Below, one piece after another: positions 1-35,442 of a DNA stretch of 35,442 nucleotides. Position numbers and translations under genes: made by a program. Source of the stretch: Fibrobacterota bacterium (GTDB taxonomy: Bacteria; Fibrobacterota; Fibrobacteria; UBA5070); the NCBI GenBank assembly GCA_029557215.1, contig JAKPQQ010000053.1, positions 1 to 35,442 of the forward strand, in the 5' to 3' direction. The stretch's first letter is position 1, and each line of letters begins with the position of its first letter. The notes below the pieces were generated by a model. It did no database searches, was not told the DNA's origin, and saw only the letters and a list, made by a program, of their open reading frames with translations.

Positions 1-875
1 CGGTAGAGCCTGCGCTTGGGGTCCAGCACCTGGTCCAGGCCGGCGGCCATGGCCAGCAGGGTCTTGCCCGTGCCCGCCTTGCCCACCAGCGTGACAAGTC
101 TTGTCGCGGGGTTCTTGAGCAGGGCCGACGCGAAGATCTGCTCGCGGTTGCGCGGCATGAGCGTCCACATCCGGCATTCGTCCTTCAGGAGGCGCCGCAG
201 CACGATCCCTTCGGAGGTGCGTTCCACGGTCGCCAGCGCCGACTTGCCGTGTCCTTCGCCGCCCAGCAGCGTCAGGCACTGGTTCTCGCGGATGCCTTCG
301 GCCGCCGGTCCCAGCTCCTGCAGGGGGAGCACGCCGTCGCGCATGAGCCGGTCGACGACGCCGTCGTCGACGGTGGCCACGGTGGTGGAGTGGGAAAGCT
401 GGTCGACGTTCTTGATCTTGCCGCGCTTGTAGTCTTCGGTCACCAGGCCGCAGGCGTGGCCCATCAGGCGCACGTTGGTGTCCTTGGACACCAGCACCAC
501 GGCCCGGTCGGTCTTTTCCGTGGCCCAGCGCAGCGCGGTCGCGATGATCTCGCGGTCCTTGCGGGCCTGGTCGAACTCCTTGGGCACCTTGTGGACGTAC
601 TCCCCGGCGCCCGAGATGCAGATGCCGCCGGTCGCGGGCGGGGGAAGCGGCACGAACTGGAGCAGGGTCTCGTGCTCCTCCTTGAGGTGGTCGAGCATGC
701 GCGAGAATTCGCGGGCGTTGAACCCCTTCTGGTCCTCGCCGGTCTTGAACCCGTCGATCTCCGAGATCAACGCGAGGGGCACCACGACGTCGTTGTCGCC
801 GAAGGTCTGGATGCACTGGGGATCGTGGATCACGACCGAGGTGTCGAGCACGAAGATCTTGCGAGTTTCTGACAT
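1..875 (-). CDS. phoH: PhoH family ATPase with N-terminal PIN domain (3' end outside window)
   Basis: The protein begins MSETRKIFVLDTSVVIHDP, a PIN-domain start with the acidic LDTSV motif, and runs about 150 residues as a PIN domain. It is followed by a PhoH-type P-loop ATPase whose Walker A motif GKAGTGKT lies near positions 60-100 of the window. This PIN-PhoH architecture (YlaK/PhoH2-like) is linked to RNA binding and RNA unwinding or cleavage in the cytoplasm; the exact substrate is unknown. The ATG at 875 is preceded by AGGAAGG at a suitable distance. The gene runs off the left edge, so the C-terminal half of the ATPase is missing. It lies 69 bases downstream of the Omp85-like gene on the same strand and may be the tail of that operon or have its own promoter in the gap. 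A hairpin with 5-bp arms (917-929) sits in the gap. Confidence 0.9.
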   Translation of the reverse strand, partial: MSETRKIFVLDTSVVIHDPQCIQTFGDNDVVVPLALISEIDGFKTGEDQKGFNAREFSRMLDHLKEEHETLLQFVPLPPPATGGICISGAGEYVHKVPKEFDQARKDREIIATALRWATEKTDRAVVLVSKDTNVRLMGHACGLVTEDYKRGKIKNVDQLSHSTTVATVDDGVVDRLMRDGVLPLQELGPAAEGIRENQCLTLLGGEGHGKSALATVERTSEGIVLRRLLKDECRMWTLMPRNREQIFASALLKNPATRLVTLVGKAGTGKTLLAMAAGLDQVLDPKRRLY

Positions 876-944
876 CGGGGTCACCGCCTTCCTGTGCCTA
901 AATGTTACAGCATCGGGGGCGTTTCGCCCACAGGTTCCTGGCGC

Positions 945-2381
945 TCAGAACCTGTTGCGGGCGCGCACCTGCAAAAGCGCGTCCTGCCAAGCGGGGGTGT
1001 CGTCGCGCGCGGCCAGCACCAGGTCGATCCTCCACGAGGGGATCTGCAGCGCGATTCCGGTTCCGGCCGACCATCCCCAGGCGGGCTCCCATGACAGGTC
1101 CTGTCTGCGCAGCGCGCGTACTCCCGGCTCCCAGAACGCGAAGACTCCGCCGCCCGATCCGCCGAACCCGCCCTGGACCACCAGCCACGCCCACGAAGGG
1201 CTTCGCGGCGAGCCTTCGGGCCAGCCGCGCCACCCGGCGATCCCGCCCGGGGCCAGGGCCTCGGACAGCCCCGCCGACCGGTCGAGCGGCCACACGCTCC
1301 TGGCCTGGGCTCCCAGCCGCGCCGATGCCGGTCCCAGCGAGCGCCAGACGTCGATGCCGCCGCGCAGGCGGATGCGCGAGAGCGAACCGGTGTCGGATTC
1401 GATTCCCACCGCCTGGACCGCGAGATCCACCGCGAAGTCGTCGACGGGCCAGATCGAGACCGGCCTGCGCCGGCCCGATACCGCCAAGCGGGTTCCGAAT
1501 TCGCGGGCGGTCGGTCCGAACGCGGTGTCGCCAGGCGCGAGTTCGGCGCGGCGGGCGCCGGACAGCGCGACCCCGAGGTCGGCGCGTCCGTCGAACAACG
1601 TCCAGCCAAGCTCCACCGCGCCTTCCAGCACGCTGGAAAGGCTGTCGTTGGCGAGCCTGGCTTCCAGCACCAGCCGCACCGGGAATCCGGCCACCCAGGG
1701 TTCCTTCCACTTGGCGTGGGCGCTGGTCCCCGGTTCGCCCTGGCTGATCCCGAACTCCAGGTCGCGGGCGGTGCCGGCGATGTTGGAAAGCCTGGCTTCG
1801 GCGTAGCCCTTGGGATCGTCCGACCGCGTCCACGAGGCCGCGGCCTCCAGGAAGCTGGAAGGCAGGTCGCCGAGCGAGACCAGGGCCTCGGCGCGGGCGG
1901 TGCGCGGCACCCGCCGGATCGCGGCCGGGGCGGTGCGCCGGACGTATCCCGTCATCTCCAGCCGCGTCAGGGCCGATTCCAGGTCGGCGGGGTCGGCGGG
2001 CATCCCCGCCGGAATCCGTCCGATCATCCCCAGGGCGCGCGGTGTCAGGCGGCTGGTCCCGACGTCGCGGAGCCTGTCCCAGACCAGCCGTCCGCCGGTC
2101 CTGGCCTCCACCAGGAGCGCCACGCCGGAATCCGTCGCGCGCGCCGCGATCGCGGCGGCCGATGCCGCCAGGAACCCCTTCGCGACGGCCGAATCCACCG
2201 CCTCGCGCAGCCGGCGTTCCACCGCGGCGGAATCCAGCGGCTCGCCCCGGAGCCTGGACACGGGTCCCCGCATGGGGCCGGCGCCGGTCCACGTCGCCTC
2301 GACGGAATCGATCCGGATGACGGAATCCGTCGGCGCGCCGCCGGCCAGTCCCAGGGCGGCGATGGCGGCGACCGCGATCAC
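945..2381 (-). CDS. Omp85/TpsB-like outer-membrane protein with POTRA-like repeats
   Basis: A 478-residue protein. The start chosen is the GTG at 2381, which overlaps the priA stop as GTGA. The N-terminus (VIAVAAIAALGLAGGA) is a signal peptide. Residues about 20-90 and 95-170 read like two POTRA domains, with the pattern beta strand, then V.RL.GEPLD, then a helix ending in a GF/GY turn. The rest is rich in alternating hydrophobic residues suited to beta strands. The segment WSAGTGIALQIPSWRIDLVL resembles the last strands of Omp85 barrels, and the protein ends in Phe, as outer-membrane barrels often do. The likely role is insertion or translocation of other proteins at the outer membrane; the substrate is unknown. 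It is shorter than BamA (usually five POTRAs), so it is closer in size to TamA/TpsB-type proteins. Two copies of a repeated word (2127-2136 and 2319-2331) lie inside it. Confidence 0.65.
   Translation of the reverse strand: MIAVAAIAALGLAGGAPTDSVIRIDSVEATWTGAGPMRGPVSRLRGEPLDSAAVERRLREAVDSAVAKGFLAASAAAIAARATDSGVALLVEARTGGRLVWDRLRDVGTSRLTPRALGMIGRIPAGMPADPADLESALTRLEMTGYVRRTAPAAIRRVPRTARAEALVSLGDLPSSFLEAAASWTRSDDPKGYAEARLSNIAGTARDLEFGISQGEPGTSAHAKWKEPWVAGFPVRLVLEARLANDSLSSVLEGAVELGWTLFDGRADLGVALSGARRAELAPGDTAFGPTAREFGTRLAVSGRRRPVSIWPVDDFAVDLAVQAVGIESDTGSLSRIRLRGGIDVWRSLGPASARLGAQARSVWPLDRSAGLSEALAPGGIAGWRGWPEGSPRSPSWAWLVVQGGFGGSGGGVFAFWEPGVRALRRQDLSWEPAWGWSAGTGIALQIPSWRIDLVLAARDDTPAWQDALLQVRARNRF
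2319..2331 (+). repeat. 13-bp near-palindrome GACGGAATCCGTC (copy in Omp85-like gene)
   Basis: Perfect copy; it encodes T-D-S-V just after the signal peptide of the Omp85-like protein. With flanks it shares 19 bases (GATGACGGAATCCGTCGGC) with the copy at 4013. Confidence 0.6.
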
Positions 2382-4390
2382 ATCACGTCCACCGGGTCGA
2401 CGTCGGCGAAGACGCGCAGGCTCCTGGGCGCGGGGACCTGCGCGAGGGTCCCGGCGACGGCCCGGCGCAGGTCGGCCGACCGTTCCGGAGGCGCCTTGCA
2501 CAGCAGGTGCTTGCGGTGGCGCCGGGCGACGATCGGGATCGGCGCGCCCAGGGGGCCCATGGCCGTGCCGGAAAACGGCTTGAGGCAGGGCGCCAGGCGT
2601 CGGGCGAAGTCGGAGATCCAGCGTTCCACCGCGGCTTCGTCCTCGCCCGAGGCCTCCACCAGGACCATGCGCGAGAACGGCGGCAGCGAGAGCGCCTCGC
2701 GGGTCCCGAGCTCCCGCCCGGCGAACCTCCCGAAATCGTGCGCGACCACGTCCCGGAGCACGTCGTCGTCGGGGCGGCGGGTCTGCAGGATCGCGATCCC
2801 GGGAAGCCCGGCGCGTCCGGCGCGGCCCACCACCTGGCACAGGAGCTGGAAGCTCCGTTCCGACGCCCTGAAGTCGGGCATGCCCGCGCCGATGTCGGAA
2901 TCCGTCACGCCCACCAGGGTGACGTCGGGGAAGTCGTGGCCCTTGGCGATCATCTGGGTCCCCAGCAGGATCCCGCCCCGGTCCAGGTAGGTGTCGAGCG
3001 TTTCTTCCTGCGCGCCCTTGCGCGAGGTCGTGTCGCGGTCCAGCCTCGCCACGGGGTGTCCCGGGAACAGGCGTTCCATCTCTTCCTGCACGCGCTGGAT
3101 CGCCCAGCCCTGCGGTTCCAGCGACGGGCTGCCGCAGCTCGGACAATTCCTGGGAGGCGGCGAGGAGTGCCCGCAGTGGTGGCACACCAGCCTTCCCGCG
3201 CCCAGGTGCCAGGTCAGGCGCAGCCCCGGGCATTCGGGGCATTCCACCGGAGCCCCGCATTCCAGGCATTCCGCCTGCGGGGCCCAGCCGCGCCGGTTGT
3301 GGAGCACCATGACGCGCTCGCCCTTGGCCAGGACCTCGGCGATCGCCGACCTCAGGCGCGGCGAAAGCGACGTGCCGGTGGCCTTCCTGCCCTGGCGAAG
3401 ATCGACGGTTTCCACCGTCGGGAGGCTTCCGGCGGCGCGGCGGGGGAGTTCGACCAGCCGGTAGCGCCCCGCGCGCGCGTTGTGCCAGCTTTCCAGCGAC
3501 GGCGTGGCCGATCCCAGCACCACCGGCACCGAACACCTGCGCGCCAGCCACACGGCCGCGTCGCGACCGTGGTAGCGCGGCGAATCGCCGTTCTGCTTGT
3601 ACGAGCCGTCGTGCTCCTCGTCGACCACCACGAACCCGAGGTCGGGAAGCGGGGCGAACAGCGCCGAACGCGGCCCCAGCGCCACCCGACAACTTCCGTC
3701 GCGAAGCGACGTCCAGGCGCGCGCGCGTTCGGAGTCGGAAATCTGGCTGTGCAGCACCGCGACGCCCGTGCCCAGCGCGTCGGCGGTGCGCCGCACGGTC
3801 TGCGGGGTGAGCCCGATCTCCGGCACCAGGATCAAGGCCTGTTTGCCGCGTTCCAGGGCTTCGCGCGCGGCGTCCAGGAACACGGCGGTCTTTCCCGAGC
3901 CGGTGATGCCGTGCAGAAGGAACGCCGAGTACGCGTCGGCCGCCACCGCCTCGCGCAGCGTCCGGGCCACCGCCGACTGGTCGGGATTGAACTCCAGCGG
4001 AGGGACCGCGATGACGGAATCCGTCGGCTTGTCGCGCTTGGCGGATGCTTTGCGCTTGCCCAGCCCCAGCCGCACGAAGCTGGATTTCCCGGCGCAGCTC
4101 CAGATGGGCCCCGCGGCCACGCCCGGCTGGCACAGGTAGTATTCGCCGATCCAGCGCGCGAGATCCACCAGGTGGGGGGGCACGAACGGCGCGTCCAGGA
4201 GGCGTTCCACCACGGGCTTGGTCTCGAACGCCGGCTCGCGGTCGTGCGCTTCCCAGACCATGGCCATCGGCCGCTTGGCGCCGAAAGGCACGAGCACCAG
4301 ATCGCCCGCGGCCAGGGTGCCGCCGGGATCCGAATAGGTGAAGGTCGGGCCCTGTCCGGACGACAGGACCACGTCGACGAATCGGCTCAA
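2378..4390 (-). CDS. priA: Primosomal protein N' (replication restart helicase PriA)
   Basis: A 670-residue superfamily 2 helicase that reloads the replisome at stalled forks. Visible motifs: N-terminal DNA-binding domain ending near residue 110; Walker A GITGSGKT at 161-168; VVDEEHDGSYKQ (DEEH box); VVLGSATPSLESW; an eight-cysteine zinc-binding insert (CLEC, CPEC, CHHC, CPSC) between helicase lobes; and the C-terminal motifs GTQMIAKGHDFP and QVVGRAGR. It is a little shorter than E. coli PriA (732), mostly in linkers. The start is TTG at 4390, overlapping the stop of the Roadblock gene as TTGA, which suggests translational coupling; the residues after it match the usual PriA N-terminus. A 13-bp near-palindrome encoding T-D-S-V (residues 123-126) sits in the linker just before the helicase domain. 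Confidence 0.97.
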   Translation of the reverse strand: MSRFVDVVLSSGQGPTFTYSDPGGTLAAGDLVLVPFGAKRPMAMVWEAHDREPAFETKPVVERLLDAPFVPPHLVDLARWIGEYYLCQPGVAAGPIWSCAGKSSFVRLGLGKRKASAKRDKPTDSVIAVPPLEFNPDQSAVARTLREAVAADAYSAFLLHGITGSGKTAVFLDAAREALERGKQALILVPEIGLTPQTVRRTADALGTGVAVLHSQISDSERARAWTSLRDGSCRVALGPRSALFAPLPDLGFVVVDEEHDGSYKQNGDSPRYHGRDAAVWLARRCSVPVVLGSATPSLESWHNARAGRYRLVELPRRAAGSLPTVETVDLRQGRKATGTSLSPRLRSAIAEVLAKGERVMVLHNRRGWAPQAECLECGAPVECPECPGLRLTWHLGAGRLVCHHCGHSSPPPRNCPSCGSPSLEPQGWAIQRVQEEMERLFPGHPVARLDRDTTSRKGAQEETLDTYLDRGGILLGTQMIAKGHDFPDVTLVGVTDSDIGAGMPDFRASERSFQLLCQVVGRAGRAGLPGIAILQTRRPDDDVLRDVVAHDFGRFAGRELGTREALSLPPFSRMVLVEASGEDEAAVERWISDFARRLAPCLKPFSGTAMGPLGAPIPIVARRHRKHLLCKAPPERSADLRRAVAGTLAQVPAPRSLRVFADVDPVDVM
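4013..4025 (+). repeat. 13-bp near-palindrome GACGGAATCCGTC (copy in priA)
   Basis: Perfect copy; it encodes T-D-S-V in the linker before the PriA helicase domain. Confidence 0.6.
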
Positions 4391-4866
4391 ATCCCGAAGA
4401 GCCGGTCCATCTGGCTTCCCACGGAATCCGCCTTGGGCGGAGCCGACTCGAGATCCGTGAACTCGTTCTTGCGCACGTCGTCGAGGATCTCGTTGACCCC
4501 CTTGATCGCCTTTTCGCTTTCCAGGCGCACGAGCCCCGGATTGGTGCGGTCGTCGAACACCAGCACCAGGATGCAGTCGTCGTCGACCAGGCTGATGTGG
4601 ATGTTGTCGGTGCGGCCCTTGTGGAAGAGCACCGTGAATTCGTTCTCGCCGATCATCTGGGCGATCGCGCGGGTGGCCGCGTACGAACCGGCCGCGAGCG
4701 CGGCCAGGGCGGTCGTGTCGAACGACTTGGTGTACCCCTGGTTGGCCAGGAGGTTGCCGTCCTTGTGCACCAGAAGCACGAAGGTGGCGCTCGCCGAAGA
4801 CAGAAGGTGTCCCAACACCTTGTTCAGGCGGTCGATGTCTTCCTTGTAGAGGATGAAGTTCGCCAT
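4387..4866 (-). CDS. Roadblock/LC7 domain protein, MglB-like
   Basis: A 159-residue protein with a Roadblock/LC7 fold across residues about 10-130. The core strands are recognisable (ATFVLLVHKDGNLLANQG, then a long helix, then FTVLFHKGRTDNIHISLVDDDCILVLVFDD). A short acidic tail follows. MglB-type Roadblock proteins act as GTPase-activating partners for MglA-type Ras-like GTPases in setting cell polarity; here the MglA-like gene lies just upstream (8-base gap), so a partnership is a reasonable inference. The stop overlaps the TTG start of priA. The ATG at 4866 follows a weak GAGAG Shine-Dalgarno. Which of the two clear Roadblock proteins in the cluster is the GAP cannot be told from sequence alone. 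Confidence 0.85.
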   Translation of the reverse strand: MANFILYKEDIDRLNKVLGHLLSSASATFVLLVHKDGNLLANQGYTKSFDTTALAALAAGSYAATRAIAQMIGENEFTVLFHKGRTDNIHISLVDDDCILVLVFDDRTNPGLVRLESEKAIKGVNEILDDVRKNEFTDLESAPPKADSVGSQMDRLFGI

Positions 4867-4874
4867 GGGTGCTC

Positions 4875-6353
4875 TCAGTGCTGTCCGGGGCCCAACGGCA
4901 TCCGGCGCGTGGGGTAGGAGTCCGATCCCTGCAGCTTGTTGAGCTCTTCCGGCGTCAGGAACGCGGAAGCGAGCGGATCCTGGCTCTGGAGGTTCGGGTT
5001 GACGTTGGGATTGGACACGATCTGGGCCTTCTGGTCGGCCAGTTCCCGTTCGTACCGGGCGATTTCCGCGTCCAGGTCGGAGGGGTCGATCGAGCCGTCG
5101 AGCTTGCTCTTCTTTTGCGGTCGATCGGGCTGCGAGGGCGCCGAACCGTGCGATCCCGGCGAGGGCGCCGCATGGGACGACGAATGCGCGGAAGGAGGCG
5201 ACGGGGGCAGGGCGGCGGGCGCGGCGAATCCTTGGAGTCCGGGAACCTGGGTTTGTTGGACCGGAGGTTGCATCGGGACCGGGTTCGACTGGAATCCCGG
5301 AACGGGAGAAGGCGCTGGGGCGGGCGCCGGAGTCCCGAAATAGTCCGTCTGCAGTCCAGGAACCTGTTGGAACGCGGGTTGGGATCCGGTCGCCGGAGGA
5401 TTGAACCCCGCGTACTGCGGAGCCCCTGCGGGCGAGGTCGGGTACGGTGCGGGAATCGGCGCTGCGGCCGGTTGCGGCGGCGGGATCGGCGGCATCGCGG
5501 GACGCGGTGGAACCGGTGCGGCGAATCCGGGTTGCAGTCCGGGAACGGCGGCCGGCGGCGGTGGCATGCTCGGACGCGGCGGAGGGGCCAAGGGAGGGAC
5601 CATCGGGGGAGCCTGCGGCGCCATCGGTCGCGGGGCCGGAGCGGCTGCCTGCTGGGGCGGCGGAGGGGCCATGGGACGCTGCGGAATCGGAGCGGGAGCG
5701 GCCTGCGGCGGGGGAGCGGTCTGGGCTTCGGGCAACGACGAAGGGCGGCGGCTGCTCTGGCGCGCGGAATACTTCGCGTTGAACGTGTCGATCACGATCT
5801 TGCCGATGGCCTTGAGCGTGGTGAACACGCCCACTCCCTGGTGGGCCTGCGCCTCGAAGGTGGGGACCTTGAACCAGTTGAGCTGCTGGTCGAGCTCCAC
5901 GATGGTGGCGACCCCGGGCAGGTCGCGCTTGTTGTACTGCAGCACGAACGGCACCGATCCGAGGTCGATGCCGTATTCCTTCAGGTTCTCCTGCAGGTTC
6001 TTGAGCGAGTCGATGTTCTCCTGCATCTTGTCGCGCTGGCTGTCGGCCACGAACACCACGCCGTCCACGCCGCGCAGCACGAGCTTGCGGGTGGCGTTGT
6101 AGTAGACCTGTCCGGGAACCGTGTAGAGCTGGAACTTGGTCGCGAACCCCTTGATGGACCCCAGGTCCAGCGGAAGGAAATCGAAGAACAGGGTGCGGTC
6201 GGTTTCCGTCGCGAGGCTGACCATCTCCGACTTCGCCTCCACGGGGATCTTCCGGTGGATGATCTGCAGGTTCGTGGTCTTGCCGGACAGGCCCGGACCG
6301 TAGTACACGATCTTGCAGGAGATTTCGCGCGTGGCGTAGTTGATCGAAGCCAT
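4875..6353 (-). CDS. mglA: MglA-like Ras-family GTPase with a long Pro-rich C-terminal extension
   Basis: Residues 1-195 are a full MglA-type small GTPase: P-loop [10 protein letters not shown] (19-28), switch segment [17 protein letters not shown] (about 49-65), PGQ (80-82) and the guanine-specificity motif NKRD (141-144). Such GTPases set polarity and drive gliding or pilus switching at the cell pole. Unlike ordinary MglA (about 195 residues), this protein continues for almost 300 more residues rich in Pro, Ala and Gln with the short word VPG(L/F)Q repeated four times. It ends in a short charged helix ([20 protein letters not shown]) and a [14 protein letters not shown] tail. The extension is probably disordered and may bind partners or the membrane. 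The ATG at 6353 has an AAGG Shine-Dalgarno at good spacing. It is flanked by two Roadblock genes, the expected regulators. Confidence 0.92.
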
Positions 6354-6363
6354 TCTTTGCCCT

Positions 6364-6699
6364 TCAGCCGATGGACTTGGCGGCCTGGCGCATTTCCACG
6401 CGCACCAGACCGACGTTGACGTTCGCCGCGGTCAGCACGACCAGCCAGCCCAGGGGGACGCCCAGCACCAGCACCTTGCCGGTTTCGCCTTCCAGCAGGA
6501 TCTGTCCCACGGCGCCCGCGCCGCAGGCGTCGCCGAGCTTCCCGCCCATGTCGGCGAGCGATGCCGCCAGCGCCGACACGAGATCGGCCATCTGGGGGTC
6601 GGTCATCTCGGCGGTGATCAGGATGCCGTCGGTTCCCACCAAGGCGCTGCCGAGGACTCCGCGTACGCGGTTGATCGATTCGAGTGCCTTATGCATCAT
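6364..6699 (-). CDS. Roadblock/LC7 domain protein
   Basis: A compact 111-residue single-domain protein with typical Roadblock features: N-terminal helix ([17 protein letters not shown]), strand [11 protein letters not shown], long Ala/Gly-rich helix ([19 protein letters not shown]) and two strands ([37 protein letters not shown]). It is likely to dimerise and bind or regulate the MglA-like GTPase encoded 10 bases downstream. Two ATG codons stand in tandem (6699 and 6696); the first is chosen because a GGAG motif stands 11 bases upstream of it. The reading frame overlaps the 3' end of the preceding gene by 11 bases, so the two are probably translated together. Confidence 0.85.
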
Positions 6700-7129
6700 G
6701 GGTCGCGCTTCTCCGTTCCTTGAGTGCCGTTTCGGCCATCTGGATGCAACGGTCGATCCGGCCCGTGAAGAGCTCGAAGCTGCCGCGCGATCCGGTGACC
6801 ACGTAGTAGTACCGATCCAGGAATTTCCTGCAATAGAGGAAATCCTCGGGGTCCTGGACAAGAAGAAAATCCGGAATCTGTCGGCCGATCCGCTTTGCGA
6901 ACTCGGCGCTCTCCTGGAGCTGGCCCACGGCCCAGGGGGCCTGGTCCAGGAACCGGTCGACGCTGTTTTCGCCCATGCCCCACACCAGCCCCGATTCGTC
7001 GAGGATGGCGGCGCCCTGCAGGCCCTTGCCCTTGCCGCCGTAGCCGTCCAGGCGCACCGCGGTCAGGTAGGAACAGATCTGGTCGAGGTCGTTCGACCAC
7101 GGCATGGTGCCGCCCAAAGGTGCGTTCAT
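6689..7129 (-). CDS. Unrecognised 146-residue protein in the MglA/Roadblock cluster
   Basis: No family was recognised with confidence. The segment LQGAAILDESGLVWGMGENS looks like the first hairpin of a Roadblock or profilin-like fold, and the second half (FLYCRKFLDRYYYVVTGSRGSFELFTGRIDRCIQMAETALKER) gives strand then helix, so a divergent Roadblock-like domain is possible. No signal peptide or membrane segment is visible, so it is probably cytoplasmic. The ATG at 7129 overlaps the upstream stop as ATGA and has a strong GAGGAG Shine-Dalgarno eight bases before it. A later Met (7105) is less likely. The tight coupling to both neighbours suggests a role in the same GTPase system. Confidence 0.75.
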   Translation of the reverse strand: MNAPLGGTMPWSNDLDQICSYLTAVRLDGYGGKGKGLQGAAILDESGLVWGMGENSVDRFLDQAPWAVGQLQESAEFAKRIGRQIPDFLLVQDPEDFLYCRKFLDRYYYVVTGSRGSFELFTGRIDRCIQMAETALKERRSATHDA

Positions 7130-7938
7130 GCGGCGTGCTCCTCGAAGGCCCGGGTGCAGCGGGCCGCCAGCAGGGATGCCGACGGACCCGTTTGGAAGAT
7201 CGCCGAGGCCTGCCGGTCGGTCTTGCGCCAGGTGTGGATGCTCCTGTCGGCGCCTTCGAAGGACGCGTGCTGCAGGCCTCCGAACGACAATCGTTCGAGG
7301 ATGCGCGAGGCGAGTTCGAACGCGAGGTCTTCCAGGACGCCGCTGGCGATTTCCGCCCGGCGGACCTCCTTGGTGCCGGATGCGTCGCGGACGCGCAGGT
7401 ACACCATCGCGGGATCGGCGCCCACCACCTTCCAGCCGCTGGGCAGGTCCAGTTCGGGAGCGGGTTCGGCCGGAGCCTGTTCGTGGAAGGCCGCCACGGA
7501 GTGCACCGACTGCACCGACTGGGAGTCGGCGGCGCCGACGGAATCCGTCGCGGCGATCCCGGGAGCCGGCGACGACGCGAAGGGTTCGGCGCGGTGGTCG
7601 GGCTCGATGAGCGGGAACAGGTGCCGGAAGTAGAGCGCCGCCATCACGTTGAACCGCTCCTTGCGGGCCAGCGTCTCGGCGCGCTGCAGGGCGCCCGGGA
7701 CGTCGCCGGCCATCCGCAGAAGCTCGATGCGGATGCATTCGGCGACCACGATCGATTCGCTGTTGCCTTGCCGCACGGCGAGTTCGACGGCGCGGTCCAC
7801 CGCCTCGAGTTCGCCGCGGCGCAACAGCAGGATCGCGTGGGCCAGGTTGAAGTTCGTGGCCAGGATCTCGCGAAGGTCGGGCCTGGAGTCGATCAGGTCG
7901 GCGAGCGTCTCGGGATGTGGGGCGACGGCTTCGCTCAT
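7126..7938 (-). CDS. Unrecognised 270-residue two-domain protein with a repetitive linker
   Basis: No family recognised. Residues about 1-120 look all-helical and TPR-like (DLREILATNFNLAHAILLLR, then [17 protein letters not shown], then GALQRAETLARKER). A Ser/Ala/Glu-rich linker follows (about 125-165), with the T-D-S-V word and SQSVQSVHSV encoded by short DNA repeats. The C-terminal 100 residues (WKVVGADPAMVYLRVRD onward) may be a small alpha/beta domain. There is no signal peptide or membrane segment. The ATG at 7938 overlaps the DUF4388 gene stop as ATGA, and the stop overlaps the next start the same way, placing it firmly in the cluster. An adaptor between the membrane protein and the GTPase module is only a guess. 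Confidence 0.7.
   Translation of the reverse strand: MSEAVAPHPETLADLIDSRPDLREILATNFNLAHAILLLRRGELEAVDRAVELAVRQGNSESIVVAECIRIELLRMAGDVPGALQRAETLARKERFNVMAALYFRHLFPLIEPDHRAEPFASSPAPGIAATDSVGAADSQSVQSVHSVAAFHEQAPAEPAPELDLPSGWKVVGADPAMVYLRVRDASGTKEVRRAEIASGVLEDLAFELASRILERLSFGGLQHASFEGADRSIHTWRKTDRQASAIFQTGPSASLLAARCTRAFEEHAA
7537..7549 (+). repeat. 13-bp near-palindrome GACGGAATCCGTC (copy in the 270-residue protein)
   Basis: Perfect copy; it encodes T-D-S-V in a low-complexity linker. The neighbouring bases hold a tandem TGCACCGAC pair (7502-7519) and the palindrome GTCGGCGGCGCCGAC. Confidence 0.6.
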
Positions 7939-9062
7939 GGCTGCTTGTTCCTTGGTTCGGACGATTCTTCGCGCAGCCAGATGTCGTAGCGGGTGCCGCG
8001 GGCGCGGTAGCCGTACTCCATTCCGAGTGTCGAATTCCGTTCGCCGCGGGTGAGGGGGACGCTGGTTCGCAGCTTGTCCAGGCCGGTGGGCCATTCGCCG
8101 GTCTCGAACCGGTAGCGCTGGATCGCCGTGTGGAGCTTGATCGATTCGAACCGGGATTCGGCGCCGATGAACCCGCGCTCCGGGACCGAGGCCAGGTGCC
8201 CGATGGCGGCGGTCATCATCCAGTTCACCAACAGCGCGGCGACCATGAGCCCTGCGCCCATGGCCAGGAGCGCCACGGTGGACGACGACCGCGGGGTGTC
8301 CGCCTCCAGCGAGATGGGGACGTGCGAATCGAAGGTCTTGCCGTCCTGCCGCAGCGTCACGTAGCCGTCGTCGGCGTAGGCGACGATGGTGTCGTAGAGA
8401 CGGAATTTGCCGAACGGGACGCGCCGTTCCAGCTCGTCGAGCGTGATCGCCGACGAATTCTGTTCCAGCTGGCGCAGGATCAGGGATTCGGGACCGAGTT
8501 CGGCGAGCGATTGCGGCAGCTGCGCCAGGGACACCTGGACTCCGGGCGATCCCAGCCGGTCGCGCAGGCGCGGCCATTCGTCCAGGCGGCGCATGCCTTC
8601 CATCGTGATCATCTCGGTGGAAAGGTTGATCCCCACGCCGCGGATCGTGCTGGAGGGCACGTCGGTGTTGAACTCGTAGGCGCCTTCCTGCCACTGGAAC
8701 AGGTCGCAGATCAGGTCTTCGGCGACGATCTGGATCCAGTCGGCGCGCTCTTCCGCAGTGATGAACTTCTTGGCGACCAGCGTTTCCAGGATGCTGCGAT
8801 CCATGGAGCGCGAAACCGATTCCACCCCGGTGAGCTCTTCGGGCGTCATGCGTCCGCACGACAGCAACCAGTCGCGGATCACGGTTTCCACGTTGCGGCC
8901 GTCGATGTCCACGTGGCTGATGTTGCCGCGCGAGATGCCGACTTCGGCCTTTTCGTGGTGGTAGGTCAGGGTGAGACGCCCGCTCTTGCGCTGCTGCAGG
9001 ATGAACTGCAGGACGTCGGGAAGCGAGAAGTCGCGAAGCTGTCCGTTCAGGGCCTGCGCCAT
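7935..9062 (-). CDS. DUF4388 (PATAN-like) protein with a membrane helix and pseudopilin-like tail
   Basis: A 375-residue protein. Residues 1-100 match the DUF4388 pattern (LRDFSLPDVLQFILQQRKSG, then RLTLTYHHEKAEVGISRGNI), a domain often found beside Roadblock, MglA and response-regulator genes. Residues 100-255 are a charged helical region. A hydrophobic segment at about 262-288 (VALLAMGAGLMVAALLVNWMM) is a membrane helix. It is followed at about 303-361 by ESIKLHTAIQRYRFETGEWP and TGLDKL, which closely resembles the region after the N-terminal helix in GspG-type pseudopilins. The predicted topology is a cytoplasmic DUF4388 part with the tail in the periplasm. The ATG at 9062 begins one base after the upstream stop; an in-frame extension to 9173 would overlap that gene and lacks domain homology. 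Confidence 0.8.
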   Translation of the reverse strand: MAQALNGQLRDFSLPDVLQFILQQRKSGRLTLTYHHEKAEVGISRGNISHVDIDGRNVETVIRDWLLSCGRMTPEELTGVESVSRSMDRSILETLVAKKFITAEERADWIQIVAEDLICDLFQWQEGAYEFNTDVPSSTIRGVGINLSTEMITMEGMRRLDEWPRLRDRLGSPGVQVSLAQLPQSLAELGPESLILRQLEQNSSAITLDELERRVPFGKFRLYDTIVAYADDGYVTLRQDGKTFDSHVPISLEADTPRSSSTVALLAMGAGLMVAALLVNWMMTAAIGHLASVPERGFIGAESRFESIKLHTAIQRYRFETGEWPTGLDKLRTSVPLTRGERNSTLGMEYGYRARGTRYDIWLREESSEPRNKQP

Positions 9063-9063
9063 G

Positions 9064-11220
9064 TCAGGCCTCCTTGATCGCGTTGGTGGCGTCCTTGCCC
9101 AGGCCGCGCACGAGTTGGATGCCGCCCAGGCAGTATAGCACAACCAGGATCCCCACCGCGACTCCTTGTCCAACCATGGTTTCGGAAACCGGGTACAACG
9201 ACAGGAAGTTGGGGAGGTTCAGGCTGTAGGCGAGGCAGGTGCCCAGCAGGAACACCTGGAAGAAGGCTCCGGCCGACGGTGCGGCCATCAGGCGTCCCGT
9301 GCCCGGCAGGGCCAGGTCCATGGTCAACCGCAGCAGCTTGCGACGGCTTTCGCTTTCGCGGTCGATCCGATCCAGCAACTGGTTGCGCAGTTCCACTTCT
9401 TCGATCCCGGAAAGCCTGCGGAAGCACTGGGCGCAGTGGATGCCCTTGCGGCAGACCCTGCACATGACCCGCCCGCAGGTGCGGCATTCGAACAAGGTCT
9501 TGCGGCGCTCCGGACGGTTTCCCCACCACAGCAGGAACACCAGCAGGGCGATCGAGGCGACCAGGATGGATTCGGGAGGGATGTCGATCAGGCCGGTCTG
9601 GAGATCCCACCGGTCGACGGTCCAGCGCTTGGCCTTGAAATCGCTCCAGATCCGGGTCCACATCTCGCGACCGGAAAGTTCTGGATCCATGACCAGGCGG
9701 TTGGGCGGCAGGGTCTGGAAGGCGTTCGAATTCTGTCGGGCCACGACGTCGATGCGGTAGCGGGCCAGCGGCGAGGCGTTGGCGATCAGCTTGGCCATGC
9801 TGTCGGTGCGGCCGCGCCAGGCGATCGATTGGCCCAGATTGAACAGCAGCGGTCCGTTGTCCCAGTTCCCCGATTGGATGGTCTGGTAGACCTTGGTGGC
9901 CGTGTCGTAGCGGGCCATCAGGAACAGCTGGTTGCCCAGGTTCGTGCCGATGCGCTGTTCGGACGGGTTCAGTCGGTAGGCTTCCCGCGCCATGTCCAGG
10001 GCCTGGGAATAGTTGGCCTGCTTGCGCAGCAGGATCGCCTTGGATGCGGTGAGGATCGCGCGCTCTTCGTTCGTGGCGCGCGCCAGGCTCTTTTCGATCC
10101 GGTTCTGCAGGTCTTCCGACCAGCCTTCCTGCACGGTCCGCTGGTAGACCGCTTCCTTGCCGGATTGGTCGAAGTGGCTGGAGATGGTGGATTCCAGGCC
10201 GGTCAACCAGGGCTGGAATCCCACGAACAGGATGATCAGTCCGATCATGACGCGTTCGTAGTGCTTGGCGCGCTTCCAGACCACCGCGGCGGCCAGGAAG
10301 CACATGCTGACCAGGCCCAGTCCGGCCACCAGCAGCGCGACGGGAATCAGGGCCAGCACGCCGTAGCGCAGGTACAGGTTGGAATCGCGTGGGAGGCGTT
10401 CGGCCAGCCCGTGCACGATGAACGGCCAGTAGCGGATCACCCACGACAGAAGCAACAACAGGCAGGTGAGCGCCAGCGCGTAGCGCAGGATGCGCAGCAC
10501 GTTGAAGGCCAGGATCTGCTGGTTTTCCGGATACGCCAACATCCGTTGGTAGGCTTCGGCGGCGTGGGAATAGGCGTCGGTCGCGTCGAAGGCGCGAAGG
10601 CTCACCTTGAACTGCGACCATGGCGGGACCGGAGAGACCGGGTCCAGGCGCGCGGCGACCACCCGGGCCATGGAGGCCTGTTCGGTCTGGTTGCCGGATT
10701 CGAATTCGGCCGCCGACGCCAACAGCCACGAAGCGGCTTCGGGCAGGCGGGTCCAGCCCTGGGCGAGCATGGTGGCTTCCATCCCTTGGGCCTGCAGGTA
10801 GAACGACGCCTTGGTTCCGTTGCGCAGCTGCAGCAGGACCATGAGCCATTGCAGGCCCAGGTCGGATTCCGACAGCCGGGACGATTCGCGGATCCAGGCG
10901 GCGCCCGAACCCGGGCGGACCTTTTCGGTCCACAGCCCCATGGCGGCGTTGCCCAGCGCGACGGCGGCCTTGTCGGCGACGGGCAGCGAATAGAATTCGG
11001 GCTGCACCTTGTCGGCCTGCACGGGTTTGCCCGAAAGCGCGGCCGCGAGATCCGGCGCCTGGGAACGGAACGTCTGGAATTTGTCCTGCGCGTCCAGCAG
11101 GCCCGCCTGGAGCGGGGTCCTGGGCAACGTGGAGCACAGTCCGACCGCGGCGAGGGCCAGAAGCATTCCTCCGAGCCTTCTGAAGTCAGGTCGGGAAAGC
11201 CGCAAGATCTTCGAAACCAT
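9064..11220 (-). CDS. Multi-pass membrane protein with TPR region and cytoplasmic zinc-binding cysteine cluster
   Basis: A 718-residue protein. It starts with a signal or anchor sequence (GGMLLALAAVGLCSTL), then a helical region to about 240. Hydrophobic segments follow (ILRYALALTCLLLLLSWVI; LALIPVALLVAGLGLVSM; VMIGLIILFVGFQPWL). A TPR-like stretch comes next (about 395-480: ANYSQALDMAREAYRLNPSE, then IGTNLGNQLFLMARYDTATK). After another membrane helix comes a zinc-type cluster at 579-599 (CRTC, CRVC, HCAQC), and two more hydrophobic segments close the protein. Function is not known. The start is uncertain: ATG 11220 overlaps the upstream gene by 35 bases and lacks a clear Shine-Dalgarno, while ATG 11166 would avoid the overlap but lose the basic residues before the hydrophobic stretch. 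Confidence 0.75.
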   Translation of the reverse strand: MVSKILRLSRPDFRRLGGMLLALAAVGLCSTLPRTPLQAGLLDAQDKFQTFRSQAPDLAAALSGKPVQADKVQPEFYSLPVADKAAVALGNAAMGLWTEKVRPGSGAAWIRESSRLSESDLGLQWLMVLLQLRNGTKASFYLQAQGMEATMLAQGWTRLPEAASWLLASAAEFESGNQTEQASMARVVAARLDPVSPVPPWSQFKVSLRAFDATDAYSHAAEAYQRMLAYPENQQILAFNVLRILRYALALTCLLLLLSWVIRYWPFIVHGLAERLPRDSNLYLRYGVLALIPVALLVAGLGLVSMCFLAAAVVWKRAKHYERVMIGLIILFVGFQPWLTGLESTISSHFDQSGKEAVYQRTVQEGWSEDLQNRIEKSLARATNEERAILTASKAILLRKQANYSQALDMAREAYRLNPSEQRIGTNLGNQLFLMARYDTATKVYQTIQSGNWDNGPLLFNLGQSIAWRGRTDSMAKLIANASPLARYRIDVVARQNSNAFQTLPPNRLVMDPELSGREMWTRIWSDFKAKRWTVDRWDLQTGLIDIPPESILVASIALLVFLLWWGNRPERRKTLFECRTCGRVMCRVCRKGIHCAQCFRRLSGIEEVELRNQLLDRIDRESESRRKLLRLTMDLALPGTGRLMAAPSAGAFFQVFLLGTCLAYSLNLPNFLSLYPVSETMVGQGVAVGILVVLYCLGGIQLVRGLGKDATNAIKEA

Positions 11221-12568
11221 AGTGTTGGATCATCCGCTGGAGTCGCTCAGGCTCGATTCCGAGGACCGCAGAAGCCTGCGGAACGTGCCATCGTGTCCTG
11301 GTCAGTATCCAATAAATATATGCCTTCTGCACCTCCTCCAGGACGGGAGGCGCGGGAGAGTCCAGAAGCGAGCCCGCGGGCACGACGGAATCCGGTCCGA
11401 GGGCGACGTCGGATTCGTCGAGGATCTCGCCCGAACACAGCACCAGGGACCTTTCCAGGACGTTTTCCAGCTCCCGGATGTTGCCCGGCCAGCCGTGCTG
11501 GACAAGTCTTGACACCGCGGCGGCGGTCAGTTCGGCGGGGGGGCGTCCCAGGCGACGGCAGATCCTGACAAGCAGGGACTTGGCCAGGGCTTCCAGGTCG
11601 CCCACCCTGTCGCGCAGCGAAGGCGTCCGGATCCGGATCACGTTCAGGCGGTAGAACAGGTCTTCGCGGAACAGGCCTTTGGACACCATGGATTCCAGGT
11701 CGGCGTTGGTCGCCGCCACGATCCGCACGTCGATGGGGGTCGGCTGGGTGCCGCCCACCGGGGTCACTTCGCGTTCCTGGAGCACGCGCAGGAGCTTGAC
11801 CTGGGTGGACAGCGGGATTTCCCCGACTTCGTCCAGGAACACCGTGCCGCCCTTGGCCGCCACGAACAAGCCCACCGTGTCGCCGGTGGCGCCGGTGAAC
11901 GAACCCTTCACGTGGCCGAACAGTTCGCTTTCCAGAAGGCCTTCGGAAAGCGCCGCGCAATGGACGGGCAGGAAGGGGCGGGCCGAGCGGTTGGACAGCC
12001 GGTGCAGCGAACGGGCCACGACTTCCTTGCCGGTACCCGATTCGCCGGTGATCAGCACGGTGCTTTCCGACGGGGCGACCTTGGAGATCAGGGTGCGCAG
12101 ATCCTGGATGCAGAGGGAGCTGCCGGCCAGGTCGTGCTGGAGTTTTTCTGCGGTGCTGGAGCCCGCTCCGGGCTTGGATTCGGATGTGGGGCCCGCATCG
12201 TCGGAGCGGGGGGATTCCAGGGCCTTGCGCAGCGCCTGGACCATCACCTCGTTCTGGAAGGGCTTGAGGATGAAGTCGGACGCCCCCATGCGCAGGGCTT
12301 CGACGGCTTTTTCCACGGTGCCGTAGGCGGTCATCAGGACCACCGGGGTCTGCGCGGTGTTCACGGCCTGGACGATCTCCAGGCCGCTTCGGGTCCCGAT
12401 CATGAGATCGGAAAGCACCAAATCGAAACGACTTCGGGAGAGACGTTCGAAAGCGTCTTCCACCGAAGTCGTCACGTCCACTGCGTATCCCTCGCGGCGA
12501 AGCAGGATGGCGAGGTAATCACAGAGACTTTTCTCGTCGTCTACGACGAGAACACGTCGGGAAGTCAT
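11186..12568 (-). CDS. Sigma-54-dependent response regulator, NtrC family
   Basis: A 460-residue regulator with three parts. A receiver domain (1-120) has acidic pair D10/D11, phosphoacceptor D54 in LVLSDLM, and the conserved Lys in LKPF. An AAA+ domain has Walker A GESGTGKE, the sigma-54 contact loop GSFTGA (usually GAFTGA) and Walker B GGTVFLDEVGEIP. A short C-terminal helix-turn-helix reads VPQASAVLGIEPERLQRMIQ. It should activate sigma-54 promoters when phosphorylated. No histidine kinase lies in the window, so its partner is elsewhere. As the first gene of the run leading into the TPR/DUF4388/Roadblock/MglA cluster it may control that cluster. Start ATG 12568 has AGG eight bases upstream. 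Targets cannot be told from this sequence. Confidence 0.95.
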   Translation of the reverse strand: MTSRRVLVVDDEKSLCDYLAILLRREGYAVDVTTSVEDAFERLSRSRFDLVLSDLMIGTRSGLEIVQAVNTAQTPVVLMTAYGTVEKAVEALRMGASDFILKPFQNEVMVQALRKALESPRSDDAGPTSESKPGAGSSTAEKLQHDLAGSSLCIQDLRTLISKVAPSESTVLITGESGTGKEVVARSLHRLSNRSARPFLPVHCAALSEGLLESELFGHVKGSFTGATGDTVGLFVAAKGGTVFLDEVGEIPLSTQVKLLRVLQEREVTPVGGTQPTPIDVRIVAATNADLESMVSKGLFREDLFYRLNVIRIRTPSLRDRVGDLEALAKSLLVRICRRLGRPPAELTAAAVSRLVQHGWPGNIRELENVLERSLVLCSGEILDESDVALGPDSVVPAGSLLDSPAPPVLEEVQKAYIYWILTRTRWHVPQASAVLGIEPERLQRMIQHYGFEDLAAFPT

Positions 12569-12609
12569 GGGAACAACCTAGCCCAGACCTCCGACGCTGG
12601 AAAGGGCGA

Positions 12610-12873
12610 TTACGCCGAGAGCTTGGAAACGACGAGATGGGCCTTGCGCTTGTAGTTGGAAGCGGTGTTGGCCTTCATGTTGGCCTGGCTCTTCTGAGCG
12701 GCCTTGTCGAGGAGCGAGAACAGGTTGGGCAGCTCCTTGAGCGCCTCGTCCTTGGACTGCGCACCGCGGACCTTCTTGAGGGAGGTGCGGATTTCCGAGC
12801 GGACGGCACGATTGACGAGACGGGCCTTCTCGGACTGACGCAGACGCTTCTCGGCGGACTTCTTGTTGGGCAC
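12610..12873 (-). CDS. rpsT: 30S ribosomal protein S20
   Basis: An 87-residue basic protein that binds 16S rRNA early in small-subunit assembly. The sequence PNKKSAEKRLRQSEKARLVN, then RAVRSEIRTSLKKV, is the standard S20 N-terminus, and the helical remainder ends KAHLVVSKLSA. The start is the GTG at 12873: it gives the family-typical beginning MPNKKSAEKR and has GAGG eight bases upstream, whereas the TTG six bases further upstream is only two bases from that Shine-Dalgarno. It lies between mnmA (48-base gap) and the NtrC-type regulator. Confidence 0.97.
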   Translation of the reverse strand: MPNKKSAEKRLRQSEKARLVNRAVRSEIRTSLKKVRGAQSKDEALKELPNLFSLLDKAAQKSQANMKANTASNYKRKAHLVVSKLSA

Positions 12874-12881
12874 TGGCAAAA

Positions 12882-12885
12882 CCTC
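12882..12885 (-). promoter_or_regulatory. Shine-Dalgarno GAGG deciding the rpsT start
   Basis: On the minus strand GAGG is followed by eight bases and then GTG (12873-12871). The nearer TTG would be only two bases away, so the GTG is the supported start of S20. Confidence 0.7.
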
Positions 12886-12921
12886 GATGGTTGTTTGTGG
12901 ATTTGACTAGAGCTGGCGAAT

Positions 12922-14040
12922 TTACTTCCCAGGTTCGGATGTCGTCAACCGAACCCGGTGGCTTTTGCTGAGAATTCCGCCTCCGACCACCCGATCCTGG
13001 TGGTAGACCACCATGCTTTGGCCGTCCGCCGGCGCCACGATGGGGGTGTCCAGCTCGATTTCCGTGCCGCTTTCGCGCAGGATCGCGCGGCAGGGCGTCG
13101 CTCGCGAACGGTAGCGCACCTGGACCTCCAGGTCCGCGGGAAGCGGTTCGCCGTCGTGGAGCATCCAGTTTTCCTGTTCCAGGAACAGGCGGTCCACCAG
13201 CAGGTCGTCCTGGAGCCCCAGGCGCAAGGTATTGGATGCCGTGTCGATTTCCGTCACGTACAGGGGTTCGGTGGACGCGACCCCGATGCCGCGCCTCTGG
13301 CCCAGCGTGTAGCAGGCCAGGCCCTGGTGCGTGCCGACCCGCTTGCCGTCGCGGTCCACGATGGGGCCGCTCTCCAGGAGCGGGGGGCGTTCCTGGCCAC
13401 CCTGCTTGCGCACCAGTTCGCGGTAGTCGCCGCCCGGCACGAAGCAGATGTCCTGGCTTTCGCTTTTTTTCGCGGTGGGCAGGTTCGCGTCGGCGGCCAG
13501 CTGGCGGGTGTCGGATTTGGGCAGGTCGGCCAGCGGGAACAGTGTCTTGGACAAGAGCCGCCGGGGGATTCCCCACAGGAAATACGACTGGTCCTTGGCT
13601 GGGTCGGCGCCGCGGCGCAGTTCGTGCCCGAACGGCCCCTCCACGATCCGTGCGTAGTGGCCGGTCGACAATTTCTGGCATCCCAGGGCTTCGGCTTCCG
13701 CCCACAGCGCGTCCCATTTCATGAACGTGTTGCAGCGCACGCAGGGGTTGGGGGTGCGGCCGGCCAGGTATTCGCGCACGAACGCGTCCACCACCTGCTC
13801 CTTGAACGCCTCGCGCATGTCCAGCAGCTTGTGGCTCGCGCCCAGGGCCTTGCAGACGTTGCGGGCGTCCAGGGCGTGCTCCAGGCCGCAGCAGGCCTTG
13901 GTGCCTGCGTCGGCGCAGTCGGAGTCCCACAGCTGCATGGTGAGGCCCACCACGTCGGCCCCGGCGCGCACGCGCAACAACGCGGCGACCGAACTGTCCA
14001 CCCCGCCGCTCATCGCCACCGCTTCGCGGATCTTGGTCAT
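12922..14040 (-). CDS. mnmA: tRNA-specific 2-thiouridylase MnmA
   Basis: A 372-residue enzyme that adds sulfur to the wobble uridine (U34) of Lys, Glu and Gln tRNAs. Visible are the PP-loop AMSGGVDSSVAALL near residue 10, the first catalytic Cys in TPNPCVRCNTFMKWD, the second in ESQDICFVPGG, and the TLGQRRGIGVAS segment at the start of the C-terminal barrel. Length fits the family (360-380). The ATG at 14040 has GGA nine bases upstream. It is followed by rpsT in the same direction; the 143 bases upstream, toward thrC, hold an interspersed palindromic repeat. Confidence 0.97.
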   Translation of the reverse strand: MTKIREAVAMSGGVDSSVAALLRVRAGADVVGLTMQLWDSDCADAGTKACCGLEHALDARNVCKALGASHKLLDMREAFKEQVVDAFVREYLAGRTPNPCVRCNTFMKWDALWAEAEALGCQKLSTGHYARIVEGPFGHELRRGADPAKDQSYFLWGIPRRLLSKTLFPLADLPKSDTRQLAADANLPTAKKSESQDICFVPGGDYRELVRKQGGQERPPLLESGPIVDRDGKRVGTHQGLACYTLGQRRGIGVASTEPLYVTEIDTASNTLRLGLQDDLLVDRLFLEQENWMLHDGEPLPADLEVQVRYRSRATPCRAILRESGTEIELDTPIVAPADGQSMVVYHQDRVVGGGILSKSHRVRLTTSEPGK

Positions 14041-14101
14041 GATTCGATTTCCATGGGCGGTCGTAATCTACATGGTTTCGGGGGTTGTGCCTGATGGTTC
14101 A

Positions 14102-14121
14102 GGGCGATTCGTGAATCGCCC
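14102..14121. repeat. Interspersed palindromic repeat GGGCGATTCGTGAATCGCCC
   Basis: The 20-base word has two 9-base arms (GGGCGATTC and GAATCGCCC) around GT and is followed by CTACGGG. It lies in the 143-base gap between thrC and mnmA. Words of the type GGGGCGATTC-N-GAATCGCCCCTAC are, from memory, abundant interspersed repeats in many unrelated bacterial genomes. There is no run of T after the stem on either strand, so it is not a standard terminator, though it could still fold in RNA. Confidence 0.6.
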
Positions 14122-14183
14122 CTACGGGTGTTGGTCGGAACCATGATCGACGCATCACGCAGACGCATACCTCGATCCCGATT

Positions 14184-15509
14184 TCACCCCAATCGGCGCT
14201 TCAGTTCGTCCTGGACGGCGGCGTAGGTGGGGGCGATGCGCGCGACGCGGTTGGCCAGGCGCGATTCCACGCCCGAAAGCTTGCCTTCGTGGTAGCCGGT
14301 CTTGAACTCGCTGAACTTGAGGCCATGGGCGGTGCTGACCACCACCACGCTCTCGCCGGCCTTGATCGTGCCCTTTTGCACCAGTTGTTCCAGCGCCCCC
14401 AATGCCACGCCGGTGTGGGGGCAGTGGTAGAAGCCTTCCAGATCGCCGCGGGCGGCGGCGTCGGAGAGCGCGTCTTCGCTCACGGATTCGGCCACGCCTT
14501 CGTAGCGCTTGAGCGCCTCGATCGCCTTGGGGAAGCTCACGGGGTTGCCGATGCGGATGGCGCTGGCCAGCGTGGCGCGAGCGGTCTGGGCTTCCAGAGG
14601 AGCGAGTCCCTTCTCGAAGCTCTTGACCAGCGGATCTGCGGCGGCGGCCTGGGCCACCGCGATGCGCGGACGCTTTCCGGCAAGCAGGCCCAGGTCGTAC
14701 ATCATGTCCAGGCCTTTGGCCAGCGCCGACACGTTCCCCAGGTTGCCGCCGGGGATCACGAACCAGTCGGGAACCGTCCAGCCCAGCTGCTGCACGGTCT
14801 CTATCGAAACCGTTTTCTGTCCTTCCACCCGCAGGCTGTTCTTGGAGTTGGCCAGGTAGATGCTCTTGTCCTGCGTCAATTCCTGTACGACCTTCATGCA
14901 GCCGTCGAAGTCGGTGTCCAGGGCCAGCACGTGCGCGCCGTTGGCCACGGGCTGGATCAGCTGCGCCAGGCTCACCTTGTCGGCCGGCAGGAACACGATC
15001 GCGGGCAGTCCCGCCGACGCGGCGTAGGCGGCCAGCGCGGCCGAAGTGTCGCCGGTGGAGGCGCAGGCCACGGCCCGGATGTCGGCGCCGGTGCGGACCA
15101 GGTGGTTCACCCAGCTGACAAGAACCGTCATCCCCAGGTCCTTGAACGACCCGGTGTGCGTGGTGCCGCAGAGCTTGATGCGAACGTCGGACAGCCCCAG
15201 GCGCTTGGCGGTGCGCGGTGCGGGAAGGAGCGGGTTCCAGCCTTCGCCCAGGGTGACCACGTGTTCGCGCGGGATCTGGGGGAGCACCCATTCGAGCTTG
15301 CCCCACACGCCGGAGCGCTCCACCAGGTCCATGGAACCGGCGCGGTCGGAAAAGAGCTTCTTCCAGGCGTCGGCCGAACGTTCGCGCAGCGGGTCCAACG
15401 GCTGGAACACTTCCAGCAGGCTGCCGTCGTGGTCGTACACGACCTCTTCCAGGGCGTGGGTGGCGGTATGTTGCTCGATGCTGCGGAAATGGGCACGAAG
15501 TTGGGTCAT
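14184..15509 (-). CDS. thrC: Threonine synthase
   Basis: A 441-residue PLP enzyme that converts O-phosphohomoserine to threonine, the last step of threonine biosynthesis. Seen are an N-terminal region of about 120 residues, the PLP lysine in GTTHTGSFKDLGM, the substrate/PLP loop VACASTGDTSAALAAYAA, the glycine loop VIPGGNLGNVSA, and the C-terminal segment ESVVVVSTAHGLKFSEF. The ATG at 15509 (MTQLRAHF) is chosen over an in-frame extension to 15746 because the extension runs into the neighbouring EEP gene and looks non-coding. No strong Shine-Dalgarno is seen. It lies 46 bases downstream of the EEP gene. Confidence 0.95.
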   Translation of the reverse strand: MTQLRAHFRSIEQHTATHALEEVVYDHDGSLLEVFQPLDPLRERSADAWKKLFSDRAGSMDLVERSGVWGKLEWVLPQIPREHVVTLGEGWNPLLPAPRTAKRLGLSDVRIKLCGTTHTGSFKDLGMTVLVSWVNHLVRTGADIRAVACASTGDTSAALAAYAASAGLPAIVFLPADKVSLAQLIQPVANGAHVLALDTDFDGCMKVVQELTQDKSIYLANSKNSLRVEGQKTVSIETVQQLGWTVPDWFVIPGGNLGNVSALAKGLDMMYDLGLLAGKRPRIAVAQAAAADPLVKSFEKGLAPLEAQTARATLASAIRIGNPVSFPKAIEALKRYEGVAESVSEDALSDAAARGDLEGFYHCPHTGVALGALEQLVQKGTIKAGESVVVVSTAHGLKFSEFKTGYHEGKLSGVESRLANRVARIAPTYAAVQDELKRRLG

Positions 15510-15555
15510 GGCCGGAAAAATACCACCTGCGAGCCCTATCCCACCTCCGGGATCG

Positions 15556-16671
15556 TCAGGGCCGGATGCCGTAGCGGATCCGGGCCGCGACCATCGCGTG
15601 GTCGGAAGGGAACAGCCATCCGGAGTCGGTCGGCTGGGGGCGGTCGCCCTGCAGCCAGGCGCTGTCGATCGCGCAGGCGCCCTGGACCAGCACCCGGTCG
15701 ATCCGCTGCGTGAGCTTGCGCGTGGTGTCGCGCGGGCCGCCGCCACCCCAGGTGTTGCCGGTTCCCCAGCGCGCGGTCGACCAGGCGTCGCGCCATCCCG
15801 CGTTGGAAAGGATGGTGTCGGCGGCGCGATCGGGTTCCGAGTTGATGTCGCCCAGGAACAGGCGTCCCGACGGCGTGAACCCCTGACGGATCTTGGCGGC
15901 GCGCAGCGAATCGGCGAATCCCTTGAATTCGCCCGCCTGCGCCACGATCTGGGCGTTGAGCACCTCCAGATGGGTGTTCCACACCTCGAGCTGGAACCCC
16001 GATCCGTCGCGCAGCCAGGCCCACTGGGCGCTTCGGTCGGTCACGGTCTTGATCCCCAGAAGATCGACGGGGATCACGTTGCGGAACGGGATCAGGCCTT
16101 CTTCCACCACGGTCCAGCGACTGGATACCAACAGGGCCTGGCCTTCGCTGAAGGTCATGACGATGCTGTCGGCGGGATTGGACACGCCGTTGGAATCGGG
16201 CAGCGGGGCGATCCGCAAGGTCGCTCCGTTCAGCGGCCGGCGAAGCATCCGGTAGGGGACGCCCAACGAGGCGAGATCGGATTCCAGGCTGTCCAGGAAG
16301 TCGGCGACCAGGACTCCGTTGCGCTCCAGGTGCATGGTTTCCTGCAGGCCCACCACGTCGGGCCGGGCCGCGGCGATCTCCTGGGCCATCAGGCGCACCC
16401 GCTGGCGGGGGAGCGAACGCGCCGCGTCGGCGAAGATCTTTTCCGCACGCGAGCGGATCACCCGCAGGCTGTCGAGATTCAGGAACAGCAGGTCCTTGAC
16501 CTCGAACCCGATCGACATGTTCCACGACGCTGCCGTCACCAGATCGGATCGGGCACCGGGCAAGCATTCCAGATACCCGGAGCGATCCACCACCGACGGC
16601 GGAAGGATGTCCGGCGAATCGGAGCAGGCCGCGAGAAGGACGAACGGCAGCAGCAGGCCTGGGCGTTTCAC
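15556..16671 (-). CDS. Lipoprotein of the endonuclease/exonuclease/phosphatase (EEP) fold
   Basis: A 371-residue protein. It starts VKRPGLLLPFVLLAAC (lipobox LAAC, lipidated Cys at residue 16), so it should be anchored in the envelope. All EEP catalytic motifs are present: ASWNMSIG near the start, VVGLQET (catalytic Glu), EVWNTHLEV, LFLGDINSEPD (GDxN) and PSDHAMVAARI near the end. Members cut phosphodiester or phosphate esters with a metal ion; as a lipoprotein its substrate may be extracellular DNA, phospholipid headgroups or another phosphoester. The GTG start at 16671 overlaps the preceding gene stop as GTGA. It is the last gene of a three-gene envelope operon. Confidence 0.85.
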   Translation of the reverse strand: MKRPGLLLPFVLLAACSDSPDILPPSVVDRSGYLECLPGARSDLVTAASWNMSIGFEVKDLLFLNLDSLRVIRSRAEKIFADAARSLPRQRVRLMAQEIAAARPDVVGLQETMHLERNGVLVADFLDSLESDLASLGVPYRMLRRPLNGATLRIAPLPDSNGVSNPADSIVMTFSEGQALLVSSRWTVVEEGLIPFRNVIPVDLLGIKTVTDRSAQWAWLRDGSGFQLEVWNTHLEVLNAQIVAQAGEFKGFADSLRAAKIRQGFTPSGRLFLGDINSEPDRAADTILSNAGWRDAWSTARWGTGNTWGGGGPRDTTRKLTQRIDRVLVQGACAIDSAWLQGDRPQPTDSGWLFPSDHAMVAARIRYGIRP

Positions 16672-17636
16672 GAAAGGCTCCAGTGGAAGTTCAGGGCGAG
16701 GGTCGCGAACCAGCCGTCGAACACCCCTTGCACGAGCTGGTGGCCGTAGCGCGAGGCGTTGCTCTGGGCGTCCTGGCGCGACCCGATCCAGAGGGCGCGA
16801 TTGGATGGCGCGGTGGCCGGCCAGCGGACCCACATCTGGTCGCCGGCTTGCGGATCGTTGAAGGCGGCTTCGAACACGCGCGAAGTCCCGGTGGGGTTGC
16901 GCATGGTGAATCCTCCGGCGCGCGAACGGCGCCAACCGGCGCGCGATTCCAGCCCCAGCCAGGTCCACGGAGTCCATTCCAGCGCGGCGAACCATTTCTG
17001 GACGGGGTTCACCAGCGGGTCGGGTTCGATGTCGAACCGGATCTTGTCGGCGGGGGCCGCGCCTTCGCCCACGTAGGTGGTGGACAGTTCCAACGAGGCG
17101 CTTCCGCCCAGGATGCCCAGGGCGTAGCCCAGTCCGGCGCGCAGCCCGGGCCGCCATTCGGGCATCCAGGAGACCTGCGCGGTGACGGGAAGGAAGAAGA
17201 ACTCCTCGCGGGCCTGGATGCACCCCGCCAGCGACGCAGGAGGGTTCGCGTACAGATCCTGGCAAGTGATGCGGTCGGTCCGCTGGTTGTCGGAGAGGTC
17301 GAAGGGAACGTCGCTCTGCGCGAAGGTCTGGGTCCAGAATTCGGTCTCCACGCCGATTCGCCAGGGACCCTTTCTGACGGAAAGCGTCAGTTGCGTGGCC
17401 GGGTGTCCGGAAAAGCCGCTCACCGCGTACGGGTTGAGCCCGGCGGTTTCGCGGGTCAGGTTCTCCAGGAGCTGGAGGACCTCGTTGAGTTCGGTCGCAT
17501 CGTAGTGCGAATAGCCTTCGGCCACCGACACCGACACGGCGGTCGGGTCGTCGGCGCTCCAAAGGAGGGTCGTCGGCGCGCCCCACGCCATGCCGACCAA
17601 GGCCAGGGCCAGCGGTGCGTGCGCGATGCGCCTCAC
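16668..17636 (-). CDS. Outer-membrane beta-barrel protein, unrecognised family
   Basis: A 322-residue protein with signal peptide RRIAHAPLALALVGMAWGAP. The remainder is a string of amphipathic strands with many Trp/Tyr/Phe residues typical of a barrel (WRIGVETEFWTQTF, LRAGLGYALGILGG, FAALEWTPWTWLGLESRAGW, GWFATLALNFHWSLS). Two cysteines (in ITCQD and LAGCIQ) could form a disulfide in an extracellular loop. The likely site is the outer membrane; function unknown. The GTG at 17636 overlaps the lipoprotein stop (GTGA), and its own stop overlaps the EEP gene start in the same way, so the three are co-translated. Confidence 0.7.
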   Translation of the reverse strand: MRRIAHAPLALALVGMAWGAPTTLLWSADDPTAVSVSVAEGYSHYDATELNEVLQLLENLTRETAGLNPYAVSGFSGHPATQLTLSVRKGPWRIGVETEFWTQTFAQSDVPFDLSDNQRTDRITCQDLYANPPASLAGCIQAREEFFFLPVTAQVSWMPEWRPGLRAGLGYALGILGGSASLELSTTYVGEGAAPADKIRFDIEPDPLVNPVQKWFAALEWTPWTWLGLESRAGWRRSRAGGFTMRNPTGTSRVFEAAFNDPQAGDQMWVRWPATAPSNRALWIGSRQDAQSNASRYGHQLVQGVFDGWFATLALNFHWSLS

Positions 17637-18295
17637 GGCTGCTTTTTGAACGTGAGGGTCCAGAGGCTGCGGCCCTGCACGGGTAGGGTGACCGGCGTGG
17701 TGAACACCAACGTGCTGTCCACGGGGTGTTCGGCGATCCAGCTCGGATCGGGGCAATCGGAGGGTTTCAGTTCGTTGGCCACGAACCCGCCCTGGACCTG
17801 CTTGAACGGAAGGGTCATTTTGTAGGTGGGATCCATGATCGTGTCGGCGGCCATGCAGGACGTGGGCACAACCCGCACGGAATCGGCCGAAACCGCTGTC
17901 CAGGTGCCCGATTGCGTGTAGAGATGCCCATCGACCGGATTGGCCATGAACGACGCGTCGATGGACGAGCTGAAGGTGCCGTCGGCCAGGAAGGTCACCG
18001 ACATGTTGGCGCCCACCGGTACCGACAGGAATCCCGCGTTGAGCATGAAGCTGCTGTCGGCGACCCAGGTGCCGGGGAGTTCATCGGACAGCCGGGGGCC
18101 CTCCGGAGCGGTGGTGTCCGGGACGGTGCTGGAAGTGTCTGGTTTCTGGGTGGATGTGTCGGTGGGCGGGATCGATGCCGTGGCGGTGTCCTGGCCTGGA
18201 TTGATCGGCTGCGGGCTTGTCGAAGAGCCGTCGGAGCCGCATCCGGCCAATAGAAGCAGTGCGCCGGCCGCCCAGCCGAAGATCGCGTGTTTCAT
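17633..18295 (-). CDS. Lipoprotein, unrecognised family
   Basis: A 220-residue protein with a clear lipoprotein signal (MKHAIFGWAAGALLLLAGC; lipidated Cys at 19), then a low-complexity Ser/Thr/Pro/Asp linker to about residue 70. A compact domain follows, beginning DELPGTWVADSSFM. The pattern GTW.AD....V.....ADGTFSSS...SGTW.A resembles lipocalin-like or DUF4923-type lipoprotein domains (two GTW strands), but the family is not certain. It is the first gene of the lipoprotein, barrel, EEP operon, and any promoter should lie in the 178 bases upstream. Confidence 0.75.
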   Translation of the reverse strand: MKHAIFGWAAGALLLLAGCGSDGSSTSPQPINPGQDTATASIPPTDTSTQKPDTSSTVPDTTAPEGPRLSDELPGTWVADSSFMLNAGFLSVPVGANMSVTFLADGTFSSSIDASFMANPVDGHLYTQSGTWTAVSADSVRVVPTSCMAADTIMDPTYKMTLPFKQVQGGFVANELKPSDCPDPSWIAEHPVDSTLVFTTPVTLPVQGRSLWTLTFKKQP

Positions 18296-18473
18296 GGAAA
18301 AGTCCTTCGCAAAGGTGTCTGGCCGATCCGACCGGGCGACGCTCCGGCATTGGATCGAGTGCGTTGTACAGCGAAAAACTACCAGGAAGAGTCTTCGTCA
18401 AGGGCGCGTTTTGGTGCTTGCCGACGGAAAGCGTAGTCCATCCGTCAACACATTCCGCACCGGCCACCGCAAA
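18296..18473. other. 178-base gap upstream of the envelope operon
   Basis: This stretch lies between the end of hrpA and the lipoprotein start. It is less GC-rich than its surroundings in places. Two TTGACG boxes are readable on the minus strand (near 18402 and 18445), but no matching -10 element at proper spacing was found, so I do not call a promoter. No terminator stem with a T run is evident for hrpA. Confidence 0.4.
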
Positions 18474-21400
18474 TCATTGAACCCCGATGCCGCGGATGGC
18501 GAACAATTCCTGGATCCGCTTTTGGCTGGCGGGGATGGCGGTCCCCAGATCCTGCGCCCAGGTCTGGATCCGGAATTCTTCCAGCGCGTAGGCCAGCTCG
18601 CCCAGGATTTCCAGGTGGTCGGGGTCCACGAGCGACCCCGGGGTGCGGGGGGCAAGCTGGGTGGCGCCCGCCGCCTGGCTCAGGGCCTTGACGAACGGGG
18701 CGAGTTCGGCGGCGCGTTCCTGGTCGCGCTTGGGGTTGTCGAGCGAAGCCTTGATGCGCCGGGCCGCCGCGGTCCACCAGGCCGGAAGCCGCGAGAGGCT
18801 CTCCCAGGGGAGCGATCCCGGGAACCCGGCAGGCCAAAGCCGTTGGCGGGTCAGTTCGGCGAGTCTTTGGAGGTCGGGGCGGTGCGATGGGATCTTCTTG
18901 GCTTCTTCTTCGAACGCTTGGCGTGCCTTGAGCAAGGCTTGGATCCTGGACACCGCTTCGCCGCGCCCTTGCCGGATGCGCTGCCTGGCCAGATCCAGCG
19001 CCACGGCGAATCCGGCGGCGTCGCGCGGAACCGCCTTGGCGCGTCCGGCGTCCAGGGCCCAGTTGCGCAGCGCATCGCACAGCCCTTGCGTGAACAACCT
19101 GGGTTCGCACCAGGCGGCCATGGGGAGCGCGCATTCGCGCGGCACCTGCAGATCGCGCGGCAGCCACGCCAGCAGGTGGTCGTTTCCGTCGGCGTTCCAT
19201 TCCAGAAGCGCCTTCACCGCGATCTGGTGCGATCGGGCGGCTTCCACCAGGGTGGGGAACCGACGGACCTCCACGGTGTCGTCGCGGCGGGCCAGCGCGG
19301 GGAACAACGTGAGCGGCATGCCGCCACCCGCCTTGATCTCTTCGGTCTGGGCGACCACCAGCTCCTTGGGCCAGGTCTTCAGGCCGGCCAGCGTCGGAGC
19401 CCCCAGCGCCGATTCGGCGGCTTCGCGGCGGCGCTTGGCGGTGCGTTCGGCGAGCTCGTCCCGCAAGGCCTGCGCGTCGCGGCCTTGGGTCAGGACGCGC
19501 CCCTTGGAATCCACCACCGCCACCAGAAGCCGCAGGTGCAGGGGCATCTCGCGTTCGGGCGCGAGCGCGCTCGGCTTGAGCGCCACGCCCTTGGCCGCGA
19601 GCCATCGGGACAGCGCCTCGCGCAGAGGCGTCCGTCCGGCTTCGGCGGCCAGGTCGCGCGCGGCGCGCCGGGCGGTATCGGGGAGCGGTGTCAATTTCTG
19701 GCGATTGTCGCGCGACATGGCCCGGAAGACCTGCTCGATCTTTTCGGCAAGGGCGCCCGGCACCAGCCATTCCAGCGCCGCGTCGGGGACCATCTCCAGC
19801 TTGTCTTCCGGAACGGTCAGACGGATCCCGTCGTCGTCGTCCTCGGGCGCGAACCGGTAGGCCAACGGCAGGTCCAGGCCGCCGGCCTTCCAGCGCGAGG
19901 GGAACTCCTCGTCGCGGGGCAGGGCCGACGGATCGGAGACCAAGTCGGATTCCGTCATCCGCAGGGACGCCTCGCCCTGCGATTTCACGAACCCCTGCAG
20001 GTCGGAGGTGGAACCGAGCCCGGCGCCCAGGCGCGCGGCGTACCACGAGACCTCGGCCTCTTCGCCGCAATAGAGCGCGCGGCGGCGGATGCGTTCCTCC
20101 ATGCCCCGGACCCGCTCGCGCAGCGCGATGTTGGCGTCCAGGAACGGGAAGCGTCCGCGGATCTTCCCTTCCACCAGGGCCTCGCGGCAAAAACACTCGG
20201 TGGCGGCCGCGGGGTCGGCGTCCTTGGCGCGGCCCCGGCGACCCACGGCCAGCGGGAGCCCCCACAGCAGCACGCGCATCCCACAGGCCACGTTCTGCGC
20301 GGCCTCGTCCCAGTAGGGCGTCCCGTACTCGCGCTTGACCAGATCGCCCGCCACCTGCTCGATCCACAACGGATCGACTTCCGCGCAGGTGCGCGCCCAG
20401 GTGCGGGACGTTTCCACGATTTCCGCCGCCACCAGCCAGTCGCAGCCGGCGCGCACCAGGACCGATCCCGGCCAGGGGTGCGCCACCCGTCCGCGCGCGG
20501 CGCGGTAGGGGAGCTGCATGCGCTTTTGCGCGTCCTTGTCGCCCTTCTTCAGGCGCGCGTGGGCCTCGTCGTCCAGTCGGCAGATGTTGGACAGGAACCC
20601 CGCCAGGATGGAGCGGTGGATCTGTCCGTAGTCGGCGGCGGACTTCTGGCGGGAGGGATCCAGCGTCGGTTCGCTCGCGAGCATGGACGAAATCTGTCGC
20701 ACCGCCTCGCGCCAGTCGCGCATGCGCATGTAGCTCAGGTAGTGCTTCTGGCAGAACTTGCGAAGCTTGTTGCCGGTGGCCTCGCCCGCCATCTCCTTCT
20801 GGCAGGCTTCGTACAGGTTCAGCAAGGTGAGGAAGTCGCTCTGGCGGTCGGCGAAGGGGCGCTGCGCGTTGCGTGCGGCGTCTTCCTTGCCTTCGGGCAG
20901 TTCGCGCGGATCGGGGATGGAAAGCCCCGCGGCCAGCACCACGACTTCGCGCAGGCACTTTTCGCGGGCGGCTTCCAGCACGATCCGCGACGAACGCGGA
21001 TCCAGCGGGAGCCGCGCCATCTGTTTGCCGATTTCCGTCAAGCGTCCGTCGTCGTCCACCGCCGTCAGTTCGCGCAGGAGCTGCCAGCCGTCGGCGACCT
21101 GGCGCCTGTCGGGCGGGTCCAGGAACGGGAAGTCCTCGGGCAGGCCCAGTTCCAGGTCCAGAAGCCGCAGGATGACTTCCGACAGGTCGGCGCGCTGGAC
21201 TTCGGGAGCGGTCTGGGCCTCGCGCGACTCGAAATCCTCGCGGGAATACATGCGCAGACAGATTCCGGGCGCGATGCGGCCGCAGCGACCGGCGCGCTGG
21301 CGGGCCGAAGCCTGGCTGACGGGCTCGATCTGCAGGCGCTTGGTGCGCGTGCGGGGCGTGTACCGCGAAAGACGCGCGACCCCGGTGTCCACCACCATCC

Positions 21401-22310
21401 TGATGCGCGGCACCGTCACCGACGTTTCGGCCACGTTGGTCGACAAGATGATGCGGCGCTTGGATCCGGGGTGGAACACCTTGTCCTGGTCGGAAGCGGA
21501 AAGCCTTCCGAACAGCGGGACGATTTCCGTGAACCTTGGCGGATTTTTCTCCAGCTCGCGCAGGGTCTCGCGGATTTCCTTTTCGCCCGGCAAGAAGCAC
21601 AGAAGGTCGCCGTCGGACATGTCCATCATGTCGCGGCAGGCCGACGCGGTGCGTTCGGCCAGCGAATCGTCGCGCTCGTCGTCTTCGCCCACCAGTTCGT
21701 CGCGGTACAGGATATCGACAGGAAACGACCGGCCTTCGACCTGGATCACCGGTGCGGGCACGCCCTTGGCGTCGGCGAAGGCCTTGGCGAAGGCTTCGGT
21801 GTCGTTGGTCGCCGAGGCGATCACGATCCGCAGGTCGGGACGCCGCCTGCGGATGCGCTGGAGCACGCCCAGCAGGAAGTCCACGTTCAGGCTGCGTTCG
21901 TGGGCTTCGTCGACCACGATCGCGTCGTATTTGCGCAGGTCGGGATCGGATCCCAGTTCGGCCAGCAAGGTGCCGTCGGTGGCGAAGATCACCCGGGTTT
22001 CGGGGCGCGTGCGGTTGTCGAACCGGACCTTGTGCCCCACGAACGCCGTGGTGTCGGCCTTCATTTCCTCCGACACGCGCCGCGCCAGGGAAAGGGCCGC
22101 CACGCGCCGTGGCTGGGTGACCACGATCGGACGTTTGACTCCGAACCCCGCTTTCAGGAGCAGCTTTGGCAGCTGGGTGGTCTTGCCGGATCCGGTTTCG
22201 CCGGCCAGGATCACCACGGGGTGCTTTTGGACCGCCGCCACGATCTCGTCGGCGCGGCCATGGATGGGCAACGACCCGTCGAGCGTGAGATATGGCTGGA
22301 AGTCCATCAT
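18474..22310 (-). CDS. hrpA: ATP-dependent RNA helicase HrpA (DEAH box)
   Basis: A 1278-residue DEAH helicase, close to the usual HrpA length of about 1300. Visible: motif I GETGSGKTT (37-45), TQPRRVAA, motif II DEAH (134-137), SAT (motif III), LSTNVAETSVT and motif VI QRAGRCGR. These are followed by the winged-helix/ratchet region (LDLELGLPEDFPFLDPPDRR) and a long C-terminal part of the HrpA type (DUF3418 region). HrpA acts in RNA processing and in freeing stalled ribosomes. Two ATG codons (22310 and 22307) begin the gene; no clear Shine-Dalgarno. Very long open frames on the other strand and in the neighbouring frame here are GC-driven shadows. Confidence 0.96.
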   Translation of the reverse strand: MMDFQPYLTLDGSLPIHGRADEIVAAVQKHPVVILAGETGSGKTTQLPKLLLKAGFGVKRPIVVTQPRRVAALSLARRVSEEMKADTTAFVGHKVRFDNRTRPETRVIFATDGTLLAELGSDPDLRKYDAIVVDEAHERSLNVDFLLGVLQRIRRRRPDLRIVIASATNDTEAFAKAFADAKGVPAPVIQVEGRSFPVDILYRDELVGEDDERDDSLAERTASACRDMMDMSDGDLLCFLPGEKEIRETLRELEKNPPRFTEIVPLFGRLSASDQDKVFHPGSKRRIILSTNVAETSVTVPRIRMVVDTGVARLSRYTPRTRTKRLQIEPVSQASARQRAGRCGRIAPGICLRMYSREDFESREAQTAPEVQRADLSEVILRLLDLELGLPEDFPFLDPPDRRQVADGWQLLRELTAVDDDGRLTEIGKQMARLPLDPRSSRIVLEAAREKCLREVVVLAAGLSIPDPRELPEGKEDAARNAQRPFADRQSDFLTLLNLYEACQKEMAGEATGNKLRKFCQKHYLSYMRMRDWREAVRQISSMLASEPTLDPSRQKSAADYGQIHRSILAGFLSNICRLDDEAHARLKKGDKDAQKRMQLPYRAARGRVAHPWPGSVLVRAGCDWLVAAEIVETSRTWARTCAEVDPLWIEQVAGDLVKREYGTPYWDEAAQNVACGMRVLLWGLPLAVGRRGRAKDADPAAATECFCREALVEGKIRGRFPFLDANIALRERVRGMEERIRRRALYCGEEAEVSWYAARLGAGLGSTSDLQGFVKSQGEASLRMTESDLVSDPSALPRDEEFPSRWKAGGLDLPLAYRFAPEDDDDGIRLTVPEDKLEMVPDAALEWLVPGALAEKIEQVFRAMSRDNRQKLTPLPDTARRAARDLAAEAGRTPLREALSRWLAAKGVALKPSALAPEREMPLHLRLLVAVVDSKGRVLTQGRDAQALRDELAERTAKRRREAAESALGAPTLAGLKTWPKELVVAQTEEIKAGGGMPLTLFPALARRDDTVEVRRFPTLVEAARSHQIAVKALLEWNADGNDHLLAWLPRDLQVPRECALPMAAWCEPRLFTQGLCDALRNWALDAGRAKAVPRDAAGFAVALDLARQRIRQGRGEAVSRIQALLKARQAFEEEAKKIPSHRPDLQRLAELTRQRLWPAGFPGSLPWESLSRLPAWWTAAARRIKASLDNPKRDQERAAELAPFVKALSQAAGATQLAPRTPGSLVDPDHLEILGELAYALEEFRIQTWAQDLGTAIPASQKRIQELFAIRGIGVQ
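19946..19959 (-). repeat. Near copy of the 13-bp word in hrpA, opposite orientation
   Basis: On the minus strand this reads GATGACGGAATCCG, 14 bases shared with the copies at 2319 and 4013. It encodes M-T-E-S in a variable part of HrpA. Confidence 0.5.
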
Positions 22311-22404
22311 GAGAAGGGGGCAAAGGTACTGATTGCGAGGATCGACCGCATGGCCTCCCGGCCGGAACCGTTGTCGGTGTCGGGACCCGATCCTGCGGAC
22401 CTGT

Positions 22405-23061
22405 CTAGGGAAGGCATCCTTCGGGGGCTTCCCGTGGCAGCTCGGACACGCCCAGCCGTTTCAGCGTCGCTCGTTCGCGCGGGTCGGCCGCCAGGCGGTG
22501 CTCGACCTTGATCGCCGCCCAACGTCGCGCGTATTCGCGGTGGTACGAGGCGTCGGGGGGCAGCCATTCGGCCGGATCCTTGTCGGATTTCGCCCGGTTG
22601 GCGCTCTTGCCGACGGCCAGCAGGACTTCGGGTGCGTTGGCGAAGGCGATCCGTTCTTCGCGGGTCCATGTCCAGGCCCCCGACAGCCAGGCTTCCTTGA
22701 GCGGGACGATGTGGTCGATGTCCAGGTCCTTGGGGCGACGGATCGTGTCGCCGGTGTAGGGATCGTGCCAGGCGCCGGCCGAAATGCTGCATCCGCCGTC
22801 GACCTTCGTGGAAGAACTCGCCTGGAGGATCTCCGCGCGCGTGTTCCGGCAGTCGCCGTCGTCGTCGCGCCACGAACCGAACAAGGCTTCGCGATCGAAC
22901 GACGAACGTTCTTCGGGCGTCATGCATGACGAGCCAACGGTCGAGGCCTTGGACGTTCCGGACGCGTCCTGGTGTTGGCACCTGGCCAACAGGCTCTTGC
23001 CCAGGACCAGCAAGAGGAGCGCGGCGGCGAGCGTCAATCGGGTCTTTTGTCTGCGTGTCAT
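22405..23061 (-). CDS. Secreted HNH endonuclease family protein
   Basis: A 218-residue protein. The N-terminus (TRRQKTRLTLAAALLLLVLGKSLLA) is a signal peptide or anchor. The core matches the secreted HNH family: DIDHIVPLKEAWLSGA (catalytic His), then ERIAFANAPEVLLAVGKSAN and DPAEWLPPDASYHREYARRW. Cysteines before the core (SCMTPEE, DCRNTR, GGCSI) and near the end (EGCLP) may form disulfides. It probably degrades DNA outside the cytoplasm, for nutrition or defence; no immunity partner is seen nearby. It is divergent from the hemolysin III gene and 94 bases upstream of hrpA. Confidence 0.82.
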   Translation of the reverse strand: MTRRQKTRLTLAAALLLLVLGKSLLARCQHQDASGTSKASTVGSSCMTPEERSSFDREALFGSWRDDDGDCRNTRAEILQASSSTKVDGGCSISAGAWHDPYTGDTIRRPKDLDIDHIVPLKEAWLSGAWTWTREERIAFANAPEVLLAVGKSANRAKSDKDPAEWLPPDASYHREYARRWAAIKVEHRLAADPRERATLKRLGVSELPREAPEGCLP

Positions 23062-23198
23062 CGGTTGGTGGGATCAAATTTGCCAAATTCCGGCAACTTC
23101 GCGGCCTTGCGACGCCGACTCGCGCGAAAAACCGTCCATCGGCGATATGACAACCTTTTACCGTCGCGAGCCCCCGCCCGGAGCTTGATTCTGTACAG
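23062..23198. promoter_or_regulatory. Divergent intergenic region between HNH nuclease and hemolysin III genes
   Basis: These 137 bases separate two outward-facing genes and must hold promoters for both if each is transcribed from here. It is noticeably AT-richer near 23070-23090 and 23147-23160 (CGATATGACAACCTTTTACC). A small inverted repeat TTGCC/GGCAA lies near 23080-23097. No promoter pair could be called with confidence. Confidence 0.4.
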
Positions 23199-23864
23199 AT
23201 GAACAACTCGCCCGCGAAATCGACGACCCTGCTGGACCTTGAAGACAAGGCGAACGCCCTGACCCATGCGGTGGGGGGCGGGATCGCCGTGTCGGGTCTG
23301 GTCCTCATGGTCGTGCTGTCGGCGGCCACGGGCGATCCATGGAAGATCGTGTCGGTCAGCATCTTCGGCGCCACCCTGGTGCTCCTGTTCGCGGCCTCCA
23401 TGCTCTACCACGCCGCCAAGGACCCCGTGCGCCGCAGGAGGTTGCGGGTGCTGGACCACGTGTCGATCAACTTCCTGATCGCAGGGACCTACACGCCCTT
23501 CCTGCTCGTGAACATGCGCTCGGATTCGGGTTGGATGCTCTTCGGGGCGATCTGGGGACTGGCCTTGATCGGAATCGTGGGGGAGCTGTTCTTCACGGGG
23601 CGGTTCAAGGTCCTGTCCACGGTCAGGTACATCCTGATGGGCTGGATCATCCTCGTGGCCCTTGGCCCCTTGGTGGCCAGCGTGCCTCTTCCGTCGGTCG
23701 TCCTGCTGTTCGTGGGCGGCGGGGTCTATTCGCTGGGAGCGGTGTTCTACCTGTTGGACAAGAGAATCCCGTTCGGACACGCGGTCTGGCACGTGTTCGT
23801 GATCGGCGGGAGCGTGTGCCACCTGCTGTCGGTCACGCTGGGGGTCCTGCCCTACGGGGGGTGA
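23199..23864 (+). CDS. Hemolysin III family (PAQR-type) membrane protein
   Basis: A 221-residue protein with about seven membrane helices. Family hallmarks are present: NALTHAVGGGIAVSG at the first helix, SMLYHAAKD, VLDHVSINFLIAGTYTPFLL, and the closing FGHAVWHVFVIGGSVCH. The conserved His and Asp residues form the metal site typical of the PAQR fold. Bacterial members (YqfA/TrhA) sit in the inner membrane and influence membrane energetics or lipid homeostasis; true hemolysis is doubtful. Start ATG 23199 has only a distant GGAG; it gives the usual N-terminal length. Confidence 0.93.
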   Translation: MNNSPAKSTTLLDLEDKANALTHAVGGGIAVSGLVLMVVLSAATGDPWKIVSVSIFGATLVLLFAASMLYHAAKDPVRRRRLRVLDHVSINFLIAGTYTPFLLVNMRSDSGWMLFGAIWGLALIGIVGELFFTGRFKVLSTVRYILMGWIILVALGPLVASVPLPSVVLLFVGGGVYSLGAVFYLLDKRIPFGHAVWHVFVIGGSVCHLLSVTLGVLPYGG

Positions 23865-23945
23865 ACTCCCGGCGCTCCGTGCGTGCGGCCCGTCGCGAAG
23901 AATGCGACAATTCCCGCCAGACGCGCGACGCGGGAGGAGAACTGA

Positions 23946-25016
23946 ATGCCGGTGACGCTTGGACGGATCCTGTCCCGGAGGCCCAGGGACCGGGAACAGG
24001 GCGAGGAATGGATCGGGAAGTCGTCGCTTCCCGCCAAGACGCTGTCCATGGGGACGCGCGAAGGCGAGTGGTCGCCGGAAACCGTCCCGTTGCCGCCCGT
24101 GGCCGACCAGGGGCTGGCCGTGGTCCTCAAGGAATGCCTGGTCGCCCGCTGCGACGACCAGTGGGGCGCGGGAGCGGCGGCGTATTGGGAGGTTTCCGCC
24201 TGCCAGGAGGATTCCGAACTGGTTCCGGGCATCGGAGTCCATGTGGATCCGCACCCGCCTTGCCTGTTGTGCGGGCCGTGCGTTTCCGGGAACCACCTCC
24301 ACTGCATCCAGTCGGCGAGGCGGGACCGGGGACCCGGCTGGATCGCGCGCGACATGGTGCTGAGCGCCTGGAGCGCGAATCGGGGGTTGCTGGAGGTGCC
24401 CGCGAGCGCTTCGGGGCTGTCCCGGTTGTTCGGGTATCCGCTGGCAAGGGCTCGTCATGCCCTGGCCGGGGTGCAAAAAGGCGGGTTCGGGAACGTGGCG
24501 GTCCTGGGCGCCGATCTTCCCGGGCTCCTGGCGGGCCTGGTGCTGGAACGCACGGTTCCCGGGTCGACGCGTTGCCTGGTCGATTCCTGTCAGGCGCGCC
24601 TGGAGGCCGCCGAACGCTGGGGATACCATGCCGCGGTGCGATCCGTGGCCGACATCGGCTCGCGCGGCGCGGGTGCGCCCGATCTCGTGGTCGTGGCCAC
24701 CGATCGGGCCGACGCCCTGGGCGAAGCGTTGGAAATCTGCGCGACGGGCGGCACGATCCTGCTGGCGACGGCGGGATCGGACGACGGTCCTCGCGACAAG
24801 GTCGACTGGAGGGAGGTCTGGAGACGGGAATTGACCATCCGTTCGGGTCGCGGGCTTTCGCCCGACGATCTGCGCACGGCCATGTCCTGGCTGCCCGACC
24901 TCCGAACCAGGTTGGAATCGGTCCCGGTGGTCCGGATCCCGTTCGAAGAGGCTTCGAGGGCTCGAGGCCTGCTTGCGTCCGATCCGCACCTGGCGGGCGT
25001 GGTGCTGGTCGCCTGA
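23946..25016 (+). CDS. Medium-chain dehydrogenase/reductase (zinc alcohol dehydrogenase-like), atypical
   Basis: A 356-residue MDR protein. Residues 106-120 carry a perfect structural-zinc pattern C-x2-C-x2-C-x7-C. A Rossmann nucleotide-binding segment follows (NVAVLGADLPGLLAGLVLE), and the C-terminal substrate domain ends in the usual VRIPFEEASRARGLL helix and strand. The catalytic site is less standard: C69-D-D fits the first zinc ligand, but the GHE motif that normally supplies the second ligand reads YWEV, so the His is absent. The substrate cannot be told. The start ATG 23946 has a strong GGAGGAG upstream. It lies 81 bases after the hemolysin III gene and converges on trmB. Confidence 0.8.
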   Translation: MPVTLGRILSRRPRDREQGEEWIGKSSLPAKTLSMGTREGEWSPETVPLPPVADQGLAVVLKECLVARCDDQWGAGAAAYWEVSACQEDSELVPGIGVHVDPHPPCLLCGPCVSGNHLHCIQSARRDRGPGWIARDMVLSAWSANRGLLEVPASASGLSRLFGYPLARARHALAGVQKGGFGNVAVLGADLPGLLAGLVLERTVPGSTRCLVDSCQARLEAAERWGYHAAVRSVADIGSRGAGAPDLVVVATDRADALGEALEICATGGTILLATAGSDDGPRDKVDWREVWRRELTIRSGRGLSPDDLRTAMSWLPDLRTRLESVPVVRIPFEEASRARGLLASDPHLAGVVLVA

Positions 25017-25031
25017 ACGGCGACCTCCGGT

Positions 25032-25817
25032 TCAGGGCAGGGGTTCGACTTCCCAGACCGTGCGGTAGATGGGGCGTCCTTCGAGCAGGTACTTGCGCTC
25101 GAAGCTCGTCGTGATGCCGTCGGTGGGTTCGGCTTTGTCCACCAGCAGACGGAATCCGTCGGTGGCTCCCACCAGCTCCATGGCGTACTGGGCGTATTCG
25201 GCGTAGTCGGTGCCCCAGTGGAACCGGCAGCCCGGGACGGCCAGCCGACGCATCTGCTCCAGGAGCGAAGTCTGCAGCACCCGGCGCTTCTTGGCCTTTT
25301 CCTTGGGCCAGGGGTCGGGGAAGTAGATGTGGAACGCCGCGACCGAGCGCGATGGCATGCGATCGCGCAGGAAGTAGGGGGCGTCGCCCCAAAGCACCTT
25401 GGCGTGTTCGAGAGTCGGTCGCTTGGCGAGCTTCTGGGCCGCGACCCACGCGATGGGCCGGGTCCACTCGATGCCCAGCAGGGGGCGCTCGGGATGCAGC
25501 GCGGCGTATTCGGACAGGAATCGGCCCTTGCCGCAACCGATTTCGATCTCGATGGGGCCGGGTGTTCCGAACAGGTCTTCGAACCGGATCGGATCGAACG
25601 GGGGAGGCGACGACACCGCCAGCCGCGGGACGTAGTTGTCGTCCTGGACCACCGCGTGGTGCCACAGCGTGGGAAGGTCGGGGTCCGGGCGCAGCTCGCG
25701 CAGGAGTTCGTAGTGGTCCAGCCCCTCGGGCAGGCTGGTGGCTCCGCCGGGGCGGGAGCGACGATTTCTGCCACCCCCTCCGGGCATTCTGATTCCGTGG
25801 TCTGATCTGCTGGACAT
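25032..25817 (-). CDS. trmB: tRNA (guanine-N7-)-methyltransferase TrmB
   Basis: A 261-residue SAM-dependent methyltransferase that makes m7G46 in tRNA. Visible: SAM-binding motif IEIEIGCGKGRFL, then LLGIEWTRPIAW, then the diagnostic FHIYFPDPWPKEKAKKRR, and the C-terminal segment TTSFERKYLLEGRPIYR. The start ATG 25817 (MSSRSDHG) gives a slightly long N-terminus; a later Met (25787) is also possible, and the longer frame to 25916 reads through the intergenic palindrome and is unlikely. It converges with the MDR gene (15-base gap) and diverges from the large plus-strand operon. One copy of GACGGAATCCGTC lies inside (25148-25160). Confidence 0.95.
   Translation of the reverse strand: MSSRSDHGIRMPGGGGRNRRSRPGGATSLPEGLDHYELLRELRPDPDLPTLWHHAVVQDDNYVPRLAVSSPPPFDPIRFEDLFGTPGPIEIEIGCGKGRFLSEYAALHPERPLLGIEWTRPIAWVAAQKLAKRPTLEHAKVLWGDAPYFLRDRMPSRSVAAFHIYFPDPWPKEKAKKRRVLQTSLLEQMRRLAVPGCRFHWGTDYAEYAQYAMELVGATDGFRLLVDKAEPTDGITTSFERKYLLEGRPIYRTVWEVEPLP
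25148..25160 (+). repeat. 13-bp near-palindrome GACGGAATCCGTC (copy in trmB)
   Basis: Perfect copy, here in a different reading frame, encoding D-G-F-R in TrmB. Confidence 0.6.
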
Positions 25818-25862
25818 GTTCTGGGCGGCAAAGGTAGCGCTTCGCCGCGCACACGACCGCTC

Positions 25863-25882
25863 GTGCCCCGCGCGCGGGGCAC
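25863..25882. repeat. Perfect 20-base palindrome between trmB and the plus-strand operon
   Basis: GTGCCCCGCGCGCGGGGCAC reads the same on both strands. It lies in the 152-base divergent gap, 46 bases from the trmB start and about 88 bases from the operon start. It could be an operator for a dimeric regulator or a cruciform-forming site. About 55 bases on, a second small dyad, GGTCCGGACC (25940-25949), is preceded by another TCCGGA. Confidence 0.6.
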
Positions 25883-25969
25883 AAACCCGGGAAATCGGGC
25901 GATGCGAGTGGTACATTTGGCGGGCCGTGGGGTCCGGAAGGTCCGGACCGCCTAGCAGGAGGGCACCTC

Positions 25970-27733
25970 GTGGACCAGGCCATTTCGGAATCCGACCTCA
26001 AAAGCTTCTTCGAACGTCTGGGACATCTGGAAAACGGATGCTCGGAGTGGCTTTTGGTGGATCCGAAGTCGCGCGAGATCCGCGGCGGCGGGTTCTTCAC
26101 CGATCTGGACCTCTTCAGCATGGCCGCCCAGAACTACGCGGGCAGCTACAACCTCCAGGTCTGCCGCAACCCGCGCCCCCGCTCGCTCATGGGCCAGCCC
26201 GGGATGAACAACCAGTTCAACCGCAGCGTGGTGCGATCCACCCCGCTGGAACAGGTCGAGGTGCTGACCACGACGGTGCTCCTGTGGCGCAGCAAGGGCA
26301 AGACCACGCTGGAACAGGTGGGAGCGATCGCGGCCGGTCTCATGAGCCGCCAGGGCATCAACGAATATTCGGTCGAGACTTCCGGGGCGTTCGTGGCCGT
26401 GCGCATCCGCTTCAACCCGTCGCCGATCCGGCGATTCGGGAGCCTGGACGACACCCGCAAGGTCTTCGCGCGGCTGGAGGAACATTTCCGCGATTCCCTC
26501 ACGTCCGAAGAAAAGGGCGATGTCGAACTGATCCCGAATTCAAGTCCGGAACTGCACGATTCGGCGGTGGGCGTGCCGCAGTACCTGGCGTCGGGCTGGA
26601 CGATGGGGCGTTGGTTGTACGCCCCCGCGGAGAAGGCCGACGCGGTCCTGGACCAGATGTTGACGGATCTTGGCCAAGGTCGCAGCGCGAAGGCCGCCGC
26701 GGTGGGGCATTCCACCACCATGCTCGCGGTGCGCACCGACGGACTCGTGAACGACTGGACGGAAGATGTCGCCTACGGCGAAGAACCTTTCGTGGAAGGC
26801 GGCGGCATCCTGCCCAAGGGCGCCAAGCTCCAGATCGAATCGGAAGAAAGCAAGCAGGCCAAGGGCCAGATCGAGAACCTGGAAGCCCTCGCGCGCGAGG
26901 CCTACCTGGGCCGCGTGCGGACTGCCTGGCGGGCCCCCGTGGCCACCAAGCCGCTCAGCCAGCGGACCGGTGGCGGAACCCGTCCCGGGGAAGTCTGGCT
27001 GATCGAAGGCAATTCCTTCCGCGCGGTCCAGGACTGGCTGATTTCGGGGATCGAAAACATCCTGAAAGGCGGCGATGCCCTGGTGTTCTGGACCAGTTCG
27101 AGGTTGTCGCCGGGAGCGTTCCATGCCCGGGGCGTGGAACGGTTGGCCGGCAAGAGCATCGAGGACATCGAAGGCATGTCGGATCCGTCGATCGCCTTGC
27201 AGGCGCAGCAGCAGTACCGCCAGCAGTTCAAGCGCATGCCCATGCTGTTCCCGCACGCGCCCACCGAATCCTTGAGCGACCTGCTGTTCCAGCAGAGGGC
27301 GTTCCGCCACAGCGACGAAGCCCTCTCGGGATTGCCCGGGCTCTGCGTGGTCGACGGCCTGGACGATTTCGGGGACGACGCGTCGGCGTTCCGGGCCTTG
27401 CGCCACTTCGCGCAGGACGCCTACAGCGCGGTGTGGATCGGGGCCGTGGGTCCCACCAGGGTCCCGCCGTCGCAGGTGGATCTCCATCTTTCCCTGGTCC
27501 TGGGCGAACCGGCCATCCGCGCCTGGCTCGACAGCCCCGCGGTGGTGGGCGACGCCGACCTCGCGCTGTCCAGGCAAGTCCTGCCGCGCCTGTTCCCGGA
27601 GCTCGCGCAGGGGCGCGTCCCGTGCGCGGTGCGGGTGGTCAACGCCCACGAAGGCTGGACCATGCACGCCTACCATCTCTACTATCCGGGCACGGGTCGG
27701 TTCCAGAACATCGTGCCCAAGAAAGAGGGCTGA
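25970..27733 (+). CDS. Primase-helicase-like protein lacking catalytic residues (unrecognised family)
   Basis: A 587-residue protein. Residues about 25-150 follow the pattern of bifunctional archaeo-eukaryotic primases: GGGFFTDLDLFSMAAQNYAG, NLQVCRNPRPRSL, NNQFNRSV, VLTTTVLLW, then a helix and SVETSGAFVAVRIRF. In active members the VLLW strand ends in an Asp-x-Asp metal site, and the later loop is SGNGxH; here they read LLWRSKG (104-110) and TSGAFVAV, so both are lost. Residues 338-480 resemble a RecA/DnaB-type domain: EVWLIEGNSFRAVQDWL replaces the Walker A, while PGLCVVDGLDDF resembles a Walker B. It is therefore probably non-catalytic; the assignment rests on pattern memory. The GTG start 25970 has AGGAGG (25957-25962) seven bases upstream. 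It heads the operon containing ftsX and envC. Confidence 0.6.
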   Translation: MDQAISESDLKSFFERLGHLENGCSEWLLVDPKSREIRGGGFFTDLDLFSMAAQNYAGSYNLQVCRNPRPRSLMGQPGMNNQFNRSVVRSTPLEQVEVLTTTVLLWRSKGKTTLEQVGAIAAGLMSRQGINEYSVETSGAFVAVRIRFNPSPIRRFGSLDDTRKVFARLEEHFRDSLTSEEKGDVELIPNSSPELHDSAVGVPQYLASGWTMGRWLYAPAEKADAVLDQMLTDLGQGRSAKAAAVGHSTTMLAVRTDGLVNDWTEDVAYGEEPFVEGGGILPKGAKLQIESEESKQAKGQIENLEALAREAYLGRVRTAWRAPVATKPLSQRTGGGTRPGEVWLIEGNSFRAVQDWLISGIENILKGGDALVFWTSSRLSPGAFHARGVERLAGKSIEDIEGMSDPSIALQAQQQYRQQFKRMPMLFPHAPTESLSDLLFQQRAFRHSDEALSGLPGLCVVDGLDDFGDDASAFRALRHFAQDAYSAVWIGAVGPTRVPPSQVDLHLSLVLGEPAIRAWLDSPAVVGDADLALSRQVLPRLFPELAQGRVPCAVRVVNAHEGWTMHAYHLYYPGTGRFQNIVPKKEG

Positions 27734-27747
27734 AGCTGGCCGGTCGG

Positions 27748-28611
27748 ATGTCGTTTTTCGGTCAGCTCGCCTGGTTGTTCCGCGAGTCCGTCAGGGGGTT
27801 CCGCCGTTCGGGCGGGGCCACCCTCGCCGCCACATGGAGCACGGCGTTGGCCTGTTCCCTGCTGTTCGCGTTCCTGTACGGGGCGCAGGTGTGGTCCGAC
27901 TGGTCGGGAAGCGAGGTCGAGCGGCAAGGCTGGGTGGAGGCCTTCCTGCTGGACGACGCCCCCCCGCGGGAGCTGCTGGCTTCGATCCAGCGGATCCCCG
28001 ACGCGGGCAAGGCCGTGTTCGTCGACAAGGAACAGGCCAGACGCCGGTTCGTGGAACGGTTCGGGTCCGAGATGCTGGACGCCCTGGACAGCAACCCCTT
28101 GCCGGTTTCCGTCAGGATCCAGGTGTCCAGGACGGAGCCCGCGGCGATCGATTCGTTCGTCGCGAGGTTGGCCCGGATCCCGGGCGTGGAGTCGGTCGAT
28201 TCGCCGCGCACCAGCCTGGACGACCTGCAGCGGTTCCAGTCGTGGGTGCTGCGGGTGGGATTGGCTTCGGGCCTGCTGCTGTTCGGGGTGGTGTTCGGGG
28301 TGATCCGCAACAGCACCCAGCTTTCGCTGCGTTCGCGCGACCGCCTGATCGACAACATGCGGATCCTGGGAGCCACCCGGTTCCAGATCGAACTCCCGTT
28401 CGCGGTGGAAGGCGCGATGCAGGGGCTCCTGGGCGGCCTGCTGGCGTCGGCGATCCCGTGGATCATGCTGTGGGCCGCGCGCAACTTCCTGCCCGTGCCG
28501 GTTCCCGTCGAATCGTTCTGGGGACTGCGGGCCGCCGCCGCCACGCTCGTGTTCTCCGGATTGGCGGGATTGGCCGGCGGCTGGTGGACGGTGCGGCGAT
28601 CGTTCCGGTGA
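27748..28611 (+). CDS. ftsX: Cell division protein FtsX
   Basis: A 287-residue inner-membrane protein: one N-terminal helix (GATLAATWSTALACSLLFAF), a periplasmic domain (about 50-165: EVERQGWVEAFLLDDAPPRE, then IPGVESVDSPRTSLDDLQRF), and three C-terminal helices with the MacB/FtsX-type core (LRSRDRLIDNMRILGATRFQIELPFAVEGAMQGLLGG). FtsX normally pairs with the ATPase FtsE and activates periplasmic peptidoglycan hydrolases through EnvC, whose gene follows with a GTGA overlap. No ftsE is adjacent. ATG 27748 lies 14 bases after the preceding stop. Confidence 0.93.
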   Translation: MSFFGQLAWLFRESVRGFRRSGGATLAATWSTALACSLLFAFLYGAQVWSDWSGSEVERQGWVEAFLLDDAPPRELLASIQRIPDAGKAVFVDKEQARRRFVERFGSEMLDALDSNPLPVSVRIQVSRTEPAAIDSFVARLARIPGVESVDSPRTSLDDLQRFQSWVLRVGLASGLLLFGVVFGVIRNSTQLSLRSRDRLIDNMRILGATRFQIELPFAVEGAMQGLLGGLLASAIPWIMLWAARNFLPVPVPVESFWGLRAAAATLVFSGLAGLAGGWWTVRRSFR

Positions 28612-29918
28612 AGAGGCTCTTGGCATTCGTCCTCGCCTGCGCCGCGCTCGTCCGCGCTTCGAGCGTGTCTGAACTGGAAGACCGCATCGCCGACGAGAAG
28701 AAACAGCTCTCGCGCATGCGTTCCGAGCTGGAGGAGGGGCGCAGGAAGCTCCGGGAGCTGGCCGCGCAGGCCCGCGACCAGGAGACCGACCTGGTCCAAC
28801 TCGAATCCAACCTGAAGCTGGGCGAACGGATCCTGGCCGGCCTGGATTCCACCGAGGCGCTGTACCGCCGGTTGGTCGACAGGTCGCATACCGAAGCCGA
28901 GCGCGCTTCGGCCGCCTGGAAGGAGCGCCGCCGGTTGCTGGCGCTGCGGATCCGCCAGATGTACGTGCGCGGGAGGCCGTCCCCGCAGGCGAGCTGGATC
29001 GGGAAGTCGGATCCGTCCGAGTGGGGGCGCACGCTGGCCGATTTCCGGGCCGTGGTGAAGGCCGATCGCAACCTGATCCGGCTGGTGGAGGTGCGCGAAG
29101 CCGCCGCGCGCAAGGAGCTGGCGGCCCACCGCAAGCGGGTGGATGGGCTCCGGGAGGTCTCGGAACAGAAGCGGCAGGATCTGTCGCAATTGGAACAGGA
29201 GCGCCGGAGCAAGGAAGGCGCGCTGTCCGAGCTGCGCACCCGGGAACAGGCCGAGCGCGACAGGTTGGCGGCCATGGAGGCTTCGCAGAAGGTCCTGGAA
29301 AAGCTCCTGCAGGATCTGGAGCGCCGTCGCGAAAAGGCCGAACTGGAACGTCGCCGCGCGGAAGAAGAGGCCCGCAAGCGCGAAGAAGAACGCAAGCGGC
29401 GCGAAGAAGAACACCGAAAGGAAGCCGCCAAGCGCAAGAAGGAAGGCAAACCGCCTCCGCCGCCGCCCAAGCCGATGCCTCCCGCGCCGCCTCCGCCGCC
29501 CAAGCAGGACAAGGCGCTGGCGGGTCCGCCGCCGGCCAGGAAGGGGCTTTGCTGGCCGGTGCAGGGGCCTGTCTTGTCGAAATTCGGCCTGGAGAAGAAT
29601 CCGGTCCTTGGAACCGTCACGCGCAATCTGGGCGTGGAAATCGGCGGGAAGGCCGATCAGAAGGTGGTTTCGGCCGCTTCGGGCCGCGTCGCGGCGGTGA
29701 CGGAACTGCCCGGAAGAGGCCATACGGTGATCCTCGAGCACCCGGGCGGCTATTTTTCCATCTATGGACAACTCGGACGCACGCAGGTGTCGGTGGGACA
29801 GGCCGTGTCGGCCTGCTCGGAACTGGGCAAGCTCGCGCCGGAAAATCCGCCACGCGTCTATTTCGAATACCGCCACAACCTGAAGGCCGAGGACCCCCTG
29901 GAATGGCTGACAAGATGA
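28608..29918 (+). CDS. envC: EnvC-like murein hydrolase activator (degenerate LytM/M23 domain)
   Basis: A 436-residue periplasmic protein. Signal peptide KRLLAFVLACAALVRASS, long charged coiled coil (about 20-290, with RRRAEEEARKREEERKRREE), a Pro-rich spacer (PPPPPPKPMPPAPPPPP), then a LytM/M23 domain from about residue 310. The zinc ligands of active M23 peptidases are missing: the HxGxD segment reads NLGVEIG, and the final YAHL-type motif reads IYGQL. This matches EnvC-type activators, which do not cut peptidoglycan but switch on amidases. GTG 28608 overlaps the ftsX stop, and its partner FtsX is directly upstream, as expected. Confidence 0.9.
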   Translation: MKRLLAFVLACAALVRASSVSELEDRIADEKKQLSRMRSELEEGRRKLRELAAQARDQETDLVQLESNLKLGERILAGLDSTEALYRRLVDRSHTEAERASAAWKERRRLLALRIRQMYVRGRPSPQASWIGKSDPSEWGRTLADFRAVVKADRNLIRLVEVREAAARKELAAHRKRVDGLREVSEQKRQDLSQLEQERRSKEGALSELRTREQAERDRLAAMEASQKVLEKLLQDLERRREKAELERRRAEEEARKREEERKRREEEHRKEAAKRKKEGKPPPPPPKPMPPAPPPPPKQDKALAGPPPARKGLCWPVQGPVLSKFGLEKNPVLGTVTRNLGVEIGGKADQKVVSAASGRVAAVTELPGRGHTVILEHPGGYFSIYGQLGRTQVSVGQAVSACSELGKLAPENPPRVYFEYRHNLKAEDPLEWLTR

Positions 29919-30952
29919 CGGAACGTGCCTGCACGGTTCCCGAAACCCTCTCCGGGCTGCGGGCCGCGGCTTCGCAAGGACGATTTCCGTCGGTCCTTCT
30001 GCTCGTGGTCGCCCGCGGGGAAGGCACGCCGTTGCTCCTGGACCTGGCCCAGGCGCTGCTGTGCCCGAACGCCGAGGACCTCGTGGCCTGCGGGAGCTGC
30101 CCGGACTGCCGACAGTTCTCGTCGGGGCATTCGCGGGCCCTTTGGCTTCTGCCCAACGTGTCGGAGGAAATGGCCCAGAAGATCGAGCCCTACGGCCCCG
30201 AAGCCATCCTGAAGGATGTCTGGAAGGTCGCGACCCCGCCGCCATCGGCGCAGATCCCGATCGGCGGCGAAAACACCGACCCCACCTACCCGATGATGGT
30301 CGCCGGCGTGCGAGGTCTGGCGGGCCGGTTGGCGATGTCGGAAAAGCTCAACCGGGTCGTGCTGGTCCCGTTCGCCGAACAATTGAACCAGGCCAGTTCC
30401 AACGCCCTGCTCAAGATCCTGGAAGAACCGCCCGATCGCGTCTATTTCCTGATGGCCGCCCCCGCCGCCGAACGGGTCCTGCCCACCATCCGTTCGCGCA
30501 GCTTCCTGCAGGCGGTGCCGCCGCTTTCGTCGCAGCGGGTGGAATCGTTCCTGGTCTCGCGCGGCGTGGATGCCCAGGCCGCCCGCGAAGCCGCCGCCCG
30601 CTCCTTGGGCCGACCCGGCGCCGCCCTGGCCTTGTGCTCGCCCGAAGCCCGCGAGGCGCGCAAGCGCGCGATCCAATGGATCGAGCTGTGCCGCGGTCGC
30701 GACGCCGAGGCCGCGTTTTCCTGGATCCAGGAATCCGAAGAACTTTCCGCGAAGGACCGCCGTCCCTCGCAAACACTGCTCGAAACCGCGTTGGGCGAGC
30801 TCGAGGAACGGCTGCGGTCCACCACCGACCGTCCCGAGATCGAAGCCCTGGACGCCTTGCGGCAATCCATGGAGAAGGCCCTGAAAGACATATCCAACCA
30901 CGCCAAACCGCAGATGGCCTTCGTGGCCTCATGGCTCGGTGCGCATGCCTGA
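29915..30952 (+). CDS. holB: DNA polymerase III subunit delta'
   Basis: A 345-residue clamp-loader subunit. The zinc-binding cysteines (CPNAEDLVACGSCPDC) and the hallmark LNQASSNALLKILEEPPDR are present, with TIRSRS after it. The P-loop is degenerate (VVARGEGTPLLLDL), as expected for delta', which does not bind ATP. Between the zinc module and the core lies an unusual insert (SEEMAQKIEPYGPEAILKD). The start is taken as ATG 29915 in the ATGA overlap with envC, in keeping with the other junctions here. ATG 29903, 12 bases earlier, has a better Shine-Dalgarno (GAGG) and remains possible. Confidence 0.92.
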   Translation: MTERACTVPETLSGLRAAASQGRFPSVLLLVVARGEGTPLLLDLAQALLCPNAEDLVACGSCPDCRQFSSGHSRALWLLPNVSEEMAQKIEPYGPEAILKDVWKVATPPPSAQIPIGGENTDPTYPMMVAGVRGLAGRLAMSEKLNRVVLVPFAEQLNQASSNALLKILEEPPDRVYFLMAAPAAERVLPTIRSRSFLQAVPPLSSQRVESFLVSRGVDAQAAREAAARSLGRPGAALALCSPEAREARKRAIQWIELCRGRDAEAAFSWIQESEELSAKDRRPSQTLLETALGELEERLRSTTDRPEIEALDALRQSMEKALKDISNHAKPQMAFVASWLGAHA

Positions 30953-32666
30953 AGAAATCATCCAGGCGCTTCCCGGTCCGCTTCTCGAGGTGCTTCGCCA
31001 TCGCGGGGTTCCCGACTCCGAACTGGACGCGCGCTTTTCCTGGAATCCCGACGAGCTTCGCGACCGGATCCTGTCCGCGACCGGCGAACAGGGCATCATG
31101 GGATTCGACGCGGCCGTCGCCGCGATGCTTTCCGCCCGCGAAAAGGGCGAGACGGTGGTGGTCCACGGCGACTACGACGTCGACGGCATGACGGGCACCG
31201 CCATCCTGTGGCTGGCCCTGCGCCGATCGGGGATCCACTGCGGTTGGACGCTTCCGCGTCGCGACGGCGAAGGCTACGGCCTGTCCGACGCGTCCCTGGA
31301 ACGCTGCCAGCGCACGGAAGACGTGTTCGGGCTTCCCGACACCGCCCCGCGCGAGGCTTCTTGGGTGGTTTCCGTGGACACCGGCATCACCGCCTGCGCC
31401 CCGATCGCGCGCGCGCGGGAGCGCGGACTCAAGGTGCTCCTGACCGACCACCACCTGCCGGGAGAGGAATTCCCGGTGGCCGCCGAAGTCGTGCTCGATC
31501 CGCACCAGGCGGGATGCGCCTACCCCAACAAGGGGCTTTGCGGCGCCGCGCTGGCCTGGAAGCTGGGTTCCGCCGTGCTGCGGGCCGTGGGGATGGACGT
31601 CGAATCCGACCCCGAGCGCCTGCTGCAGCTGGTGGCCCTGGGCACGCTCGCCGACATGGTGCCGCTGACGGTGGAGAATCTCGCCCTGGTGCGCATGGGA
31701 CTGGTGGAACTCAAGGAGCGTCCTCTGCCCGGGATCGCCGAGCTGTTGAAGTCGGCGCAGGTTTCCACGAATTCCGTCCCCAAGGGACAGGAATTGGTCT
31801 TCCGGGTGACGCCGCGCCTGAATTCGGCGGGGCGTCTGCGCAAGGGCGAAGTCGCCGTGCGCTTGATGCTGGCCGCCAACCAGGACGAAGCCCACCGCAT
31901 GATGGAAGGCCTGGAGTCGCTCAACCACGAGCGGCAGGCCCTGGACCAGCGCATCACCGCCGAGGCGTTGACGCAGTGCAAGCACCTGTTCACCGACGAC
32001 GGCGTCGCCCCCAACGCGTTTTTGCTTTCCGGCGAGACCTGGCACGAGGGCGTGTCGGGAATCGTCGCCCAGCGCGTGGCGGAAAAGTACGGGCGCCCGG
32101 CGCTGGTGCTCGCTCCCGACCCCGGACAGCCGCTGGAATGGCGGGGGTCCGGGCGTTCCGTCCCCGGGATCGATCTGCACGCGGCCCTGGCCCGGTGCTC
32201 GCATCTCATGGAGAAGTGGGGCGGACATTCGCAGGCGGCGGGTCTGTCGCTGCGCAAGGACCGCACGGCCGAATTCCGCCTAGCGTTCGAGGCCGCGGTG
32301 GCCGACGCCCGCGCGGCGGCGGCCCCGAAGCCCGTGGCCGGCGAGGCCCGCGCCGATTTCGCCGATCTTTCCCCGGAGCTTCTGGGGTGGATCGAGCGGT
32401 TGGGGCCATGGGGTCCCACCAACCAGGCTCCGGTGTTCTGGACGGAATCCGTTCAGATCGCGGGCATGTCGCGGGTGGGCGAAGGCAAGCATCTGCGGTT
32501 GTCGCTGCGCCAGGGCGACATCCAGCTGGACGGGATCGGGTTCGGGATGGGCGAACTCGCGAAGACGCTCGTCGTCGGACAGTCGGTGCGCGTGGCCTTC
32601 CATCCGGAATGGAACGACTTCCGCGGAAGACGCAACATCCAGATCAAGATCAAGGAGATCCAATGA
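30945..32666 (+). CDS. recJ: Single-stranded-DNA-specific exonuclease RecJ
   Basis: A 573-residue DHH-superfamily 5'-3' exonuclease acting in recombination and mismatch repair. Motifs: VVHGDYDVDGMTGTA (DYDVDG at 76-81), SVDTGITA, LLTDHHLPGEE (DHH), DPHQAGCAYPNKGLCGAALAWK, ALGTLADMVPL, and the DHHA1 motif WGGHSQAAGLSL. A C-terminal OB-like domain follows. Start ATG 30945 overlaps the holB stop by eight bases; a GTG six bases earlier is possible. Its stop overlaps the argH start as ATGA. Confidence 0.97.
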   Translation: MPEEIIQALPGPLLEVLRHRGVPDSELDARFSWNPDELRDRILSATGEQGIMGFDAAVAAMLSAREKGETVVVHGDYDVDGMTGTAILWLALRRSGIHCGWTLPRRDGEGYGLSDASLERCQRTEDVFGLPDTAPREASWVVSVDTGITACAPIARARERGLKVLLTDHHLPGEEFPVAAEVVLDPHQAGCAYPNKGLCGAALAWKLGSAVLRAVGMDVESDPERLLQLVALGTLADMVPLTVENLALVRMGLVELKERPLPGIAELLKSAQVSTNSVPKGQELVFRVTPRLNSAGRLRKGEVAVRLMLAANQDEAHRMMEGLESLNHERQALDQRITAEALTQCKHLFTDDGVAPNAFLLSGETWHEGVSGIVAQRVAEKYGRPALVLAPDPGQPLEWRGSGRSVPGIDLHAALARCSHLMEKWGGHSQAAGLSLRKDRTAEFRLAFEAAVADARAAAAPKPVAGEARADFADLSPELLGWIERLGPWGPTNQAPVFWTESVQIAGMSRVGEGKHLRLSLRQGDIQLDGIGFGMGELAKTLVVGQSVRVAFHPEWNDFRGRRNIQIKIKEIQ

Positions 32667-34087
32667 GCCAGCAGCAACCGCAGGGCGCCATGTGGGCCGG
32701 TCGATTCGAGTCGGGCATGAGCGACGCCCTGCGCGCGATCAGTTTCAGTCTGCATTTCGACCGCAAGCTCCTGCCCTACGACGTGCGCGGATCGCAGGCG
32801 CACGCGAGGTCGCTGGGCCGGTTGGGCGTGGTCTCCCCGGACGAGGTCGAGTCCATCGTGTCGGGCCTGGAAGGGATCCTCTCCGACGTGCTGGAAGGCA
32901 AGGACCTGTTCCTGCCTTCCGACGAGGACGTCCACATGGCCGTGGAGCGCGTGCTCTCCGACCGCGTCGGCGCGCCGGGGCGGAAGCTCCACACGGGGCG
33001 CAGCCGCAACGACCAGGTCGCCACGGCCTTCCGGCTGTACGTGCGCGACAACTGCCGCCGCATCCATGGTCAACTTCTGTCTTTGCAGCGCGCCGTTCTG
33101 GACATCGCGCGCGAGCGCAAGGACACCGTGATGGCCGGCTACACGCACATGCAGCAGGCCCAACCGGTGACGCTGGGCCACTACCTGCTGAGCCTGTACT
33201 TCGCGTTGGAGCGGGACCGCGCCCGGTTCCTGCAGGCCCGCGAACGCGCCGGGCGCAACCCTCTGGGGGCCGGAGCCCTCGCGGGATCGGCCTTTCCCGT
33301 CGACCGTCGCGCCGTGGCGGCCGAACTCGGGTTCGACGGCGTGACGGAAAACTCCATCGACGCGGTGAGCCACCGCGACTGGACGCTGGAGTTCCTGTCG
33401 GCCTGCGCGATCCTGGGAACCACCCTGAGCCGCTACGCGGAGGACTTCGTGACCTGGTCGGCTTCCGAATTCGGGTACGTGACGTTTTCCGACCGCTACA
33501 CCACGGGCAGCTCCATGATGCCCAACAAGAAGAATCCCGACGGGTTCGAGCTCGCGCGCGGCAAGTGCGGGCGCCTGGTGGGCAACCTCACGGCGCTCAT
33601 GACCACCGTGAAGGGCGCGCCCCTCACCTACAGCCGCGATCTGCAGGAAGACAAGGAGCCGGTGTTCGACAGCGCCGAGACGGTTTCCGTTCTGCTGGGG
33701 ATCTTCGATGGTGCGTTGCGCGACGCGAAATGGCATCCTGATCGGATGAAATCCCGTCTGACCGACCTGCTTCTGGCCACCGACCTCGCCGACTACCTCG
33801 TGGAAGACGGAATTCCCTTCCGCGACGCGCACCACCTGGTGGGCGCGCTGGTGGGCGAGGCGACGCGCTCGGCCAAGGGGTTGCTGGACCTTCCCGATTC
33901 CGCTTGGCAGGATCTGCCCGGAGGGCTTTCCATGCGCGGGAAGCTTTCGTTCGAATCGAGCCTGGCTCGGCGGAACATCGAAGGCGGCACGGGTCCGGTT
34001 TCCGTCGCCAACCAGCTCGCGGCCGCCGGGGCCTCGCTGGCCAAGGCGGATGCGATCCAGGCGGAACTCGACAAGGGAGGCTTCTGA
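32663..34087 (+). CDS. argH: Argininosuccinate lyase
   Basis: A 474-residue fumarase-superfamily enzyme that splits argininosuccinate into arginine and fumarate, the last step of arginine biosynthesis. Seen are the N-terminal MWAGRFESGMSDAL, HTGRSRNDQVATAFRLY, the catalytic-region AGYTHMQQAQPVT, and the signature TTGSSMMPNKKNPD (usual form GSSxMPxKKNPD). The ATG at 32663 overlaps the recJ stop and has AAGGAG six bases upstream, within recJ. The length fits the family (455-480). Confidence 0.98.
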   Translation: MSQQQPQGAMWAGRFESGMSDALRAISFSLHFDRKLLPYDVRGSQAHARSLGRLGVVSPDEVESIVSGLEGILSDVLEGKDLFLPSDEDVHMAVERVLSDRVGAPGRKLHTGRSRNDQVATAFRLYVRDNCRRIHGQLLSLQRAVLDIARERKDTVMAGYTHMQQAQPVTLGHYLLSLYFALERDRARFLQARERAGRNPLGAGALAGSAFPVDRRAVAAELGFDGVTENSIDAVSHRDWTLEFLSACAILGTTLSRYAEDFVTWSASEFGYVTFSDRYTTGSSMMPNKKNPDGFELARGKCGRLVGNLTALMTTVKGAPLTYSRDLQEDKEPVFDSAETVSVLLGIFDGALRDAKWHPDRMKSRLTDLLLATDLADYLVEDGIPFRDAHHLVGALVGEATRSAKGLLDLPDSAWQDLPGGLSMRGKLSFESSLARRNIEGGTGPVSVANQLAAAGASLAKADAIQAELDKGGF

Positions 34088-34935
34088 TGGAGTGGTTCCA
34101 CAATTCCAAGTCGGGGATCGAATCGGGCGTCAAGCGCGATGCTCCCAGCGACCTCTGGGTCAAGTGCGAGAGCTGCAAGGAAGTCGTCTACAAGAGCGAC
34201 TGGGCCGACAACCTGGACGTCTGTCCCGCATGCGGGCACCACCACCGGTTCGACGCCAGGCGCTACATCGCGCTTCTGACCGACGAGGGGACGTTCAAGG
34301 AAGAGGACTCCAACATCGGTCCCGCCGACCCGCTCAAGTTTTCCGCCAAGAAGAAATACCGCGACAGCATGTTGGCGGCCCAGAAGAGCACGGGCGAGAA
34401 ATGCGCCGTGGTGAGCGGGACCGGCAAGATGGACGGCAGGGACGTGTCGCTGGCCGTCATGGATTTCCGGTTCATGGGCGGCTCCATGGGTTCGGCCGAA
34501 GGCGAGAAGATCGCCCGCGCCCTGCAGCGCGCCTTGGACCGCAGGATCCCGGCGATCGTGGTTTCCGCTTCGGGCGGCGCGCGCATGCACGAAGGCACGC
34601 TCTCGCTCCTGCAGATGGCCAAGACATCCGCCGTGATCGGGCGGCTGCGCGAAGCGGGAGTCCCGTACGTGTCGCTGCTCACCAACCCCACCACGGGCGG
34701 CGTGACCGCGAGCTTCGCCATGCTGGGCGATGTGAACATCTCCGAGCCCGGCGCCCTGATCGGGTTCGCGGGCGAACGCGTGATCCGCGAGACCATCCGT
34801 CAGGCCCTGCCCGACGGGTTCCAGCGCGCCGAATTCCTCCTCAAGCACGGCTTCCTGGATGCCGTCGTGGCCCGCAAGGACCTCAAGGGCTGGATCTCCA
34901 ACTTCGTTTCGCTCCTGACGGAACGCGTCGCCTGA
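34087..34935 (+). CDS. accD: Acetyl-CoA carboxylase carboxyltransferase subunit beta
   Basis: A 282-residue subunit that carries the zinc ribbon (CESC and CPAC, residues about 27-52) and the crotonase-fold carboxyltransferase half. Typical segments: MDFRFMGGSMGSAEGEKIAR, IVVSASGGARMHEGTLSLLQ, LTNPTTGGVTASFAMLGD and GFAGERVIRETI. With AccA it transfers CO2 from biotin to acetyl-CoA in fatty-acid synthesis. ATG 34087 shares one base with the argH stop and has GGAGG six bases upstream. It is followed by folC, a pairing seen in many bacteria. Confidence 0.98.
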   Translation: MEWFHNSKSGIESGVKRDAPSDLWVKCESCKEVVYKSDWADNLDVCPACGHHHRFDARRYIALLTDEGTFKEEDSNIGPADPLKFSAKKKYRDSMLAAQKSTGEKCAVVSGTGKMDGRDVSLAVMDFRFMGGSMGSAEGEKIARALQRALDRRIPAIVVSASGGARMHEGTLSLLQMAKTSAVIGRLREAGVPYVSLLTNPTTGGVTASFAMLGDVNISEPGALIGFAGERVIRETIRQALPDGFQRAEFLLKHGFLDAVVARKDLKGWISNFVSLLTERVA

Positions 34936-35442
34936 GTCCGCGCGGCTACCAGGCGGCGCTGTCGCGCCTGCTCGCGCGCACGGGTGTCGGAATCCGTCCT
35001 GGTCTGGAGGTCACCAGGGAACTGCTTTCGCGGCTGGGGAATCCCGAACGCGACCTGAAGTGCCTGCACGTGGCCGGGACCAACGGCAAGGGCAGCACCT
35101 GCCGGTTTTCGCATCGATTGCTTTCGCATGCGGGGCTGCGCACGGGGTTGTTCACCAGTCCGCACATGGTGTGCGTGCGCGAGCGGTTCGTGCTGGGCGA
35201 AGAGGCGATCTCCGAGACGGAATTCGTCGATCTTCTCGATCGTGTGGTTCCCGTTTCCGAAGAGATCGGCGCGACCTATTTCGAAACCCTGACGGCCATG
35301 GCCGCCTTGTGGTACCGGGAACGCGAAGCCGACGCGGTGGTCCTGGAAACCGGACTGGGCGGACGACTGGACAGCACCACGGCGTTCCCCGCCGAGGTCT
35401 GCGCGGTGGCGCAGGTGGGGCTGGACCACGAACTCCTGCTGG
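34932..35442 (+). CDS. folC: Folylpolyglutamate/dihydrofolate synthase (3' end outside window; CTG start proposed)
   Basis: The frame reads YQAALSRLLARTGVGIRPGL, then LKCLHVAGTNGKGST (the Mur-ligase-type P-loop diagnostic of FolC), GLFTSPHMVCVRERF, and VLETGLGGRLDSTTAF. FolC adds glutamates to folates. In this frame there is no ATG, GTG or TTG near the N-terminus before YQAALSRLL; the only candidate that gives the usual start is CTG at 34932, in a CTGA overlap with the accD stop, giving SPRGYQAAL. The gene continues past the right edge. Confidence 0.93.
   Translation, partial: MSPRGYQAALSRLLARTGVGIRPGLEVTRELLSRLGNPERDLKCLHVAGTNGKGSTCRFSHRLLSHAGLRTGLFTSPHMVCVRERFVLGEEAISETEFVDLLDRVVPVSEEIGATYFETLTAMAALWYREREADAVVLETGLGGRLDSTTAFPAEVCAVAQVGLDHELLL

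Follow-up and report, generated by a model that had tools for sequence, protein, structure and literature searches.

A conserved gene preceding ftsX and envC in some Fibrobacteria encodes a probable primase-helicase descendant without catalytic residues

What kind of protein is encoded at the head of an ftsX-envC operon in a member of the Fibrobacterota, if it resembles a primase-helicase without the expected active sites, and what may it be kept for? An earlier note on this locus had regarded the gene as a non-enzymatic relic of a replicative protein. The window, which is the whole stretch of DNA analysed here (35,442 nt), contains the following arrangement.

25957..25962 (+): Shine-Dalgarno sequence AGGAGG, 5' of the GTG start, recognised from the sequence
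25970..27733 (+): pseudo-primase-helicase gene, 587 aa, first gene of the ftsX-envC-holB-recJ operon
27748..28611 (+): ftsX (Pfam FtsX_ECD and FtsX)
28608..29918 (+): envC-like M23 peptidase gene (Pfam Peptidase_M23)
29903..30952 (+): holB, delta prime (Pfam DNA_pol3_delta2)
30939..32666 (+): recJ (Pfam DHH, DHHA1, RecJ_OB)

The reading frame of 587 aa at 25970-27733 (+) was confirmed as a real gene by its ribosome binding site, with the GTG start 7 bases past AGGAGG, by a GC content per codon position of 0.66/0.46/0.86, which is typical of coding composition, and by an orthologue with 77% identity in a congener, the dN/dS ratio being about 0.09. Its stop codon is separated from the ATG of ftsX at 27748 by a gap of 14 bases, and the genes follow in the order ftsX, envC, holB, recJ. 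Promoter and terminator scans yielded results at or below chance level. No credible match to the protein was obtained in Pfam, NCBIfam, PHROGs, PADLOC or PDB sequences; chance-level matches to single members were all that PHROGs returned, and the PDB sequence searches likewise gave chance matches only. No paper on the gene was found in the literature. A defence gene was dropped as a candidate because PADLOC gave no match, and a membrane protein because a strongly hydrophobic segment is absent. The protein is acidic, as is true DnaB.

Two other regions of the window were recorded. At 4390-9173 (-), beside priA, a cluster encodes a small GTPase, MglA-like by eye, which matches Arf/Gtr1 and carries a long tail rich in proline; the other products of this cluster, which may be a polarity or motility-type module, are a DUF4388 protein and two proteins of the Roadblock/LC7 type. 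A GmrSD_C domain is present in a protein of 218 aa encoded at 22408-23061 (-).

When 168 Fibrobacterota genomes were searched, homologues of the pseudo-primase-helicase were detected in 8, two belonging to the genus of the window and six to one genus in another family. Members of the six-genome clade are 57-79% identical to a reference member and about 20% identical to the window protein. The alignment of all eight spans their length and contains 57 invariant columns. In every member whose contig spans the site, ftsX is located directly 3' of the gene; in two genomes (G012 and G018) the gene lies at a contig end and ftsX at the end of another contig. The distance to ftsX is 14-63 bp, except for about 880 bp in G014 (L012 5256-6133). 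Since the 5' neighbour differs between the clades, a TrmB-type methyltransferase gene in one and tsaD in the other, the link to ftsX outlived a change on the far side. The position before ftsX, holB and recJ pointed out in the earlier note was supported, the ftsX-envC placement being conserved over a large evolutionary distance. The sister genus within the family and three further families lack the gene; there, ftsX heads an otherwise retained operon. In a tree of FtsX, EnvC, HolB and RecJ, the two carrier groups stand apart with non-carriers in between. Because the gene occupies the same locus in both groups, one origin followed by later losses is favoured over two gains, although a nearby node has just 0.78 support.

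Comparison of the two congeners gave a dN of 0.167, a dS of 1.87 and a ratio of 0.09, with 0.07 for the AEP-like and 0.11 for the DnaB-like part; these ratios are approximate, as dS is close to saturation. For the four downstream genes, ftsX, envC, holB and recJ, values of 0.10-0.19 were obtained. The gene is plainly under purifying selection, about as strong as that on its operon neighbours. With a ratio of about 0.09 and intact frames, a decaying pseudogene was ruled out, and the term relic is misleading for a gene whose ratio is as low as or below those of its neighbours.

Within the protein, the following parts were distinguished.

25970..26611 (+): N-terminal AEP-like domain, residues 1-214 (hhalign, AEP cluster first of 50 families)
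26084..26110 (+): GGGFFTDLD, residues 39-47, conserved G-x-GFF-x-D-x-D, matching the AEP 'SGFFDD' element
26276..26296 (+): VLLWRSK, residues 103-109, where AEP motif I (LLIDIDP) is expected, without its Asp pair
26369..26413 (+): SVETSGAFVAVRIRF, at the place of AEP motif II (ADSGNGxHLLYRI), His absent
26612..26956 (+): acidic low-confidence linker, residues 215-329 (pLDDT mostly <50; net charge)
26957..27730 (+): predicted C-terminal DnaB-type RecA domain, residues 330-587 (Foldseek, PDB and BFVD)
27002..27031 (+): IEGNSFRAVQ, residues 345-354, in place of Walker A (DnaB LAGRPAMGKT; hhalign register against DnaB)
27347..27370 (+): VVDGLDDF, at the place of Walker B; all 8 proteins share Asp462 and Asp465

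According to the models, the C-terminal half is a RecA core of DnaB topology, as had been proposed earlier. AlphaFold predictions had a mean pLDDT of 52 for a homologue and 47 for the window protein, with about 60-86 in the C-terminal core, and DnaB was the top PDB match of both in Foldseek searches (E 4.7e-10 for the homologue and 2.4e-7 for the window protein). Phage DnaB-type helicases were retrieved from BFVD. Profile comparison of this half with DnaB was not significant (hhalign, P 0.06-0.07), but the profile alignment matches RPGEVWLIEGNSFRAVQ to the strand and P-loop of DnaB. This register agrees with the replacement of Walker A by IEGNSFRAVQ claimed before; Walker A (GxxxxGK[ST]) is absent from all eight homologues, and the P-loop place differs between the clades (IEGNSFRAVQ versus LQCDPFAAEL). 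At the place of the catalytic Glu of DnaB (FSLEM, after the second strand; register by eye), Lys or Arg is found instead. An AKxR-like element, similar to the finger of DnaB, is retained in the six-member clade. As a separate observation, another genome (G016, L097 from 1411, +) encodes a protein that combines a DnaB-like ATPase domain with a tail which by eye appears to be of the Clp N-terminal type.

The N-terminal half was compared with 34 AEP proteins with DxD and SGNGxH taken from viral contigs; the bait, a consensus sequence, served only for fetching these real sequences. The profile match had a P of 0.0028 over 151 collinear columns (hhalign). The score was reached by none of 150 column-shuffled AEP templates and by 10 of 150 block-shuffled ones, none of these across at least 120 columns. 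When the two clades were aligned separately to AEP, the register was identical at 64 of 150 shared positions. The N-terminal half was also scored against 50 clusters of proteins, picked blindly from the fetched loci; the cluster of full-length AEPs ranked first (P 0.009), followed by a cluster with P 0.08. A narrower AEP subset with P 0.0006 was picked after the fact and is left out of the evidence. Among the 50 fold matches listed by Foldseek no AEP was present, the N-terminal half of the models being of low confidence (pLDDT about 50 or below). By profile comparison, this half is probably an AEP primase domain by origin: of the earlier note's primase pattern the profile resemblance stood, likely if not proven, and the fold search supported DnaB for the C-terminal half. 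In both halves the likeness goes beyond chance, though less strongly in the N-terminal one. The strings quoted there, the FFTDLDLF region, CRNPRP (residues 65-70), NNQFNR (residues 80-85), VLLW and IEGNSFRAVQ, were all found in the window protein.

The AEP superfamily is defined by motifs I (hhhDhD/E), II (sxH) and III (hD/E) (PMC4538821). Motif I is replaced by VLLWRSK in the window protein and by LLFKPxL-type sequences in others, and TSGAFVAV or FLTGVxVR stands where SGNGxH is expected. Motif III could be carried by GDVELIPN in the window clade; in the other clade no acidic residue was seen at that site. Alignment of the homologues revealed that DxD and SGNGxH are absent at the expected places in 8 of 8, so that the missing Asp pair and loop noted before are losses common to every homologue found. 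In the genomes examined, neither Prim-Pol (PF09250) nor, in a search without positive control, intact AEP genes elsewhere were found.

The explanation preferred here, with confidence about evenly balanced, is that the protein is a pseudo-enzyme derived from a mobile-element AEP-DnaB fusion and kept as a non-catalytic scaffold binding DNA or a partner. An ancestor within Fibrobacteria would have captured a fusion of an AEP primase, of the kind found in phages or plasmids, with a DnaB-like helicase; priming and ATP hydrolysis would have been lost and the protein retained as structural. A structural role is suggested because catalysis appears lost yet conservation is strong. The RecA domain would most likely mediate assembly, perhaps into a DnaB-like ring, and DNA or a replication or repair partner could be bound through retained surfaces by a scaffold presumably co-expressed with ftsX, envC, holB and recJ. 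Given the DnaB ancestry, a ring holding DNA or a partner would be the simplest extension. The AEP origin has fair support from sequence profiles; oligomerisation and DNA binding are conjectural, and so is the choice of operon partner.

A possible but doubtful alternative is that the protein assists HolB or RecJ in replication or repair without catalysis of its own, ftsX and envC being mere operon mates. The ancestral type, a replication protein, and the presence of holB and recJ in the operon are in its favour, and Twinkle, the mitochondrial helicase whose primase half lost its activity while the protein keeps a role, provides a precedent (PMC7231222); however, holB is three genes distant and recJ four. 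It is rather unlikely that only the C-terminal half is DnaB-like and the AEP resemblance of the N-terminal half is due to chance. While the low-confidence model and the weak profile P (0.003) would allow this, the first rank among 50 families, the full-length collinearity and the domain order of intact AEP-DnaB fusions argue against it. An adaptor that would detect DNA or the state of the fork and control peptidoglycan hydrolysis by FtsX-EnvC is unlikely. In both clades ftsX is the nearest and most persistent neighbour, with a gap of 14 bases in the window, but many lineages have ftsX-envC without this gene, and since holB and recJ belong to the same operon, its position does not favour division. 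Operon position is the one hint of a division link and fits replication and repair equally well. An enzyme with unorthodox residues, such as a switch that binds nucleotide and has a P-loop of non-Walker type, is very unlikely, for despite the invariant Asp462 and Asp465 and the finger-like element of the six-member clade, the P-loop place is unconserved across clades and the residue at the catalytic Glu place is basic.

To our knowledge, few inactivated replication enzymes are kept for structural work, and we know of none in which primase and helicase halves are both inactive yet under selection. The scaffold proposed here would be a compact case of domestication of a replication protein from a mobile element. 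If the operon position is meaningful, it would also be a candidate for coupling cell separation to replication; that a doubly inactivated primase-helicase was domesticated in some Fibrobacteria as a structural bridge from chromosome replication to the cell separation driven by FtsX-EnvC is, in this full form, a long shot.

Comparison with known systems revealed both likeness and difference. In many bacteria, ftsX is adjoined by ftsE, its usual partner gene. FtsE is unrelated to the pseudo-primase-helicase, which has neither an ABC ATPase signature nor a Pfam or NCBIfam match, and replacement of FtsE was ruled out, the best FtsE match lying at an unlinked site in the genomes examined. With DnaB helicase (PF03796) the protein shares the RecA fold by Foldseek and the Walker B Asp; unlike DnaB, it lacks Walker A, the catalytic Glu and a Pfam DnaB match. 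Replacement of DnaB was ruled out, as a separate DnaB is encoded in the genome. The order AEP, linker, DnaB-type RecA domain is the same in viral AEP-DnaB_C/AAA_25 fusions (L111, L177, L178, L179), exemplified by the intact L111 protein of 689 aa, in which DxD and SGNGxH are followed by DnaB_C/AAA_25 with GNSSSGKS. These fusions are 684-714 aa long, compared with 587-631 aa in the Fibrobacteria family, and keep the P-loop (GKS, GKT or AKS) and, in nearly all of them, DxD and SGNGxH, whereas the Fibrobacteria family has none of these and, unlike the fusions on viral contigs, is chromosomal and part of a conserved operon. The otherwise intact-looking L179 protein (2477-4621) has SANSYH where SGNGxH is expected, possibly a step in motif erosion. 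Twinkle, like the pseudo-primase-helicase, is a primase-helicase fusion with an inactive primase half (PMC7231222), but it combines a TOPRIM primase half with a working helicase, while the protein described here has an AEP-like primase half and catalytic residues in neither half.
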